A stretch of DNA of 64,000 nucleotides from Bacilli bacterium (GTDB taxonomy: Bacteria; Bacillota_I; Bacilli_A; RF39; UBA660): NCBI GenBank assembly GCA_017436345.1, contig JAFSDH010000008.1, forward strand, positions 109,839 to 173,838. Direction: 5' to 3'. Under the pieces are notes generated by a model that worked only from the letters and a program-made list of their open reading frames with translations, ran no database searches and had not been told where the DNA came from. A program made the position numbers and the translations under genes. Below, piece by piece: positions 1-64,000 of the stretch (position 1 is the stretch's first letter; every line of letters begins with the position of its first letter).

Positions 1-3000
1 TCAATTGCAATTATATTAGCATCTTTATATTTAGACCTAATTCGTTTAATTACAGCCTTACCAACAACATGATTAGGAAGACAAGCAAACGGTTGAACAC
101 AAACAACATTAGAAACTCCTTCTTTAATAAGTTCTACCATTTCTGCTGTTAAAAACCATCCTTCACCAGTTTGATTCCCCACTGATAAAATATCATCAAC
201 ATTTGAAGCAAGTTCATATATATCAGAAGGCATTCTATATCTAGTAGCCTTTATATTTTCTCTTACTGGTTTTTCATACATATCAAAAATATTTAAAGCT
301 TGTTTATATATAAAAGAACCAACTTTTCCTGTTTTAAATAACTTATCTTTAATCATACCATTATAAGCACAGTACTTAACAAATCCCATTAAATCAGGAA
401 CAAAAACCTCACTACCCTCTGCTTCTAATTTTTTAACTAAATTATCATTTCCAAAAGTATGATATTTTATTAAAATTTCACCTACAATACCAACCTTTGG
501 TTTAGAAACTAATTCAACATCTATATTATTAAAATCAGTTATTATATATTTAACATTTTTCTTAAATTCAGAAAATTTACCCCTTTTCACAAGCTTACAA
601 CAACGCTTCATCCATTTATCAAACAACTCTTCTGATTCACCTTTAATAATCTCATAAGGTCGAGTTGCATATAACAATTTGGCAAGTAGATCACCATACA
701 CTACAGCCTGTAAAAGCTTGTTTACAAGAGGAATACTAAGTTTAAAAGCTTGTTCTTTTTCAAGGCCACTAAAATTAAGTGAAATAATTGGAACATCAGC
801 AAAACCAGCATCTTTTAAAGCCTTTCTAATTAAACCAATATAATTAGTAGCACGACATCCCCCGCCAGTTTGAGTAATAACAACACTAGTATTTTCTAAA
901 TCATATTCACCACTCTGTAAAGCATGAATAAGTTGCCCTATAACAATAATTGCTGGATAACAAGCATCATTATTCACATATTTTAAACCAGTTTCAACAG
1001 TATCATCATTACTTTCTTTTAAATAAACGGCATTATAACCTTCACTTTTTAATAAAGCTTCCAACATAGGCCAATGATTCATACTCATATCTGGAAATAA
1101 AATAGTATTCTTCTTATGTTCTTTTTTAAATACTTTTTTCTCATAGTTATAAGAAATATATTTATTATTATTTCTTCTTTTATTCATAGAGGCTATTAAA
1201 GAACGTATTCTAATTTTAACAGCTCCTAAATTATTAATTTCATCTATTTTTATTGTAGTAAATAAACGATTATTTGAACGAAGAATTTCATCAGCTTGAT
1301 CTGTTATAATAGCATCTAACCCACATCCAAACGAATTTAGATTAACCAACTCTAAATTATCAAATTGACTTACAACATCAGCAGCATGATATACACGCGA
1401 ATGATAAGCCCATTGGTCAACAACACGAAGTTTAGTATTTAATTTACTTAAATGACATATAGAATCTTCTGTTAAAACCGCAAGACCTAAACTATTAATC
1501 ATCGTATCAATACCATGATTAACCTCTTTATCTAAGTGATATGGACGCCCTGCAAGAACAATAGCTTTTTCATCATGCATAACAACATAATCCAAAAATT
1601 TTTCACCTTGTTTACGAACATCTTCTTTAAACTTATCAAGTTCAACAAAACCAGCATGTAAAGCATCCCTCATCTCATCCTTAGAAATATTTAAATTTTT
1701 GAAAAAATCAATTTCCATAAGTCTCAATAAAAGATTTTCTTCCTTAATTGGTAAAAAAGGATTAACAAAAGTAATATCTTCTTTATTAATTGCTTCAACA
1801 TTTAACTTAATAGCTTCTGAATAACTTTGAACAATAGGACAATTATAGCAATTATCACTATTTTTAAACTCTTGTCTTTCATACATTAAACAAGGATAAA
1901 AAATAGTTTTTACTCCTTTATCAAGAAGATTCATAATATGACCATGAACAAGTTTAGCAGGATAACATACACTCTCACTTGGCATAGACTCCATACCACT
2001 TTCATAAATTCTACGATTAGAATGATCACTAAGTACAACTTTAAATCCTAACTTGGTCAAAAAAGTAAACCAAAGAGGATAATTCTCATACATATTTAAT
2101 GCACGTGGAATACCAATTTCTCCTAAAGGAGCATCTTCAAGAGCTTCATAATTAAATAAACGATCATATTTCCATTTATACATATTAGGAAGGGTTGAAC
2201 TACTTCCATTATTACCACTACCACGTTCACATCTATTTCCAGAAATAAAACTCTTTTTATTAAACATATTTATTGTTAAAGCACAATGGTTTTCACAACC
2301 CTTACACCTTGTATGTGTTGTCTTAACATTTAAACTTTTAATTTCTTCTTTAGTTAAAATACTACTCTTAATATCCTGATCTTCATACTGTTTAAAGTTA
2401 TCAAGAGCAATCAAAGCAACTCCATAAGCTCCCATTAAACCAGCAATATCAGGCCTAACAACATCTTTATCAGTAATCTTCTCAAAAGCTCTTAAAACTG
2501 CATCATTAAGAAAAGTTCCACCTTGAACGACAATTTTCTTACCTAAAGTTGAAATATCTCTAATCTTCATAACCTTAGTAATAGCGTTTTTTATTACAGA
2601 ATAGGAAAGACCAGCAAAAATATCTCCAAGAGGTCTTCCTTCTTTTTGCGTTTGCTTAATTTTAGAATTCATAAACACAGTACATCTACTACCTAAATCA
2701 ATAGGAGCTTTAGATTTAACCGCTAAATCAACAAACTCTGAAACTTCAATCCCTAAAGATTTAGCAAGCGTTTCAATAAAAGACCCACATCCAGATGAAC
2801 AAGCTTCATTAAGCATGATACTATTTACTGCACCATCCTTTATTTTAATATATTTCATATCTTGTCCACCAATATCAATAATACTTTCTACACCTGGTAG
2901 AAAATAATTTGCAGCTTCAAAATGAGCCATCGTTTCTATTTCAGATATATCTAGATTAAACGCTGTTTTAATAAGCATTTCTCCATATCCTGTTGAACCA

Positions 3001-4133
3001 GCACTTCTAATAATAGTAGAATTAGGTAACTTATCATATAAATCTAGCAACATATCCTTAATCGTATCAACAGGAGTCCCCTTATTACTACGATAATTCT
3101 CATATAATAAATTCCCCTCATAATCAATCGCCACTAATTTAGCAGTTGTTGAACCAGCATCTATTCCAACAAAAACATCACCACTATATAAAGATAAATC
3201 ATTTCTCTTAACCTTATTCTTAGAATGACGTTTTAAAAATTTATTATAATCATCATCATCTATAAATAATGAATCTAAATTAGTAGAATCTACTTCCTTA
3301 AATGTTTTTAATTTCTTTAATAATTCTTCTACTTCTTCTTTTGTATATTTTTTTCTCTTATCTTTGTCTAAAATAGCACCTATACATACAAAAAGTCTCG
3401 CATCTTCTGGTGTAATAACTTCCTCATCTTTTAAATCAAGTGTCTTTACAAACCTATCTTTTAAAACTGATAAATAATTAAGTGGTCCACCCAAAAAAAT
3501 AACATTACCTCTAATTGGTTTACCACAAGCAAGACCACTAATAGTTTGGTTAACTACCGCTTGCATAATTGACAAAGCAACATCTTCTTTTCTAGCTCCT
3601 TCATTTAATAGAGGTTGAACATCAGTCTTAGCAAAAACACCACAACGTGAAGCAATAGGATAAATAGTTTTTCCTTCCTTAGCTAACTCATTCAATCCTT
3701 CAGTTGTAGTATTTAATAATACCGCCATTTGATCTAAAAATGCTCCAGTTCCACCAGCACATGAACCATTCATTCTTTGTTCAATAGTTTGATCAAAATA
3801 AATGATTTTAGCATCTTCACCACCAAGTTCAATAGCAACATCTACTCCTCTAGCATATTTTTCAATTGCATTTTTACAAGCAATAACTTCTTGGACAAAA
3901 TTAACACCTAAAAACTTAGCTAAAGAAATCGCACCACTACCAGTTAAAATAATTGTAAAACTACAATCACTAAACTTTTTTAAAACATCTTTAAATAACA
4001 TAATAATAGTCTTTTTTGTATCAGAAAAATGTCTTTCATATGCTTCATATAAAATGCTATCATTTTTATCCATAACAACCATTTTAACAGTTGTTGAACC
4101 TATATCAATTCCTACTTTTAATACTTCTTTCAT
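1..4133 (-). CDS. Acyl-CoA dehydratase activase-type protein (HgdC/BcrAD-BadFG ATPase fused to dehydratase-like part), 3' end cut by window
   Basis: About 1377 codons are present and the frame is open at the window start, so the C-terminus is missing. Two ASKHA-type ATPase modules are visible: VGIDIGSTTVKMV at the N-terminus, with GSCAGGTGAF near residue 130, and VGIDAGSTTAKLV near residue 322, with EACSSGCGSFIE near residue 440. The single Cys in these loops matches the cluster ligand of 2-hydroxyglutaryl-CoA dehydratase activators, which hold a [4Fe-4S] at a dimer interface and drive ATP-dependent electron transfer. A Cys-rich middle (TRCKGCENHC) and a DUF2229/HgdB-like second half (SESVCYPAKLVHGH, GGGCRATNY) follow. 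Such two-module fusions of about 1400 residues are widespread in anaerobic Firmicutes and their substrate is generally unknown. The ATG at 4131-4133 has AGGTG upstream. The family is clear; the physiological reaction is not. Confidence 0.9.
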   Translation of the reverse strand, partial: MKEVLKVGIDIGSTTVKMVVMDKNDSILYEAYERHFSDTKKTIIMLFKDVLKKFSDCSFTIILTGSGAISLAKFLGVNFVQEVIACKNAIEKYARGVDVAIELGGEDAKIIYFDQTIEQRMNGSCAGGTGAFLDQMAVLLNTTTEGLNELAKEGKTIYPIASRCGVFAKTDVQPLLNEGARKEDVALSIMQAVVNQTISGLACGKPIRGNVIFLGGPLNYLSVLKDRFVKTLDLKDEEVITPEDARLFVCIGAILDKDKRKKYTKEEVEELLKKLKTFKEVDSTNLDSLFIDDDDYNKFLKRHSKNKVKRNDLSLYSGDVFVGIDAGSTTAKLVAIDYEGNLLYENYRSNKGTPVDTIKDMLLDLYDKLPNSTIIRSAGSTGYGEMLIKTAFNLDISEIETMAHFEAANYFLPGVESIIDIGGQDMKYIKIKDGAVNSIMLNEACSSGCGSFIETLAKSLGIEVSEFVDLAVKSKAPIDLGSRCTVFMNSKIKQTQKEGRPLGDIFAGLSYSVIKNAITKVMKIRDISTLGKKIVVQGGTFLNDAVLRAFEKITDKDVVRPDIAGLMGAYGVALIALDNFKQYEDQDIKSSILTKEEIKSLNVKTTHTRCKGCENHCALTINMFNKKSFISGNRCERGSGNNGSSSTLPNMYKWKYDRLFNYEALEDAPLGEIGIPRALNMYENYPLWFTFLTKLGFKVVLSDHSNRRIYESGMESMPSESVCYPAKLVHGHIMNLLDKGVKTIFYPCLMYERQEFKNSDNCYNCPIVQSYSEAIKLNVEAINKEDITFVNPFLPIKEENLLLRLMEIDFFKNLNISKDEMRDALHAGFVELDKFKEDVRKQGEKFLDYVVMHDEKAIVLAGRPYHLDKEVNHGIDTMINSLGLAVLTEDSICHLSKLNTKLRVVDQWAYHSRVYHAADVVSQFDNLELVNLNSFGCGLDAIITDQADEILRSNNRLFTTIKIDEINNLGAVKIRIRSLIASMNKRRNNNKYISYNYEKKVFKKEHKKNTILFPDMSMNHWPMLEALLKSEGYNAVYLKESNDDTVETGLKYVNNDACYPAIIVIGQLIHALQSGEYDLENTSVVITQTGGGCRATNYIGLIRKALKDAGFADVPIISLNFSGLEKEQAFKLSIPLVNKLLQAVVYGDLLAKLLYATRPYEIIKGESEELFDKWMKRCCKLVKRGKFSEFKKNVKYIITDFNNIDVELVSKPKVGIVGEILIKYHTFGNDNLVKKLEAEGSEVFVPDLMGFVKYCAYNGMIKDKLFKTGKVGSFIYKQALNIFDMYEKPVRENIKATRYRMPSDIYELASNVDDILSVGNQTGEGWFLTAEMVELIKEGVSNVVCVQPFACLPNHVVGKAVIKRIRSKYKDANIIAI

Positions 4134-4237
4134 ACTACACCTACTATAAAAATCTTAACAAAAATTAGTATAACACAAATTAAAAACATGACCAAAATTT
4201 TATAAAAAAATAAGACAAAAAACAAAAAAATGTAACA

Positions 4238-5161
4238 CTAGTTCTTAAATAAAGTCTTATTTTTTATTTTAGGAGTTAAAAAATTCATTTGTTCTCCTAC
4301 TTTAATCGTGTACTCTTCGCCATCATAATGATATTCTTCACCATCAACACACCAATGTTTTTCTAGTCTTTCTCTTACTTTTACTTTTACTTCTTTAGCC
4401 CTTAAAGAAATAATATCAGATGCTTTTTGACCCATTAAATGCATCATAAAATTTCCTGCAAAATCTTGAATATTCCTTGATTTACACAAAATAACTTCCA
4501 TTTCTCCGTCATCTAAACAAACATCTTTATGAAATCCATCAATCCCTGCTATATGATTAGCATTAGATACCATAATAAGTGAATATTTACCATCTAAATT
4601 AACCCCATCAACTAAAACCTCTAATCGATAACGTCTTAATTTATTAAAAATTTCACTAAAACCAGCTTTAATATAAGCTAAATATCCATCTTTTTTCTTA
4701 TCTTCACGCCTTGTTTCATATGGAATATTCATAAGCTTTCCCATACCAACAACGTAAATAAACGGTTTATCATTAATTAAACCAATATCCATCGCATGAA
4801 CTTCTCCGTCTAAAGCTTTCTTTAAATTTATAACTGGATTACTATTATAACCAAGCATTGATGCTACATCATTACATGTCCCACTAGGTAATGGACAAAT
4901 AGTAAGTTTATCATCACGCATATGATTTCCTTTTACAACTTCATTTAAAGTACCATCACCACCAATAGAAAAAACAAGATTATATCCTAAAGCCTCTCTA
5001 ACAGCCTCAGTTGCATGACCACTATATTGAGTACCTAAAAAATCAACAGAATATCCAGCCTCATTTAAAATCTTTTTATACTCATCCATTATCTTTGGAT
5101 TCATACCTTTACCGCTATTCGGATTATATATAATTAAACATTTACCTTTTTCATAATTCAT
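4238..5161 (-). CDS. Diacylglycerol/lipid kinase family protein (DagK/YegS-like)
   Basis: A 307-residue protein with the DAGK catalytic fold: IIYNPNSGKG near the N-terminus, the nucleotide loop GGDGTLNEVV around residue 73, and PSGTCNDVA around residue 94. The family phosphorylates diacylglycerol or a related lipid with ATP at the inner membrane face and recycles DAG from lipoteichoic acid or phospholipid turnover. The C-terminal half (NANHIAGIDGFHKDVCLDDG) matches the YegS/DagK beta domain, including the acidic metal-site region. I chose the ATG at 5159-5161 because AGGGG sits 8 nt upstream; a GTG three codons earlier overlaps that Shine-Dalgarno. It is transcribed towards the activase gene with about 100 bp between them. 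The exact lipid substrate cannot be read from the sequence. Confidence 0.9.
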   Translation of the reverse strand: MNYEKGKCLIIYNPNSGKGMNPKIMDEYKKILNEAGYSVDFLGTQYSGHATEAVREALGYNLVFSIGGDGTLNEVVKGNHMRDDKLTICPLPSGTCNDVASMLGYNSNPVINLKKALDGEVHAMDIGLINDKPFIYVVGMGKLMNIPYETRREDKKKDGYLAYIKAGFSEIFNKLRRYRLEVLVDGVNLDGKYSLIMVSNANHIAGIDGFHKDVCLDDGEMEVILCKSRNIQDFAGNFMMHLMGQKASDIISLRAKEVKVKVRERLEKHWCVDGEEYHYDGEEYTIKVGEQMNFLTPKIKNKTLFKN

Positions 5162-5273
5162 AAAATACACCCCTAAAATTTAATCAAAACATTGAAATTA
5201 TATCATAAAAATTAAAAAAGTGTTACAAAAGTAACAAATCTCCATAATTTTCCATAAAAAAATCAAAACAGAA

Positions 5274-5510
5274 TTATCTCCTCTTTTGATTACTTTTTCT
5301 TTCATTACGAATTTTTCTTAATTGTTTTACATCTTCATCAGATAAACAATATGTTTCAACAAATCCACCTTCTCGACAACGCCCAGCTAAACGCTCCAAA
5401 TCAAGTTCTGGTACTATCGCTCCAGTTTCAGGATCTGGCATACGCATCTTTGGTATATCATCACATATTAAATTAGCATATTTTTTACTAAAATCAATTG
5501 TAATAGCCAT
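5274..5510 (-). CDS. Small hypothetical protein, 78 aa
   Basis: I do not recognise this protein. It is soluble, begins MAITIDFSKKYANLICDD, has a Pro-rich segment (MRMPDPETGAIVPEL) and ends in a very basic tail (RNERKSNQKRR). It contains three cysteines (ICDD, RCRE, YCLS) but no CxxC pair. A perfect AGGAGGGGTT precedes the ATG, which supports real translation. It lies just downstream of tRNA-Arg on the same strand. Nothing indicates a function; the basic tail would be compatible with nucleic acid or ribosome binding, which is only a guess. Confidence 0.6.
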   Translation of the reverse strand: MAITIDFSKKYANLICDDIPKMRMPDPETGAIVPELDLERLAGRCREGGFVETYCLSDEDVKQLRKIRNERKSNQKRR

Positions 5511-5544
5511 AACCCCTCCTATATATACAAATATTTCTTAATTA

Positions 5545-5620
5545 TGGTGTCCCCAACCGGACTCGAACCGATATCTATCGCTTAGGAGGCGATTGCTCTA
5601 TCCTGCTGAGCTATGAGGAC
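5545..5620 (-). tRNA. tRNA-Arg (anticodon CCU)
   Basis: On the minus strand a 76-nt cloverleaf starts GTCCTCA and ends TGGGGAC-A-CCA, with CCA encoded. The D arm, the T arm (GGTTCGAGTC) and an anticodon loop CTCCTAA with CCT at positions 34-36 are all visible. Reads the rare AGG arginine codon. Confidence 0.95.
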
Positions 5621-5628
5621 ATATCTAC

Positions 5629-5634
5629 ATTATA
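5629..5634 (-). promoter_or_regulatory. Promoter -10 for tRNA-Arg
   Basis: Minus strand reads TTTGC-TATAAT, an extended -10, ending 8 bp before the tRNA 5' end. No convincing -35 is seen. It sits within the gap after the yfhO-like gene and implies independent tRNA transcription. Confidence 0.55.
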
Positions 5635-5659
5635 GCAAATATAATGTAGAAAAACTATT

Positions 5660-8122
5660 CTATTTTTTATTCTTATTTTTAATATCAAAAATAATAATAC
5701 CTAAAAATCCTAAAAGTCCAATTCCGGACAAACATAAACCTAAACCAGTACCATTCATATCATACTTAACTTCAATTAAATGTTCACCTTCATCTAAATA
5801 AATTCCTAAGAAATATTTATTTACTTTATAAGTATCAACTTCTTTATTATCAATAAACACCTTAAAATCATCACTATAATTAATAGAAAATTGTAAAATT
5901 CCCTTTTTCTTACTATTAACACTTGCTTTAATTAAATTATCTTTCTTATCAAGAACTTTAAAATTCAAACTATTTAGCTTAGGAACATCATTATTTTTAT
6001 AAGTATTAAAATTAACAACTAATAATTCTAAAGAATCAAAAGAATAAGTACCAGATTCAGAAAACTCAATATATACACTTCCTTTAATATCTCTAAAATG
6101 TGATAAATTAAATAATAAGTCTTCTTTCATATCTATTTCTTTTTCATAAGTAATATTATTATAAGAAACTTTTAGATTAAACTTATCTTTAGATTTCAAA
6201 TTATCTATTTTTAAAAATACTTCTCCATTAAAACTATTATCATTAATATTTAAAATCAATTTATTATCTTTATCTATTAATATATTATTATTAGAAAGAT
6301 CAATATTAGAAGAAAAAGAAATATTATTAATATCTTTATTAATCTCATTCTTAAAATCCATTTCTCTTTCTAAATACTTATCTAAAACATCATCTTTTTC
6401 TAAAGCAACATACTTTAATAAACTATTTTCTTTTTCTATAGAAGTTAAAGAATTATAATCATCAATTAATATATAAGAATTATAAAAACTTCCCAATTCA
6501 ATAAAATAATTATTTAAATATATATCTTCTTCAACTAAATCAAAATATTTTGGAACTTTATTAACCTCATTCGATATATAATACTTAGTATTAAGTAAAG
6601 AATTAATCTTTGTACGATTACTAAAATTACTACTATTAATTTTTAAATCATCGCATAACTCAACATAATACTTATTTTTATAAGTATAAGTACTATTACT
6701 AGTATTATCATTGCTCATATTAACTCTATAAATTCCATCATCTTTAATATAATCAAAATCTTTATTAAAACTATCAACACTATAACTATAAGTATTAGAA
6801 TCAACATTGTTATCCTCTATATCATAATTATAAAAAAGCAAAAAAACACTAAATACTAAAACACCAGCAAAGACAAACTTATATATATTAACTCTATTTA
6901 AAAAATTAGATAATTCCCTCTTATTAAGTACAACAAGTAATAAAGCAAAAAAACTAAATAAACTAATCATAAAACTATTTAAATCTAATTTAAAGAAAAA
7001 AGATATTAAAACATTTATAAATACAAAAGAAATAATCCATTTAAAATCACTCTTCGTAATATTATTAATCATATCTAAAGATTTACTAATTAAATAACTT
7101 AATATAAATAAAATTATAAAACCAGAAGTATTACTAAAACATAAGAATTTAAATCCATATAAAATATAAAATAATATTAATAAAATAATAAATAATCTAT
7201 TTTCTTTAAAATTCTTTATCACTAAAGGAAAAACTAGTAAAACAATTCCATTTATCCCTATAAAAGTACTATTAAAATCATGGACTAAAGAAACAAAAAA
7301 CATATTAACAAATGAAAATTCATTAAATATACCTAAACTAATATTACTATTAAACATTTGATATAACAAAGGTATTAAAATAAAACTTAATAATAATAAA
7401 CTAATTAAATAAGAAAGTAAAACTCTAAAAAAAGCCATTATTATTAATTTAAAACCATATGATTTATATTTATCAATAATTAAAACTAAACTATATAAAA
7501 TAATATATATAAGTAAAAGTGGAATATAATATACATTAACTAAAGATGTAAAAAAAGAAATAATAATAAAAAATATCTTTTTATTATCTAAAATTATTTT
7601 TTCAATACCAATAGTTAATAAAGGTAAAAAAATCATCAAATTAAATATATAAGGATTATTACTAAAAAAATACAAAGTAAAAATACTAAATGAATAAATA
7701 ATCGCCCCTATAACACTATAATAATTAGAAACATTTTTATACTTACAATAAATAATAAAACTAATACCAGCCAAAAATAACCTAATATATATTAAAACTT
7801 CAAATAAAACAACTAAATTTTCTTCTGAAAAAACAACACTAATATAAGATAATAAATCACCAAAAAGATAAATAAAACATGGTAAAAGATTAGTACCTAA
7901 TCCAACATTATAAGTAAATAAACTCATATCACCAGTATTAAAAAAATTAACTAATAAACTTCTAAAATAAATAAAATTTGTAATAAAACTATCAATATTA
8001 ATTTTATTAAAAATATAATTAGTTCCTAAATAATAATTAAAACCAAAACTTAAAATTAAAAATAAAAAAGAAAAAGATAAAAAAGCCCAAAAAATCTTAT
8101 TCTTTTTAAATATCTTTTTCAT
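5660..8122 (-). CDS. yfhO: YfhO-family polytopic membrane protein
   Basis: An 820-residue protein with roughly a dozen hydrophobic helices in the first 440 residues, then a long Asn/Asp/Lys-rich extracytoplasmic domain and a last helix near the C-terminus (LCLSGIGLLGFLGIIIFDI) before a basic tail. The loop after the first helix (YNVGLGTNLLPCFIYLFGDLL) corresponds to the conserved YfhO/GT-C loop. In Bacillus and Listeria, YfhO proteins are thought to glycosylate lipoteichoic or wall teichoic acids as lipid-phosphate-sugar-dependent GT-C enzymes. Start ATG is preceded by AGGGGGAATGAG. It has the same orientation as the small membrane protein and carboxypeptidase upstream (19 bp gap), so these may form an envelope operon. 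The acceptor is unknown. Confidence 0.8.
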   Translation of the reverse strand: MKKIFKKNKIFWAFLSFSFLFLILSFGFNYYLGTNYIFNKINIDSFITNFIYFRSLLVNFFNTGDMSLFTYNVGLGTNLLPCFIYLFGDLLSYISVVFSEENLVVLFEVLIYIRLFLAGISFIIYCKYKNVSNYYSVIGAIIYSFSIFTLYFFSNNPYIFNLMIFLPLLTIGIEKIILDNKKIFFIIISFFTSLVNVYYIPLLLIYIILYSLVLIIDKYKSYGFKLIIMAFFRVLLSYLISLLLLSFILIPLLYQMFNSNISLGIFNEFSFVNMFFVSLVHDFNSTFIGINGIVLLVFPLVIKNFKENRLFIILLILFYILYGFKFLCFSNTSGFIILFILSYLISKSLDMINNITKSDFKWIISFVFINVLISFFFKLDLNSFMISLFSFFALLLVVLNKRELSNFLNRVNIYKFVFAGVLVFSVFLLFYNYDIEDNNVDSNTYSYSVDSFNKDFDYIKDDGIYRVNMSNDNTSNSTYTYKNKYYVELCDDLKINSSNFSNRTKINSLLNTKYYISNEVNKVPKYFDLVEEDIYLNNYFIELGSFYNSYILIDDYNSLTSIEKENSLLKYVALEKDDVLDKYLEREMDFKNEINKDINNISFSSNIDLSNNNILIDKDNKLILNINDNSFNGEVFLKIDNLKSKDKFNLKVSYNNITYEKEIDMKEDLLFNLSHFRDIKGSVYIEFSESGTYSFDSLELLVVNFNTYKNNDVPKLNSLNFKVLDKKDNLIKASVNSKKKGILQFSINYSDDFKVFIDNKEVDTYKVNKYFLGIYLDEGEHLIEVKYDMNGTGLGLCLSGIGLLGFLGIIIFDIKNKNKK

Positions 8123-8140
8123 ATCTCATTCCCCCTAAAA

Positions 8141-8617
8141 TTAATCTAATAAACTTTCTTTCCCCTTATCACTAAAAGTCATTGTACCAGTAGATATCTC
8201 ATCAATATTACTAGATGTGATAGTGAAGTAAACTTTATTATTTCTAAACACCATTTTACCCTTAAGTTCATAATCGTTTAATTTTATATCAAAACGCGCA
8301 GTATCATTTTCAATAGTTGCTGTTTGACTTTCAAAACGTTCTACATCTTTAGCCGTATAATCAAAAGTTACAGTAGATCCATCTAAAACATTAATTGAAA
8401 GTTCGTAATTAGGCTCATCATCATTACCATATATTTGCCATACACCAATATATGATGCATAATTTTCAACTTCTTCATCAACTATTTCATAATCTTCTTC
8501 CTTATCATCATTTAACTTAGATACAAAAAAATGAAGAAATAATCCAAGTAAAAGAATTAAAACAAAAAAGATTAACCAATAAATACCCTTATCATATTCA
8601 TTTTCCATTTCTTCCAT
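8141..8617 (-). CDS. Hypothetical single-pass membrane protein, 158 aa
   Basis: One N-terminal transmembrane helix (YWLIFFVLILLLGLFLHF) after a short acidic cytoplasmic start, an acidic linker, then a beta-rich extracytoplasmic domain of about 100 residues. The pattern VWQIYGNDDE, then alternating polar and hydrophobic strands, then MVFRNNKVYFTI resembles the small beta-barrel or lipocalin-like domains of Firmicutes surface proteins, but I do not recognise a named family. AGGAGGTTATT gives a clear start. It lies 9 bp after the DD-carboxypeptidase gene and 19 bp before yfhO, so it is probably co-transcribed and linked to the envelope. Confidence 0.65.
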   Translation of the reverse strand: MEEMENEYDKGIYWLIFFVLILLLGLFLHFFVSKLNDDKEEDYEIVDEEVENYASYIGVWQIYGNDDEPNYELSINVLDGSTVTFDYTAKDVERFESQTATIENDTARFDIKLNDYELKGKMVFRNNKVYFTITSSNIDEISTGTMTFSDKGKESLLD

Positions 8618-8626
8618 AATAACCTC

Positions 8627-9730
8627 CTATTTATCTATTACCATTGCGTAATATTCTTCTAAACATAAATTATTTTCATACATATAAGTTGCTGCTTCTA
8701 CCCCAACATATCTAAAATGCCAAGCCTCACTAGCTATTCCTGTAATATTAACTTTTTCTTCTTTATAACGATGAATAAAACCATATTTATAAGAATTATC
8801 AATCATCCAAGTATATTCCTTAGAATTTTTAAAAATATTCGAATTAGCACTTTTTACATCAAGAGCAAGCCCTGTTTGATGTTCTGAATACCCTGGCATA
8901 GTAACATATTTATCAACATAACTCTTGCCATATAAATCATAATAAAATTGCCACGTATCTTTTTGTGTTTGATAATCACGATATGAAGAATTAGCAAGTA
9001 TTTGATATCCTTCATTCTTAGCAGCATAACACATTTTTTCAAAAGCTTTGGCCGCTTCGCTAGTTAAATAAGCATCTTTTTGTGCCGAACATTCATCACT
9101 TATCGCCGTTAAATCAGGAACTGCAAAATCTTCAGTAACACCATGATACTTATTAACAAGCATCGTTATTGAGAATTTATCAGTTTCTGTTGTATCAGTA
9201 TAATATTCCTTATCTAATCCTATATTAACATATAAAACTGTTTTTTCATAATTCCCATTAAAATATGCTTTATATCTTTCATAGTTTTCTTCTTTAAAAT
9301 ATTCCACTTCTAAATATTTATCTATATCAAAAACATATTCCTTTAATAAAACTTTCATAAATTCATTACTAACTGAACTATTTATTAAGTCAATAGTTTC
9401 TTCTTTATATTTGAGATCAAGTAAACTATTTGTATTCTTTAAAAAATCATCACGTTCATAATAATTAAGCATCATATAAGAATCCAAATAATCAATATTA
9501 AAATCTTCATCTAAAATACCCTTATCTAACACATCACTATATTCTGTCTTTAAAATATCTTTAGTAAGACCTAACTTATATATTTCTATACTAGAAAAAA
9601 AACTATAATCATGACTAGTTAATTTTAAAACACCACTAATTGGGAAATATAAAGTAACAATCACAATAATAGCTATAATTGACAAAATTATACGAAATGG
9701 CGTTCTTAATCTTAATCTTTTCTTTTCCAT
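8627..9730 (-). CDS. D-alanyl-D-alanine carboxypeptidase, M15B (VanY/LdcB-like)
   Basis: A 367-residue protein anchored by one N-terminal helix (IILSIIAIIVIVTLYF). The C-terminal domain carries the M15B signatures SSYRDYQTQ, PGYSEHQTGLALDV (zinc ligands His and Asp) and EAWHFRYVG (catalytic Glu and zinc His). These enzymes trim the terminal D-Ala or the LD-linked residue from muropeptides in the wall. The middle of about 150 residues between anchor and catalytic domain is lineage-specific. The ATG at 9728-9730 overlaps the TAA of the HD gene upstream (TAATG), a translational coupling arrangement, with AGGTGG as Shine-Dalgarno; the GTG three codons earlier is part of that site. Shows the cell makes peptidoglycan. 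Confidence 0.92.
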   Translation of the reverse strand: MEKKRLRLRTPFRIILSIIAIIVIVTLYFPISGVLKLTSHDYSFFSSIEIYKLGLTKDILKTEYSDVLDKGILDEDFNIDYLDSYMMLNYYERDDFLKNTNSLLDLKYKEETIDLINSSVSNEFMKVLLKEYVFDIDKYLEVEYFKEENYERYKAYFNGNYEKTVLYVNIGLDKEYYTDTTETDKFSITMLVNKYHGVTEDFAVPDLTAISDECSAQKDAYLTSEAAKAFEKMCYAAKNEGYQILANSSYRDYQTQKDTWQFYYDLYGKSYVDKYVTMPGYSEHQTGLALDVKSANSNIFKNSKEYTWMIDNSYKYGFIHRYKEEKVNITGIASEAWHFRYVGVEAATYMYENNLCLEEYYAMVIDK

Positions 9731-10257
9731 TACTTCCACCTAAACAAAATACCAAAAATAAACAAGAACATAAACGAATAAGCAGCACTAAGCTCATTCT
9801 TTTTAGCATATAAAGCTTCCTGAATAGATATATAATTATCAACTAAATCAACTAAAACACTTTCCTTATAACGAGGAAAACTCCACCCTAAAGGGAACAT
9901 ATGACTAGTGATAATATTTCTTTCCATATCAGATAAATAATAGTATTTTAAAGAATTATCAAGTGCTAACTTAGGATGTAAAAATAAAGTTTTAATTCTA
10001 CTAAATTTACCTATAGAAAGATTATCTACAAAAAAGAAATCATGAAGCAGTGCAGCTCTCGCAATTTTCTTTGAATCTAAATTAAATTTCTTCGAAATCA
10101 AATAGGAATAGTATGAAACATTTAATGAATGTTGAAATCTATCACTATTATGATGTGTATAATTAGCTAATTTTAAAAAATCTTTATTTCTTAATATGTC
10201 TGAAACATATTCTAAATACTTTTCATCGTCTTTTACATATACATTAATCGAGTTCAT
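9730..10257 (-). CDS. HD-domain protein with C-terminal membrane segment
   Basis: A 175-residue HD-superfamily metal-dependent phosphohydrolase-like protein: the metal-binding pattern is seen as HHNSDRFQHSLNVSYYSY followed by AALLHDFFFVD. The C-terminus is hydrophobic (AYSFMFLFIFGILF). Substrates of such small HD proteins (nucleotides or others) cannot be predicted from the motif. It overlaps the carboxypeptidase gene by one base and has AGGAGATG before its ATG. Its coupling to a wall hydrolase is the only functional hint. Confidence 0.75.
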   Translation of the reverse strand: MNSINVYVKDDEKYLEYVSDILRNKDFLKLANYTHHNSDRFQHSLNVSYYSYLISKKFNLDSKKIARAALLHDFFFVDNLSIGKFSRIKTLFLHPKLALDNSLKYYYLSDMERNIITSHMFPLGWSFPRYKESVLVDLVDNYISIQEALYAKKNELSAAYSFMFLFIFGILFRWK

Positions 10258-10320
10258 ACTTCATCTCCTATACTAAGACTACTCTTCCATTCTAACATAT
10301 TTCAAATTCATAATAAAGAA

Positions 10321-10349
10321 AAAAATAAAAAAAGAGAGCCAAAGCTCTC
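10321..10349 (-). terminator. Intrinsic terminator
   Basis: Minus strand GAGAGC-TTTG-GCTCTC (10349-10334) followed by a run of seven T. It would end transcription from the 10500-10823 gene after a 150-nt untranslated stretch. Confidence 0.8.
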
Positions 10350-10361
10350 AAATCTATGTAA

Positions 10362-10381
10362 AACGTTAAAAACTTAACGTT
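10362..10381. other. Perfect hairpin in a 240-bp gene-free stretch
   Basis: AACGTTAA-AAAC-TTAACGTT, an 8-bp stem. The stretch 10258-10499 holds this hairpin and the terminator beside it; I see no ORF with a ribosome binding site. Confidence 0.6.
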
Positions 10382-10499
10382 ACTATATATTATGTCCAAA
10401 AAAAGAAAATAATTACATTAATTTTCCAACTTCATAAATAAAATATTCAGTCTTTAAAAATAATTACTAAAAATTTCTTATCTATAAAATTTATAAATG

Positions 10500-10823
10500 T
10501 CACTTTCTTAATCTTTTAGGTTTTACAGGTGATTCATAAATACACTCGCTTTGATGTTCGATAATAGTTGCATCTTTTATACTATCTTTTGTATAAAATT
10601 GTTGATTAATAACATCATAAAAGCCACTGTAAGGACTATCTCCAGCTATTTTATAACCATATAAATGAACAGTTCCCTCCGCAATAATAAACTTTCCAAC
10701 TGCTGATTTACGTATCGACTTTATTTCCTCAAAATCGCGCTCACATCTTTTCGAATTCTTTGAATCATAAACTTTAGTTGTTTCCATAATAAGTTCATGT
10801 GTTATATGGATAGGATACTTCAT
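10500..10823 (-). CDS. Hypothetical protein, 107 aa
   Basis: Soluble protein of unrecognised family. It starts MKYPIHITHELIMETTKVYD, has a basic-acidic middle (SKRCERDFEEIKSIRK) and a beta-rich stretch (KFIIAEGTVHLYGYKI), then a basic C-terminus (KPKRLRK). No catalytic or metal motif is visible. AAGGTGATTTT precedes the ATG, and that Shine-Dalgarno is half-buried in a small hairpin (see separate entry). It stands alone, with its own downstream terminator. The composition resembles its neighbours, so nothing points to recent transfer. Confidence 0.55.
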   Translation of the reverse strand: MKYPIHITHELIMETTKVYDSKNSKRCERDFEEIKSIRKSAVGKFIIAEGTVHLYGYKIAGDSPYSGFYDVINQQFYTKDSIKDATIIEHQSECIYESPVKPKRLRK

Positions 10824-10825
10824 AA

Positions 10826-10841
10826 AATCACCTTCGTGATT
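10826..10841 (-). promoter_or_regulatory. Hairpin covering the Shine-Dalgarno of the 107-aa gene
   Basis: Minus strand AATCAC-GAAG-GTGATT immediately before TTATG: the 3' arm plus loop contains the AAGGTGAT ribosome-binding sequence, so the hairpin could lower initiation. Confidence 0.45.
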
Positions 10842-10894
10842 ATTTATTTTATATTAGGGATTAACATCTGTCAATATTGGATAATCCATTATAA

Positions 10895-12961
10895 TTATGG
10901 CTTATAAGTCTTTATATCTAATTTATTATTTTTTAACTGAATTAAAACTCCTCCATCAAGATCCGTTCTATAAATAATACTATCATTTAAATTATTAAGT
11001 ACTTCCTCACTAGGATGCTTAAACTTATTATTTTCACCAACAGATATAAGTGCATATTTAGGATTTATTTTTTCAACGAACTCTTTAGAAGAACTCGTAT
11101 TACTACCATGATGTCCTACTTTTAAAATATCAATATTACTAATATTATATTTACTTAATAAACGTCTTTCGCTCTCATACGATGCATCTCCTGTAAACAA
11201 AAAAGAATGATCATCAATAAAACCATAAAGAATCATACTACTAGCATTTTCATCACTTGACTTTGTACCTAAAGAATAAAAAGAAAAATCCCCTACCATA
11301 TAATATTTTCCCTCATAACTAACAGAATAATCTATGTTCTTTTTCTCTAATAGATCAATTATTTTAATTTCATTACCAACAAACTCACCTTCATTAAAAT
11401 AAACATGATTAACCTTAAAATTATTAACTAAATTTATTGCTTCTCCAACATGATCGTAATCACCATGCGATAAAAACAAATAATCTATTTTTCTAATACC
11501 TAAAGACCTAAACAAAGGAATCAAAGTATTATTACTTAAAGAATAATTCCTATAACTATTCCCACCCGTATCAACTAAAATATTATATTTAGAACTATGA
11601 AGCAATATTGAATCACCCTGTCCAACATCAATCATCAATATATAATTACTTGGAAATACAATATTATAATTATAATGAATTACTATAATTATAAGTAATA
11701 TTACAAACAAAAATTTCTTTTTAAATTTAAATAATAAAATTAATAATAAATAATATATTACACAAAGAAAAATACTAGGTTTAATAAAAATAATATTAGT
11801 ATTAAACTTCGATAAAAACAAAGAAATATTTTCTAATAAATATATAAATATTTCTAATAAATTAGAAAAAAATGGAAATAAAAAACAAAATAATGATAAT
11901 GGAAAAATAACTATAGATATTAAAGGAACAAAAAATAAATTATAAAATATCGTAAATATATTTATTTGATAATAACTATATATTGATATTGAAAAACTAA
12001 ATAAAAAAGCTATAAAAGAAGTTAAAAATAATTTAATAAAATAATTATCATACTTATTAATAATAGAACTTGATAAAATTAAAGAACCAGTTATAACACA
12101 TGAATATAAAAAACCTGTATTATATACTATAAAAGGATTATCTAATATAATAAGACTAACTACAATTAATAAAATATTTATTGGTTTAATATTTAAATAA
12201 AATATTATATTTAAACTATTTAAAATAAAAAATAAACCACTTCTTAAAACTGAAGGACAATAATTAACTAAAAACATATAAAAAAGAATAAAAATAGAAC
12301 AAAAAAACAATCTTTTATTTTCACTATTTTTTTTAAAAATAAATAAAATAATATTAGTAAAAATAGATATATGCATTCCAGAAACACTAAATAAATGACT
12401 AATACCAAGTTCTTGATAACTAGATTTAACATCGCTATCTAAATACCTATTATCTCCTAAAATAAAAGTATATAAATAATTAGATACTTTATTTTTAGAA
12501 ATCATTTCTCTAAACAAATTCTTAATACTATAAAATATATTGTTATTATTAGATATCTTCTTAATATTATCAGCATTAAATATGTAAAAAATATCTTTAG
12601 ATTTCAAAAAAGATCTATAACTAAATAAATTAGGATTAGTATTATTACTAGGAATTAATAATTCTCCATAAACTATAATCTTATCCCCAAGATTTAAATT
12701 TATATATTCTTCATAATAATAGTTTACTTTTATTTTTAAATCATCTTCAATAATTATTTCCATTTTATCATTATTAATAAATATATCAGTAATAATACCC
12801 GTATAAGTTTTTATATTAGAACAATCTAAATATTCATATTTATTATTTAAGAAAAACAGTATATAGATAAGTGAAAATAAAAACAAAAAATAATATATAT
12901 AATTACACAGTAATATTTTCCTTAATATTAACGTAAATACTTTCTCCAATTCCTTCAACAT
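10895..12961 (-). CDS. comEC: ComEC/Rec2 DNA-uptake channel with metallo-beta-lactamase domain
   Basis: A 688-residue polytopic protein with the normal ComEC plan: N-terminal helix and OB-like region, the competence domain (LGISHLFSVSGMHISIF near residue 188), a block of membrane helices, and a C-terminal metallo-beta-lactamase-type domain. The latter shows DVGQGDS, DTGG, SHGDYDHVGEA, FTGDA and VGHHGSNTS, the metal-binding set. ComEC carries single-stranded DNA across the membrane during transformation, and its beta-lactamase-like domain is thought to degrade the other strand. The reading frame overlaps comEA by 59 bp if the first ATG is used. No strong Shine-Dalgarno precedes that ATG, so an internal TTG is possible; the first 20 residues are therefore uncertain. 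No other competence genes lie in the window. Confidence 0.93.
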   Translation of the reverse strand: MLKELEKVFTLILRKILLCNYIYYFLFLFSLIYILFFLNNKYEYLDCSNIKTYTGIITDIFINNDKMEIIIEDDLKIKVNYYYEEYINLNLGDKIIVYGELLIPSNNTNPNLFSYRSFLKSKDIFYIFNADNIKKISNNNNIFYSIKNLFREMISKNKVSNYLYTFILGDNRYLDSDVKSSYQELGISHLFSVSGMHISIFTNIILFIFKKNSENKRLFFCSIFILFYMFLVNYCPSVLRSGLFFILNSLNIIFYLNIKPINILLIVVSLIILDNPFIVYNTGFLYSCVITGSLILSSSIINKYDNYFIKLFLTSFIAFLFSFSISIYSYYQINIFTIFYNLFFVPLISIVIFPLSLFCFLFPFFSNLLEIFIYLLENISLFLSKFNTNIIFIKPSIFLCVIYYLLLILLFKFKKKFLFVILLIIIVIHYNYNIVFPSNYILMIDVGQGDSILLHSSKYNILVDTGGNSYRNYSLSNNTLIPLFRSLGIRKIDYLFLSHGDYDHVGEAINLVNNFKVNHVYFNEGEFVGNEIKIIDLLEKKNIDYSVSYEGKYYMVGDFSFYSLGTKSSDENASSMILYGFIDDHSFLFTGDASYESERRLLSKYNISNIDILKVGHHGSNTSSSKEFVEKINPKYALISVGENNKFKHPSEEVLNNLNDSIIYRTDLDGGVLIQLKNNKLDIKTYKP

Positions 12962-13577
12962 TTAAAATATCATCAATATTTTTAAAAGGAGTCTTATTTC
13001 TATAACTAATAATGTTTTTGGCCTTTGATTCTCCTATACCACTTAAAGTCATTAATTCATCTAAAGACGCCGTATTAATATTAATTAAATTACTATTACT
13101 TATATTACTATCATAATTAATACAAGCATCATTTTTTAAATTAGAACTATTACACATATCTTGCTTATACTTTTCTTTTTCTAAAGTTTCCAAATAACTA
13201 GAAACTTCTTTTTTACTATAAACAATTATTACCATACCATCTTCTATTTGTTTACTTAAATTAATTACACTAGTGTCACTATTATTAGTTAAACCACCAC
13301 TTAAATTTATCGCATCATTTATTCTACTATCACAACTAATAGAATAAACTCCAGGTTTCTTAACCTCACCTTTTATATCAAAAAAACATAAACTAACTTC
13401 TTCAACTATCTCCTCTTTTTCTAATACTAAATCATTTTTTATAATAGAATCTTTATCTTCTACTTTGTCATTATTATCTAAATAATAATAACAAGATCCT
13501 AATACAACCACTATCAAACCAAATACAAAAATAAAAATCTTCTTTTTATTAAAATAAATCCATTCTTTTATAGACAT
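12903..13577 (-). CDS. comEA: ComEA family helix-hairpin-helix DNA-binding protein
   Basis: A 224-residue protein with one N-terminal membrane anchor (IFIFVFGLIVVVLGSCYYYL), an SLBB-like domain (DIKGEVKKPGVYSI) and a C-terminal double helix-hairpin-helix (NINTASLDELMTLSGIG, then ILNVEGIGESIYVNI). ComEA binds incoming double-stranded DNA outside the membrane and hands it to ComEC, whose gene follows and overlaps. The ATG is preceded by GGGAGG, with 7 T between; the same bases form a terminator-like hairpin (13582-13600), so expression may need read-through. Length and domain order are normal. Confidence 0.93.
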   Translation of the reverse strand: MSIKEWIYFNKKKIFIFVFGLIVVVLGSCYYYLDNNDKVEDKDSIIKNDLVLEKEEIVEEVSLCFFDIKGEVKKPGVYSISCDSRINDAINLSGGLTNNSDTSVINLSKQIEDGMVIIVYSKKEVSSYLETLEKEKYKQDMCNSSNLKNDACINYDSNISNSNLININTASLDELMTLSGIGESKAKNIISYRNKTPFKNIDDILNVEGIGESIYVNIKENITV

Positions 13578-13581
13578 AAAA

Positions 13582-13600
13582 AAACCTCCCTAAGGAGATT
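13582..13600 (-). terminator. Terminator-like hairpin overlapping the comEA ribosome binding site
   Basis: Minus strand AATCTCC-TTAG-GGAGGTT followed by TTTTT and directly by the comEA ATG. The 3' arm contains the Shine-Dalgarno GGGAGG. It may stop transcripts from the ftsW-like gene and also mask comEA translation. Confidence 0.65.
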
Positions 13601-13601
13601 A

Positions 13602-14774
13602 TTAAACTTTTTTCTTATTTTTTCCTACATTATGCGCAAGTTTAAGTTTTGTTTCAATATTAATTCTTTGTACAACAGTTAATATCGCAATTAAACAAAG
13701 CGTATAACTACCACCATAACTAAGGAAAGGTAAAGGAACACCTGTCATTGGTAATATGCCAAAAATACCACATAAATTAACCATTATATGTACAAAAATA
13801 TAAAAAGCTCCACCGTAACAAATCAATGCATCCCGATTATTTAAACTTCTCTTACCAATCATAATAACTCTAAATAATAAAAGTAAATATAAAAGTAAAA
13901 TACCAAGCCCTGTAATAAGACCCAACTCCTCAATTATAATACAAAAAATAAAGTCAGTATGAGCTTCTGGTAAATATAAATATTTTTGAATACTTTTTCC
14001 TAATCCTAAACCTGTAAAACCACCATTATTAATCGCTATATAACCATTACACACTTGGTTACCATCAGTATAATAATTTTCTTCATCACAAGGATTTGAA
14101 CTAGAAATAACACTAGTAATACGAGACATTTGTCTTTCTGATAATAAACTATTACCACCAATAACTAAAACAAGTCCTAATACTACAATAAATCCCCCTA
14201 CAATTCCAATTATCTTATTTTTAATCTTTTTATCAACTGGTGATAATAAAAACATTAAAGCAACTATAGAAGCATAAATAATCGCAGTTCCTAAATCAGG
14301 TTGAAATACAATTAATAAAAATGATACAAAACTTATAATAATAGGTTTTAAACTAGTCCAACTAGAAGAAAAATCTCTTTTTTTATTATCATAATAATTA
14401 GCTAAATACATAATTGTTGTTATCTTTAAAAATTCACTAGGTTGTAAACTAAAAAATCCTAAGTCAAACCAACTTTGAGCATCATTAGTAACTTCACCAA
14501 CAACAAACAATAAAACTAATAAAAACATAAATACATAATTTAAAAAAGCAGCAACTTTACTCGAGACTTTAACATTAAAAAAGCAAATAACTAAACTACC
14601 TATAATTCCAAAAATCAAAATAACAATTTGCTTAAACAAATACAAATATGGACTATTAGAATATCTCATATAAAAAGAAACATTCGATGCTGAAAAGACC
14701 ATTATCGTACCTATCGCAAAAAGTAAAATAGAAACTAAAAGTAATAATTTATCTATATATTTAAGTCTATTCAC
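13602..14774 (-). CDS. ftsW: FtsW/RodA/SpoVE (SEDS) family peptidoglycan polymerase
   Basis: About 390 residues with ten or so transmembrane helices. Family signatures are present: FSLQPSEFLK, the large extracytoplasmic loop ending GGFTGLGLGKSIQKYLYLPEAH, and PLPFLSYGGSYTL near the C-terminus. SEDS proteins polymerise lipid II glycans with a partner class B PBP. The short N-terminus and the form of the loop fit FtsW/SpoVE rather better than RodA, but with no neighbouring division genes the choice is tentative. I favour the GTG at 14774 (AGGAAGTGATAAA upstream); an in-frame ATG seven codons earlier has no ribosome binding site. The basic tail (KLKLAHNVGKNKKKV) is cytoplasmic. It is followed by a terminator-like hairpin before comEA. 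Confidence 0.88.
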   Translation of the reverse strand: MNRLKYIDKLLLLVSILLFAIGTIMVFSASNVSFYMRYSNSPYLYLFKQIVILIFGIIGSLVICFFNVKVSSKVAAFLNYVFMFLLVLLFVVGEVTNDAQSWFDLGFFSLQPSEFLKITTIMYLANYYDNKKRDFSSSWTSLKPIIISFVSFLLIVFQPDLGTAIIYASIVALMFLLSPVDKKIKNKIIGIVGGFIVVLGLVLVIGGNSLLSERQMSRITSVISSSNPCDEENYYTDGNQVCNGYIAINNGGFTGLGLGKSIQKYLYLPEAHTDFIFCIIIEELGLITGLGILLLYLLLLFRVIMIGKRSLNNRDALICYGGAFYIFVHIMVNLCGIFGILPMTGVPLPFLSYGGSYTLCLIAILTVVQRINIETKLKLAHNVGKNKKKV

Positions 14775-14850
14775 TTTATCACTTCCTATTATCATTACAA
14801 TTATAACATGATAATATTGATAAGTAAATTAACTATAAATATCATTTACA

Positions 14851-15489
14851 CTATTTTATTAACTCATCATTTCTAATAATAAATAATTTCTTATCATGAT
14901 AAAAAGCATAGAAAATATTAGAGATATCCTCATCTGCAACTCTTTTAATCCATTTCTCTGTCTTATTAATTTTTTTAAGAACTTCATAATCAATTTTTCC
15001 ATCTAAAATAACTGGAAGCGGATAATCTCCTAAATAATTAGAGTCTTTCTTAAAAACCGATAAATTACCACTAGTTTCTAAAAGAGCAAAATCAACCTCT
15101 TCAATACTCCTAATCCCATTTTCACGTAATTGCGTAAGTAAATCTTCAATATTATATCTTTGTGAAGCCATTACTTTAAAATTTATTTTTCCCTGATCAA
15201 TTATTACAGATTGTTTACCATCAAATACATCTCTTGCTTTACCACACTTTAAAGATATATAACTAACAATAATTTGAATAATAACTAATAAAATAACTGG
15301 TAAAACAAATAAAAGTAAAGGCTCATCTTTTTGTTCAATAGAAACAGCCGCAAATTCGGCTATTAAAATATAAACAATTAAATCAGTCATCCCTAATTGA
15401 CCAATTTCCCTTTTACCCATAAAGCGAAAAATTAATGAAATTAAAATATAAAAAAATATAGTTCTAAATAAAATAATAAAATAATCCAT
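14851..15489 (-). CDS. yetF: DUF421 / YetF-family membrane protein
   Basis: A 212-residue protein with three N-terminal membrane helices and a soluble C-terminal domain. The DUF421 hallmark RFMGKREIGQLGMTDLIVYI is clear, as are DGKQSVIIDQGKI and the RYNIEDLLTQLRENGI segment. YetF homologues (YetF, YdfS, YrbG, YkjA) are membrane proteins of B. subtilis spores and vegetative cells of poorly defined function. The Shine-Dalgarno is weak (GTGATGATGA). It is divergent from the YrzE-like gene. Confidence 0.88.
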   Translation of the reverse strand: MDYFIILFRTIFFYILISLIFRFMGKREIGQLGMTDLIVYILIAEFAAVSIEQKDEPLLLFVLPVILLVIIQIIVSYISLKCGKARDVFDGKQSVIIDQGKINFKVMASQRYNIEDLLTQLRENGIRSIEEVDFALLETSGNLSVFKKDSNYLGDYPLPVILDGKIDYEVLKKINKTEKWIKRVADEDISNIFYAFYHDKKLFIIRNDELIK

Positions 15490-15559
15490 TCATCATCACA
15501 TATATATTATTACCTATCATATATTTATTATACTTACATAAATTTAATTAGGTGATAAT

Positions 15560-15919
15560 ATGTACAAAAATTATATAAAAAGTATCTTAATCTTTATATT
15601 TATAATCTTATTATTTTCTATTATAAATACATCATTATATTACTTTAATGTAACAAATAATATAATAACTAATATTATAGAAATTATAACAATACTTGTA
15701 AGTTCTTTTATAAGTGGATTTTATATAGGTAAAAAAAGTAAAAACAAAGGATATATTAACGGAATAATCCTAAGTGTAATAATTATCGTACTATTATTAA
15801 TATTAAATATAATTATATCTAGAAATATAAATATAATATCAATCATATATTATCTAGGAATATTATTAATAGTAACAATAAGTAGTATTATAGGTATAAA
15901 TAAAAAAAGTAAACAATAG
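15560..15919 (+). CDS. TIGR04086/YrzE-like four-helix membrane protein
   Basis: A 119-residue protein made of four hydrophobic helices with short loops, matching the plan of the TIGR04086 (YrzE) family: a helix, a conserved SSFISGFYIGKKSKNKGYING segment between helices 2 and 3, and two more helices. Function of the family is unknown. AGGTGATAAT precedes the ATG. A terminator overlaps the stop codon. It is the only plus-strand gene in the first 21 kb. Family call is from the helix pattern plus the SGFYIGK motif and is moderately sure. Confidence 0.7.
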   Translation: MYKNYIKSILIFIFIILLFSIINTSLYYFNVTNNIITNIIEIITILVSSFISGFYIGKKSKNKGYINGIILSVIIIVLLLILNIIISRNINIISIIYYLGILLIVTISSIIGINKKSKQ

Positions 15920-15931
15920 TTTACTTTTTTC
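15908..15931 (+). terminator. Intrinsic terminator overlapping stop codon
   Basis: AGTAAAC-AATA-GTTTACT followed by TTTTT; the TAG stop lies in the loop and stem. Confidence 0.8.
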
Positions 15932-15943
15932 TAACTTAAAATA

Positions 15944-16200
15944 TTACTTCGTTTCCTTTAACTTATTCAATGCTTTTGATAATTGATCAGGACAAGAAGT
16001 ACTTTTCATTCCACATCTAACTCCTTCAAGAGTAGATATCACATCATCAATCTTTTGTCCTAAACAAAGCTTACTTACACCAAGAGAATTACCAGGACAT
16101 CCTCCTATAATTTGAACCTTAGTAATAATCTCATTATCATCGCATTCAACAATCATCTTTTTTGAACAAACACCAGATGGAATAAATTCAACACTTTTCA

Positions 16201-16201
<1 letters not shown>
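15944..16201 (-). CDS. TSCPD-domain protein (TIGR03905 family)
   Basis: An 85-residue protein with GGCPGNSLGVSKLCLGQ and, near the end, KSTSCPDQLSKAL, the TSCPD signature. Free-standing TSCPD proteins of this length form TIGR03905; the same domain occurs at the C-terminus of class II ribonucleotide reductases, but the role of the small version is unknown. The five cysteines suggest metal binding. Its ATG overlaps the TAA of tgt (TAATG), so the two are translationally coupled. Confidence 0.9.
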
Positions 16202-18033
<1,832 letters not shown>

Positions 18034-18034
<1 letters not shown>

Positions 18035-18411
18035 TATTTACTCCAATTGTCAATCGAACCAAAATCATATACTTTTGTATAACCAAGTTCTAACAACTTA
18101 TTTGCAGCCTGACTACTTCTATTACCACTACGACAATAAACAATAATAACACTATTAGTATCTATCTTTTTTAGACCATTATAAATTAAACCATTACTTG
18201 ATAAAATATCGTTTACATCAATATTAATAGATCCTTCAATATTACCACTATTAAATTCAGCTTCACTTCTTACATCTATCAATATCGCACCATCATCCAT
18301 ATATTCAATAACTTGTTCTTTACTAATCATAGTAACACCTTCTTTACTTTCATCACTACCACAACCAACAATTAAAAAACAACAAAATAATAAAACAAAA
18401 AATTTCTTCAT
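18034..18411 (-). CDS. Rhodanese-domain lipoprotein
   Basis: A 125-residue secreted lipoprotein: N-terminal MKKFFVLLFCCFLIVGCGS with a lipobox ending at Cys, then a complete rhodanese domain (GAILIDVRSEAEFNSGNI) with the active-site loop VYCRSGNRSSQAA. The catalytic Cys is kept, so sulfur transfer outside the membrane is possible. The ATG at codon 5 of the longer frame is preceded by GGAGGTATGC and is the natural start. First gene of the operon with the amidotransferase, tgt and TSCPD genes. Confidence 0.9.
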
Positions 18412-18449
18412 GCATACCTCCAACTTATAAAATTATAACATAAAAAGAA

Positions 18450-18467
18450 AAGAAGGAATACCTTCTT
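18450..18467 (-). terminator. Intrinsic terminator
   Basis: Minus strand AAGAAGG-TATT-CCTTCTT followed by TTCTTTTT, overlapping the stop codon of the 18466-19497 gene. Confidence 0.75.
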
Positions 18468-19497
18468 ATTTATTATTAGGAATATCTAATTTAACATTCA
18501 TAGCTATTTGATAATAATTATTTCCATCTTCACTATTAGTAAACTCAAAACCTTTATCTAAAGAATTAGTATATAAATTATTAGAAATATAACTATCTAA
18601 ATTTGTCATATTAACACCCTGTAAAACAGCAATTTCTTTAATTAATAAAATAGACATTTCTAAAGCAAAAGCACTATTATCTATAGTAGTATTAACAGAT
18701 AAAACATTATCTTTAGCAACAAACTGTGCATCTAAAGTAGAGTTTTCATTTGTTATATCTAAATAATTAGGCGCTGTAAATAATAAATTATCACCCTCCA
18801 TAAAAATAGTAAGTTCAATATTATTTTTACTTTCAAAATCTATAACATATTTAGAATCTTCCAATCCATTATATATATCTTTTAAAGTAACTACCTTTAA
18901 CGTATCTTCTTTAACAACTTCTTCCTCTTCTGGTTTTTTCTTACTATTTTGATAATTTTGTACAGCTAAAACAATATCATCAATAAAGAAAGCCGCAATA
19001 ACTACAGATACAAAGATAAAAACCATAAAGAAAGGGAATCCTTTTTTCTCGTTTTCAGCACCTTCCTTCATACTGCCTTCACTAGGCGTATCTTTCTTAT
19101 TAAAAACACTATCTTCTGAAATTTCATTTTCAGATAGATTATTAAATGAGTCTGAATCTACACTAACACTAACTTCTTCAATCGTCCCAACAGCAACTTC
19201 TTCTTGTGTTGCTACTTCATTATTAATATCGGCATCAATTACTGTTTCACTAGTAACTGTAGCTTTTTCAGAAGTCACATCCACTTGTTCTAAATCATTC
19301 GATACATCTTGAACAACTTCTTCTTTTTCCAAAGTACTTTCCAAAGAATCATTAGAACTTTCAACGTTGTTTGTAGTATCAACTACTTCTTCTTTAGGTT
19401 TAGTAACATCAGCAAATTTCGTAGTATCTATTTTAAAGTCATCTTTAATACCATCACTATTATTAACATTCAAACTATTATTAGTATCATCATTCAT
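18466..19497 (-). CDS. Hypothetical membrane protein with long acidic N-terminus, 343 aa
   Basis: Residues 1 to about 155 are low-complexity and acidic, rich in Val, Glu, Ser, Thr and Asp, presumably disordered and cytoplasmic. One membrane helix follows (FPFFMVFIFVSVVIAAFFI), then an extracytoplasmic domain of about 160 residues with beta-like alternation. I do not recognise the outer domain. The ATG at 19495-19497 has AAAGGGTGATAAGT upstream. The plan (charged disordered tail, one helix, outer domain) resembles envelope or division accessory proteins, but no family is assigned. Confidence 0.6.
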   Translation of the reverse strand: MNDDTNNSLNVNNSDGIKDDFKIDTTKFADVTKPKEEVVDTTNNVESSNDSLESTLEKEEVVQDVSNDLEQVDVTSEKATVTSETVIDADINNEVATQEEVAVGTIEEVSVSVDSDSFNNLSENEISEDSVFNKKDTPSEGSMKEGAENEKKGFPFFMVFIFVSVVIAAFFIDDIVLAVQNYQNSKKKPEEEEVVKEDTLKVVTLKDIYNGLEDSKYVIDFESKNNIELTIFMEGDNLLFTAPNYLDITNENSTLDAQFVAKDNVLSVNTTIDNSAFALEMSILLIKEIAVLQGVNMTNLDSYISNNLYTNSLDKGFEFTNSEDGNNYYQIAMNVKLDIPNNK

Positions 19498-19541
19498 ACT
19501 TATCACCCTTTATTCTATATTAATAATATCATAAGAAAAAA

Positions 19542-19724
19542 TTAAAATAAAGATGATAATTCATTAAAATAGTTATAAAAAATATAAAAGAAAATTAATA
19601 CAACAATCAATACAATAACTATAGAAATAACTTTGACTATCAAAGTAAACTTATTCTTCTTTTCTAATTTATCTATTCTTTTTTCAAGTTCTAAAACACG
19701 AGTTTCTAAATCTTTAACATCCAT
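19542..19724 (-). CDS. Small coiled-coil membrane protein, 60 aa
   Basis: The first 25 residues form a heptad-like charged coiled coil (LETRVLELEKRIDKLEKKNK), followed by one membrane helix (IISIV-type run of about 24 hydrophobic residues) and a short tail. GGTGATAAT lies before the ATG. Lies between the acidic membrane protein and the 184-aa gene on the same strand. No family recognised. Confidence 0.6.
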   Translation of the reverse strand: MDVKDLETRVLELEKRIDKLEKKNKFTLIVKVISIVIVLIVVLIFFYIFYNYFNELSSLF

Positions 19725-19751
19725 ATTATCACCAATATTATTATAACAAAA

Positions 19752-19774
19752 AAATAGAAGAAAATCTTCTATTT
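19752..19774 (-). terminator. Intrinsic terminator
   Basis: Ten-bp stem AAATAGAAGA/TCTTCTATTT with a 3-nt loop; minus strand continues TTTTTTG. Ends the 184-aa gene. Confidence 0.85.
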
Positions 19775-20327
19775 AAGCAACATGTAATAAATTAGCTGTA
19801 TCTACTTTATTTTGATAAACATTACCAATATTAGAACCAATATTAGATCTAACGATTCGATTACTTCTTTTTGCACAACTACATAAAAAATTCTTTTCTA
19901 TATCATTAAACCCACTATTTACTGTAGATAAAACAGAATCTGTACAATATAAATCATTTCCTACTAAAGTAAACAAATGACCATTAAAATCGATTTTAGA
20001 ACATAATTCAGCCATATCAAGTTCTCTTGCTATAATATGTTCACATAAATTCATATAATTTTTTAAATCAATATTATCAGGATTATTAATATAATTCTTA
20101 ATAGAACTAGATATATCGAACCCTAATGTATCACCATTCATTTTTTGCCCTAAAGCCAATTTCTGCATAAGTATATAATTATCTATCTTATGTTTTAAAA
20201 TTGGATTTTCTCTTAATTCCTTCTTTTTATTCTTTAAAACCCCTACTGAATAATCTAAAGTATGAAATTGAAAGGCTAATAAATGAAAGTTATGTTTGTT
20301 ATCTTTTAACGTAAATAAACTTTCCAT
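19773..20327 (-). CDS. Hypothetical protein, 184 aa
   Basis: Soluble, mainly helical, with seven or so His and five Cys (CEHII, ELCSKID, LYCTD, FLCSCAKR). I see no signal peptide, membrane helix or catalytic motif. AGGAGGTAGTTT gives an unambiguous start and a strong terminator follows, so this is a single-gene unit. Not recognised. Confidence 0.55.
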   Translation of the reverse strand: MESLFTLKDNKHNFHLLAFQFHTLDYSVGVLKNKKKELRENPILKHKIDNYILMQKLALGQKMNGDTLGFDISSSIKNYINNPDNIDLKNYMNLCEHIIARELDMAELCSKIDFNGHLFTLVGNDLYCTDSVLSTVNSGFNDIEKNFLCSCAKRSNRIVRSNIGSNIGNVYQNKVDTANLLHVA

Positions 20328-20395
20328 AAACTACCTCCTAAAAAGTACACATATTATAACACAAACCACTTAAAATATCAAGTATTTCTAAAAAA

Positions 20396-20418
20396 AGAGA
20401 GATTACTTATATCTCTTT
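20396..20418 (-). terminator. Intrinsic terminator
   Basis: Minus strand AAGAGAT...ATCTCTCTTTTTTT; stem AGAGAT/ATCTCT, seven-nt loop, T-run. Ends the 328-aa gene and overlaps its last codons. Confidence 0.7.
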
Positions 20419-21389
20419 TCTTTTCTTTTTTGATTAAATCTTTCTTTTTGAGCTTTATATTCTTCTATATCAGCCTTGCGTTCTTCCGCTTTTAAGTTAA
20501 CAAAGTCTTTTAACTCAACCAATTCTTCACCTGCAAGTAACATTTCTGGTAAAACAGCACCATACTTATCAACTGAAGATTTATGTCTTTGATAATACTC
20601 ATATCTTCTTAACTTCATCCAACCTTCTTTAAAATCTTTATCAATATCAGGAAGTGTTGGTTTATTAAGCGAATCATCCTCTTCTTTTTTTTCACCAAAC
20701 AAATTAAATTCAAAAGTTAAAAAGAATGAATCATATTCATTTGAAAAAGATCTTTCCATATAACGATCACGCCATAAAGATGCATTTTTCTCAATTCCTT
20801 CTTCAACTACTTCAGGATCCATACCAATTTTTGTTAAAGTATCAACAACACCTTTTCTAAACGCCAAATCAGCAGTATTAGACATTTCAAAGAAATCTCC
20901 TCCAAGTTCTTCGTCAATAATCCAATTTTCGCCACCATTTCTCATCCAGTTGATTTGCCATTTAACTATTTCAAGTTCATAATTATGTCTAGCTTCCTTA
21001 AAGAAAGAACTATTCTTAACATAATCTAATATATAACTAGAACTAATTGCTACTAAATTTCTATCTTTTCTAAACATCTTCGCAAGCCATTCATCATCTC
21101 TTAAATGACATGGTAAGTTACCCATATTAACTTCTTCAGGTCTTCTAAAACAATTACTATACCAATTTCCATCTTTTGGAAAAAACTCTAACGACTCCTT
21201 ATCTAATATCTCATCTAATTTTTCTGAAACAAAAGACTTAGGAGCTTCTAAAACAGCATCTTCTTGAATGGTAGTATCTGATACATCTATAACATTTTCA
21301 TCTGTAGTAGAAACAACATCTTCTACAGCTTTATCTTTGCTTCTACTAAGTTTTTGTCTTGCTTTTAATAAATACTCTTTTATATTCAT
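20403..21389 (-). CDS. Hypothetical protein, 328 aa
   Basis: Soluble protein with a basic N-terminus (LLKARQKLSRSKDK), an acidic linker, then a Trp/Tyr-rich helical domain (DGNWYSNCFRRPEEV, IVKWQINWMRNGGENW, YMERSFSNEYDSFF) and a highly charged C-terminal helix ending in KRYK. I recognise no family or active-site motif. AGGGGGATATT precedes the ATG. It is the minus-strand neighbour of the reverse transcriptase locus and is divergent from it, sharing a 266-bp intergenic region; whether it is functionally linked is unknown. Confidence 0.55.
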   Translation of the reverse strand: MNIKEYLLKARQKLSRSKDKAVEDVVSTTDENVIDVSDTTIQEDAVLEAPKSFVSEKLDEILDKESLEFFPKDGNWYSNCFRRPEEVNMGNLPCHLRDDEWLAKMFRKDRNLVAISSSYILDYVKNSSFFKEARHNYELEIVKWQINWMRNGGENWIIDEELGGDFFEMSNTADLAFRKGVVDTLTKIGMDPEVVEEGIEKNASLWRDRYMERSFSNEYDSFFLTFEFNLFGEKKEEDDSLNKPTLPDIDKDFKEGWMKLRRYEYYQRHKSSVDKYGAVLPEMLLAGEELVELKDFVNLKAEERKADIEEYKAQKERFNQKRKEKRYK

Positions 21390-21468
21390 AATATCCCCCT
21401 AAAAATTAGTAATATTATAATTTTTTCTAACTAAAAAAGCAAGTTTTTTCTAAAAAGACAATATTTTA

Positions 21469-21477
21469 TGATACAAT
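21469..21477 (+). promoter_or_regulatory. Extended -10 promoter of the RT-associated RNA
   Basis: TGA-TACAAT, an extended -10 element. A start 7 bp downstream falls at 21484, exactly the first base of the inverted repeat that closes the candidate RNA. No good -35 is seen. Confidence 0.55.
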
Positions 21478-21483
21478 ACATAT

Positions 21484-21634
21484 GAGGTAGATGCTATTAA
21501 GCTCCTGTAGTGGGATGAAGTATATCACAAATATGATTTTGCAGGTAATCGTGATATATATAGTCTCGTCGATATAATATGAAATATTCTAAATTAGAAT
21601 AATTTCATATTATTCTCAAAAGAGATTCTACCTC
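21484..21634 (+). ncRNA. Candidate structured RNA of a retron/DRT-like reverse transcriptase locus
   Basis: The ends are an 8-bp inverted repeat, GAGGTAGA (21484-21491) and TCTACCTC (21627-21634), which resembles the a1/a2 repeats of retron ncRNAs. Inside are three helices. Helix 1 is TATATCAC (21521-21528) with GTGATATA (21551-21558). Helix 2 is a 19-bp AT-rich hairpin at 21574-21613 with one bulged A and a 3-nt loop. Helix 3 is TCTC-AAAA-GAGA (21614-21625). The RT start codon is 21 bp after the closing repeat. Structure is read by eye; a folding and covariation test has not been done. Confidence 0.6.
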
Positions 21635-21655
21635 TTTTATTATGGTGGTGTATTT

Positions 21656-22861
21656 ATGAGTATAATAAATCTTTTGGATAACGATAATTATATGAATGAT
21701 TTTATAAATCATAAAATTAAAAATAATCTATCTAAAAAAGAAATAAAAGAATATAAAAAATTAAAAGATAATGAAAATGTAAAAGATATCATAGATAAAA
21801 TAAAAAATAATAATTATACTTTTTCCTATCCAAGAAAAACTATTATAAATAAAATAAGAAAAAACAAAAAAAGAATTGTATATCAATATAAAAAAGAGGA
21901 AACATATATATTAAAATTTATAACTTATCTTCTCTATAAATATGATTATTTATTCGCAAACAACTTATATTCTTTTAGACAAAATATATCTGTCAAAAAT
22001 GCTATTAATGATATTAAAAAATATAATTTAAATAACAAATACACTTATAAAGTAGATATAAAAAACTATTTCAATAGTATTAATATAAACAAATTATTAA
22101 AAGAACTAAAAAAAGATATTGATATAGATACCTATACCTTAATAAAAGATATTTTAGAAAATAAATATGTAACATATAAAAACGAAATATTAGAAGAACA
22201 AAAAGGAATAATGGCTGGAGTTCCTCTATCATCATTTCTAGCTAATTATTACTTAAAAAATCTTGATAAATATTTTGAAGATAATAATATAATTTATTTT
22301 AGATATGCCGATGATATATTGATATCAACTGACTCCAAAAAAGAACTTGATAAATATATAAAAATAATTAAAAAAGAACTAAAAAAGAAAAATTTAGATA
22401 TAAATCAAGAAAAAGAATACTTTTATGAACCAAGTGCCACTATAGAATTTCTAGGTTTTTCTATAAAAAAAGATAATATTGATATAAGTAATAATTCTAT
22501 AAAAAAAATAAAAGGAAAAATAAAAAGAAGTTCAAGAAGTATTAGAAGATGGATGATAAAAAAAAAAGTAAAAGAAGAACCAGCCTTAAAAACCATGATA
22601 AAAAAATATAACAAAAAATTTTTAGGTAAAGAAGAAAATGAACTATCATGGAAATATTGGTACTTCCCAATTATAACAACAGATGAATCATTAAAAATAA
22701 TTGATTCTTATTTACAACAAGAATTAAGATACTTAATAACAGGAAAACATAATAAAAAAAACTATGAAAAAGTTCCTTATGATTTATTAAAAAAATGTGG
22801 ATATAAATCTTTAGTAAACGAATTCTATAACTTCAAGAATAAGAATAAAGATAATAAATAA
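21656..22861 (+). CDS. Stand-alone reverse transcriptase (unclassified, retron/DRT/group II-like)
   Basis: A 401-residue RT with all core motifs: YSFRQNISVKNAI (motif 1/2 region), motif A YKVDIKNYFNSI near residue 132, motif B KGIMAGVPLSSFLANYYL near 183, motif C YADD near 216, motif D KKNLDINQEKEY and motif E EFLGF. Both catalytic Asp of YADD and the motif A Asp are kept, so it should be active. No endonuclease, protease, integrase or Cas domain is fused. The C-terminal 90 residues (WYFPIITTDESLKIIDSYL, ELRYLITGKHNKKNY) look like a thumb/domain-X region. The retron NAxxH and VTG motifs are not evident, and the motif B is unlike DGR RTs. No effector gene is in the same orientation. The very lysine/asparagine-rich composition follows the AT bias. 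GGTGGTG lies before the ATG. Confidence 0.9.
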   Translation: MSIINLLDNDNYMNDFINHKIKNNLSKKEIKEYKKLKDNENVKDIIDKIKNNNYTFSYPRKTIINKIRKNKKRIVYQYKKEETYILKFITYLLYKYDYLFANNLYSFRQNISVKNAINDIKKYNLNNKYTYKVDIKNYFNSININKLLKELKKDIDIDTYTLIKDILENKYVTYKNEILEEQKGIMAGVPLSSFLANYYLKNLDKYFEDNNIIYFRYADDILISTDSKKELDKYIKIIKKELKKKNLDINQEKEYFYEPSATIEFLGFSIKKDNIDISNNSIKKIKGKIKRSSRSIRRWMIKKKVKEEPALKTMIKKYNKKFLGKEENELSWKYWYFPIITTDESLKIIDSYLQQELRYLITGKHNKKNYEKVPYDLLKKCGYKSLVNEFYNFKNKNKDNK

Positions 22862-22865
22862 AAAA

Positions 22866-22890
22866 AGCTTATCTCGCAATGTGATAAGCT
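22866..22890. terminator. Bidirectional terminator between RT and the 109-aa gene
   Basis: AGCTTATC and GATAAGCT with a 9-nt loop, flanked by A-run on the left and T-run on the right; serves both convergent genes. Confidence 0.8.
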
Positions 22891-23198
22891 ATTTTTGTAC
22901 TTTTTTTACATCTCTCAACTATTACATAACAATTAGATCCTTTATTAAATCTAACATCAGTTTCTTGAACAAAACCATTTTGTTTTAATAATTCTTTATA
23001 TTCATCAAGCGGTTTTCCAGGATAATAAATTTCTAAACGATTATATTTTTCGGTAACTTTTTCTTCTGGTTGTTGAACTATTTTCTTTTGATAAATAGGA
23101 AAACTAGAATAATAAGTTGGTATTAAATGTGCTGTTGTCATATAATCGGAATCAACTTTTGTTTTTCCAAATCCAAATAAATTACTAAAAAATCCCAT
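22869..23198 (-). CDS. Hypothetical protein, 109 aa
   Basis: Starts MGFFSNLFGFGKTK, an amphipathic segment like those of peripheral membrane proteins, then a Tyr/Pro-rich linker and a compact C-terminal alpha-beta part (YYPGKPLDEYKELLKQNGF) that ends CYVIVERCKK. The ATG six codons into the longer frame follows AGGAGGTCATCTT and is the real start. Not recognised. It is convergent with the reverse transcriptase and shares its terminator, so a joint transcript is unlikely. Confidence 0.55.
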   Translation of the reverse strand: MGFFSNLFGFGKTKVDSDYMTTAHLIPTYYSSFPIYQKKIVQQPEEKVTEKYNRLEIYYPGKPLDEYKELLKQNGFVQETDVRFNKGSNCYVIVERCKKSTKIAYHIAR

Positions 23199-23290
23199 AA
23201 GATGACCTCCTATCATAATTAAATGATATCATAAATAGATAAAATATCAAATATAATTTAAATATTAAAAATAGATATTTTCTAATTTTT

Positions 23291-24010
23291 TTACTTTTTT
23301 TCTTTTACTTTACCTTTTTCTATACCAAGATAAGGATATAAATGATATTGTGCTTCTTCTTTAGCTTTATTCATATAAAAATCTTTTTTATCACTATTAA
23401 GTAATACATCACAATGACCTTTCATATCACATCCATCAATTTCTTCAGCAAAAGTATAATTGTAATATAAATCTTTAGAATCAATTATTACTTTTCCATG
23501 GCCTTTTATATCAGCACCAAAAACATCATGAGCAAAAACGTAATTATACCAAACATCTTTACTTCTCATAACCGCTTTTCCATGTTCAGAAACTTTTGCA
23601 TTCTCAACATATAATGCAAATAAATAGTTATACTCAGGATCTAAAGAATCAATAATAACTTGACCATGTCTTAAAACATCAGCATCACCAATATTAACTG
23701 CAAAAAAATAATTATTTTCTATATCTTTACTATCAATTACTACTTGACCATACTTTTTTACATCAACCCAACCAATATTAGCTGCCATCTCATAACACAG
23801 TTCCGGATCAGCTAAATCCAATACTAAACTATCAACTAAACTACATAAATCCTTATCACCATCAGATACAAAATGATCAATGCTTTCAACGATCTTTTCA
23901 CGACCAATTTCTTCAAAATGATCTTCTTCTTTCATATCTTTTAAATTACTTAAGTAATTTATTATTATTTCAATACCTATAATTTCATCATTAAATAAAT
24001 CATCATTCAT
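23291..24010 (-). CDS. Tandem 28-residue repeat protein
   Basis: A 239-residue soluble protein. After a helical N-terminus of about 80 residues come five tandem repeats of 28 residues with the pattern DSKDxxYNYxFAxxVxGADVxxHGxVII (for example HGKVIIDSKDLYYNYTFAEE). Such repeats are seen in scattered bacterial proteins of unknown role and would build a solenoid for protein contact. Its ATG is 5 bp after the TAG of the gene upstream, with AAAAAAGGAAA as Shine-Dalgarno inside that gene's end, so the two are coupled. No catalytic residues are visible. Confidence 0.65.
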   Translation of the reverse strand: MNDDLFNDEIIGIEIIINYLSNLKDMKEEDHFEEIGREKIVESIDHFVSDGDKDLCSLVDSLVLDLADPELCYEMAANIGWVDVKKYGQVVIDSKDIENNYFFAVNIGDADVLRHGQVIIDSLDPEYNYLFALYVENAKVSEHGKAVMRSKDVWYNYVFAHDVFGADIKGHGKVIIDSKDLYYNYTFAEEIDGCDMKGHCDVLLNSDKKDFYMNKAKEEAQYHLYPYLGIEKGKVKEKK

Positions 24011-24014
24011 AAAA

Positions 24015-24956
24015 CTATTTCCTTTTTTCATATATTAAAACAGAATCTCTATCATATTTTTCATCTTCAAACAATATTCCCCTAACCCCACAAAAAGTAT
24101 CAAAAGATGTTATATATTCACCCAGCGAAGATTTAAGTCTTTTTAAATCATATATTTCCGACCAATCTTTTTTATATTTAGTATTTTCTTCAGTTTTATA
24201 TAAATAACATAAAAGCATCTTATCATCAACATAAGGCTCTAATCGTCCGACTAATTCCTTTAATCTATCAATACCACAATATAATCCTATGTTAGATAAA
24301 AAGACATTATCATAAGTCCTATTTAAATTAACTTTAAATATATCTTCACATATAAATTTAGGATTAATTCCCCTAATTTTTACTTTAGCTTTAGAAAAAG
24401 CTTCTTCATCTTTCATATATAAATTCATTCCTTGAAGCACAAAACTTCTGTCTTCATCTGAAGAAAAAAGCTCTCTTCTTACTTTTTCAGGTTTGTATAA
24501 AGAAAATACTTCATCCCAAAACAAATACGATTCATAATCTAAAACTCTAAGTAAATCTTTAACTTCTTCAAACTTTTCTTTTGAAAAAACATCCTTATTA
24601 TCATGACAAAACTTAGGATAATCATTATAACAAAAGAAATCCATAAACTCTTTTAAAGAAAAAGACAAAATACATGCTTTCTTTAAATAAAAATAAAACT
24701 TAGTGTAAGGACATATATCAACTACTGTTTGATCAACACAATTAAATAAAGACGCATTAATTACCTGATCTCCTGATGAACCAACCGTAAGAAGTGACTT
24801 TCCATTTAAATCAAATTTATCAATATAACCACTAATATTTTCTGTTGTAAAAGAATAGAGTCTACTAAAACCTTGACGAACATCATCATCTTTAGTATAA
24901 ATTCCCTCACATTTAAAAAGTGCACTTGCTAAAATATTTTCAAAATAATTATTCAT
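24015..24956 (-). CDS. Possible SAM-dependent transferase (DUF3419/BtaA-like)
   Basis: A 313-residue soluble protein. A Rossmann-like SAM site is suggested by SLLTVGSSGDQVINASL followed by DQTVVDICPY near residues 55-85, and by FICEDIF and YDNVFLSNIGLY later, in the order expected of class I methyltransferases. The N-terminus (ENILASALFKCEGIYT) and the GSSGDQ loop resemble the DUF3419/BtaA family of SAM-dependent 3-amino-3-carboxypropyl transferases, but this is a weak family match. The ATG at codon 4 has GGGTGG upstream. It is coupled to the 28-residue-repeat protein that follows. Confidence 0.55.
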   Translation of the reverse strand: MNNYFENILASALFKCEGIYTKDDDVRQGFSRLYSFTTENISGYIDKFDLNGKSLLTVGSSGDQVINASLFNCVDQTVVDICPYTKFYFYLKKACILSFSLKEFMDFFCYNDYPKFCHDNKDVFSKEKFEEVKDLLRVLDYESYLFWDEVFSLYKPEKVRRELFSSDEDRSFVLQGMNLYMKDEEAFSKAKVKIRGINPKFICEDIFKVNLNRTYDNVFLSNIGLYCGIDRLKELVGRLEPYVDDKMLLCYLYKTEENTKYKKDWSEIYDLKRLKSSLGEYITSFDTFCGVRGILFEDEKYDRDSVLIYEKRK

Positions 24957-24977
24957 AAAAACCACCCAAAATAATAA

Positions 24978-25517
24978 TTATTTTTCATTTATAATTGAGA
25001 ACATATGCATATCATGGTATCCATCTTCTAAAATAATATAATTACGAAGAATACCTTCATGAGTCATACCACTCTTTTCCATTACTTTTTTAGAAGCAAT
25101 ATTCTCTATACAACATCCACCTTGAAATCTATTAACTAATAGATTATTTAAACAAAAATCTTTAACTAAACATAAAGCCTCTGTCATATAACCTTTTTTA
25201 GTATATCTATTATCAATAACATAATTAAACTCAACTGTTTCATTAATATCTTCTACACGTAAATTAATACTACCAATAATCGCTCCATTATCTTTTAAAG
25301 TAATAACCCAGTTATAATAATCAAGCTTTAAATACTTATCATCAATATTTTCAAGAGATTTAATTTCTTCTTCTAAAGTTCTTTTCTTTTTATTAGCATA
25401 ATATAAAAATTCTTCTTGATTAACAAATCCATTAAATATTTCTAAAGCATCATCTTTTTTTACTCTTCTTAAAATAAGACGATCTGACTCTAAAACAACA
25501 GTACCCTTATGAAGCAT
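24978..25517 (-). CDS. GNAT acetyltransferase, RimJ/RimL type
   Basis: A 179-residue GNAT: SDRLILRRVKKDDA at the N-terminus, IGSINLRV, YVIDNRYTKKGYMTEAL (acetyl-CoA loop in a diverged form), and CCIENIASKKVMEKSGMTHEGI, the typical RimJ/L C-terminal pattern. The likely substrate is an amino group on a protein N-terminus or small molecule. The ATG at 25515-25517 follows GAAGGAAGTGATTAT and removes an unlikely hydrophobic leader. Same strand as and 21 bp upstream of the transferase gene. Confidence 0.88.
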   Translation of the reverse strand: MLHKGTVVLESDRLILRRVKKDDALEIFNGFVNQEEFLYYANKKKRTLEEEIKSLENIDDKYLKLDYYNWVITLKDNGAIIGSINLRVEDINETVEFNYVIDNRYTKKGYMTEALCLVKDFCLNNLLVNRFQGGCCIENIASKKVMEKSGMTHEGILRNYIILEDGYHDMHMFSIINEK

Positions 25518-25562
25518 ATAATCACTTCCTTCAATTAAATTATATACGTTAAAACACAAAAA

Positions 25563-25584
25563 AACTAGATATTTCTATCTAGTT
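25563..25584 (-). terminator. Intrinsic terminator after tRNA-Met
   Basis: Nine-bp stem AACTAGATA/TATCTAGTT with a 4-nt loop; minus strand continues TTTTTTTG. Confidence 0.85.
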
Positions 25585-25593
25585 AATAACATA

Positions 25594-25670
25594 TGGTAGC
25601 GACGGAGGGGATCGAACCCCCGACCTCCTGGGTATGAACCAGGCGCTCTAGCCAGCTGAGCTACATCGCC
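25594..25670 (-). tRNA. tRNA-Met (anticodon CAU, elongator-like)
   Basis: Minus-strand 77-nt cloverleaf beginning GGCGATGTAGCTCAG and ending CGTCGCT-A-CCA. Anticodon stem CCTGG/CCAGG with loop TTCATAC. The full 1-72 pair argues for an elongator rather than an initiator tRNA; a lysidine-modified Ile tRNA is less likely from the acceptor sequence. Confidence 0.9.
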
Positions 25671-25730
25671 ATGACAAAATTAATTTAATCATATTTAAAA
25701 TAATTTGTCAATTACTTTTATTAAATTAAT

Positions 25731-26582
25731 TTATCTATTTTCAAATTCATTAATTTCATTATATATATCAAAAACATCTTTAATATATTCACTATTCTTA
25801 TCACTTAATAAACTATTAATTTTTTCTTCATCACTAAGCTTAGTTCCTAATTTAGAATAATCCTTTTCTATTTTATTAATATATAGTTTAATACTTCTCT
25901 CATCAGTAATTTCTTTATCAGATTCAACTTGCATAATACCATACTTCATTTCTTTATTAACAAATCTATTCATAAAATTACTAAATTTACGATAAAAATA
26001 TGGATTCTTATAATTCTCATATATCATAACAGAATAAGTAAAACGATTTATAAATAACTCTTTACTCTTAACTGACTTATAATATTTATTTTTCAACTTT
26101 GCATATGTTACAACTACATATTCTCTTTTTCTATCTATAAAATTACTCTTCTTAACTGAAGTATTCTTTACAAAATTATCCTTAAATAAATTATATATAA
26201 ATATTATAATTAAGAACCACAATAAAGGTCTTATCTCATTAGCTAAAGGAAAAATACTATCTACTTTAGAAATATAATATTGATACATAAATATTGATAT
26301 AAAAATACTAATTAAAGAGTTAATAAAATATTCTTTTTTATTTACTAATAGCTCTTTATTTACAATTCTATTAGTATAGAAATTATGTAATAATACTTCA
26401 AATATAACAATTAAATAAATATTATTTTTTATCTCATTACAAAAACCAGATAATATAATTATATATATTGTTGGTATTAAAACTTTTTGAATAGTCGTAA
26501 TCTTTTTCTTATCAAAATACTCTAATATACAAAAAAGTGGAATAGTAAAAATTAATTGAACAAGAAATATAAATAAATCCAT
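25731..26582 (-). CDS. Hypothetical polytopic membrane protein, 283 aa
   Basis: About five membrane helices in the first 140 residues, then a basic cytoplasmic domain (KKSNFIDRKREYVVVTYAK) with a helical C-terminus of alternating Lys/Glu/Asp. No family recognised. AAGGGGGATTTATT precedes the ATG. It is flanked by tRNA-Met and the SDR gene, with no sign of an operon. Confidence 0.55.
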   Translation of the reverse strand: MDLFIFLVQLIFTIPLFCILEYFDKKKITTIQKVLIPTIYIIILSGFCNEIKNNIYLIVIFEVLLHNFYTNRIVNKELLVNKKEYFINSLISIFISIFMYQYYISKVDSIFPLANEIRPLLWFLIIIFIYNLFKDNFVKNTSVKKSNFIDRKREYVVVTYAKLKNKYYKSVKSKELFINRFTYSVMIYENYKNPYFYRKFSNFMNRFVNKEMKYGIMQVESDKEITDERSIKLYINKIEKDYSKLGTKLSDEEKINSLLSDKNSEYIKDVFDIYNEINEFENR

Positions 26583-26638
26583 AATAAATCCCCCTTAAAA
26601 TTAGTTTTTATAATACTATAAAGGGACTTAATTGTCAA

Positions 26639-27367
26639 TTAATTATCAAGTAAAAGAGACTGAATAAAAGGACTAGTATACTTAAAACAACTACCCTTTT
26701 CTATTGCGTAGACAATCTTAAAAACTATTGATGAAATATCTTTTTCTTCAATACATAAAAAAACTTTTTTAAAAAAAGAAAGAATATTAGAAGATACTCC
26801 ACTTTCTTCACCTGTTTCAACTATATATTGATTAAATCCTGTATGATAAGCTCCAGGTTTAATTAAAATAAATTTACTTGAATCAAAACTACATTCTCTC
26901 TTTAAAATTTTAGTCATTAATTCAAGACTACTTTTACTAAGTATATAACTACCAAAATAAGGACAAGCATGATTTGCAAATAAACTTGATGTAACAACAA
27001 TTTTTTTATTAAGATTTTGTTTCTTCAAAAACTTTTGAATCATATCTAAATTAGAAAAAACATTTACTTCAAAATTTTCTCTAATTAAAGAAATATCCAT
27101 ATCTTTTAAAAGACCTACATTTCCAACCCCAGCATGTAAAAATAAAACATCTATATCTAAAGAATTAATTTTCTCTCGATCAATTTTATCACAAATATCT
27201 AATTTAAAAACAGATATATCTAAATCTAAATAATTAATTTTTTCCTTTAAAATCTTCTCTTCTTCTAAAGTATGTGTCGTCATATATACATCATGCCCCC
27301 TATCCGCTAAAACAATTCCAGTTAAAAAGCCAATCCCGCTACTACTTCCTGTAATTAAAATTTTCAT
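26639..27367 (-). CDS. Short-chain dehydrogenase/reductase
   Basis: A 242-residue classical SDR. The N-terminal cofactor loop is ILITGSSSGIGFLTG, followed by an acidic DICD region, LHAGVGN in place of NNAG, catalytic Ser in VVTSSLF and the YILSK catalytic Tyr-Lys pair. Reduces or oxidises an unknown substrate with NAD(P). Weak GGTGATAGT before the ATG. Single gene on the minus strand, divergent from tRNA-Thr. Confidence 0.88.
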   Translation of the reverse strand: MKILITGSSSGIGFLTGIVLADRGHDVYMTTHTLEEEKILKEKINYLDLDISVFKLDICDKIDREKINSLDIDVLFLHAGVGNVGLLKDMDISLIRENFEVNVFSNLDMIQKFLKKQNLNKKIVVTSSLFANHACPYFGSYILSKSSLELMTKILKRECSFDSSKFILIKPGAYHTGFNQYIVETGEESGVSSNILSFFKKVFLCIEEKDISSIVFKIVYAIEKGSCFKYTSPFIQSLLLDN

Positions 27368-27386
27368 ACTATCACCACTATTAATA

Positions 27387-27416
27387 TGAACAAAATATAA
27401 AATATTATGATATAAT
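27387..27416 (+). promoter_or_regulatory. Promoter of tRNA-Thr
   Basis: TGAACA (27387-27392), 18 bp, then TATAAT (27411-27416) with an extended TGA just before it; tRNA begins 9 bp later. Confidence 0.65.
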
Positions 27417-27424
27417 TTAAATAT

Positions 27425-27498
27425 GCCGAATTAGTTTAGTGGTAAAACAGGTCCTTGGTAAGGATCAGAGGTAAGTTCAATTCTCACATTCGGCACCA
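27425..27498 (+). tRNA. tRNA-Thr (anticodon GGU)
   Basis: Begins GCCGAAT and ends ATTCGGC-A-CCA. Anticodon loop TTGGTAA gives GGT at positions 34-36. D loop GTTTAGTGGTAAAAC and T arm are present; CCA is encoded. Confidence 0.9.
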
Positions 27499-27509
27499 TA
27501 AATAATTAA

Positions 27510-27532
27510 AAGAACTATTTTATATAGTTCTT
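27510..27532 (+). terminator. Intrinsic terminator after tRNA-Thr
   Basis: AAGAACTA and TAGTTCTT with a 7-nt loop, then TTTT. Confidence 0.8.
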
Positions 27533-27559
27533 TTTTGTTATAATAAATCTGGTGATATT

Positions 27560-28036
27560 ATGATAATTGAATATAATGAAAAATATGATGAAGATATAAA
27601 AACTCTCTTAGTTGAACTTCAAAAACATATTGAGAATATTGACAAAGAAAAATATAATGTTTTAACAACTAAATATAAAGAAGAATCATTCAAAGAAAGT
27701 ATGAAAGAAGTAAAAAAATACAATGGTAAAATTCTTCTTTATGAAGAAAAAAATCAAATACTAGGTATGATTATTGGTCTTGTCAACAATGAAGAAATCG
27801 ATTCATACGACTTCAAAGCACCTAAACGTGGAAGAATAACTGAACTAATTATCAGTAATAAAATAAGATCTAAAGGAATTGGAACAATTTTATTAAAAGA
27901 AATGGAAAAACATTTAAAAAATATTGGTTGCAAAGCAATATTAATCGAAGTATTTGCTTATAATGATAAAGCAATTAACTTTTATCAAAAAAACAATTAT
28001 CATACTAGAAATACAGAAATGATTAAAGAACTATAA
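27560..28036 (+). CDS. GNAT acetyltransferase
   Basis: A 158-residue GNAT: ITELIISNKIRSKGIGTIL is the acetyl-CoA-binding motif with the R-x-x-G-x-G core in modified form, followed by KAILIEVFAYNDKAINFYQ and the terminal NYHTR. N-acetyltransferase of unknown substrate. Weak CTGGTGATATT before the ATG. Followed by the peptidase S51-like gene after 22 bp, perhaps co-transcribed. Confidence 0.9.
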   Translation: MIIEYNEKYDEDIKTLLVELQKHIENIDKEKYNVLTTKYKEESFKESMKEVKKYNGKILLYEEKNQILGMIIGLVNNEEIDSYDFKAPKRGRITELIISNKIRSKGIGTILLKEMEKHLKNIGCKAILIEVFAYNDKAINFYQKNNYHTRNTEMIKEL

Positions 28037-28058
28037 CATATATAATAAAGGAGAAACT

Positions 28059-28811
28059 ATGAATACAATCTTTTTAACAAGTTATTTAGACTTTGATGAT
28101 GAAAATGAATTAGAAGAAAAAACACCTAAAAATTTTGGAAATAAAAATAATATCTTAGATAATTTTAAAAAATATATAAAAAAATATGATAATTTCTTAT
28201 ATATTGCAAGTGATGAAACAAATACCGAAATAACAGATTATTACGCCGATATAGCGTTTAAATCATTTGATATGACACTTCCATTTAAAAATTATCAAAT
28301 ATTAGATATAAGAACCGAAACTATAAAAGAAGAACTTATAAAAAATGCTGACTTTATCTTTTTATGTGGTGGTCATGTTCCAACCCAAGATAAATTTTTT
28401 AAAAATATTAATTTAAAAGAACTACTAAAAAATACAACTGCGGTTATATGTGGAGGATCAGCTGGAAGTATGAATTGTGCTACAAATATCTATTGTCCAC
28501 CCGAACTTGAAGGAGAATCAATTGATCCAAATTTTAATAAATATTTCCCTGGTCTTGGATTAACGAATATTAATATACTACCCCATTTTAATGATTACCA
28601 AGACTTGATCTTAGATAATAAAAAATATATTGAGGATATTATTATACCAGATAGTTATAAAACTGATATATACGCGATTGATGATGGAAGTTATTTTATA
28701 ATTAATAATAATAAAACTATTCTATATGGAGAAGCGTATCTAATAAAAAATGGGAAAATTGAAATGATAAATAAAGATAATGAAATTAAAAAAATAAAAG
28801 AAGATAATTAA
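28059..28811 (+). CDS. Peptidase S51 (dipeptidase E)-like protein
   Basis: A 250-residue protein with CGGSAGSMNCA, the nucleophile-elbow with catalytic Ser, preceded by LCGGHVPTQ, and later LGLTNINILPHFND with the conserved His region. S51 peptidases cleave Asp-X dipeptides or cyanophycin-like polymers; substrate is not known here. AAAGGAGAAACT precedes the ATG. The plan and length agree with the family. Confidence 0.85.
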   Translation: MNTIFLTSYLDFDDENELEEKTPKNFGNKNNILDNFKKYIKKYDNFLYIASDETNTEITDYYADIAFKSFDMTLPFKNYQILDIRTETIKEELIKNADFIFLCGGHVPTQDKFFKNINLKELLKNTTAVICGGSAGSMNCATNIYCPPELEGESIDPNFNKYFPGLGLTNINILPHFNDYQDLILDNKKYIEDIIIPDSYKTDIYAIDDGSYFIINNNKTILYGEAYLIKNGKIEMINKDNEIKKIKEDN

Positions 28812-28820
28812 ATTATCTTC
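28800..28820. terminator. Bidirectional terminator
   Basis: Perfect GAAGATAATT/AATTATCTTC stem around a single A, overlapping the stop codon of the S51-like gene; T-rich on both sides. Confidence 0.8.
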
Positions 28821-29141
28821 TTATTTTTTAGATGCTTTCTTTTTCTTAGTTTTAACTTCTTTCTTTTCTTCCTTTTTGGGAAAAGCATCAAGCATAACAA
28901 GTCTTCCTAAATGTATACTAACGAATATAATAATAAATATAGGCAATATTAACATTACATAATCAAATGCACTAACATTTAATTCTTGAAAAGATAAAAA
29001 TACATCAACAATTTCTCTATTAAAATCAGTTAAACACAAATAAAATAACAAAGTAAATAAAATCGCACTTAATATAGCCTTTACTAACTCTTTACCAACA
29101 GTTGACTTATAAATAACTTCCCTTTTTAAATTCTTAAACAT
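28821..29141 (-). CDS. Hypothetical two-helix membrane protein, 106 aa
   Basis: Two hydrophobic helices (ILSAILFTLLFYLCLTDF and YVMLILPIFIIIFVSIHL) joined by a short loop, with a lysine-only tail (KKEVKTKKKKASKK) that should face the cytoplasm. Not recognised. AAGGAGGAAGTAGTT before ATG. Divergent from the HD gene. Confidence 0.6.
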   Translation of the reverse strand: MFKNLKREVIYKSTVGKELVKAILSAILFTLLFYLCLTDFNREIVDVFLSFQELNVSAFDYVMLILPIFIIIFVSIHLGRLVMLDAFPKKEEKKEVKTKKKKASKK

Positions 29142-29215
29142 AACTACTTCCTCCTTATATAATTATAAAATATGTTATAATATAAATACATAAGTAAAAA
29201 AAGGATTTGATTAAT

Positions 29216-29827
29216 TTGACATATGAAAGTGTAAAAAAAGACGAAAATATTTTAAAAATATTAAAAGAAATAGATAAGCAACATAGTAATATCTATCATG
29301 GAATGAATCATACATTGAACGTAATTAATAATATTAATAAACTATGTTCATTATTAAATATAAGTAAACATGAAAATGATTTACTAAAAATAGCAGGTCT
29401 ACTTCATGACATTGGTCATCAAACAGGAAAAGAAAATCATGAAATCAAAAGCTATGAATTTGCTAAAGACTATTTAAAAAATAAAATAAATGAAAACGAT
29501 TATCTAAAAATAATAAACGCAATAAATAAACATCATGAAAAAGAAAATATAGCTAATCTAACTCTATTTGAACACATTCTTCTTTTTGCTGATAAAATGG
29601 ATTTTTCATATACAAGAATTAATTCTGAACTAAATGAATACACATTAGAAAAAGATATATTAGAAATTAATTTTGAAATAAAAGAAAATTATTTTATTAC
29701 TTCTATAAAAACAAACAAATTAAATATAAAGGATTTTAAAAATTGGCCATACTATACTAAAGTTAAAAAGAGGATTGAAGAATTTGCTAGAAAACTAAAG
29801 AAAGAACCTAAAATAAAAATATTTTAA
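29216..29827 (+). CDS. HD-domain phosphohydrolase-like protein, TTG start
   Basis: About 203 residues with a full HD motif: YHGMNHTLNVINNI, GLLHDIGHQTGKENHE and NKHHEKENIANL, then ADKMDFSY. It belongs to the uncharacterised HD proteins with HDIGH. No ATG is in frame near the ribosome binding site; a TTG at 29216 lies 10 bp after AAGGA, and another TTG at 29207 is too close. The TTG start is inferred. Transcription starts probably from TG-T-TATAAT at 29176-29181. A terminator follows. Confidence 0.82.
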   Translation: MTYESVKKDENILKILKEIDKQHSNIYHGMNHTLNVINNINKLCSLLNISKHENDLLKIAGLLHDIGHQTGKENHEIKSYEFAKDYLKNKINENDYLKIINAINKHHEKENIANLTLFEHILLFADKMDFSYTRINSELNEYTLEKDILEINFEIKENYFITSIKTNKLNIKDFKNWPYYTKVKKRIEEFARKLKKEPKIKIF

Positions 29828-29832
29828 AAAAT

Positions 29833-29850
29833 ACTACTATTTATAGTAGT
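29833..29850 (+). terminator. Intrinsic terminator
   Basis: ACTACTA-TTTA-TAGTAGT followed by TTTTT, ending the HD gene. Confidence 0.8.
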
Positions 29851-29881
29851 TTTTATTTTATAATAATTATAGAGGGATAAT

Positions 29882-30418
29882 ATGGGAAATTATGTATATC
29901 ATGTTGTAACAGAAAGACCGATGCATTTAAATCAAAAAATAATATTTGATGATAAAAATCATAGTGGTGTGTATAAAAGAGTTGAAGAAAAAAAAGAACT
30001 TATAAATGATATTTACAATAATAAAGATAAATATCAAAATATCAATTTAGATCATCATACTAAAGTCGCACTACGCGAATTAGCGATGGAAGAAGTACGA
30101 TTAAAAAAATACTCGCAATATCCATCAAGATTATCATCATTATATGTATCTAAATCCTTAGAAGATGCTTATAACTGGGCAAACTTATTTATATCATTAA
30201 ATAGAAATGTTCTTCAAATAGTAAAACTTAAAGTAAAAGGCAATATCTTTACTGGTGATGCTCATAACTGTTTTGATGGGACAATAGATAAAGAATATAA
30301 TTTAAAAGAAGCAGAAAGTTATTGGGAAAACAAAAAGAATAAAAAAAATAAAACTCCAATTTATGAAACTATAGTAAATGGTGAAATCGAAGTAATCGAA
30401 ATAATAAAAACATATTGA
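29882..30418 (+). CDS. DUF2441-like protein (ADP-ribosyltransferase-like fold)
   Basis: A 178-residue protein with [20 protein letters not shown] and [18 protein letters not shown], the pattern of DUF2441, which has been placed in the ART superfamily by fold analysis. N-terminal VYHVVTERP fits the start of an ART sheet. Function in bacteria is unknown; possible roles are toxin or RNA/protein modification. AGAGGGATAAT gives the start. The next gene begins within a few bases (its TTG candidate overlaps the TGA; its preferred ATG is 15 bp on), so the two are likely co-expressed. Confidence 0.7.
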
Positions 30419-30432
30419 AAGGATATGATATT

Positions 30433-30960
30433 ATGGGAAAAATTTTAAAATATATCGATTGTAACGGAATAATTATTGACACTGAAAAAGGTTTATTTGA
30501 TGAATATCATAAATTAAAAAAAACAATCCCTACTCTAACTAAAAAAGATTATTTAGAACGAATAGATTGGGATGAATGGATAAAAAAAGCTCCAATAGTA
30601 GATAACGCTATTGATGTTTTAAAAAGCCACGAAGCCAGTGATACTATTATTTTAACAAAAGTATCATCTATTGATGAAGGAGTTGTTAAGATTGATTATC
30701 TACGCAATTTAGGAGTTAAAAATACAATTGGATTGGTTCCATATGTTTTAAGAAAAAGTCAAATATCTTATGCTAAGGGAAATATTTTATTTGATAATTC
30801 AATTAGTAATTTAGATTACTGGTATGAAGCTGGAGGAATACCTATTTATTATTCAGATAAAGAACATGAATTTTATCCGACAACAACATCACTAGATGAC
30901 GTTTTATCAGAAAAAATACTAGAGCATCCCAAAATTAAAACATTACAAAAGAGACCATAG
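30433..30960 (+). CDS. HAD-like hydrolase with altered DxD motif
   Basis: A 175-residue protein with HAD landmarks: YIDCNGIIIDTEKG as motif I, in which the second acid (D+2) is Asn, IILTKVSS as motif II (Thr), a Lys before GNILFDNS as motif III/IV. The change from D to N at the second acid would spoil classic phosphatase proton transfer but leaves the nucleophile Asp. It might be a phosphatase-like or a binding protein. The ATG at 30433 is preceded by GAAAGGATATGATATT. It follows the DUF2441 gene directly, so a paired function is possible. Confidence 0.65.
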   Translation: MGKILKYIDCNGIIIDTEKGLFDEYHKLKKTIPTLTKKDYLERIDWDEWIKKAPIVDNAIDVLKSHEASDTIILTKVSSIDEGVVKIDYLRNLGVKNTIGLVPYVLRKSQISYAKGNILFDNSISNLDYWYEAGGIPIYYSDKEHEFYPTTTSLDDVLSEKILEHPKIKTLQKRP

Positions 30961-30968
30961 GTCTCTTT
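30948..30968. terminator. Terminator between HAD gene and the paralogue array
   Basis: AAGAGACC-ATA-GGTCTCTT followed by TTTTT on the plus strand and TTTT on the minus strand; serves the HAD gene and the last gene of the array. Confidence 0.8.
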
Positions 30969-30970
30969 TT

Positions 30971-32317
30971 TTAACGCATAACAGTAGTAGTTCCAAATGT
31001 AGAATTATCTTTCTTTCTATTTTCATCTTTACTCTTAAATAAAACTTTATGATGTGGAAGTGATTTATCATCCAAAGCTTGCAACTCACTAATAAGTTCC
31101 ATTTTCCTAAATAAATTCTTATCTTTATTACATCTTTCTCTAATTCTTACTTTAATTCCTTCTGATAATAAACTATTATCAACTTTAACTATAAAACCAC
31201 AATTACCACATAAATGATAAAAACTCTTTCCGTAAACAAAGATATCTCCTTCTTTTATTCTAAAAGAAAGATCACAAGGACTAGTATTATTAGGTCTAAC
31301 AAGTCTACTATCAATCATCGAATTAAGTTCAGGTTCTTCCATTTCACACTTAACTTCTAAATTCCAAGGAAGTTCATCATGTAGCTTTAAATAAATATCT
31401 TGTTTATCTTCCTCACTCATTCCTAAACAAGAATATGTCTTACTATGCCAATCTTTTCTAACTTTAAAACTGTTAATAAATCTAGAGTAACCTTCTCCTC
31501 TATTTAAAACCATAATAACAGGAATCAAATGATTACTAAATCGTTCTTCTGACATACTATCTAAATTCACTTTTCTATCGTTTTCATCAAGTTGATACCC
31601 ACTTGTCCACTTTTTACCATCATTGCTATATCTAAGTATTCTAAAATATTCATCTAAAATACATAACTTTCTTTGCTTATTTAAAGAATCAACTTGACCT
31701 TCTATATAACCTCTAATACGTTTTAAAATAATAAACATAGCATCATCTACATTAGAAATATCTCCCTCAATACAACCTTTTTCTAAAAGCTTAAGCCCCT
31801 TCTTTAATTCTTCTCCATAATAATAATTCTTCTTATAATCACTTACCTTTTGGTATATTTCACTATCTTCTAACTTAGTATCACTAAATAATAATTTTTC
31901 AATTAAAACTGATAAATATATATCATTCATTAAAGAAATATGGCGCTTACCATCAAAACTACCTTTTTGTTTTTCTATTATAGCTCTAATATTATAATGT
32001 TCATCACTTTCTTCTCGAAGTAAAGGAGCTAATATAAATAAAGAATTCTCTGCTAAAAACAAATATCTTTTCTTCATTTCTTCAATATTGGCTTCTTTCT
32101 CATCCCCCCAATATATTTCAGGAAATTGCATCTTCTTCTTACTTATATCAAATCGGTCCAACCTACTAACTAATTCCTTATAAACAGGATACCATATTGA
32201 TTTTTCTTTTTTAATAACATTATCTACTACAAAAAAATTATCATTTTTACTAATCATACTATTACTTTCTAAACCATTAGTAAAATTTACATCTATGTCT
32301 TCATGAAAAAAATCCAT
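30971..32317 (-). CDS. Zinc-ribbon paralogue 1 of the HDELPW family, 448 aa
   Basis: Last gene of the array and the longest member. It shows the shared order: N-terminal RYLFLAENSLFILAPL, then LIEKLLFSDTKLED, an AMFIILKRIRGYIEGQ helix, KLCILDEYFRILRYSNDG, then LKLHDELPW near residue 315, and a ribbon of CEMEE, SPCDLSF and LCGNCGFIV. After it comes a basic helix RIRERCNKDKNLFRKMELISEL. An extra N-terminal 60 residues and a C-terminal tail are not in the others. GGGAGGTAAATAGTT precedes the ATG, 2 bp after the stop of paralogue 2. I do not recognise the family; four Cys suggest structural zinc and nucleic acid or protein contact. Confidence 0.7.
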   Translation of the reverse strand: MDFFHEDIDVNFTNGLESNSMISKNDNFFVVDNVIKKEKSIWYPVYKELVSRLDRFDISKKKMQFPEIYWGDEKEANIEEMKKRYLFLAENSLFILAPLLREESDEHYNIRAIIEKQKGSFDGKRHISLMNDIYLSVLIEKLLFSDTKLEDSEIYQKVSDYKKNYYYGEELKKGLKLLEKGCIEGDISNVDDAMFIILKRIRGYIEGQVDSLNKQRKLCILDEYFRILRYSNDGKKWTSGYQLDENDRKVNLDSMSEERFSNHLIPVIMVLNRGEGYSRFINSFKVRKDWHSKTYSCLGMSEEDKQDIYLKLHDELPWNLEVKCEMEEPELNSMIDSRLVRPNNTSPCDLSFRIKEGDIFVYGKSFYHLCGNCGFIVKVDNSLLSEGIKVRIRERCNKDKNLFRKMELISELQALDDKSLPHHKVLFKSKDENRKKDNSTFGTTTVMR

Positions 32318-32319
32318 AA

Positions 32320-33528
32320 CTATTTACCTCCCTTATTCTTAAATCTAGACATTATATAAGAACGTTTTCCTATCTCATCTATTCTTTCTATATCATCTAT
32401 TTTCTCTAAAACTTTTATATCACTATCTCTATCAAGAGCTTGTAATTCAGAATATAAAACCATTTTTCTAAATAAATCTCTATTTAGAAGTCTTCTTTCT
32501 TGAATTCTAGATACGACTCTAGAATTAATTCCTTCTTTTGGAATTGATATTATATAACCACATTTATCACACATACAATGGAAATTACAATTTTCATCAC
32601 TAAAAATGTCCTTTTCTAACACTAAAACATCTTTACCACAAGGAACGCATATTTCTGGAAGATTTATATTTTTATTTTTTTTACACTTAAAAACGAAATC
32701 CCATGGTAGTTCATCATGATACTTTAAATACAATTCCTGTTTTTCTTTTTCCGTTAAATGAACACTATCTTTACCATTAGCACTACTAGCAAAACAAGAT
32801 AAAAATTCGTTTCCTTCAAATTCAGGATTATCATAATAATTAACCATTTCTTCTCTTTCAGCTTGAATTAAAAATAAAGCATGTGTCAAATCTTCTCCAA
32901 CCAAGCTATAACCACTTACCCATTTAATTCCATCATTACTATATCTAAGTACTCTAAAATATTCATCTAATGCTTCTAACTCTTTTGTATTATTATAACT
33001 ACTTATATCATTTCTAGAATAAATATAATAAACTAAATGACTAAGTAATTCCCACATGTCTTTTGAGTGATCTCCAATTACTCTTGCTCTATTCCAAATA
33101 TAATGTTGTACTTTTAATGAAGAATAATCTTCATAACCAACTTCATTACTTTCTTTTTCTTTAGTAAATATTTTATATAAATATGTTTCTTCTAAAGGTT
33201 TATTACCAAGTAGACATTCTTCTAACCATTTTAAAAAATTAAAGCCTAAATGACCATTAATTGGACAACCAAACTCAATAAGAGCTTTACTATTCTCATA
33301 AATAAAACTAAATCTTTTCTTAAACTCTTCTTTTTGAATAATAATATTATCTTCACTCTTTGGATCAATAACCTCACCATTTTTAATAACTATTGGCGAT
33401 TGTCCATCTCTTAAATATTTAAAAAGTAAATTTCTTTTATCCAGTCTCATATTAGGAAATATCTTAGATATTTTATCTTTATCATCTAAAGTATTAAAAC
33501 ACAAAACTGTTATATCATCATCAAACAT
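32320..33528 (-). CDS. Zinc-ribbon paralogue 2, 402 aa
   Basis: Shares RFSFIYENSKALIEFG, EECLLGNKPLEETYLY, LEALDEYFRVLRYSNDGIKW, LYLKYHDELPWDF near residue 272, and the ribbon FKCKK, VPCGKD, CMCDKCGYIISI, then RIQERRLLNRDLFRKMVLYSEL. It is closest to paralogue 1 (both carry DEYFR(I/V)LRYSNDG). The ribbon has an additional Cys and His around it. GGAGGGGTTAG lies before the ATG and the codon before is the stop of paralogue 3 (TAGATG), so translation is coupled. Not recognised. Confidence 0.7.
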   Translation of the reverse strand: MFDDDITVLCFNTLDDKDKISKIFPNMRLDKRNLLFKYLRDGQSPIVIKNGEVIDPKSEDNIIIQKEEFKKRFSFIYENSKALIEFGCPINGHLGFNFLKWLEECLLGNKPLEETYLYKIFTKEKESNEVGYEDYSSLKVQHYIWNRARVIGDHSKDMWELLSHLVYYIYSRNDISSYNNTKELEALDEYFRVLRYSNDGIKWVSGYSLVGEDLTHALFLIQAEREEMVNYYDNPEFEGNEFLSCFASSANGKDSVHLTEKEKQELYLKYHDELPWDFVFKCKKNKNINLPEICVPCGKDVLVLEKDIFSDENCNFHCMCDKCGYIISIPKEGINSRVVSRIQERRLLNRDLFRKMVLYSELQALDRDSDIKVLEKIDDIERIDEIGKRSYIMSRFKNKGGK

Positions 33529-34614
33529 CTAACCCCTCCTATTTCTAGATTTAACTAAAATATTAGCTTTATCTAATCCACCTAAACTAATTAATTCTGA
33601 TAAAATGTTTCTTTTAAGTAAAAGTGTTTCATCTTGATAATCTCTAAATTCTATTCTTCTTCTAACATCAAAAGATTTTATCTTTCCATCAATATTAACT
33701 ATATAACCACAATAAGGACAAATTTGTAAAAAACTTTCTTTAGCATAAAATATATCTTCTTCATTTAAATAAAAAGATTTATTACAAGGTTTAATTGAAG
33801 AACTACGTTTAATATTATCTTTTTTAGTTTCACAAACAGCTTGACTATCCCAAGGTATTTCTTCATGATATTTAAAATAAATATCTCTACTATCTTTAAG
33901 ATCGGGTTTAGCTTGTAATCTTCTAAGCGCAAATAAAAAACTATTAGAGCTAACTAGTGTTTTATCACTTAAAACAGGTAAAGAATAACCAGGAAGAAAA
34001 TCAGATATCTCTTGTTTACCAAATCCAATATTCTGATACTTATTAATATAAAAATATGAATCTAAGCAATTACTCTTTAACGTAATATCACTTATGCTTA
34101 TCGTTAAATCTTTATATATCCCTCTCACACTTATAGATCTCAATCCATCATAACATCTTTCTACAAAAACAGTCTTAGAAGAGCTTTGACTTTTAATAAA
34201 ACTACTCATTAATTCTAAAAGAATACGCATTGATATATCTTTTCTATTAACACCAATTTTACTATCTTGAAATATAAAATCATTTTTTAATTTCAAATGT
34301 ACAGATGGTCTATATTTCATATCAGAAACTACTTTCTCTAATTCTGTTTTATTACATCGATATGGACCAAACATATATTCCTCTAACAAATGAAACATAC
34401 TAAGAGTAATATATTTTCTTTCTCTATCATATAAAATCTGATTATCAAAAGAAATATCAAGAATACTTTTTATATCATTACTTAAATCTTTAAAATCTTT
34501 TTCATGTTCTTTAGCAATTTGTGCTAGTATGAAAAAAGAATTTTCATATAAAAAACAATATCTATTCAACATCTCATTTTTAGCTTGACTTGCTTCCTTA
34601 CTAAGTTGTTCCAT
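33529..34614 (-). CDS. Zinc-ribbon paralogue 3, 361 aa
   Basis: Shared segments: RYCFLYENSFFILAQI, LLEEYMFG, ISMRILLELMSSFIKSQ, IYFKYHEEIPWD near residue 250, then the ribbon AVCETK, KPCNKSF, QICPYCGYIV, and RNILSELISLGGLDKA. The motif is HEEIPW, a mild variant of HDELPW. The 20 bp to paralogue 4 holds AGGAGGTGTTAGT as Shine-Dalgarno. It lacks the SNDG tract of paralogues 1-2, and the central 100 residues are only weakly similar to others. Confidence 0.7.
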   Translation of the reverse strand: MEQLSKEASQAKNEMLNRYCFLYENSFFILAQIAKEHEKDFKDLSNDIKSILDISFDNQILYDRERKYITLSMFHLLEEYMFGPYRCNKTELEKVVSDMKYRPSVHLKLKNDFIFQDSKIGVNRKDISMRILLELMSSFIKSQSSSKTVFVERCYDGLRSISVRGIYKDLTISISDITLKSNCLDSYFYINKYQNIGFGKQEISDFLPGYSLPVLSDKTLVSSNSFLFALRRLQAKPDLKDSRDIYFKYHEEIPWDSQAVCETKKDNIKRSSSIKPCNKSFYLNEEDIFYAKESFLQICPYCGYIVNIDGKIKSFDVRRRIEFRDYQDETLLLKRNILSELISLGGLDKANILVKSRNRRG

Positions 34615-34634
34615 ACTAACACCTCCTATATAAC

Positions 34635-35720
34635 TTATTTTTTTATCAAAGTTTTATAATCTTTATCTAAAAAATATAACTCTGATAAAAGAGAACTTCT
34701 TTTAAATATTTGTTCATCTGTATCAGTACGATTAATAATTCTATTTTTAACTTCATCTATTTTTATACTAGAAGAAACATCTGTAATACACCCACATTTT
34801 GGACACATTTGATAGAAATGTCCATCTAAATGAAAAATACTATTTTCAGAAAGATAAAAATCATTCCCACACGATAATTTATCTTTAAAAATATCATTAC
34901 TTTGACATTTTCCTAATATATTCCATTTCATTTCTTTATGATGCAAAAAATATAACTCTTCAATATCTTCTTGTCTAATTAATTCATCTAAATCATCTTC
35001 TAAGACTTTAGGCCCCAATAAAGTAGATTTTTTATATTTAAAAAAAGCACTAATATCAGGTAAATCATCATCTATACAAATACCTAAATTATTATTATGA
35101 AAATTAATAACTTCTAAAAACTTTTTCAAAACTCGTAACTTATCACTAATAATACTATCCTTTAAGTAAGACTTATCTATTCCTCTTTGTTCTTTAGAAC
35201 GATTTACTTCAACAGTATTAAAAACACTATAAACACGCGTATGTTTATCTTGACTTCTAATATATTGATAAACAATATTCAAAAGTGTACGCATTGAAAT
35301 ATCATAAATATTTTCACCTACATCACAATCATTTTCTTTTATTTTTTTTCTTAACTCTAAATAAGAACTTTCATTAGAAAAATGCCAAGAGAATAATTCC
35401 ATAGAACTAGGTAAAGAATGAAATCTTTGGATAAAATGTTGTTCTAAATCCAATAATAAACTAACTTTTCCATGGCGTTGTTCAACTACTTCATCATCAA
35501 TTGCAATTCCACATCTACTATTAATATAATCATTTAAAATTGAATTATTTTCCTCATACATAATTTGCGCGAGAATAAAAGGAGAAACATCATATATAAC
35601 ATTAAATCTTTTAAAAAATAAAGCTCTTTTAGCATTATCAAGTTCTTCCTTAGTTTGATACTTACTAGTATCCAAACCACCATTCAATAAATCGAAATGA
35701 AGTCCTGGTAAATCACTCAT
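34635..35720 (-). CDS. Zinc-ribbon paralogue 4, 361 aa (most divergent)
   Basis: N-terminal RFNVIYDVSPFILAQI and ISMRTLLNIVYQYIRSQ are retained, but the conserved motif has drifted to HHKEMKWN and the leucine-rich helix before it is altered. The ribbon GKCQSN, LSCGNDF, QMCPKCGCIT keeps all four Cys. The C-terminal SSLLSELYFLDKDY shows the family end. The ATG overlaps the end of paralogue 5 by 8 bp and has GAAAGGGGAAAGATC upstream. Loss of the motif while keeping the ribbon suggests the ribbon carries the essential role. Confidence 0.68.
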   Translation of the reverse strand: MSDLPGLHFDLLNGGLDTSKYQTKEELDNAKRALFFKRFNVIYDVSPFILAQIMYEENNSILNDYINSRCGIAIDDEVVEQRHGKVSLLLDLEQHFIQRFHSLPSSMELFSWHFSNESSYLELRKKIKENDCDVGENIYDISMRTLLNIVYQYIRSQDKHTRVYSVFNTVEVNRSKEQRGIDKSYLKDSIISDKLRVLKKFLEVINFHNNNLGICIDDDLPDISAFFKYKKSTLLGPKVLEDDLDELIRQEDIEELYFLHHKEMKWNILGKCQSNDIFKDKLSCGNDFYLSENSIFHLDGHFYQMCPKCGCITDVSSSIKIDEVKNRIINRTDTDEQIFKRSSLLSELYFLDKDYKTLIKK

Positions 35721-36855
35721 GATCTTTCCCCTTTCTTTTAACTTTTTCTTTAGCTAATTCAATACCACCAATAATTGTTAATTCTGATAATAGCTTGATT
35801 TTATCTTCTAATAAATCATCATTTAAACAACGATTAATTACTCTCTTACGTACTTTATCAATTCTTTTAACATCAGGTAAATTAACTAAACTAACCTCTC
35901 CACAACAAGGACAAATCGATTTAAAAGAATCATTTATAAAATATATATCATCTTCTAAAACACCAAAAGAATTACTACACTTTTTACTATCACATTTAAC
36001 TTCATAATCAAATGGAATCTCATCATGAAATCTAAAATAAATGTCTTTCTTTTGCTCTAAAGATAAATAATGTGGATTATCCCAACTTGATCCACGCATA
36101 CGATAATCAGAACAAAACGCCCTGATAAAGGAATTATAAGATACTAAAGTCTTTTCAGCAGGATCAAGCTCTGTATCGATTCCCTTAGGGAATTCATACT
36201 TACCTTCCTTACTATTTTTAAAGCTTAAAATATCATAATATCTATTTAAAACGTCTAACTTTTCTTTAATCTCAACATCATAAACTCTTTTACTACCATG
36301 AACAATACTATTATGAGGCCTATATTTTCCATCTTGTTTTTCATAAACAAAAGTTGCTCCAGGTTTTTGTGATAAAACAAAAGAATAAGTAAAATCTAAA
36401 ATAAATTTCATAGCTTTATCATATTCAGAAAAACCAATATTTTCTTCACTAATAAAAGATTTCTTTTTACAATTACGCATCCTAGCAGAAGAAGACCAAA
36501 CAGCTTCAATATAACTGTTTAATTTAGTATCACTTATGTCTTTATCGCCAAGTAAAAACTCTTCAAGAACTTCACTATTTTTAAGATTATCATCTTTATC
36601 ATAAAGACAAATATCTATATCATATAATCGAATATCTGTTTTAGAAGAAATCTCACTATAAAAATCAAAATAAGATTGATCAGATAAAAGTAATCCTAAA
36701 ATAATATAAGAATTTTTATATAGATATAAATACCTATCTATTAATTGTTTCTCTTTATCACCACGATTAATATCTTTAAATTCTTCTCTTAATAAAGCTT
36801 TTCCTTCCATATCAATACCAAAAAACAAATCACTAAAATCCCATTCAAAATCCAT
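35713..36855 (-). CDS. Zinc-ribbon paralogue 5, 380 aa
   Basis: RYLYLYKNSYIILGLLL, LEEFLLGDKDISD, IGFSEYDKAMKFILDFTYSF, KLDVLNRYYDILSFKN, IYFRFHDEIPFD near residue 276 (Trp changed to Phe), and a compact ribbon VKCDSKKCSNSF then CPCCGEV, in which the first two Cys are closer than in other members. C-terminal LLSELTIIGGIELAKEKV. AAAGGAGGTTTAT precedes the ATG. Closest to paralogue 6 (both IGFS...DxAMK). Not recognised. Confidence 0.7.
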   Translation of the reverse strand: MDFEWDFSDLFFGIDMEGKALLREEFKDINRGDKEKQLIDRYLYLYKNSYIILGLLLSDQSYFDFYSEISSKTDIRLYDIDICLYDKDDNLKNSEVLEEFLLGDKDISDTKLNSYIEAVWSSSARMRNCKKKSFISEENIGFSEYDKAMKFILDFTYSFVLSQKPGATFVYEKQDGKYRPHNSIVHGSKRVYDVEIKEKLDVLNRYYDILSFKNSKEGKYEFPKGIDTELDPAEKTLVSYNSFIRAFCSDYRMRGSSWDNPHYLSLEQKKDIYFRFHDEIPFDYEVKCDSKKCSNSFGVLEDDIYFINDSFKSICPCCGEVSLVNLPDVKRIDKVRKRVINRCLNDDLLEDKIKLLSELTIIGGIELAKEKVKRKGKDHE

Positions 36856-36868
36856 ATAAACCTCCTTT

Positions 36869-38116
36869 CTATTTCTTTATTTTCCTAACACCATACTTTT
36901 CTTTAATCTTTTCCTCGTTATAACTTACTCCACCTAATTTAATTAACTCTGATAGCAAAGTAAGCTTCCTGTCTAAATTTGGATCTTCCATACTTCTTTT
37001 TCGGATACGACCCTCTATTTCTGTTTTATGATGTCTACTCATCACACCAGTTGTAACTCGGCCTCCACAACAAGGGCATATACTAACAAATTTATTATCT
37101 ACATAGAAAATATCTTCTTCCCTAGGAAAAAACTCCGTATCACAACTATCTTCTACATCATGAATCTTATTACATATCGCATTATGAAACCATGGTATTT
37201 CATCATGCAATTTAAAGTATATATCACTTTTAAAATCAGAACTTAATCTTATTACTTCACCAAAACTATATCTAGTTATCGCTAAGGCATCTAAAAATTT
37301 ATTTTGTCCAACTAACGAAAATCTAATTGGAGCTTTTTCACTATTAAAACCATTCGTAAATTTTAATGTTTCCATTCCTCTAGATAATTCATAATGCTTT
37401 TCACTTCGATGATTTTTAAACTCTAATATTGAATAATATCTTTCCAAAACATCTAATTTAGCATTTAAAACGTAATGAGGAATTCCACTTATATTATCAT
37501 ATATAGAATAACCATGTTCCGTTTTCACAGCACCATTAATAATACCTTTTTCTTTTTGAGCTTGTACAAAAGAATAAACAACATCTAAAAGAATCTTCAT
37601 AGCTTCATCAAACTTACTAAATCCAATATTGCCTTTAGAAAAATCAAACTCTTCAAAAACTCTCTCCATATTCTTATCAGGATGTTTTTTATTTAAAGCA
37701 ATTATTTTTTCTAAATCACTAGAATTCTTAGTATCATATCCAAGCATATAATCTTCTAATATTTCTAACGCTGTTAAACCACGATACTTATTTAAAACAA
37801 TATCTGGACTATATAAATATTCATAACTAGGTTTAAAACCAGTTCTTTTAAAAACTTCTTCTTTAAAAGAATCAGGCATATAATCAGATATATAACCAAT
37901 TATTAAAGGAGCATTTCGATACAAATTACAATAACGCTTTTCTAATTCATTTAACCATTTAACTTCTGGATGAACATCTGAATGTTTAGGAAGAATAATA
38001 TTATTAGCTTTTCTATTCATTGTTCTTTTATCTGTATAAATAGAATATGACTTATCAAACTTATAAATATTATTATTATAAATCTTTAATTCATCAGTTA
38101 AATTAATCTTAAACAT
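36869..38116 (-). CDS. Zinc-ribbon paralogue 6, 415 aa
   Basis: An N-terminal extension of about 50 residues precedes RYCNLYRNAPLIIGYI. Then LEILEDYMLGYDTKN, IGFSKFDEAMKILLDVVYSF, KLDVLERYYSILEFKN, IYFKLHDEIPWFH near residue 303, ribbon AICNKI, DSCDTEF, SICPCCGGRV, and LTLLSELIKLGG. Shares most with paralogue 5, its direct neighbour, as expected of a tandem duplication. AGAAAGGAGTATTT before the ATG. Confidence 0.7.
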   Translation of the reverse strand: MFKINLTDELKIYNNNIYKFDKSYSIYTDKRTMNRKANNIILPKHSDVHPEVKWLNELEKRYCNLYRNAPLIIGYISDYMPDSFKEEVFKRTGFKPSYEYLYSPDIVLNKYRGLTALEILEDYMLGYDTKNSSDLEKIIALNKKHPDKNMERVFEEFDFSKGNIGFSKFDEAMKILLDVVYSFVQAQKEKGIINGAVKTEHGYSIYDNISGIPHYVLNAKLDVLERYYSILEFKNHRSEKHYELSRGMETLKFTNGFNSEKAPIRFSLVGQNKFLDALAITRYSFGEVIRLSSDFKSDIYFKLHDEIPWFHNAICNKIHDVEDSCDTEFFPREEDIFYVDNKFVSICPCCGGRVTTGVMSRHHKTEIEGRIRKRSMEDPNLDRKLTLLSELIKLGGVSYNEEKIKEKYGVRKIKK

Positions 38117-38140
38117 AAATACTCCTTTCTAGATAATACA

Positions 38141-39298
38141 TTACTTATCTATTACTAAAACCTTAGCTTTATCTACTCCATTAAGCCCCATTAATTCAGA
38201 CATAATTTCTTTTTTTCTCAAATAATTATTATCTTCACTGCATCTTCTTTTAATTCTATTTTTAATTCTATCATTTACCGAAACTCTAACTATATATCCA
38301 CAATTACTACATAAATGATATACATTGTCATCAATAACAAACATATCTTCTTCTTTAACTAAGAATTCACTACCACATGAGCTTGTATTTCTAGGTCTTA
38401 CACATGAATTATCACTAAAACACCTAACCTTCATATTCCAAGGTAGTTCATCATGATATTTAGTATAAATACTTTGAATAGTATCCTCGGGTAATCGATA
38501 AAAATTCTCTAAATAAATATCTCCTTGATATGTAGTATCAGAAAAACATTTATTAAAATAATTAAAATCTACTAATGTAAAATTAACTTCAAACTCATCT
38601 CGTCTATCAGCCCAAATTCTTCTCTTACCATTCCACATACCATTTTCTCTATTTTGATAAAAAACAATATCAAAATATGGTCTTAAAGCTTTTAGCTTTT
38701 GTTTAATATCAGAAATAGAAATTGTTTTAACAAAACCAGCAGGATCATAAACTCTCTCATAATTACCACTAGAAGCTCTCGTTGTAACATAAGCACCTTT
38801 TTGATGTTCAATCATAAAAGATACAAATTCTAATATAACACGCATATTAAAATCTTTAACGTCTTCATTAACAAATTGTATCTTTGTTCTTTTAAATAAA
38901 TTTTCATCTTCATTTATTGATTTAATTACAGCATAAAAAGAAGTATTTTCAACTGGAATATCTCCTAGTAAAAATTCTTCTAACAAACTAAATAACTTAC
39001 ATTCTTTTTGTAAAGGACAATTATACTCATTAAGATAAATATTAGTATTTTTACTTAAACTATTACCAATACTAAGATTCATCAAATTACTTTCATGAAT
39101 TAATTGACCCAAAATAACCCCTGCATTTTCATATATAAAAGAATATCTATTTAAAAGTTCATTAATAACAAAAATAGATACTTTATCTTCAAGTTGCACT
39201 TTACTATTAGTTTTATATTTAACATCTCTATTTTCTACATAACTTAAAAAACTAGAATCACCGGTATTAAAATTACCATCAAAATATTCAATATCCAT
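38141..39298 (-). CDS. Zinc-ribbon paralogue 7, 385 aa (first gene of the array)
   Basis: RYSFIYENAGVILGQLI, LLEEFLLGDIPVENT, MRVILEFVSFMIEHQ, IYTKYHDELPWNM near residue 281, ribbon VRCFSD, SSCGSEF, HLCSNCGYIVRV, then MSELMGLNGVDKAKV. The segment around the ribbon (VRPRNTSSC) is nearly that of paralogues 1 and 8 (RPNNTSPC, RPFNTNSC). AAGGGGAGATTGGT precedes the ATG. A promoter and a 5' hairpin lie just upstream, so the seven genes are probably one transcript. Confidence 0.7.
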   Translation of the reverse strand: MDIEYFDGNFNTGDSSFLSYVENRDVKYKTNSKVQLEDKVSIFVINELLNRYSFIYENAGVILGQLIHESNLMNLSIGNSLSKNTNIYLNEYNCPLQKECKLFSLLEEFLLGDIPVENTSFYAVIKSINEDENLFKRTKIQFVNEDVKDFNMRVILEFVSFMIEHQKGAYVTTRASSGNYERVYDPAGFVKTISISDIKQKLKALRPYFDIVFYQNRENGMWNGKRRIWADRRDEFEVNFTLVDFNYFNKCFSDTTYQGDIYLENFYRLPEDTIQSIYTKYHDELPWNMKVRCFSDNSCVRPRNTSSCGSEFLVKEEDMFVIDDNVYHLCSNCGYIVRVSVNDRIKNRIKRRCSEDNNYLRKKEIMSELMGLNGVDKAKVLVIDK

Positions 39299-39312
39299 AC
39301 CAATCTCCCCTT

Positions 39313-39326
39313 ATGGCTTTCGCCAT
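39313..39326 (-). promoter_or_regulatory. 5' leader hairpin of the array
   Basis: Minus strand ATGGC-GAAA-GCCAT, a 5-bp stem with a GNRA tetraloop, located at or just after the predicted transcription start and before the Shine-Dalgarno of paralogue 7. Confidence 0.55.
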
Positions 39327-39328
39327 CT

Positions 39329-39357
39329 AAAATACCATAAAATAAAGAAAAAATCAA
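39329..39357 (-). promoter_or_regulatory. Promoter of the paralogue array
   Basis: Minus strand TTGATT (39357-39352), 17 bp, TATTTT (39334-39329). Expected start near 39322. Confidence 0.55.
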
Positions 39358-39361
39358 GTTT

Positions 39362-39392
39362 TTTACACCTCAACAACAAACTATGCTATAAT
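39362..39392 (+). promoter_or_regulatory. Promoter of the DUF1653 gene
   Basis: TG-C-TATAAT extended -10 at 39384-39392; TTTACA at 39362-39367 is 19 bp upstream, a long spacer. Confidence 0.55.
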
Positions 39393-39407
39393 TATAAAGG
39401 TGATAAA

Positions 39408-39638
39408 ATGAAAGATATAAAAATAAATGGAATCTATAAACATTATAAAGGAGATTATTATATTGTATTAGATATCGCATATCATAGTGAAACATTAGAG
39501 AAAATGATTATTTATCGAGGTTTATATGGTGATAATAAACTTTGGTCTAGACCATATGATACCTTCTTTGATGAAGTCAATAAAAATGGTCAAAAACTAC
39601 GTTTTGAATTACAAGATATTAAAAGTGTTAGAGAATAA
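39408..39638 (+). CDS. DUF1653 family protein
   Basis: A 76-residue protein: GIYKHYKGDYYIVLDIAYHS, then EKMIIYRGLYG and LWSRPYDTFFDEV, the complete DUF1653 pattern, normal length. Its role is unknown; the fold is a small SH3-like barrel. AAGGTGATAAA precedes the ATG. It is divergent from the paralogue array with its own promoter and terminator. Confidence 0.9.
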   Translation: MKDIKINGIYKHYKGDYYIVLDIAYHSETLEKMIIYRGLYGDNKLWSRPYDTFFDEVNKNGQKLRFELQDIKSVRE

Positions 39639-39640
39639 AA

Positions 39641-39661
39641 AAAGTAACTAAATGTTACTTT
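39641..39661 (+). terminator. Intrinsic terminator
   Basis: AAAGTAAC and GTTACTTT with a 5-nt loop, then TTATTTTTT. Confidence 0.75.
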
Positions 39662-39721
39662 TTATTTTTTATAATAACAATTTATTTATTACATATACTA
39701 ATAATGAAAGGAGAAATATAT

Positions 39722-40177
39722 ATGAACAAAATTATAAAAAATATATTTTATCTATTTCTTCCTATAATATTAGGTTCAATAGTTGGCTTTATAATATCAG
39801 ACTATATAGATTATTCTACATTAATAAAACCACCACTAGCTCCACCAAAAATTCTTTTTCCAATCGCATGGTCAATTATTTACTTATTAATGGGAATATC
39901 TTATTATTTGTTCAAAAAGAAAAATTTCGAAACTAAAAAAGAAAATTATGTTTACTATCTACAACTAATAATAAATCTATTATGGTCAATTATTTTCTTC
40001 GTATTTAAATTAAGATTCCTATCTATATTATGGATTATATTATTAGATATTTTAGTAGTATATATGATATATAAATTCTATAAAAAATATAAAATATCTG
40101 CTTATTTAAATATTCCATATCTAATATGGATATTATTTGCTACTTACTTAACAATAGGAATATATATATTAAATTAA
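39722..40177 (+). CDS. tspO: TspO/MBR family membrane protein
   Basis: A 151-residue, five-helix protein with LIKPPLAPPKILFPIAWSII and INLLWSIIFF, the TspO signatures, and a slightly degenerate C-terminus (YLNIPYLIWILFATYLT). TspO proteins bind porphyrins and steroids; bacterial roles differ. The ATG at 39722 follows AAAGGAGAAATATAT; an earlier ATG overlaps that site. Followed by a terminator shared with the convergent Tim44-like gene. Confidence 0.92.
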   Translation: MNKIIKNIFYLFLPIILGSIVGFIISDYIDYSTLIKPPLAPPKILFPIAWSIIYLLMGISYYLFKKKNFETKKENYVYYLQLIINLLWSIIFFVFKLRFLSILWIILLDILVVYMIYKFYKKYKISAYLNIPYLIWILFATYLTIGIYILN

Positions 40178-40179
40178 AA

Positions 40180-40196
40180 AAGAAGCTATGCTTCTT
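40180..40196. terminator. Bidirectional terminator
   Basis: AAGAAGC-TAT-GCTTCTT flanked by A6 on the left and T5 on the right, between the convergent tspO and Tim44-like genes. Confidence 0.8.
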
Positions 40197-40197
40197 T

Positions 40198-40935
40198 TTA
40201 TTTTTCCATTATCTTTCTAATAGAACAAATCTTAAACTCTGTACTATTAACTTTAGCTTTACAATATTCACACATATCACCGGATAAAATCGCACCACAA
40301 TTAGGACAGTGTGTTTTTTCATTAAGTTCAAAATCTTTTCTAAATTGAACTTCAAACTTTTGCGTTGTTGGCTCATTTCGATTACCACTAACAATATAAC
40401 CATGTTTATCCATCGTATAATTAATATATGAAACCTCTATCATAACTGATGCAACTTGTTTAATTAAAGTAGTATCAAGTTCATAAATAATAACATCTTT
40501 TTTTACAATACTATCAATAACTTTTTTACGACCAACCTTTAAATCAAGCGTAATACCAGTATGATAATTTTCGTATAATTGTCTAGTTGATAAAAGTTTC
40601 ATTTCATTATAGTCAAGTCTATTATAAGCAACTTCAAATCTATAAAAAATATCATAAAAATACTTCTTTAAAGTATTTATATCATCTGTATTAAATTTAG
40701 CTAACTTAGACTTAGAAACATCACGATATCTATTTTCATATTGTGAACCATTTCCTTCAACTGAACTATAATAAACAACGTTATTACTAAAATTCTTATG
40801 ACTTTTATTTCTCTTAATCGCTTCAATAAATATTTTCCCAATCATATAAACTATAAAGAAATTAAAACCAATTTCTAAAAGCATAATTAAACCAACAAAC
40901 AAAAAGGTAAAACCACCAAAAACAAATTCCATCAT
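40198..40935 (-). CDS. Tim44-like domain protein with C-terminal zinc ribbon
   Basis: A 245-residue protein: one N-terminal helix (GGFTFLFVGLIMLLEIGF and next), a linker, a Tim44/NTF2-like domain (FNTDDINTLKKYFYDIF to EVQFRKDF) and a zinc ribbon CPNCGAILSGDMCEYC. Similar Tim44-zinc-ribbon proteins occur in many Firmicutes and have no assigned function. AGGGTGAT precedes two adjacent ATGs; the first is annotated. It may sense or hold proteins at the membrane. Confidence 0.75.
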   Translation of the reverse strand: MMEFVFGGFTFLFVGLIMLLEIGFNFFIVYMIGKIFIEAIKRNKSHKNFSNNVVYYSSVEGNGSQYENRYRDVSKSKLAKFNTDDINTLKKYFYDIFYRFEVAYNRLDYNEMKLLSTRQLYENYHTGITLDLKVGRKKVIDSIVKKDVIIYELDTTLIKQVASVMIEVSYINYTMDKHGYIVSGNRNEPTTQKFEVQFRKDFELNEKTHCPNCGAILSGDMCEYCKAKVNSTEFKICSIRKIMEK

Positions 40936-41019
40936 ATCACCCTATCCTAAAAAAAATTATATCATAAATATCTCTAAATAAATATAAATAAAGGAAAATA
41001 TATATAAAATAATTATTAT

Positions 41020-41047
41020 TTTACAAAATAAAATATTATGTTATAAT
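41020..41047 (+). promoter_or_regulatory. Promoter of the 452-aa gene
   Basis: TTTACA (41020-41025), 16 bp, TG-T-TATAAT with TATAAT at 41042-41047. ATG follows at 41071 after CGGAGGAATAATT. Confidence 0.65.
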
Positions 41048-41070
41048 ATGCCCTAAACGGAGGAATAATT

Positions 41071-42429
41071 ATGAAAACAAGTTCAATGATTATATTACCT
41101 GAAATTGATGATGTTGACGAAAAAGTTATAAATAGTGAAAAAAGTATTTCTAATATTCGAACACTTTTATATGAACATGCTATTAAAGTAGTAAATAATA
41201 CTATCTTAAAAAAATATTTAACAAGTGAAGAAATAAAAGCAAGAATAGAAAAATACGCTAAAAACATCAAACAACAAGAAGGAATACATTATGTTGGCGA
41301 TCCTACATTCAAAAAAGATACTGTTTTATTATCAGATCATTTTTTCAGTAGTGTTGTAAGAAATAGTACCTGTCAAAATAGTGAGTTAAATAAATATCCT
41401 GAAATGATTAAATTACTAGAAATAACAGGATTAACTGTTGCTTGTAGTAATACAGTTGAAGATACTCCTTATAATATTGGCACCCAAGAAACAAGAGACT
41501 TATACTTAAAAACGCTAATCGCAAACTATTTTGCTACTAATTACGATAAAAAAGAAAAAAGAGATATTGAATTTGCTGGAAGAACATTTAAATCATATGC
41601 TGTATCAAATGCACTTCAAGTAAATATGATTTATGTAATCGCATCTATTGTAAAAGATGATATTCTAGCAATGACTCTTTTAAGTGATACACCAGAAGCT
41701 TTCTTATCTCAAGCAATTGATCAAACAACAAACAAAAAAGGAACTGGTGAAAAACTAATCACATATTTAAAAGCTTTAAATAGATCTTCAAAAGAAATGA
41801 TGTTTAGTGAATCACAAATGATGGTAACCCAAGACTTCTATGACAATAAAATTTATCCATTTATTGAAGCTTTAAAAAAACAAAATAAAAAAATGCAAAT
41901 ATTCTGTACAACTTTTTTAGAAAGCAATAACTTTGATATTGATGATTATAACTTTCACCATATGGAACTTGCCACAGATGTAAGATTTAATAAAGATGAT
42001 ATTGAAAAAATAAAATATTATATTAATAGATTTACTAATCATTGTGAACAATCAAAAGGACAAAACACTAACTTTATCGATTTTTTCTATACTGAAACAC
42101 CAGAAGTTAGAAAAAGAGAAGATGGTTGGTATGAAGATGATTTTAGTTTTGTTAATAAAGTTGTTACAGAAATGAACATAGATCAATATTTTTATAATAC
42201 AGCTGTAAAAAATCTAGATAATATCGCAACTAAAACAATGGATTTCATAACTGAAACAATTATTCCTTTATCATTAAAAAATAAAAAATTAAATCAAACT
42301 CCTGAAGAATTTGAAACTATGTTATCATATTTAACATTTGATAATTGTAATATTGAAAAAAGTAAAAAAGGACAAAGAAAAATTAATAAAGTTAAAAAGA
42401 AATTGTTAAAAAATAAAAGAGAAAATTAA
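41071..42429 (+). CDS. Hypothetical protein, 452 aa
   Basis: Soluble, helix-rich, Lys/Asn/Asp-rich throughout. It starts MKTSSMIILPEIDDVD and ends in a basic tail (KKLLKNKREN). An internal region TGEKLITYLKALNRSS and a Cys in CTTFLES may be of interest but no catalytic motif, membrane helix or signal is visible. CGGAGGAATAATT precedes the ATG. It lies between the main paralogue array and the eighth copy, and its stop overlaps a perfect palindromic terminator shared with that copy. Not recognised. Confidence 0.6.
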   Translation: MKTSSMIILPEIDDVDEKVINSEKSISNIRTLLYEHAIKVVNNTILKKYLTSEEIKARIEKYAKNIKQQEGIHYVGDPTFKKDTVLLSDHFFSSVVRNSTCQNSELNKYPEMIKLLEITGLTVACSNTVEDTPYNIGTQETRDLYLKTLIANYFATNYDKKEKRDIEFAGRTFKSYAVSNALQVNMIYVIASIVKDDILAMTLLSDTPEAFLSQAIDQTTNKKGTGEKLITYLKALNRSSKEMMFSESQMMVTQDFYDNKIYPFIEALKKQNKKMQIFCTTFLESNNFDIDDYNFHHMELATDVRFNKDDIEKIKYYINRFTNHCEQSKGQNTNFIDFFYTETPEVRKREDGWYEDDFSFVNKVVTEMNIDQYFYNTAVKNLDNIATKTMDFITETIIPLSLKNKKLNQTPEEFETMLSYLTFDNCNIEKSKKGQRKINKVKKKLLKNKREN

Positions 42430-42440
42430 TTTTCTCTTTT
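42415..42440. terminator. Perfect palindromic bidirectional terminator
   Basis: Thirteen-bp arms AAAAGAGAAAATT/AATTTTCTCTTTT without a loop, overlapping the stop codons of both convergent genes. Confidence 0.8.
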
Positions 42441-43535
42441 TTTAATTAAAGACTTATATTCAGAAAACAAAATCATTTTTCTACCAATAAACTTATCTTC
42501 TAAACTTCTTTCTTTTATTCTATCAGCAATTATACTAGGAATCATACTTTTATCAACTGAAACTATATAACTACAATTAGGACATAAATGATAAAAATTA
42601 TCTTCATAAAAGAATATTTCTCCTTCTCGAACTCTAAAACTAGAACCACAACTATTCGTATTAAAAGGTCTATCTAGCTTATCATCACTTTCACATAAAA
42701 TAGTTAAATCCCAATCTAAAACATTATGATATTTATAATATAAAGTTTTTTTCACATCATCAGAAATAGTATTTTTACTATTTTCTGGTATATAATTCAA
42801 ATAACTTTTCGCAAATGAATGAATAAAATTATTAAAATGAATATCACTACTACTAATTTTTCTATCAATATTAAATTTAAAATCAAAACTTGATATTTCA
42901 TCTAAAACGCCAATCTTTTTCAAACCATAATTATGTATATCATAATAAACATCTAAAACATCTAGTTTTTCTTGTAAAAGATGTATCCAGCCATTTTCAC
43001 ATCCATTAGCATTTATAAAAACACGCATACTTTCTAACAGAACTCTAAAAGCAATATCAATCTTATGAAATTGCTCATGATTTAAATTATTTATATCATA
43101 CTCATCTTTTAAATAATCAAAACAAAACTCTCTCTCTTTAATACCACAAATAATATTATATATTTCTGTCTCTTCCAAAGGTTTATCACCTAAAAAAGCT
43201 TCTTCAATTAAATAAATAAACTCTTTCGATTCACCAAGATGATAAAAATGATTAGAAATACCTAATACTTTCGCTATTTCTTTTTTCATTCCTGAAAAAG
43301 GATCATTTTCACCAAATAAAAGATGTCCGGAAATAGAATAAAAATTAATAACACAACCAAGTAATAAATATGAATTTTCATACAAAAAAGAATATCTTTT
43401 TATAAGTTCCTCTCTATATTTTTCTCTTAATTCTTCACTATCATTTAAAGTCGCTAATTTTCTATTTTTATACTCTGGCTCATATCCCATTAAGTGTATA
43501 ATTTCTTCTTCAGTATAATATACATCTTCCCACAT
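42426..43535 (-). CDS. Zinc-ribbon paralogue 8 (detached copy), 369 aa
   Basis: RYSFLYENSYLLLGCVI, IEEAFLGDKPLEETEIY, IAFRVLLESMRVFI, KLDVLDVYYDIHNYG, LYYKYHNVLDWDL near residue 268 (HNVLDW in place of HDELPW), ribbon ILCESD, NSCGSSF, HLCPNCSYIV, then RIKERSLEDKFIGRKMILFSEY. N-terminal 30 residues are acidic and Tyr-rich (WEDVYYTEEEIIHLMG). The region around the ribbon is closest to paralogues 1 and 7. It sits 3 kb from the array, separated by plus-strand genes. GGAAGTGATATT before the ATG. Confidence 0.7.
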   Translation of the reverse strand: MWEDVYYTEEEIIHLMGYEPEYKNRKLATLNDSEELREKYREELIKRYSFLYENSYLLLGCVINFYSISGHLLFGENDPFSGMKKEIAKVLGISNHFYHLGESKEFIYLIEEAFLGDKPLEETEIYNIICGIKEREFCFDYLKDEYDINNLNHEQFHKIDIAFRVLLESMRVFINANGCENGWIHLLQEKLDVLDVYYDIHNYGLKKIGVLDEISSFDFKFNIDRKISSSDIHFNNFIHSFAKSYLNYIPENSKNTISDDVKKTLYYKYHNVLDWDLTILCESDDKLDRPFNTNSCGSSFRVREGEIFFYEDNFYHLCPNCSYIVSVDKSMIPSIIADRIKERSLEDKFIGRKMILFSEYKSLIKKREN

Positions 43536-43592
43536 AATATCACTTCCAAATTAAACCTTATTATATATAAAATATAAAAATAGTCAAATAAA

Positions 43593-43612
43593 AAGAGAAG
43601 ATCCCTTCTCTT
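43593..43612 (-). terminator. Intrinsic terminator
   Basis: Minus strand AAGAGAAG-GGAT-CTTCTCTT followed by TTTATTTG. Overlaps the end of the 406-aa gene. Confidence 0.75.
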
Positions 43613-44832
43613 TATTTAGACATTATTGTTGCACTTACATTTCTTTGATCAATTAAAATATTTACATTTAAAATCTCTTCCAATTTAGAAACAGAATAAC
43701 AACTATCCCCCAACTCAGAAACAGAATACTTATCCAATAATAAAATATTATTTTTATAAATAGAAATATCCGTAAATTTATCTTCCCGACCATTAACTCT
43801 TGAATTCCATATATTATTACCAATTTGCCAAGTTGCATCAATATAATCACGTTCTTTATCCAAAGAATAAGTACCACCAAGTAAAGTAACTAATTCTGAA
43901 AAAGTACCACGATACTTACGACTATTATCTTTATCCAACCCAATATATAAATCACACATCAAATAACTGGCCACTTCTTCATCATAATAAAATTTATAAT
44001 CATAATTAAATACACTATTATTATTAATTGAAATAACATTCACATACTTAGCTGGATATTTATTCCATAATTCATCAGAAATAACATATTCAGTAAGACT
44101 TTTTGTCTTAACATCATTTATAAAATTAGATTCAATAATTGGAGCTATTTCTTTAGCTTTTTTATCATTATAAAGAAGTTTTGAATATGAAGTTTCATAA
44201 AAACGATATTTAGAATTATTTTTCCAATTACTTAAATTTATCAAACTATTAGGTTTAATATATACATCAATTCCAAAAGTCATATATGACACATTAGATA
44301 AATTACTTTCTCCAAAACGCGTGTTAAATATATCATTAAAATTTCCAATAATATTCGAAGCTTTCTCTATTTCTGTTACATCATTTAAATATAAAGATAA
44401 ATTATATATATATTCAAAATCAAAACTATTAGTTATCTTTTTATCACTAACGACAAAATTACTATCAATAAAGCTATCAAGATCTTCTTCATAATATTCA
44501 ACAAATGCAGGTACAAAGAAATCCTCTACATAATTTTCATACCATGGCATTTCTCCAAATAAAGTATGATCTACAGGATGTCTTCTATAAGTATAAATAG
44601 GAAATTCAAAACCATCCTCACGACTATAAATATATTTATATACTTTACCATTTTCATCTTCTAATTCTTTTCTTTCTTTAAACTTATACTCTTCACCATA
44701 TACATCATGAACATAATTAGTAATTTCACGTTTAGAAATACTTATTGGTAAAAAAGAAGAAACTGTTTTAAAAATAAAAACTAAAAGAAAAATAGTAAAT
44801 ATCCCTAATATAATTTTAAATAACACTTTCAT
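43612..44832 (-). CDS. Hypothetical membrane-anchored extracytoplasmic protein, 406 aa
   Basis: N-terminal helix (LFKIILGIFTIFLLVFIF) with positive residues before it, no lipobox, then a large outer domain rich in Tyr, Asp, Asn and Ser. The segment CSVSKLEEILN near the C-terminus is amphipathic. I recognise no family. AGGAGAGATATA precedes the ATG, and the gene stands alone between terminators. Possibly an anchored surface protein. Confidence 0.6.
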   Translation of the reverse strand: MKVLFKIILGIFTIFLLVFIFKTVSSFLPISISKREITNYVHDVYGEEYKFKERKELEDENGKVYKYIYSREDGFEFPIYTYRRHPVDHTLFGEMPWYENYVEDFFVPAFVEYYEEDLDSFIDSNFVVSDKKITNSFDFEYIYNLSLYLNDVTEIEKASNIIGNFNDIFNTRFGESNLSNVSYMTFGIDVYIKPNSLINLSNWKNNSKYRFYETSYSKLLYNDKKAKEIAPIIESNFINDVKTKSLTEYVISDELWNKYPAKYVNVISINNNSVFNYDYKFYYDEEVASYLMCDLYIGLDKDNSRKYRGTFSELVTLLGGTYSLDKERDYIDATWQIGNNIWNSRVNGREDKFTDISIYKNNILLLDKYSVSELGDSCYSVSKLEEILNVNILIDQRNVSATIMSK

Positions 44833-44885
44833 TATATCTCTCCTATTCTATCTAATTATAACATAAATTCTCTTATTAAAATAAA

Positions 44886-44912
44886 AAAATAACATTTAAA
44901 GAATGTTATTTT
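44886..44912 (-). terminator. Intrinsic terminator
   Basis: Minus strand AAAATAACATT...AATGTTATTTT, 11-bp stem and 5-nt loop, followed by TTT. It overlaps the stop of the HEEVH gene. Confidence 0.8.
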
Positions 44913-45997
44913 TTCTTTACACTAAATACTTTTCTAAGTACATTTTTAAAACTTTTACTATCTTTTTTTTCTATTTCTATAGCATCACTCATACTAATAT
45001 TATAAAAATATTTAAAAATATAATTATAAATATCATTATAAGAAGTAATACTAGGATTATTTTCTTCTTCGAGTTTATTTTTATCTCTAACTAAATCAAT
45101 AACTGTTTTCATTGTACCATCATCATTAAAAGTAACTCTAAGAAGAGGAAAATACTTAAAAAAGAATTGAAACATCTTCAAAGAATTTTCACATATATAA
45201 AACATTTGTCTACTCGCAAAGTCTTCTTTATCACCATATAAAACTTTATGTTCATAAAAATCTTTTTCTAAATCTTCTTTAGATTTTTCAACAATTTTTT
45301 CAATATCATCTAACTTTTCTTTCGTCAAAAGATTATGCTTCTTAAAAAAATTATAAATTAAAAACTGCGCGCGTACATTAGCATCTATCTCAGACATTAA
45401 GAAATCATAATTTTCCTTATAATAACCAAACTTTTCAGTTCTAACTAAATCCTCTAAAGACATAATAAAAGTATTTAAATCTATCTTTCTTGTCATATCT
45501 TCATTTTGCGCAACATGAACTTCTTCATGGCATAAAGTAATCATTAAATTATATAAATTATTAAACTTAGTATTACCATAAACATTAGTAACAAGAGATT
45601 CACGAAATAAAAGCAAATACTTTTCTCTTGCTAAATTATGAATACAAGATCCAATCTTTTCTTTTAACTCTTCACTATCATCAGGTAAAAATCTTTTAAT
45701 AATAACAGTATCTTCAATATTTAAAAACTCTCTATTATCAAGATCCAATACTTCAAAAAAAACATTTAATTCCTTAGAACCTATTTCCATATCATCATAA
45801 TATTTATTCCAAATTCTATTTACCGCTATATCAAGAAGAGTCTTAATTCCTTCTAGTTTTACAATATCTTTATCAGTTAAAATATCATTACAAAAACTAA
45901 TTAAATCATCATAATCAAAATCTAAACTTAATGACTTAATTTCTTCTGAAGATAACTTACAAAGTTCTAAATATTTTATCTTGATATTAGCTTCCAT
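44906..45997 (-). CDS. Putative zincin metallopeptidase (HEEVH), 363 aa
   Basis: Soluble, helical protein. Near residue 158 it contains LCHEEVHVAQ, a textbook HExxH zinc motif in a helix, and about 45 residues later SEIDANVRAQF, which could supply the third zinc ligand (Glu) as in gluzincins. The sequence around (ITLCHEEVHVAQNEDMTRK) is not from a family I can name. AGGTGGGGTT before the ATG. Without a neighbour of known role its substrate is open. A zinc-dependent peptidase is likely, though HExxH alone can be coincidental. Confidence 0.6.
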   Translation of the reverse strand: MEANIKIKYLELCKLSSEEIKSLSLDFDYDDLISFCNDILTDKDIVKLEGIKTLLDIAVNRIWNKYYDDMEIGSKELNVFFEVLDLDNREFLNIEDTVIIKRFLPDDSEELKEKIGSCIHNLAREKYLLLFRESLVTNVYGNTKFNNLYNLMITLCHEEVHVAQNEDMTRKIDLNTFIMSLEDLVRTEKFGYYKENYDFLMSEIDANVRAQFLIYNFFKKHNLLTKEKLDDIEKIVEKSKEDLEKDFYEHKVLYGDKEDFASRQMFYICENSLKMFQFFFKYFPLLRVTFNDDGTMKTVIDLVRDKNKLEEENNPSITSYNDIYNYIFKYFYNISMSDAIEIEKKDSKSFKNVLRKVFSVKKK

Positions 45998-46049
45998 AAC
46001 CCCACCTGCGCTATATTATAACTAAATACTTAGAAAAAAACAAATAAAA

Positions 46050-46071
46050 AGAAGATTATTACTAATCTTCT
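46050..46071 (-). terminator. Intrinsic terminator
   Basis: Minus strand AGAAGATT...AATCTTCT followed by TTTTATTTG; overlaps the last codons of the acyl-CoA ligase gene. Confidence 0.7.
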
Positions 46072-47771
46072 AAATCTCTATATGCAACTTTACCTATTGC
46101 TGTTTTAGGTAAACTTTCTTTAAATTCATACTCAGCAGGTCTTTCAAATACTGCTAAATTATCTTCACAATATTTTTTAATTTCACTCTTAACTTTTAAA
46201 CTTTCCTCAATCCCTTCTTTTAAAACAATAACTGCCTTAGGAACTTGTTGCTTAACTTCATGTTTAATTCCAATAACAACACAACTATCAACATAAGGAT
46301 GTTTACAAATTAATTCTTCTACTTCAAGAGGATATACATTATAACCATTAGTAATAATCATTCTCTTAAGTCTTGACGAGAAGAAGAATTGTCCTTTACT
46401 ATCACGATATCCTAAATCACCAGTATGAAGCCAAACACGATCATCACTATGTCTAATTAAAACTTTATCAGTTTCTTTATCATTATTAATATATCCCATC
46501 ATAACAGTTGGACCATTTACACAAATTTCACCAACTTGACCATCTTCACATTCAATTTCTGTTCCTACTTGGAATACTTTAACAATTGTATCTGGATTAG
46601 GAATACCAATACTACCAGCTTCATATGGAATATGATTATAAGTAGCTAAAAAGAACGCTGTAGCTTCACTAAGACCATATCCAATTCTTATCTTAGCTTT
46701 ACTTCCTCTTTCTCTAAAATAAGCTTCTGTCTTATCCTTAAGTTCAATACTTAAATAATCTCCACCACAGAAAATACCTTTAATATGTTTTAACTCACTT
46801 CCACTTTTTCCCTTACAAGTAAGCGCAAGAAGAGATGGAACTACAGGAAGTAAATTAGGTTTATACTTTTTAAGTTCTTTATTTATCTTCTTAGTATTTA
46901 ACTTAGGTACTAATAAACATCTCATCCCATTATATAAAGGCATGTGAATACATACACCTAATCCAAAACCATGAAATATTGGTAAAGCCGACAAAATTGA
47001 ATTACCTGGTACAACAGTTTGTTCAATAGCAGTACATTGTCTAGCCAAAGCATTAAAGTTACCATTTGATAAAATAATTCCTTTACTTTTACCAGTTGTA
47101 CCACCACTATAAATAATTACAGCAGGATCTTCTTTTTCTCTTTTAGTATAAAATTTATCTATGCCTTTACCCATATCTAAGAATCTATTCCATGTGATAA
47201 CATTATCTTCATACATCATATTCTTTTTATTCTTAATATTATATAATACTTTCAAAATACCATCTAATTCATTAGATACTTCACATACAACTAAATTATC
47301 TACTTTAATATCTTTTACTTTTGTATAAGTGACATCAGATACAAATAAAACAGAACTATCAGTGCTATTTAAAGCATATTCAATATCATTTAAAGCACCT
47401 AATGGATGAACCATATTAGCAATAGCCCCAATAGCATTAGCAGCATATACAAGTGCTACACCTTCAGGAATATTAGGCATACAAATAGTTACACATTCAT
47501 TTTCCTTAATCCCCATTGCCTTTAAAGCTCTTGCTGCCTTATCTACTTTCTTAATAAAATCTTTATAAGTACATCTTTTTGCAAAATACTCATATGCAAC
47601 TAAATTAGCGTATTTGTCACCACTTTCTTTAATCGCATCATACAAAGATCCACTATAATAATCAAGACTTTCTGGTACTCCTTCATATAAATCTAACCAA
47701 GGTTTTTCTAAATCTTTAACTTTCTTTGTTCTCTTAATTAACTTTTTTATATATTCATTAATTTTTCCCAT
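46062..47771 (-). CDS. AMP-forming acyl-CoA synthetase/ligase
   Basis: A 569-residue adenylate-forming enzyme: phosphate loop IIYSGGTTGKSKG near residue 216, GYGLSEATAF near 360, and WLHTGDLGYRDSKG with the hinge Arg in SSRLKRMIITNGYNVYPLE; the catalytic Lys is in PKTAIGKVAYRDL near the end. Activates a fatty or aromatic acid as the acyl-adenylate and then the CoA ester. The substrate is probably a medium or long-chain acid. Start MGKINEYIKK follows AAGGAGAAATATA. Divergent from a TetR regulator with a GTTAC palindrome between, so substrate-dependent control is likely. Confidence 0.93.
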   Translation of the reverse strand: MGKINEYIKKLIKRTKKVKDLEKPWLDLYEGVPESLDYYSGSLYDAIKESGDKYANLVAYEYFAKRCTYKDFIKKVDKAARALKAMGIKENECVTICMPNIPEGVALVYAANAIGAIANMVHPLGALNDIEYALNSTDSSVLFVSDVTYTKVKDIKVDNLVVCEVSNELDGILKVLYNIKNKKNMMYEDNVITWNRFLDMGKGIDKFYTKREKEDPAVIIYSGGTTGKSKGIILSNGNFNALARQCTAIEQTVVPGNSILSALPIFHGFGLGVCIHMPLYNGMRCLLVPKLNTKKINKELKKYKPNLLPVVPSLLALTCKGKSGSELKHIKGIFCGGDYLSIELKDKTEAYFRERGSKAKIRIGYGLSEATAFFLATYNHIPYEAGSIGIPNPDTIVKVFQVGTEIECEDGQVGEICVNGPTVMMGYINNDKETDKVLIRHSDDRVWLHTGDLGYRDSKGQFFFSSRLKRMIITNGYNVYPLEVEELICKHPYVDSCVVIGIKHEVKQQVPKAVIVLKEGIEESLKVKSEIKKYCEDNLAVFERPAEYEFKESLPKTAIGKVAYRDLED

Positions 47772-47805
47772 TATATTTCTCCTTCACAAAATATATGATA
47801 TAATC

Positions 47806-47811
47806 ATTATA
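47806..47811 (-). promoter_or_regulatory. Promoter -10 of the acyl-CoA ligase
   Basis: Minus strand TATAAT, 5 bp from the palindrome at 47815-47828, which therefore sits in the spacer. No clear -35. Confidence 0.5.
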
Positions 47812-47814
47812 TAC

Positions 47815-47828
47815 GTTACTATTGTAAC
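47815..47828. promoter_or_regulatory. Candidate TetR operator
   Basis: GTTAC-TATT-GTAAC palindrome between the divergent acyl-CoA ligase and tetR genes. A second site TTGTTACAA (47865-47873) with the same GTTAC core lies 18 bp before the tetR ATG at 47891. Confidence 0.55.
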
Positions 47829-47890
47829 ATTTAGAAATATTTAAAAACACTATAAAAAAATAAATTGTTACAAAAGAAAGGATTTTGTTT

Positions 47891-48445
47891 ATGTCAAATA
47901 AAAAAGAATCAACTACTTTAGTAAAAAAATGTATTGTTGATGCATTATTAATACTTATGAATGAAAAAGAATTTGATGATATATCTATTACTGAAATATG
48001 TAATAAAGCTGGCGTATCAAGAATGGCTTATTATCGTAACTACTATACTAAAAAAGATATTATTATCGAATATTTAAAAGATATAGCTGAAGATTTCAAA
48101 AAAGAAAGTCATAGTTGGCAAGAAAGAAATGAATATACTAATAAAAATGTTATTAGATTTTTATTCACTTACTTTAAAAAATATGCCTATTTTATAAAAA
48201 CATTAAGAAATGCTAACTTATCAGGACTACTACAAGAATATCTAAATTATTACTTAGAAAATGAAACAAATATGTTTAAAAGAAATGATCCCTATGAAAA
48301 ATATCATATGTATAGTTATAGCGGAGCATTATATAATGTTTATATGAAATGGCTTGACAACAATATGGAAGAATCAATTGATGATATGGCAGAAATATTT
48401 TGTAAAGCTAATCGTTATATTTGGGAAAATGAAAAGGAAGTTTAA
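47891..48445 (+). CDS. TetR/AcrR family transcriptional regulator
   Basis: A 184-residue protein with the N-terminal TetR helix-turn-helix: KKCIVDALLILMNEKEF then ITEICNKAGVSRMAYYRNY, and an all-helical C-terminal ligand domain (TIGR/TetR_C_7-like, with RFLFTYFKKYAYFIKTL). The ATG at 47891 follows AAAGGATTTTGTTT. It likely represses the divergent acyl-CoA ligase and itself, responding to an acyl-CoA or fatty acid; this is inference from context. Confidence 0.9.
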   Translation: MSNKKESTTLVKKCIVDALLILMNEKEFDDISITEICNKAGVSRMAYYRNYYTKKDIIIEYLKDIAEDFKKESHSWQERNEYTNKNVIRFLFTYFKKYAYFIKTLRNANLSGLLQEYLNYYLENETNMFKRNDPYEKYHMYSYSGALYNVYMKWLDNNMEESIDDMAEIFCKANRYIWENEKEV

Positions 48446-48457
48446 AAACTTCCTTTT
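48432..48457. terminator. Bidirectional terminator
   Basis: Twelve-bp stem AAAAGGAAGTTT/AAACTTCCTTTT with a 2-nt loop, across the stop codons of the convergent tetR and 48442-49113 genes. Confidence 0.8.
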
Positions 48458-49113
48458 GCTTTATATCCAATTTTTTTAGCTTGAGTTAATACTCTATTAT
48501 CTTCTTTCTTTTGTGATGTAACTCGAGATAATATTCTCTTTTTAATATAAGTATCATGATAGTTATTAAGTCTATTTATGTCATCTTGCTCTAAATCATC
48601 AATTGAAAAATCCTCATCACACATTAACTTAACAATACGATAATTATCTGGTTTCATATACATTCTAGACTCACCTAATAAATCAAATATTCCTTCCCCA
48701 TCACCATTAGTAATTTTTTGAAGAGACATTATATCATCAACTGAAGAAAGATCAATATTTTCTTCTTCTAAAATCATATCTAATAATAAAATTTTTGTAT
48801 GATCTAATAAATTACTACAGTAATCTCTAGGAAATTTTTCAATCCCTAATCTATTTTTCTTAATAAAATTAGTTACTAAAACAGGATCTAATTGATGTAA
48901 ATCTTTAGCATTTTCATATGCTAAATGACTAATATCTCGCATATAAATAAAACCATTTCTCAAAATAGTTACAACTTCATTATCACAATCTAAGTGTGTA
49001 AGCTGCATCTTTCTAATTAATTCATTCATATTTAAGGTTAATTCTAGTAACTTCACACTCAAATTATGTTCCTCAAAAATAATTACATCATACTTTGTAA
49101 TATCAAAATTCAT
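48442..49113 (-). CDS. Hypothetical protein, paralogue of the next gene, 223 aa
   Basis: Soluble helical protein. The segment HLAYENAKDLHQLDP then KFPRDYCSNLLDHTKILLL and MILEEENIDL aligns with HIGYENSIDLEKVDK and IEEENINI in the 49122-49793 gene, and both end in a basic helix with a Lys-rich tail (KKIGYKAKGSF against KKIGSKKSVVDL). So the two are tandem paralogues. Weak AGGAGGATTT Shine-Dalgarno. Not recognised. Confidence 0.6.
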   Translation of the reverse strand: MNFDITKYDVIIFEEHNLSVKLLELTLNMNELIRKMQLTHLDCDNEVVTILRNGFIYMRDISHLAYENAKDLHQLDPVLVTNFIKKNRLGIEKFPRDYCSNLLDHTKILLLDMILEEENIDLSSVDDIMSLQKITNGDGEGIFDLLGESRMYMKPDNYRIVKLMCDEDFSIDDLEQDDINRLNNYHDTYIKKRILSRVTSQKKEDNRVLTQAKKIGYKAKGSF

Positions 49114-49121
49114 AAATCCTC

Positions 49122-49793
49122 CTATAAATCAACAACCGATTTTTTACTACCAATTTTTTTTGCAAAAACATAAACTTGTTTATACGTACTTTTCTTTGAT
49201 ATTCCTTTTATATTAGTACTCATAAAATCATAATGGTTCTTATTCAAACGACTTTTTTCTAAAGCGTCTAATTCATTCAAATCAAAATCTTCTTTAATAA
49301 TCTTATCAAGTAAAGATTTATTACTATCTTCTAACTTATAACCAGACTCTACTAATATATTTTTAATTCCAGATAAATTTCCTTTTAATAAACCTCTTAA
49401 ATTTTCCAAATTAAGAACACGATATATATTAATATTTTCTTCCTCAATAATATCAAAAGCTAAAATAATCTTAGCGTATGTATTAATATTATTTCTATAA
49501 TTTCTAATAAATTCTTCTTTTTCAAGTCCGTTATCTTTCATATACTTATATAAAACTTCTTTATCAACTTTTTCTAAATCGATACTATTTTCATAACCTA
49601 TATGAGCCATCATTTTAACATGAGGAAGACCTCTATCTAAAGTTGTATAAAAAGTATCATCAAAACGACTGCGATCAATCTTATTCTTTTTAAGTTTTTG
49701 ATAACTAGTATAAGCCCTACCAACAATCATTAAAAGTAACATTGCACTTCTTCTTTGTTCTTCTTCCATTACATCATATTTACTCTTCTCCAT
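49122..49793 (-). CDS. Hypothetical protein, paralogue of the previous gene, 223 aa
   Basis: Shares the YEN(A/S)xDLxxxD and DxIxEEENI segments with the 48442-49113 protein and lies 8 bp upstream of it. GGAGGAAATGTGTG precedes the ATG at 49791-49793, which lies inside the small ORF upstream, so the start is coupled. Upstream in-frame codons of the longer frame lack a ribosome binding site. No motif or membrane segment is visible. Confidence 0.6.
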   Translation of the reverse strand: MEKSKYDVMEEEQRRSAMLLLMIVGRAYTSYQKLKKNKIDRSRFDDTFYTTLDRGLPHVKMMAHIGYENSIDLEKVDKEVLYKYMKDNGLEKEEFIRNYRNNINTYAKIILAFDIIEEENINIYRVLNLENLRGLLKGNLSGIKNILVESGYKLEDSNKSLLDKIIKEDFDLNELDALEKSRLNKNHYDFMSTNIKGISKKSTYKQVYVFAKKIGSKKSVVDL

Positions 49794-49878
49794 CACACAT
49801 TTCCTCCAACATCTTATCAATTAATTCAAATACTTTAGTATTTAAAGTATATATATCTAAAACTTTCTCAAAATCCAT
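49780..49878 (-). CDS. Small leader ORF, 32 aa
   Basis: A short ORF: AAGGAG-TTAGTT-ATG start, MDFEKVLDIYTLNTKVFEL onward, ending in EEMCDGEE with a TAA after the ATG of the next gene. The acidic amphipathic peptide (hydrophobic every third or fourth residue) is a plausible single helix. The ATG and stop overlap the next gene by 14 bp, typical of translational coupling. Too short for homology inference. Confidence 0.5.
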   Translation of the reverse strand: MDFEKVLDIYTLNTKVFELIDKMLEEMCDGEE

Positions 49879-49948
49879 AACTAACTCCTTAAAATAACTA
49901 ATATTATAAAATATTTCTTAAAACAATGCAAATAAGAATAAAATAAAA

Positions 49949-49966
49949 AAAGACCATAAGGTCTTT
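49949..49966 (-). terminator. Intrinsic terminator
   Basis: Minus strand AAAGACC-TTAT-GGTCTTT followed by TTTTA; immediately after the M13 peptidase gene. Confidence 0.8.
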
Positions 49967-51904
49967 TTACCAAATACCAACTCTACTTGACTTATCTATA
50001 TACATAGAATCATCTTCACTAATATCATACACTTCATAAAAGGTATCACAACTAGATAAAACTGCATTAACTCTAACTTTATCAGGAGAATGAGTATCTA
50101 TAAGAAGAAGAGATTTCTGATATGAATCAATATATTCACTTGCCCATAAAGATGCATAACTACTAAATAAAATCTTTAATTCATCTGAAGATGCATTCTT
50201 ATTATTAGCAATACTAACAATCGCATTAACTGCACCTAAATCAGCAATATTTTCTCCTACTGTTTTTTCTCCATCTACTTCAATTCCTAAAACTTCATAA
50301 TTAGAATAATATGAGATTATATCTTCTTGAAGTTCTTGGAATTTAAAATAATCATTATCACTCCACCAATCAACCCTATTTCCAAATTCATCAAACTTAC
50401 TTCCATTATTATCAAAAGCATGTGTAATTTCATGTGCAATAATCATTCCCATACTACCAAGTATCGAATAATAATTATCACTACTATCATATAACTCTTT
50501 CAAAGATGCCGGAAAATTAATCGAATTATCAAGTGGATTATAATAAGCATTAACTATTGTTGGTGAAATAATACTTTCTACATCATTATTATTTAACTTA
50601 ATTAGTAATTGATCAGATTCCATCTTATTTATAAGTAATATATTATCAAGAAGAGTCGAATTACTATTAAAATTATAAGTAATTAAATCATCATAATTAC
50701 CACCAATATTTATCTTCATATTCTTTAATTTTAATATAGCTTTATCCTTAGTTTTAGAATCCATCCAAGTATTACTTTCTATATTATCTTGATAATATTC
50801 TAATATATCATAAACCATTTTCTCTATAAATTCTTTATCTTCCAAAGAAAAATTATTTTCTAAATAAATCTTGTCAACTACTGAAGAAAAAACAGTACTA
50901 ATTAAACTAACAGCTTCATCCTCTATAGTATCAGTAGATTCTACTCCCATTAATTTATTATTAAGATCATTTATAACACTAGAATAACTACTACTAGTAT
51001 ATCCACCATATACTTCAAGAATTTTTATTTTTACATACTCTTTTAATAAATATAAATTATCTTCTATTAAATAAGAATTCATAGCTTTATAATTTTCTAT
51101 ATCAACAATACTAAAATATTCTTGATTGCTTATTCCCATTAACTTTAAATAATTATCTATATCAATATTAGTATATATATTTTGTAAATCATTTTTAGTA
51201 ATAACATTATATAAACTATCTACATCACTAAGATCTTTTTCATTTTTACTTTTACTAGCTAAATTGGTAAAAAACTCATCTAACATTCCCGATATTTCTC
51301 TTGATTTAACTTTATCATATCCATATAACTTTAATAATTTAATTTGTGCCTGTTTTAAAAGAGCATGATATCTACTATAATCAGGATTAATATAAATATC
51401 ACTATTCATTCCAAAATCGAAAGTAACAGGATAAAAATAAACTATATTTTTAGAGGTATCTTTAAAATCAGGCGCAACAGTTGATAAAGTAAATATATCG
51501 ATATATAAATCATTTTCTACTTTTATCGCATTATTAATAAATTCATTTATATTTTTAGAATTATCTATTAACTTAATATAAGAGTCTAAAACACCAAGAC
51601 CAACTTTATCTCTTGATGATATGTTTAAATAATTGTTATACAAAACATTTATATCTGAATTACTCTTACTATTAACTAATTCTTTAACTATCTCTTCTAT
51701 TTCATCATCTACTTTTTCTTGAGCAAGACTAAACTTACTCCAACCTACTTCTCCTAAAGCTATTTCTTCATTGTCAAATAATTCTTTATTAATATATGTA
51801 TAATAATCATTAATTAAATCTTTACTTAAAAAGAATGTATCCATTAAATAAGAAATAGCTAAAATAACAATTAATAATAATATAACTATCTTTTTCTTTT
51901 TCAT
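49967..51904 (-). CDS. pepO: M13 family metallopeptidase (PepO/neprilysin-like)
   Basis: A 645-residue enzyme. It has an N-terminal anchor (VILLLIVILAISYLMDTFF) followed by the M13 domains. The zinc motif HEITHAFDNNG lies near residue 483, with the substrate motif NAYYNP near 450, the third ligand in GENIADLGA near 545, and the C-terminal SHSPDKVRVNAVLS-like stretch (DTHSPDKVRVNAVLSSC). Neprilysin-type peptidases cut short peptides outside the cell. The gene has a normal length for PepO. AGGTGATTT before the ATG. It follows the NatAB exporter genes by 8 bp, so it may be co-transcribed, which suggests peptide handling. Confidence 0.93.
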   Translation of the reverse strand: MKKKKIVILLLIVILAISYLMDTFFLSKDLINDYYTYINKELFDNEEIALGEVGWSKFSLAQEKVDDEIEEIVKELVNSKSNSDINVLYNNYLNISSRDKVGLGVLDSYIKLIDNSKNINEFINNAIKVENDLYIDIFTLSTVAPDFKDTSKNIVYFYPVTFDFGMNSDIYINPDYSRYHALLKQAQIKLLKLYGYDKVKSREISGMLDEFFTNLASKSKNEKDLSDVDSLYNVITKNDLQNIYTNIDIDNYLKLMGISNQEYFSIVDIENYKAMNSYLIEDNLYLLKEYVKIKILEVYGGYTSSSYSSVINDLNNKLMGVESTDTIEDEAVSLISTVFSSVVDKIYLENNFSLEDKEFIEKMVYDILEYYQDNIESNTWMDSKTKDKAILKLKNMKINIGGNYDDLITYNFNSNSTLLDNILLINKMESDQLLIKLNNNDVESIISPTIVNAYYNPLDNSINFPASLKELYDSSDNYYSILGSMGMIIAHEITHAFDNNGSKFDEFGNRVDWWSDNDYFKFQELQEDIISYYSNYEVLGIEVDGEKTVGENIADLGAVNAIVSIANNKNASSDELKILFSSYASLWASEYIDSYQKSLLLIDTHSPDKVRVNAVLSSCDTFYEVYDISEDDSMYIDKSSRVGIW

Positions 51905-51911
51905 AAATCAC

Positions 51912-53060
51912 CTAAAAGAATAATACTTTCTCAGACTTATATTGCTTAGAAATAATAGATATAACTAAAATAATAAATATAATAGAGGAAATAAAAGACG
52001 CTACAACATTTATATAAGAAACACCATTACTAAATAAATCATTTAAAAGCATTCCTTGTCCAACAAAAGGAATAACAGAAATCAGAATAGTTGTTTCAAC
52101 CCCAAACATAGGTAAAAACATTGGTATCATTCCAATAAATTGAATTGGAGCTAAAGCACTTTGAGCATCTTTAAAACTTTTAGCTTTGCTACCAACAGCA
52201 ATTGCAAGTCCAGAAACAATTAATGATGCTGCAAGAATGATTATAACAGCCATTATTATCTTATCTATACCAATAGAAAAAGTATAACCTTCAAAAGTTT
52301 CAAATAAATAACTAGAAATTCCAAGTGAAACTAAAGCTAATAAAAAACTAAATACTCCTCCCAAAAATGACATGCTAGCAATACTTAAAAATTTACCCAT
52401 AATTATTTCACTACTCTTAACAGGGAATGTAAGAATTGTTTCTAATGTACCACGTTCTTTTTCACCAGCAATCAAATCAGTTGCACATGTTACAGCAACA
52501 AGCACTAAAACAACAATAACATAAGGAAGTGCCATGTCTGAAACCATATCAACTAAAAAATTATCTCCATCTAGTTCAACAAACTCATAATTAATAATAT
52601 TAAACACTTCACTTGGTTCTATATCTTCACCTAACAAATAGTTCTCTGCCAAAAAATTATTATAAGCAGATAAATAAGCTTCAATATATGATCCAGCCAT
52701 AGAACCATCAGTATCAAATGTATTAGTATTAATAAAATACATATCATTTTCTAAATTAATGTAAGCAACAATTTCTCCATCTTCATAAGCTTGATCCATT
52801 TCATCTTTATTTTTATAAGTAATAACATCAAGTCCAAGTTCTGTTACAATACTTTTTTCATTAGCATTAAATTCATAATTAGCCCCAATCGTATAATTAA
52901 GATTCTCTTCATCAGACATAAAATCATACAAAAAACCCATCAAAAAAATCATAAAAGGGATAATAAAAGGCATAGCTAAAATTTGTAAAAAAGACTTTTT
53001 ATCTCTAATAATCGCACGTAATTCTTTTTTTATCGTTATAAAAACTTTATTCCATCTCAT
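51912..53060 (-). CDS. natB: ABC-2 type permease (NatB-like)
   Basis: A 382-residue protein: first helix (FLQILAMPFIIPFMIFLMGF), a large outer domain of about 150 residues, then five helices from about residue 175, with AGEKERGTLETILTFPVKSSEII, the ABC-2 cytoplasmic coupling motif, and GLAIAVGSKAKSFKDAQSA. This is the plan of NatB-type exporters. The ATG at 53058-53060 follows GGAGGTGCTACTG and overlaps the end of the ATPase gene by 14 bp. Export substrate unknown; NatAB of Bacillus exports Na+. Confidence 0.88.
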   Translation of the reverse strand: MRWNKVFITIKKELRAIIRDKKSFLQILAMPFIIPFMIFLMGFLYDFMSDEENLNYTIGANYEFNANEKSIVTELGLDVITYKNKDEMDQAYEDGEIVAYINLENDMYFINTNTFDTDGSMAGSYIEAYLSAYNNFLAENYLLGEDIEPSEVFNIINYEFVELDGDNFLVDMVSDMALPYVIVVLVLVAVTCATDLIAGEKERGTLETILTFPVKSSEIIMGKFLSIASMSFLGGVFSFLLALVSLGISSYLFETFEGYTFSIGIDKIIMAVIIILAASLIVSGLAIAVGSKAKSFKDAQSALAPIQFIGMIPMFLPMFGVETTILISVIPFVGQGMLLNDLFSNGVSYINVVASFISSIIFIILVISIISKQYKSEKVLFF

Positions 53061-53808
53061 CAGTAGCACCTCCAATCAATTTAAAAAACGCATCTCTTAA
53101 ATTTGTTGTTTTTGTTTCTTTCTCAATAGCTTTAGGAGTATCAGTTGCAATAACTTTTCCTTTATGAATTAAAACAACACGATCACAAATATTTTCAGCT
53201 TCTTCCATATAATGAGTTGAATACAAGATACATTTACCATTTTTCTTTTCATCTTTAATAAAATCAAGAATGACTTGACTAGAAATAATATCTAACCCGC
53301 TAGTTGGTTCATCTAAAATATAGTATTTAGGATCATGAACTAAACAACGCGCAATTCCTACTCTTTGAGTTTGTCCTGTTGATAAGTCAGATATTTTTTG
53401 ATTCTTAAAAAAAGACATATCAAATCTATCTATAATAGAAGAAATCCTTTTATCTAATTCTTCTTTTTCTACATCATAATACTCTCCACACATACGAAGA
53501 AGTTCAACAGGAGAAATATCTTTATACAACTTCGTATTTCCTGATAAAAAAGCTATTTTCTTTTTTATATCTAAATCATTCTTCTTATAATTCATATCAT
53601 CAATCGTGATACTACCACTAGTAGCTTCCATTATCCCAGCAATAATACGTAAAAGAGTTGTTTTTCCAGCTCCATTAGGACCAAGTATTCCCACTACTTC
53701 ACCTTCTTTAGCATCAAAACTAATACCTTTATTAGCATAAAACTCTTCTTTCTTTTTTCCTGGCATATCCTTAATAAATTTTTTCTTAATATCCTTAACT
53801 TCTATCAT
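53047..53808 (-). CDS. natA: ABC transporter ATP-binding protein (NatA-like)
   Basis: A 253-residue ATPase with Walker A GPNGAGKTTLL, signature LSTGQTQRVGIARCL, Walker B YYILDEPTSGLD and H-loop STHYMEEAE. The signature is STGQ rather than SGGQ, as in several ABC-2 exporters. AATAGGTGATTAT precedes the ATG. Paired with the permease downstream; no solute-binding protein, so an exporter. Confidence 0.93.
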   Translation of the reverse strand: MIEVKDIKKKFIKDMPGKKKEEFYANKGISFDAKEGEVVGILGPNGAGKTTLLRIIAGIMEATSGSITIDDMNYKKNDLDIKKKIAFLSGNTKLYKDISPVELLRMCGEYYDVEKEELDKRISSIIDRFDMSFFKNQKISDLSTGQTQRVGIARCLVHDPKYYILDEPTSGLDIISSQVILDFIKDEKKNGKCILYSTHYMEEAENICDRVVLIHKGKVIATDTPKAIEKETKTTNLRDAFFKLIGGATDEME

Positions 53809-53840
53809 ATAATCACCTATTATAAATTATAACACATTTC

Positions 53841-53869
53841 TTTACTAAACAATAAACAAATGATATAAT
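53841..53869 (+). promoter_or_regulatory. Promoter of AAA paralogue 1
   Basis: TTTACT (53841-53846), 17 bp, TATAAT (53864-53869) with TGA just before. AAAGGGGGAAATT lies before the ATG. Confidence 0.6.
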
Positions 53870-53892
53870 AACAACCACCAAAGGGGGAAATT

Positions 53893-55068
53893 ATGAAAAC
53901 ATCAAAAACAAATGAATATCAATTAAGTGAATTATATACACTATGGCTAGCGATAGGTTCAGAATCAAAAGTACAAGGTGAAGAAATTGTTATCTGTAAA
54001 AAACTAGATAACGAAACTTATCAAGATGTTTTAACCGATCAAATATATCCATACAATAATTTTAAATCATCGCAAAAAGGTCGACCTGTTGTATTTAATG
54101 CTTTACCGATATTACAAAGAATAAAAAATCCAAAAATGAAGGACTTGGTTTTAAGATTAGAAAAAATAGATAAAGATATAGCTAAAATTTTATATTACCA
54201 TATAAATGATATTAAAATAGAAAGATTTACTCCTGATAACTGTACTATTTTATCTGATAAAAAAATAACTAATGATCCATCAAAATTTAGAGAAAGTGAA
54301 CTTGAAAGTCTATTAATCTCAATTGCTTTAAATAAAAAACCAATATTATTAACCGGAACATCAGGTATTGGTAAAACATCATTAGTAGAAAAATTAATTT
54401 ATTTAAAAAACCAAAATAAACTTCCTGAATTTCTAAAAAATACAGAGATATTAGAACTAAATCTAGCTAGTTTAGATAGTCCTAAAAAAGAATTAACCAA
54501 TATTTTGTCTTATATTAAAGAAAATAAAGCTATACTTTATATTAGTGGTATAAATGACTTGGATTTAAGTAATGATAGCATCTTATCTTTATTAATTAAC
54601 GAAGTAACAAGACAACAAGCTAAAATAATTATTTCTTCAAATGATCCGAGTTATAAAAACTATCAAAATATTTTTGAAATAATTGAATTAAAAGAATTAA
54701 CAGAAGAACAAATAAAAGAAATCGCAACTAATAAATTTAAAGAATTAGAGGAAGATAGTAATATTTCTATCAAAAACATCGAACCTAATATCCAAGAAAT
54801 AGTATCTATAATTTACGAATGTACCCAAGATAATCAAAGTATAAATTTTAATAATAATATTACTAATCCAGGGTTTGTTACATCGATAATTGAGAAGTCT
54901 TTTGCATTAGCTAAATCAAAAAATGCTAAACAACTAGAACTAGAACATATCATAAAAACAATTAAATCTGAACAAAGAATAAATCCAAATAAAAAAACTA
55001 AAGCAACTGAATTTTTACAAAGCCTAAAACCAAAAGACGAAAAACCAAAATTATTCTTTAAAAAATAA
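53893..55068 (+). CDS. AAA paralogue 1, ClpA/B D1-like, degenerate Walker B, 391 aa
   Basis: N-terminal domain SELYTLWLAIGSESKVQGEEI then EIVICKKL, followed by an AAA module: SKFRESELESLLISIALN, Walker A GTSGIGKTSL near residue 155, the Walker B place reads AILYISGINDL (no DE), and C-terminal NPGFVTSIIEKSFALAKSK. The order (RE-x2-E-x2-L, GxxGIGKT-x-LVEKL, LPEFL) is that of ClpA/ClpB domain 1, but no N-domain, middle domain or second AAA domain is present. ATP should bind; hydrolysis is doubtful. Two paralogues lie 2.6 and 3.9 kb downstream. Function unknown. Confidence 0.75.
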   Translation: MKTSKTNEYQLSELYTLWLAIGSESKVQGEEIVICKKLDNETYQDVLTDQIYPYNNFKSSQKGRPVVFNALPILQRIKNPKMKDLVLRLEKIDKDIAKILYYHINDIKIERFTPDNCTILSDKKITNDPSKFRESELESLLISIALNKKPILLTGTSGIGKTSLVEKLIYLKNQNKLPEFLKNTEILELNLASLDSPKKELTNILSYIKENKAILYISGINDLDLSNDSILSLLINEVTRQQAKIIISSNDPSYKNYQNIFEIIELKELTEEQIKEIATNKFKELEEDSNISIKNIEPNIQEIVSIIYECTQDNQSINFNNNITNPGFVTSIIEKSFALAKSKNAKQLELEHIIKTIKSEQRINPNKKTKATEFLQSLKPKDEKPKLFFKK

Positions 55069-55069
55069 A

Positions 55070-55088
55070 AAAGACTCAAAGAGTCTTT
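55070..55088. terminator. Bidirectional terminator
   Basis: AAAGACTC-AAA-GAGTCTTT with A and T runs, between AAA paralogue 1 and the alpha-CTD-like gene. Confidence 0.85.
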
Positions 55089-55304
55089 TTAATATTTCTT
55101 CTTATTTAAATCAATTCCATTTAACTGCATTTTTATAATAATATGATTTATTTGTTCACTCGTAAAATTCATATCCTTTAAATCTTTTCTTTTTAATTTC
55201 CATAAATCATTAATAGTAATAACGTTATTACTATTAAAAACTTTAACAATAGATGAATCTATTCCTAATTTATTAATCTTATCTTCTACATTTACCTTAC
55301 TCAT
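55089..55304 (-). CDS. RpoA C-terminal-domain-like small protein, 71 aa
   Basis: VITINDLWKLKRKDLKDMN then INHIIIKMQLNGIDL resembles the helix-turn-helix-like alpha CTD of RNA polymerase (two HhH-type motifs), as in small free-standing alpha-CTD-like proteins. The start ATG at 55302-55304 has GGAG 10 bp upstream; a TTG three codons earlier is less well placed. May bind DNA or a regulator. It is convergent with AAA paralogue 1. The family call rests on pattern only. Confidence 0.55.
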   Translation of the reverse strand: MSKVNVEDKINKLGIDSSIVKVFNSNNVITINDLWKLKRKDLKDMNFTSEQINHIIIKMQLNGIDLNKKKY

Positions 55305-55359
55305 TATTATCAATCTCCGAATTTTATAAAAATATATTTATTAAGCTTACTATAAAGAA

Positions 55360-55395
55360 AACGAGTAACCGGACTTACGCCTAAAGCTACTCGTT
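55360..55395 (-). terminator. Hairpin after mgtE, possible terminator
   Basis: AACGAGTA and TACTCGTT arms with a 20-nt loop rich in GC (minus strand GCTTTAGGCGTAAGTCCGGT), followed by TTCTTTA. The long, GC-rich loop is unusual for a simple terminator in this genome. Confidence 0.5.
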
Positions 55396-55440
55396 ACATA
55401 TATATTATATCATTCTTCTAAAATTGATGTAAGTAAAAGT

Positions 55441-56784
55441 TTAAATATTTAAAAGTAAACATGCAATTTTAAAATAAATCATTAAACTACCAGCATCAAC
55501 AATAGTAGTGATTAAAGGACTAGCCATAACTGCAGGATCTAATTTAAACTTTTCAGCAAATATTGGTAAAATTGAACCAATTGCTTTTGCTAAGAAAATA
55601 GTTAATACAAGTGTTAATGAAATAACTAAAGATACATCAAAGGCAATATTATCTATATAAAGTAACTTCAAGAAATTACAAAAAGCAAGAGTTAAACCAC
55701 AGAAAAATGAAATTCTAAGTTCTTTCCAAATTACTTTAAATAAGTCCTTAAATTCAACTTCATCAAGCGATAAAGCACGAATAACAGTAACTGATGCTTG
55801 ACTACCTGCGTTACCACCAGTCCCCATTATCATAGGAATAAACGCTGTTAAAATAACATATGTACCCAAGGCATTTTCATAACTAGAAATAATTTTTCCT
55901 GTAAAAATAGAACTAATCATTAAAAATAATAACCAGGGCATTCTACTTTTATAAATACTCCAAATACTTTGTTTTAAATATGGAGTTTCACTTTCAGTTG
56001 GTAACATCCCAGCAATTAATTCCATATCCTCACTAGCTTCTTGTTCCATGATGTCCATAACATCATCAATTGTAATAATACCAACAAGTAACCCTTCACT
56101 ATCAACTACTGGTAAAACATTATAGTCATAATCTTGGAAAACTTTAACAACATCTTCTTGATCCATTAAAGTTGTAATAGGATGTTCACACTCTTCCATA
56201 ATATCATCTATTAATTCAAATGGATTATTAATAAGTAAATCTTTTACTGATACAGTTCCTAATAATTTTCTTCTGTTATCAGTAACAAAACAGTTATCAA
56301 AACTTACAATCTCATCAGCTTGTTTTCTAATTCTTTCAATTGATTGTTTAATGCTAAGTCCTTTTTTCAAATGAATATACTCAACAGTCATCAAAGATCC
56401 AGCCGAATTCTTTGGATATTTTAAAAGTGCATTAATATCATCTCTAACACTTTTATCACATTTACCAAGCATTTTTTGAACAACACCTGCACTCATTTCT
56501 TCAAATAAATCAGCAGCATCATCACTATACATATCTTCAATAATATCAATTGCTTCTTTAGTAGTTAAAGCTATGATTAAATCATGTTGTAAATCTATAT
56601 CAAAATTAGCAAATACATCACTAGCTATATCTTTAGGAAGCAAACGAAATGCTTGTTTTAAGAGATTAATTGGTAAATCTCCTATTAAAACAGAGATGTC
56701 ATAATCATTCATATCTTTATAAATCTTTTTGATTTCACTAAACTTTTTTTCTTCTAATAATTTTTTAAAATCTTTTAAGTTCAT
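55441..56784 (-). CDS. mgtE: MgtE-type magnesium transporter
   Basis: A 447-residue protein: N domain (residues 1-130, with LPINLLKQAFRLLP and EMSAGVVQKMLGK), two CBS domains (VKDLLINNPFELIDDIM, VGIITIDDVMDIMEQEASED), and five C-terminal membrane helices with GTGGNAGSQASVTVIRAL, the pore signature. The N domain and CBS domains gate the pore on cytosolic Mg2+. The ATG at 56782-56784 has AAAAGGGTGATTACT upstream; a longer frame begins 12 codons before. Stand-alone gene. Confidence 0.93.
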   Translation of the reverse strand: MNLKDFKKLLEEKKFSEIKKIYKDMNDYDISVLIGDLPINLLKQAFRLLPKDIASDVFANFDIDLQHDLIIALTTKEAIDIIEDMYSDDAADLFEEMSAGVVQKMLGKCDKSVRDDINALLKYPKNSAGSLMTVEYIHLKKGLSIKQSIERIRKQADEIVSFDNCFVTDNRRKLLGTVSVKDLLINNPFELIDDIMEECEHPITTLMDQEDVVKVFQDYDYNVLPVVDSEGLLVGIITIDDVMDIMEQEASEDMELIAGMLPTESETPYLKQSIWSIYKSRMPWLLFLMISSIFTGKIISSYENALGTYVILTAFIPMIMGTGGNAGSQASVTVIRALSLDEVEFKDLFKVIWKELRISFFCGLTLAFCNFLKLLYIDNIAFDVSLVISLTLVLTIFLAKAIGSILPIFAEKFKLDPAVMASPLITTIVDAGSLMIYFKIACLLLNI

Positions 56785-56862
56785 AGTAATCACCCTTTTC
56801 TTTTTAATTCTTATACACAAAATTTTCCATATTATATCACAAAACTATAAAAATGAAAACAT

Positions 56863-57573
56863 TTATTTAATAAGGTCTTTAACAACCTCACTGGCGATAA
56901 TAAGTCCCATACATGACGGGACAAAAGATAAGGAGCCAGGAACCCTTTTTTTATATATTTCATCACTACAACAAGAAAAGTCTTCAATCTTTATCGGTTC
57001 TTCTTTTGAATAAACAACTTTTAAAGATTTTATATCTCTTTTTTTAAGTTCCCTACGCATAACTTTAGCAAGAGGACAAACACTAGTCTTATAAATATCA
57101 GTAATTTCAAAACGGGTTGGATCAAGTTTATTGCCAGCCCCCATTGCCGAAATAATTGGAATATTTCTTTCTTTAGCATCCATAATAATATCTATTTTAG
57201 ATGAAATAGTATCTATTGCATCAACAATATATGAAATATCATCAGTAATAATATCAGAATGATTATCTGGTAAATAAAACTCTTCATAAATAGTAATATT
57301 ACAATTAGGATTGATGTCAAGCATTCTTTCTTTCATAACTTCTACTTTACTAAGACCAACCGTCTTTAGAGTTGAATGAATCTGTCTATTAACATTTGAA
57401 AGAGAAATTTTATCACTATCCACCAAAACAAAATTTTCTATACCACATCTTACTAAAGCTTCACAAACATAGCTTCCTACTCCACCAACACCAAAAATAA
57501 GAACCTTTGATTGCTTTAACTTATTCATATTATTAACTCCAAGTAATAACTCACTTCTTGAAAATTGATTCAT
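56863..57573 (-). CDS. tcdA: tRNA threonylcarbamoyladenosine dehydratase (TcdA/CsdL)
   Basis: A 236-residue E1-like protein: VLIFGVGGVGSYVCEALVRC nucleotide loop, VNRQIHSTLKTVG with the catalytic Arg, VDAIDTISSKIDI, and the C-terminal PLAKVMRRELKKR motif typical of TcdA. The enzyme dehydrates t6A to ct6A on ANN-decoding tRNAs using ATP. AGAGGTGATGTGA precedes the ATG. Independent gene; sulfur-donor partners (csdA/E) are not nearby. Confidence 0.9.
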   Translation of the reverse strand: MNQFSRSELLLGVNNMNKLKQSKVLIFGVGGVGSYVCEALVRCGIENFVLVDSDKISLSNVNRQIHSTLKTVGLSKVEVMKERMLDINPNCNITIYEEFYLPDNHSDIITDDISYIVDAIDTISSKIDIIMDAKERNIPIISAMGAGNKLDPTRFEITDIYKTSVCPLAKVMRRELKKRDIKSLKVVYSKEEPIKIEDFSCCSDEIYKKRVPGSLSFVPSCMGLIIASEVVKDLIK

Positions 57574-57675
57574 TCACATCACCTCTAAACTGATTATAAC
57601 ACAAGAAAAGAAAAAAAATCTTTTATAATTATTGTTTTTATATTATAATATAAAACAATTTAAGGAGGGGAAAAT

Positions 57676-59010
57676 ATGTCAATAAAACCACCAAAACCAA
57701 CAGGAGCTTCTTTTAAAGATCCAACGTTCGATCAATTTCCTAATCCAAGAGGAAAAAAAATAAATAAATACCCTTTTAAAGATCTTTGTGTTGTTTATAT
57801 TGGAAATAAAGATGAAATACAAGAAGTAACTATTTGTAGAAAAGAAAATAATCAATATATTGATTTATTAAGCGAAACAAGCTATTCCAAGAATCAAGAA
57901 AATAATGACATTCAAGTTTTAAAAGAATTCACTTTAGTTAGTTTATTAAGTAAAACTAATATAAAATCAAAAGATTTAATTTTAGAAAATGGATATCTTA
58001 CTGATGAAACATTAATAACTCTATATAAAGCATTAAATGAAGATACAGAATTAAAATATAAAGATTTCACTTATCATCGTGGACCTGTATGGCATGATTG
58101 TCCATCATTTTGTTTTTTATTTAAAAATAAAGATCATATCTTTGAAAAAGAAGAAAAAGATCAAGACCTAATAAAATTAAATCTTGCACTTTCTATTGGT
58201 AATAAAATACCAATAATTACTGGTGAAAAAGGTATTGGAAAATCAACACTTAGAAATAAATTAAATAATTGTATAACAGATACTAATCCATATATGAAAA
58301 ATAAAGAAATATGGACTATCGATTATAAAGAATTAATTAAAGGTACAATAACTAATAAACATATAGAAGAAAGACTTATTAAAATACAAAAATTTTTCTC
58401 GCGCTTTAATAACAGAATATTATTTATTGATAACGCTGATTTAGAAAATGAAACATTCTTAAGTAATGTTATAAAAATAAATAGTGAAAATTTACGAATT
58501 ATTTTAATTAGTGATAAAAAACTAGAAAAAGAAAATATAGATACTAATACATTTGAATTAATTGATATTTCTAAACCAAAAGAAAAAGTAATAAATGCTA
58601 TATTACTAAAGAAAATAATAGAAGAAAGTGAAAAAACAAACTTAAAAAGTGATTTTAATAGCGAAGAACTTGATGAATTATTGTCTATCTTATTTCATTG
58701 TGACGATAAAAATTCAATAAATATAGTAGAAAATGAAAATAATCCAAAACTAGGAACAACAATAATTAAAAATGCTTACAAAATAGCTATAGCTTTAAAT
58801 GATCCAGAAGTGACTGTTAATCATTACATTGAAGCTATAAAACAAGATAATGTTTCAATGGATAATCAAAATAAAAATATAGCTGTACGAAGATTAGATA
58901 ATTTAGATGTAAATGTTAAAATAAGAAAAATAAGTGAAGAAGAACAAAAAGAAAATCAAAAAAAGAAATCAACATTAAAAGATAAAATAAAAACTATTTT
59001 TAGGAGGTAA
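57676..59010 (+). CDS. AAA paralogue 2, Walker B with D-N, 444 aa
   Basis: N-terminal domain with FKDLCVVYIGNKDEIQEV and VTICRKE, the same as paralogue 1 and 3, then DLIKLNLALSIGNK, Walker A GEKGIGKSTL near residue 181, Walker B RILFIDNADLENE (Glu to Asn at the catalytic position), and a long C-terminal helical part rich in Lys. An N-terminal Pro-rich extension (PPKPTGASFKDPTF) is unique. The altered Glu suggests slow hydrolysis or a static partner. GAGGGGAAAAT before the ATG. Its end holds the Shine-Dalgarno of paralogue 3. Confidence 0.75.
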   Translation: MSIKPPKPTGASFKDPTFDQFPNPRGKKINKYPFKDLCVVYIGNKDEIQEVTICRKENNQYIDLLSETSYSKNQENNDIQVLKEFTLVSLLSKTNIKSKDLILENGYLTDETLITLYKALNEDTELKYKDFTYHRGPVWHDCPSFCFLFKNKDHIFEKEEKDQDLIKLNLALSIGNKIPIITGEKGIGKSTLRNKLNNCITDTNPYMKNKEIWTIDYKELIKGTITNKHIEERLIKIQKFFSRFNNRILFIDNADLENETFLSNVIKINSENLRIILISDKKLEKENIDTNTFELIDISKPKEKVINAILLKKIIEESEKTNLKSDFNSEELDELLSILFHCDDKNSINIVENENNPKLGTTIIKNAYKIAIALNDPEVTVNHYIEAIKQDNVSMDNQNKNIAVRRLDNLDVNVKIRKISEEEQKENQKKKSTLKDKIKTIFRR

Positions 59011-59012
59011 TT

Positions 59013-60275
59013 ATGTTTAAGAAAAAACCTAAATTTATTGAAGAAAAACATTCTTTAGAGGATTTATATATCGCTCATTTAGGATTAAATGAAAAATCAA
59101 CTAAAAGTAAAGAAATAATTATATGCCGTTCAAGAAAAGATAGTATGGGACATAATACATATACAGATATACTAACTAAAAATAGATATCGCTTATTTGG
59201 TGATTTATATGCAAATCATGGAGAACAAATTGTTTTTAATCCTCAAAGTTTAATGTCAATATTAAAAGCAAGTGATTATAAAAACACTTTATTAAATCAA
59301 GGATATATTACTAAAACACAATTAATTGAAATATATAATGCTTTAAATAGTGATAATGGATATATTATTTCTAAAAAAGATGAAGAAAAACAAATTGTAG
59401 CAGAATCATGTACTATTTTAACCCAAAAGACTTTTTCAAATGAACCAGCAATAAATCGTGAAAATGAAATAGAAAAGTTAATGATATCTCTTGCTTTAAA
59501 TAAAAAAATAGCACTAATAGTTGGAAATAAAGGAATTGGTACAACTTCTTTAGTAGAAGAATTAGCATATTTAATTAAAAATAAAAAAGCCCCTGAGTTC
59601 TTACTTGAAAAAAGTATAATTGAAGTAAACATCCCAAGTCTAAAAAGAAAAGAAACTAAAAGAAATACTTTTCAAGATCGCATAAATGAAGTAATAAAAA
59701 GTGCAAAAGAAAACAATGCTATTTTATTTATTGATGAAGCTGATGATATAGTAACACCCAAAGAAGAAAATGAAGACAATATCAACGCTTTAGCAATGCT
59801 TAGATATGCTGCTGAAAGACAAAACTTAAAAATAATAATAACTACAAATAAAAAGAATTATAAAGAATATGAAAATAGTCTTGAATTTAAAAAACAATTT
59901 GATGTTATAGAATTAAGAAGTCTTTCTGAAGAAGAATTAAAAGAAATAATGACAAAGACATTTATCGATCAAAGTCAAAACAATAATATTAAAATAGATG
60001 CAATTCAAGAACAATTACCACAAATCGAAAACATATTACTATCAATAACACAAAATGATACAATTATGACAACTACAGATGAAAACCCTGGTTTTGTTAC
60101 ATCTATAATAAATAAAAGCTTTGCAATTGCTAAAGTAAAAAGACAAGAAGAACTATCTCTTGATAATATAAATCAAGCAATACAAGAACATCCTCAAATA
60201 AATAAAAAGAATAAAGATAAAGCTTTAGAATATTTTAATAAAACAAAAGAAGTACCAAAACAACTAAAAAAATAA
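59013..60275 (+). CDS. AAA paralogue 3, degenerate Walker A, 420 aa
   Basis: N-terminal HSLEDLYIAHLGLNEKSTKS and SKEIIICRSRKD as in paralogues 1-2, then INRENEIEKLMISLALNK. The Walker A place reads VGNKGIGTTSLVEEL near residue 170: the invariant Lys is Thr, so ATP binding is doubtful. Walker B is intact: NAILFIDEADDI near residue 238, followed by sensor-like KIIITTNKKNY. End: NPGFVTSIINKSFAIAKV. It begins 2 bp after paralogue 2 with AGGAGGTAATT, so the pair is coupled. Paralogues 1 and 3 share the end motif NPGFVTSII. Confidence 0.75.
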   Translation: MFKKKPKFIEEKHSLEDLYIAHLGLNEKSTKSKEIIICRSRKDSMGHNTYTDILTKNRYRLFGDLYANHGEQIVFNPQSLMSILKASDYKNTLLNQGYITKTQLIEIYNALNSDNGYIISKKDEEKQIVAESCTILTQKTFSNEPAINRENEIEKLMISLALNKKIALIVGNKGIGTTSLVEELAYLIKNKKAPEFLLEKSIIEVNIPSLKRKETKRNTFQDRINEVIKSAKENNAILFIDEADDIVTPKEENEDNINALAMLRYAAERQNLKIIITTNKKNYKEYENSLEFKKQFDVIELRSLSEEELKEIMTKTFIDQSQNNNIKIDAIQEQLPQIENILLSITQNDTIMTTTDENPGFVTSIINKSFAIAKVKRQEELSLDNINQAIQEHPQINKKNKDKALEYFNKTKEVPKQLKK

Positions 60276-60300
60276 AAGGAAGATTAACAATCTTCCTTTT
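60274..60300. terminator. Bidirectional terminator
   Basis: Twelve-bp stem AAAAGGAAGATT/AATCTTCCTTTT with AAC loop; overlaps the stop of AAA paralogue 3 and serves the convergent gene. Confidence 0.85.
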
Positions 60301-60303
60301 TTA

Positions 60304-61020
60304 TTATAAAGTAAAACTAAAACTACTCTTTAAAAAATCAACAAAGAAATAAACCCCTACCTTATCTTTTTCTTGATAATATAAATAATATTCAAAATCA
60401 TTGTCAATATTATCCAATAAAGACTTATCAACATTAGGTTCGATTTCTAAAATATATTCTTTTATAGCATCAATAATTTTACCATCATTTAAATCATTCT
60501 TAGTAATAATATCTTCCTTAGATAAAAACTTATCATTTTTTATATCATAAGTATATGTCTGAACTGGTAAATTATTTACCTCATCAGTACATAAATTAAC
60601 TTTCATTCTACCAACTGTTATATTTAAAAAATCATCATCAAAATAAATATAATAATCAGAAATATATCTAAGATCATACTTAAAAATACCAGCCCATTTA
60701 GAACAACTATTACTATCTAATAAAGAATTTAAATTATTATTATAATATTCATTACTCTTAGCATTTAAATCATCAAACATATTTATTAACTTAGGATTAT
60801 TACCTTCATATATATATGTCTTAAAAATATGTTTAGATGCATATGGACAGTTATTAATATCATCACATAAAACAATTTCTAAATCTTTTTCTTTAAAATC
60901 GATTGCTTGAGGTAAATGATCAGGGGTTTCCTTATCCTTTGATAAGAAAACCATCACTGATCCAGATACAATCATCACAATAGATAAAACAATAACCAAA
61001 ATACTAACTTTTCTTTTCAT
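60304..61020 (-). CDS. Hypothetical membrane-anchored protein, 238 aa
   Basis: N-terminal helix (VSILVIVLSIVMIVSGSVMVF), then an outer domain with four Cys (LCDDINNCPYASK; SCSKW; LCTDEVN) that might pair. The C-terminal part (YTYDIKNDKFLSKEDII) has the strand-helix plan of DUF3298/RsiV-like domains, a suggestion only. It is directly downstream of the large repeat protein (9 bp) and reads as an operon with it. Confidence 0.6.
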   Translation of the reverse strand: MKRKVSILVIVLSIVMIVSGSVMVFLSKDKETPDHLPQAIDFKEKDLEIVLCDDINNCPYASKHIFKTYIYEGNNPKLINMFDDLNAKSNEYYNNNLNSLLDSNSCSKWAGIFKYDLRYISDYYIYFDDDFLNITVGRMKVNLCTDEVNNLPVQTYTYDIKNDKFLSKEDIITKNDLNDGKIIDAIKEYILEIEPNVDKSLLDNIDNDFEYYLYYQEKDKVGVYFFVDFLKSSFSFTL

Positions 61021-61029
61021 CTTTCACCT

Positions 61030-64000
61030 CTAACCATTACAAGATGGAGATTTTCCATGACAGTTATAAGACTTACTACTATTTAAACAACTATAATATA
61101 TCCATCCATAATTAGGACCATCTGTATGTCCAGAACTATCATACCATGGATTTGTACTAAACCAATCACTACTACTTGCTTCTAAATATCCATACTTATA
61201 ATTACCTGATTCTTTTATAACATAGAACTTAGTTTGACTTAAAATCGCTTTTGTAAACTTATCAGATGAATTAATTTTGGAATGAACAGTAGTTGCACCT
61301 CTAGGAGTTAAACTATCTGGTCCATCAGCTTTACAAACATACATTACAGGACAACCAGAATAATTTGATGCACTACAAGCACTCTTCCATATTGCGTAAT
61401 ATGTCTTATTAGAAGATAAATTTACCGTTGCTCCAGCTGCAGTTGTTGACGTCGCAGAAGCACTAGTACCCCATCCTGAAAAACTAAATCCAGTTTTTGC
61501 AAAACCATTACTTCTTAAAGTAACATTACAAGATGTACCTTGAGCTGTACCATTATATGTTTCGGCAATTGTGCATTCAGACTTAGCTGTACTTCCACTA
61601 GTTGAACTATTACCATTATAAGTAAGTGTTCTAGTTACAGCCCCTTTCTTAGTTACTGCGTAATATGTCGCATTACTTGATACATTCTTAGCAGTACTTA
61701 CATCCCAACTACTTGATGTAGAATTTGTAGCAGTTCCCCATCCTACTACTGTAGGAGTATTAGTTGGAGCTGTTATTGCAGGGGATGTTATACTACAACT
61801 TGTTGCACTATTTCGAATTGTACATTCTTTAGATGCACCACCAGTCGCACCACCATTGTTAGTAAATGTTACTGTTATTTTCTTAGAAGTAACTGCATAA
61901 TATGTTGCATTACTTGATACATTCTTAGCAATACTTACAGCCCAACTACTTGATGTTGCATCAGCACTTGTTCCCCATCCAGTAATTGTAAATCCACTTC
62001 TTGTTATTGCAGGGGATGTTATACTACAACTTGTTGCACTATTACGAATTGTACAATCTTTAGTTGCTCCACCGCTAGCTCCGTTATTAGTAAATGTTAT
62101 TGTTACTTTTTTAGAAGTAACTGCATAATATGTTGCATTACTTGATACATTCTTAGCAGTACTTACATCCCAACTACTTGATGTTGCATCAGCACTTGTT
62201 CCCCATCCAGTAATTGTAAATCCACTTCTTGTTATTGCAGGGGATGTTATACTACAACTTGTTGCACTATTTCGAATTGTACAATCTTTAGTTGCTCCAC
62301 CGCTAGCTCCGTTATTAGTAAACGTTATCGTTATTTTCTTAGAAGTAACTGCATACCACGTTAATGCTGTATCTTTATCAACGTTAACCTTCGCACCACT
62401 TGTCCATCCACTTGCTGCAGTTGTTGATGAATCAGAAGTATTAAATCCTGTAATTGTAAATCCACTTCTTGTTATTGTTGGAAGTGTTATACTACAAGTT
62501 GTTGCACTATTTTGAATTGTACAACTTGCACTAGTTTTACTTAATGTTGCACCATTTGCATTAAATGTAAATGATTTATCTTTAGATGTTATTGCATACC
62601 ATGTTTTTGTAGTAGAATCTCCAACGCTAACAGTCTTTTCGCTCGTCCAACTATCTTTAACTGTTGTTGCACTTGCTGTTGTATTGAATCCTGTAATTGT
62701 AAATCCACTTCTTGTTATTTTTGGAAGAGTTATATTACAACTAGTCTCCGCATTATATAAATCACATGATTTAGATGTAGCACTTAATGTCGCACCATTT
62801 GCATTAAATGTAAATGTTAATGTCTTCTTCCATATTGCATACAACTTTATTGGACTATTTGCTGAATAACTACCACTTGCTGCATAAGCAACATCATGAG
62901 TACTAGCAGTTGTTCCCCATCCCATAAATGTATATCCACTTCTTGTAGGAACAGTTGACTTTAAAGTTAACGCTGTTCCATGTACTTTTCTTTGATCAGC
63001 AGGACATCCAGTTCCTCCATTACAATCAAAAGTTACTTGATATCCAACATTAAAATCATTACTCATTGTGACAGTCTCATTTCCAGCTTTATCAGTTGTC
63101 TTTACCCATAGATAATTTTTACCACCACTACTTGTTTTCTTTAATGTTGATCCGTTTGAAGTACTAGTCCATGAAGTTGGTTTTGTTGTTGTCGTTGTCC
63201 ACTGATATTCAACTTTTCTTACTCCACTTTCAGAATAAAGATTTGTAGCATCAAAATCACTTACTTGAATTTTAGTTGAAACTTCTTTACCAGTTTCTCC
63301 AACATTTATAGTATATGTTCCACCATTTTCATTAAATGTCGCATCATTTGGTTTTAATTTATCTATATTATCTATTTTCTTTTTGACCTCATCACTAGTA
63401 TTTCCAGCCGAATCTTTAATTAAAATACCTAAGTCTTTATTTGTCGTAAATTCTTTCCAATTATCTTTTTGCCAAGATTGTCCCCCATCAAATGAATACT
63501 CAACATCTCCAGAAAAACTATCTTGTGATGTTACATAAACTCTTACGTTTTCATTCGTATAAAAACCTGCTGTATCTTCAGTAATCGCTTCTAGTTTGCT
63601 AACTTTATTAGCATTTGTTTGTGTTTCCAAATCTAGTATCAAACCATCGTATTGACCAGTTGGTAATGTATAATACATTTCATTAACACCAGCACCTATT
63701 GTTCTATCGGAAATACTTGTAGATGAATTAGACATTATACTTGTCCTTATTCCAGAAGTATTACTACTTAAATAAACTTTCATTCCAACTACTTTACCAT
63801 ATTCTTTAAAATTACTATTTAAAGAAATTCTTTGAGCAAAAATAGTAGTCAAATCTGCTTTAGGATAAACTTGATATCCATAAGTAATATTACCAGTTGG
63901 AACAATTGGGTCATATTTTACTTCAACACTACATGTACCAACATTCCCAGCCTCATCTCTAACATATCCATATATTACTGATATACCAGGCTCTACTTCA
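61030..64000 (-). CDS. Large secreted InlB-type repeat protein, N-terminus beyond window
   Basis: The frame is open to the window edge, so the N-terminus is missing. From the edge: Ig-like segments (DEAGNVGTCSVEV), a region of unknown fold with 'EYGKVVGMKVYLSS', an Ig-like part (DSAGNTSDEVKKK, TDKAGNETVTMS), then an InlB B-repeat (VTFDCNGGTGCPADQ...SGYTFMGWGT), followed by about six more related repeats of 76-79 residues with RSGFTITG(F/W), WYAITSK or YYAVTSK and a Cys pair spaced by 8. The last part (NYSGCPVMYVCKADG, KFYVIKESGNYKYGYLEA) resembles an SH3-like domain. No sortase signal or C-terminal anchor. It is markedly less AT-rich in codon choice than its neighbours. It probably is an extracellular adhesin or surface layer protein. 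Confidence 0.85.
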   Translation of the reverse strand, partial: EVEPGISVIYGYVRDEAGNVGTCSVEVKYDPIVPTGNITYGYQVYPKADLTTIFAQRISLNSNFKEYGKVVGMKVYLSSNTSGIRTSIMSNSSTSISDRTIGAGVNEMYYTLPTGQYDGLILDLETQTNANKVSKLEAITEDTAGFYTNENVRVYVTSQDSFSGDVEYSFDGGQSWQKDNWKEFTTNKDLGILIKDSAGNTSDEVKKKIDNIDKLKPNDATFNENGGTYTINVGETGKEVSTKIQVSDFDATNLYSESGVRKVEYQWTTTTTKPTSWTSTSNGSTLKKTSSGGKNYLWVKTTDKAGNETVTMSNDFNVGYQVTFDCNGGTGCPADQRKVHGTALTLKSTVPTRSGYTFMGWGTTASTHDVAYAASGSYSANSPIKLYAIWKKTLTFTFNANGATLSATSKSCDLYNAETSCNITLPKITRSGFTITGFNTTASATTVKDSWTSEKTVSVGDSTTKTWYAITSKDKSFTFNANGATLSKTSASCTIQNSATTCSITLPTITRSGFTITGFNTSDSSTTAASGWTSGAKVNVDKDTALTWYAVTSKKITITFTNNGASGGATKDCTIRNSATSCSITSPAITRSGFTITGWGTSADATSSSWDVSTAKNVSSNATYYAVTSKKVTITFTNNGASGGATKDCTIRNSATSCSITSPAITRSGFTITGWGTSADATSSSWAVSIAKNVSSNATYYAVTSKKITVTFTNNGGATGGASKECTIRNSATSCSITSPAITAPTNTPTVVGWGTATNSTSSSWDVSTAKNVSSNATYYAVTKKGAVTRTLTYNGNSSTSGSTAKSECTIAETYNGTAQGTSCNVTLRSNGFAKTGFSFSGWGTSASATSTTAAGATVNLSSNKTYYAIWKSACSASNYSGCPVMYVCKADGPDSLTPRGATTVHSKINSSDKFTKAILSQTKFYVIKESGNYKYGYLEASSSDWFSTNPWYDSSGHTDGPNYGWIYYSCLNSSKSYNCHGKSPSCNG
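61889..62344. repeat. Two tandem 228-bp near-identical repeats
   Basis: 61889-62116 and 62117-62344 differ at only about seven positions by direct comparison, each encoding 76 residues of the secreted protein. A diverged copy of 237 bp precedes at about 61652. Suggests recent unequal crossing-over or slippage. Confidence 0.85.

Follow-up and report, generated by a model that had tools for sequence, protein, structure and literature searches.

What is the stand-alone reverse transcriptase (RT) that follows a structured RNA in this Bacilli bacterium, and what might the pair do? In the window, by which we mean the whole 64-kb stretch of DNA that was analysed, a structured RNA of 151 nt (21484-21634) is followed by a lone RT gene (21656-22861), at coordinates that held on re-checking. 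As the preliminary description had it, an 8-bp inverted repeat running from 21484 to 21634 encloses the RNA, and the RT start codon lies 21 nt past it. That description overlooked a second gene, here called Y, which converges on the RT. The features of the locus are as follows.

21469-21477, plus strand: TGATACAAT, an extended -10-like site and the RNA's predicted promoter (from sequence position and lineage conservation)
21484-21634, plus strand: RT-5/UG26 noncoding RNA, full extent (from covariation, the Rfam match, our own model R1 and the fold)
21644-21650, plus strand: GGTGGTG, likely ribosome-binding site of the RT (from position only)
21656-22861, plus strand: UG26 RT, 401 aa (ATG at 21656, stop ending at 22861)
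22867-22896, no strand assigned: terminator-like hairpin, GCTTATC-9 nt-GATAAGC then TATTTTT, between the convergent RT and Y (read from the sequence)
22869-23198, minus strand: gene Y, 109 aa (MGFFSNLF...), candidate partner, convergent with the RT
23223-23250, minus strand: promoter-like TTGATA-16-TATCAT upstream of Y, its -10 preceded by TG (promoter scan)

The terminator scan names none here; the 9-nt loop of the hairpin between RT and Y exceeds its limit.

The preliminary description could name no class for this RT, and two databases now do so. The protein matches the PADLOC profile RT_UG26 (PDLC03764) at 468.9 bits (E 2.7e-141), with residues 1-395 aligned to profile positions 1-397 of 398, which makes UG26 its family over the whole length. 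The RNA belongs to the Rfam family RT-5. Because both names exist, the locus is not a new RT-ncRNA system, as had been thought possible. The runner-up PADLOC profiles are RT (124.9 bits), UG4, UG17 (which is DRT10; 118.2 bits), UG27, Cas1_IIIb, Drt9 (88.6 bits) and Drt3a, and the presence of UG4, UG17, UG27, Drt9 and Drt3a among them suggests that UG26 is a class-2 RT. Profile scores disfavour membership of retrons, group II introns, DRT2, DRT3a, DRT9 and DRT10.

The catalytic residues are intact, as claimed: YADD occupies residues 217-220 and the further aspartate is D134, both read directly from the protein. Pfam sees RVT_1 alone and thus recognises no effector, maturase or endonuclease domain fused to the RT, again in agreement with the preliminary description. 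An AlphaFold2 model (pLDDT 91.2) resembles group II RTs, DRT9 (9vma, E 7.4e-16) and DRT2 (9c0i); its closest structures in the PDB belong to the GsI-IIC group II RT, with TM 0.71-0.75 by model length. Near the C-terminus, the aromatic pair FY (390-391) is a candidate priming site by analogy with related systems. Of 80 RTs, 18 did not fit the pattern used; among the other 62, 59 have a tyrosine in this pair.

The RNA matches Rfam RF03026 (RT-5) at 21499-21606 with 56.1 bits against a gathering score of 45.7, covering model positions 1-104 of 104, and all 12 relatives scanned also scored above gathering. The 151-nt RNA folds to -44.9 kcal/mol; 200 dinucleotide shuffles average -26.2 (z -5.08), and none of them did as well. 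Our own covariance model, R1, was built from 17 relatives. In 77 of 82 sources it found a single RNA, beside the RT and on the RT's strand, and the 916,948 bases searched held no other match, so the proposed pairing of RNA and RT stands. The same RNA recurs beside RT relatives in bacterial and archaeal genomes; at three archaeal loci it lies downstream of the RT. In the window the R1 match stops at 21596, since P5 is long here and R1 misplaces it; P5, the linker and the P1 3' strand were therefore set by hand. The elements of the RNA are listed below.

21484-21491, plus strand: P1 5' strand, GAGGTAGA, pairing with 21627-21634 as the 8-bp inverted repeat
21493-21502, plus strand: P2, small hairpin GCU-AUUA-AGC (92.6% of cells paired)
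21504-21509, plus strand: pseudoknot 5' strand CCUGUA, pairing with 21540-21545
21512-21516/21563-21567, plus strand: P3 (fold and covariation)
21520-21528/21551-21559, plus strand: P4, with basal pair G21520-U21559
21535-21538/21547-21550, plus strand: P4b (fold and covariation)
21540-21545, plus strand: pseudoknot 3' strand UGCAGG, inside the P4b loop (covariation)
21574-21613, plus strand: P5, AT-rich hairpin of 18 bp plus a one-base bulge (90.2% of cells paired over 77 rows)
21614-21626, plus strand: UCUCAAAAGAGAU, the linker joining P5 to P1 and a candidate template (by analogy)
21627-21634, plus strand: P1 3' strand, TCTACCTC (coordinates and covariation)

Covariation across homologous loci had been proposed as the check on this RNA, and its absence would have refuted the reading; it is present. 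Over the whole fold, 92.6% of cells in the 77-row alignment are paired and 43 of 46 pairs show double, compensatory changes; the covariation score is 0.747, whereas shuffles give 0.284 and slid partners no more than 0.156. P1 is paired in 96.8% of cells with double changes at all nine of its pairs, which confirms the closing repeat as a conserved helix. Inside it lie five helices and a pseudoknot, where three helices had been described, and the hairpin taken for 19 bp is the bulged P5. The pseudoknot, which was left out of the alignment model, is paired in 97.3% of cells, with double changes in six of seven pairs; its outermost position, 21503/21546, is U-U in the window. All 77 sequences have G-U as the basal pair of P4. 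In most relatives P5 is short with a small loop. The linker carries two conserved A columns (97% and 94%), and the minimum free energy fold of the window RNA pairs part of it. The Rfam model, with 104 positions, pairs P3-P5 and leaves P1, P2 and the pseudoknot outside its modelled pairs. Taken together, these data identify the RNA as Rfam RT-5 with a fold of P1-P5 plus a pseudoknot.

The promoter assigned to this RNA fared less evenly. The promoter scan does not list the TGATACAAT site among its promoter-like sites and sees no acceptable -35; it reports 20 such sites in 21300-23300 where 19.6 are expected by chance, and the site upstream of Y is one of those 20. Support comes instead from conservation. 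Of the 22 RNAs in the window's lineage, 20 have a TATAAT-like hexamer (at least five of six positions) shortly 5' of P1, 15 of them exact, with L030 and L035 placed in that lineage by hand. In the other UG26 lineage the count is 20 of 44, five of them exact.

These two lineages differ in their neighbours. A tree of 76 UG26 RTs splits into 53 and 23 rows (SH-aLRT 92), with the window among the 23. The partner that PADLOC attaches to UG26, RTasCOG2852 (PDLC03793; here X), occurs in 36 rows of the larger lineage and in none of the smaller, whereas Y occurs in 12 rows of the smaller and in none of the larger; both lineages have the same RNA family. Across 79 parsed RT loci, to which the window is additional, X is found at 36 and Y at 11, never together, and Y is always downstream and convergent with the RT. 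The association with RTasCOG2852 is PADLOC's label for UG26 and not a stated requirement. No such gene lies beside the window RT, and a search of its own genome gave one 36-position match (E 0.002) on another contig.

What kind of proteins are X and Y? Y matches no family in Pfam, PADLOC or NCBIfam at E 0.001. The RTasCOG2852 profile recognises four of the nine X proteins tested at the same threshold. By reading, a model of X (pLDDT 77.9) appears to have a PD-(D/E)XK-like order of elements, and its search against the PDB gave nothing significant (best E 0.051). A 16-row alignment of X has no acidic column among those conserved at 90% or more, so X is probably non-catalytic. The N-termini of both proteins tend to be amphipathic, with a mean moment of 0.44 for X and 0.52 for Y compared to 0.25 for 547 other ORFs. 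A hydrophobic run replaces this stretch in the X of L079 and the Y of L011, and it is missing from the Y of L023, L032 and L037 and from zinc-ribbon X proteins. The X profile picks up one Y, that of L014, at E 2.5e-4, and what X and Y share is the N-terminal motif only; homology beyond it is unsupported (hhalign probability 4.3).

Y follows the RT closely. Among 59 relatives, Y is present in two, exactly the two with the RT, and neither these 59 nor 392 genomes of the phylum yielded a Y where the RT is missing. In the genomes behind 38 RT loci, Y occurs solely in the 11 that carry it beside the RT. Among the 120 RT and 120 Y homologs listed, 15 longest contigs were equal in size, against a control mean of 0.79 and maximum of 3. 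Three loci (L011, L012 and L015, with up to 6 kb on each side) have RT and Y in common with the 64-kb window and not the surroundings, apart from one generic match in L012; the Y of L015 was recognised by profile. In the congener L005, the RNA-RT-Y block sits in the same wider neighbourhood as in the window, and inheritance within this pair is therefore vertical. These observations establish a lineage-specific linkage of Y to the RT. Two findings count against Y as the partner. Ten whole genomes from the window's lineage lack Y at the RT, and none of the ten has it elsewhere, and thus Y is not needed throughout the lineage; on the RT tree the Y label requires at least five changes.

The wider distribution is patchy. 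The RT is present in 2 of 59 relatives and in 34 of 294 genomes of the order of G253, and UG26 RTs occur in Bacillota, Bacteroidota and archaea. A survey lists UG26 in cold-seep viruses (PMC10504277). Our searches of viral contigs (by exact peptide patterns), phages and plasmids found no RT relatives, which weighs against an antiviral system, and X was not found in viral contigs. Among ten window neighbours PADLOC gives only weak Cas3/Cas10-like matches to one HD protein, so a defence island is not evident. The upstream neighbour (20403-21389) occurs in just 1 of 59 relatives, and for that reason an empty site could not be defined.

If the RT copies this RNA, a template should lie within it. 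By eye, the stretch that separates P5 from the P1 3' strand resembles an A-B-A' arrangement in many RNAs. A free search for A-B-A' in 63 RNAs gave a mean of 3.76 compared to 3.71 in shuffles (z 0.4); head-tail permutations gave a mean of 3.66 (sd 0.09) with a maximum of 3.92 in 400, and the window RNA alone reached p 0.09. This search omitted L007, L018, L030 and L064 as near-duplicates and L045 as a misparse, and used P5 boundaries set by hand in about ten rows. With a fixed register, in 71 of 77 rows (L051, L046, L041, L023, L035 and L020 omitted as misaligned), permutations reached the observed value in 916 of 2000 cases over all rows and 796 of 2000 within groups without a shift, and in 196 and 576 of 2000, respectively, with a shift of one. 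Five regions were also tested by shuffling. For the linker plus 3-4 flanking bases, 1 of 300 shuffles did as well as the real sequence, and for the P5 apical loop 2 of 300, the latter from 15 rows only; the bulge, the bulge with the loop, and the linker alone (286 of 300) were not enriched. Because these tests are mostly negative, the P5/P1 linker stays an unproven candidate template, proposed by analogy.

Among the papers searched, none gives an account of how UG26 works; one survey (PMC10504277) lists it. Related systems offer a guide. In the class-2 UG systems studied so far, cis ncRNAs serve as templates (PMC13174585). DRT10, as the window probably does, combines a class-2 UG RT with a cis ncRNA of similar size (137 nt) and a separate small partner, and it primes on a C-terminal serine or tyrosine, a hydroxyl residue that the window RT also has (PMC12632851). 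Its partner is a SLATT protein, whereas Pfam finds no family in six window neighbours including Y, and its A-B-A' template has been demonstrated, whereas none was convincingly detected in the window RNA. DRT9 (UG28) also pairs an RT with an ncRNA and primes on two conserved C-terminal tyrosines (PMC12483538). Its template is poly-U, in contrast to the window RNA, whose linker and P4 bulge have no U-run. DRT2 shares a pseudoknotted ncRNA (PMC12039810), yet the window's 151-nt RNA has no long unpaired region and the RT scores 58.9 bits with NCBIfam Drt2 against a cut-off of 390.

On balance, we lean towards the view that the UG26 RT, RT-5 RNA and Y form a class-2 DRT-like antiviral system with RNA-templated cDNA and a membrane partner. 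The RT would bind the RNA, pseudoknot included, use its C-terminal tyrosine as primer in the manner of DRT9 and DRT10, and copy a short unpaired stretch, the P5/P1 linker, into repetitive cDNA. This cDNA would control Y, which is predicted to lie at the membrane, and the cassette would defend against phage; such a role for the locus is plausible. A bolder version, to which we give limited credence, makes UG26 a tripartite immune machine: an RT-RNA core with one of two membrane-tethered small effectors per lineage, the COG2852-like pseudo-nuclease X or Y, in which telomerase-like repeat cDNA made off the linker that joins P5 to the closing stem restrains or triggers the effector at the membrane. 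In the window the copied unit might then be 13 nt long, read from AUUCU-CAAAAGAG-AUUCU.

The most serious competitor, though one we think unlikely, holds that RT and RNA suffice as in DRT9 and make a toxic cDNA, with the Y linkage reflecting a shared insertion site or lineage history. The ten genomes without Y all keep the RNA, which speaks for this, and the vertical descent of the block in L005 fits as well. Shared history explains less easily why L011, L012 and L015 keep RT and Y in different surroundings, why so many longest contigs coincide, and why no RT-less genome among the 59 and 392 carries Y. A cellular role, for example regulated DNA synthesis in stress, seems improbable to us. The neighbours without recognised defence genes, the weak HD-protein matches excepted, the missing phage and plasmid copies and the vertical inheritance in the window/L005 pair would suit it, against which stand the patchy distribution, the presence in Bacillota, Bacteroidota and archaea, the kinship of the RT profile to defence RTs and the listing in cold-seep viruses.

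Far less credible is a retron, with P1 as the a1/a2 pair and a 2'-5'-linked msDNA made from the long P5. A closing repeat and a long internal hairpin do adjoin a stand-alone RT, and the helix that prompted this comparison is genuine. The likeness is formal only: the Retron_St85 profile gives 71.8 bits against a cut-off of 235, with UG26 far ahead as the best profile, and a reading of the protein, like the earlier one, sees no NAxxH. P5 is short in most relatives, so a long msd hairpin is not conserved. We give almost no weight to the idea that the RT is a degenerate group II intron RT and the RNA a remnant of its intron. The GsI-IIC folds recall that family, as does TIGR04416 at 131.7 bits; the cut-off of that profile is 300, however, no RNA of a group II intron reaches the gathering score in the window, and the RNA forms a family of its own with a conserved fold.

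UG26 was already catalogued as a defence RT. What is new is its link to the Rfam RT-5 RNA, a fuller RT-5 fold with a pseudoknot backed by covariation, and the division of UG26 into two lineages, one marked by a second partner family, Y. If the proposed system is correct, it would add another RT-RNA-small-protein type of defence and make the purpose of the RT-5 RNA directly testable. It would also probe whether membrane-tethered partners are a general trait of template-copying defence RTs.

The window's reverse transcriptase (RT) and the RNA before it both fall into named families:

21484-21634, + strand: RT-5/UG26 RNA region, 151 nt, preceding the RT
21656-22861, + strand: UG26 RT, 401 aa, by the PADLOC RT_UG26 profile

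The RT_UG26 profile covers the whole length of the RT at 468.9 bits. The runners-up in PADLOC were the general RT model (124.9 bits), then UG4, UG17, UG27, Cas1_IIIb, Drt9 and Drt3a. The NCBIfam profiles for group II RT, Drt3a, retron and Drt2 all scored under cut-off, and these identities are disfavored. Structure prediction with the RT of the window and 27 related sequences gave a model of high confidence (pLDDT 91.2, pTM 0.86), which comes closest to the solved structures of the GsI-IIC group II RT and DRT9, followed by G2L4 RT and DRT2. Residues 362-363 (LITGKHNKKNYE) belong to a late conserved TG-x-HNKKN-like motif of the UG26 family, with VTG in many members; the retron VTG lies far from this site. 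For the RNA, Rfam family RT-5 matches 21499-21606 at 56.1 bits (gathering score 45.7). It also matches 12 of 12 relatives scanned, out of 81, which makes it very likely that RT-5 represents the UG26 RNA in general. The pairing of an RT with a noncoding RNA proposed in the preliminary description therefore stands; its view that the class could not be named gives way to UG26 (PADLOC) and RT-5 (Rfam).

To the best 80 of at least 352 confirmed RT loci from species genomes we added locus L002 from a same-class genome, and we built a covariance model on 17 loci, with helices P1-P5 and the pseudoknot omitted. Across the window and 81 loci (82 sources, 916,948 bases) it returned 77 matches, one per source and every one on the strand of the RT. 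There was no match in five sources (loci L022, L026, L065, L067 and L077). Four of these have an RT match beginning near a contig end (L026, 118 bases; L065, 1; L077, 119; L022, 319), and the RNA may be cut off there. The miss at L067, with 1.9 kb of upstream sequence, is unexplained; nor did the motifs used resolve the RT of this locus into a single frame.

In the 77-row alignment, which is biased toward the modelled helices, 92.6% of 3455 cells pair and 43 of 46 pairs show double changes. Covariation scores 0.747; shuffles give 0.284 (sd 0.007), and slid partners no more than 0.156. No such bias applies to the pseudoknot, which is absent from the model: its 7 pairs are 97.3% paired over the 77 rows (L028 and L064 are gapped there), with double changes in 6 and compensatory examples GCCUGC/GCAGGC, ACUUGC/GCAAGU, AUCUAC/GUAGAU and GUCCAU/AUGGAC. 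In the window it lies as follows:

21504-21509/21540-21545, + strand: pseudoknot, 6 pairs

The inverted repeat suspected of closing the RNA is a real helix, P1 (96.8% paired, double changes in 9 of 9 pairs), and at the foot of P4 all 77 sequences share a G-U pair. P1, P2 and the pseudoknot are excluded from the pairs of the Rfam RT-5 model. Our own model's match in the window ends at 21596 because the long P5 is misplaced, and the 3' portion was positioned manually, with P1 as guide. A covariance model from homologous loci, suggested earlier as a check, thus finds covariation and an RNA conserved beside the RT; the RNA is real and belongs with the RT.

The RNA precedes the RT everywhere but in three Methanomassiliicoccaceae loci, where it is downstream on the same strand:

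4230-4352, same strand as RT: downstream RNA of L008
5883-6003, same strand as RT: downstream RNA of L009
7187-7307, same strand as RT: downstream RNA of L010

In the remaining archaeal locus, L055 (Thermoplasmata), it is upstream. The UG26 loci are spread over Bacillota, Bacteroidota and Thermoplasmatota, and almost every one is from a metagenome-assembled genome. The RT occurs in 2 of 392 phylum genomes, 2 of 59 relatives of the window's genome and 34 of 294 genomes of the order of genome G253; one member of that order, G520, matches UG26 three times, and an internal TAA interrupts one of these matches. The window's genome (1.70 Mb, 25 contigs) has one match. We found no UG26 RT in the viral contigs, phages or plasmids searched; against a purely chromosomal reading, however, UG26 is reported from cold-seep viruses in one survey (PMC10504277). 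Two further window proteins lie nearby:

20403-21389, - strand: 328-aa neighbor, no Pfam, PADLOC or NCBIfam family
29207-29827, + strand: HD-type protein, weak Cas3-HD and Cas10 profile matches (E 2.5e-7 and weaker)

The former is found in 1 of 59 relatives (its own genome only), so the cassette is in a variable spot. The latter is probably an ordinary HD hydrolase.

Clustering ORFs around the 79 parsed loci (L055 and L067 were unparsed) yielded two families tied to the RT, X and Y. X lies upstream on the same strand in 36 of 79 loci; of 9 X proteins tested, 4 receive the PADLOC label RTasCOG2852. Y lies downstream and convergent in 11 of 79, within ~30 nt of the RT (L005, L011-L015, L017) or 0.8-1.8 kb away (L023, L025, L032, L037). 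The window has a Y of the same family:

22869-23198, - strand: gene Y

X and Y occur together at no locus. An RT tree of 76 rows (79 loci plus the window, minus L026, L030, L035 and L065, at or cut by contig ends; midpoint root only for drawing) has one branch parting 23 rows (12 with Y, none with X) from 53 (36 with X, none with Y), with an SH-aLRT of 92, under the 95 mark. Y requires at least 5 changes on this tree, versus 11.3 with shuffled labels. The X profile's only match in the window's lineage is the Y of L014 itself (E 2.5e-4). L051 and L079 each carry two X copies near the RT. A terminator-like hairpin (22867-22896), common to the convergent RT and Y of the window, contains the Y stop codon.

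A -10-like hexamer directly precedes P1 in 20 of 22 RNAs of the window's lineage (exact TATAAT in 15) and in 20 of 44 of the other (exact in 5). From this sequence pattern, we take the RNA of the window's lineage to have its own promoter. Where the X lineage has X, the RNA starts 4-52 nt past the X stop codon (36 of 36 loci).

Shared history might by itself keep Y beside the RT. The window and L005 do have a wider neighborhood in common, in which one unbroken block (21464-23252, 78% identical) takes in RNA, RT and Y. Loci L011, L012 and L015 (compared over as much as 6 kb per side; L015's Y recognized by profile) have RT and Y in common with the window, plus one generic match in L012. Because these three share hardly any surroundings with it, the RT-Y link is more than synteny. 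Among the 59 relatives, Y is in exactly the two genomes with the RT (G000 and G633, the latter very likely the genome of L005); among the 392 phylum genomes, it is in the window's own and the RT in two. For 38 RT loci the source genomes were covered: 11 of them have Y, in single copy and beside the RT each time, and it is in none of 10 further genomes of the window's lineage or 17 of the X lineage. Comparing the RT homologs listed (120 of 693) with the Y homologs listed (120 of 132) gave 15 identical lengths of the longest contig; a control with the lengths shifted by 1-60 bases gave a mean of 0.79 and a maximum of 3. As equal lengths do not name a genome, this evidence is indirect. Part of the lineage does without Y.

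The class-2 UG RTs examined to date use short noncoding RNA templates to make repeat cDNA (PMC13174585), with priming on C-terminal tyrosines Y496/Y498 in DRT9 (PMC12483538) and on S456 or Y444 in DRT10 (PMC12632851). At the C-terminus of the UG26 RT is a helix with two paired aromatic residues, and in 59 of the 62 RTs fitting the pattern this pair includes a tyrosine (18 of 80 rows were unfitted). The linker between P5 and the 3' strand of P1 has a template-like position and two A columns that hardly vary (97% and 94%). UG26 RT may thus carry out protein-primed synthesis with the RNA as template. We hold such synthesis with moderate confidence but commit to no template: as a candidate region the linker fits in position and has the A columns, yet repeat tests for a template in UG26 RNAs were mostly negative.

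X and Y tend to start MGFL-like with an amphipathic stretch, which some members lack. With protein starts placed by a simple motif, the mean hydrophobic moment of residues 2-15 is 0.44 for X (n=38) and 0.52 for Y (n=11), versus 0.25 for other ORFs (n=547); in L079's X and L011's Y a hydrophobic run takes the place of this stretch. From these N-termini we infer membrane tethering of X and Y. Among the upstream X proteins of L047, L048 and L051, some have paired-cysteine, zinc-ribbon-like N-termini instead of the MGFL stretch. In its modelled fold X resembles PD-(D/E)XK proteins, and it has no conserved acidic residues. For DRT10, its authors propose a membrane effector under the control of the repeat cDNA (PMC12632851). 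Overall, the locus is a member of a known family, to which it adds a fuller fold of the RNA and a second partner family.
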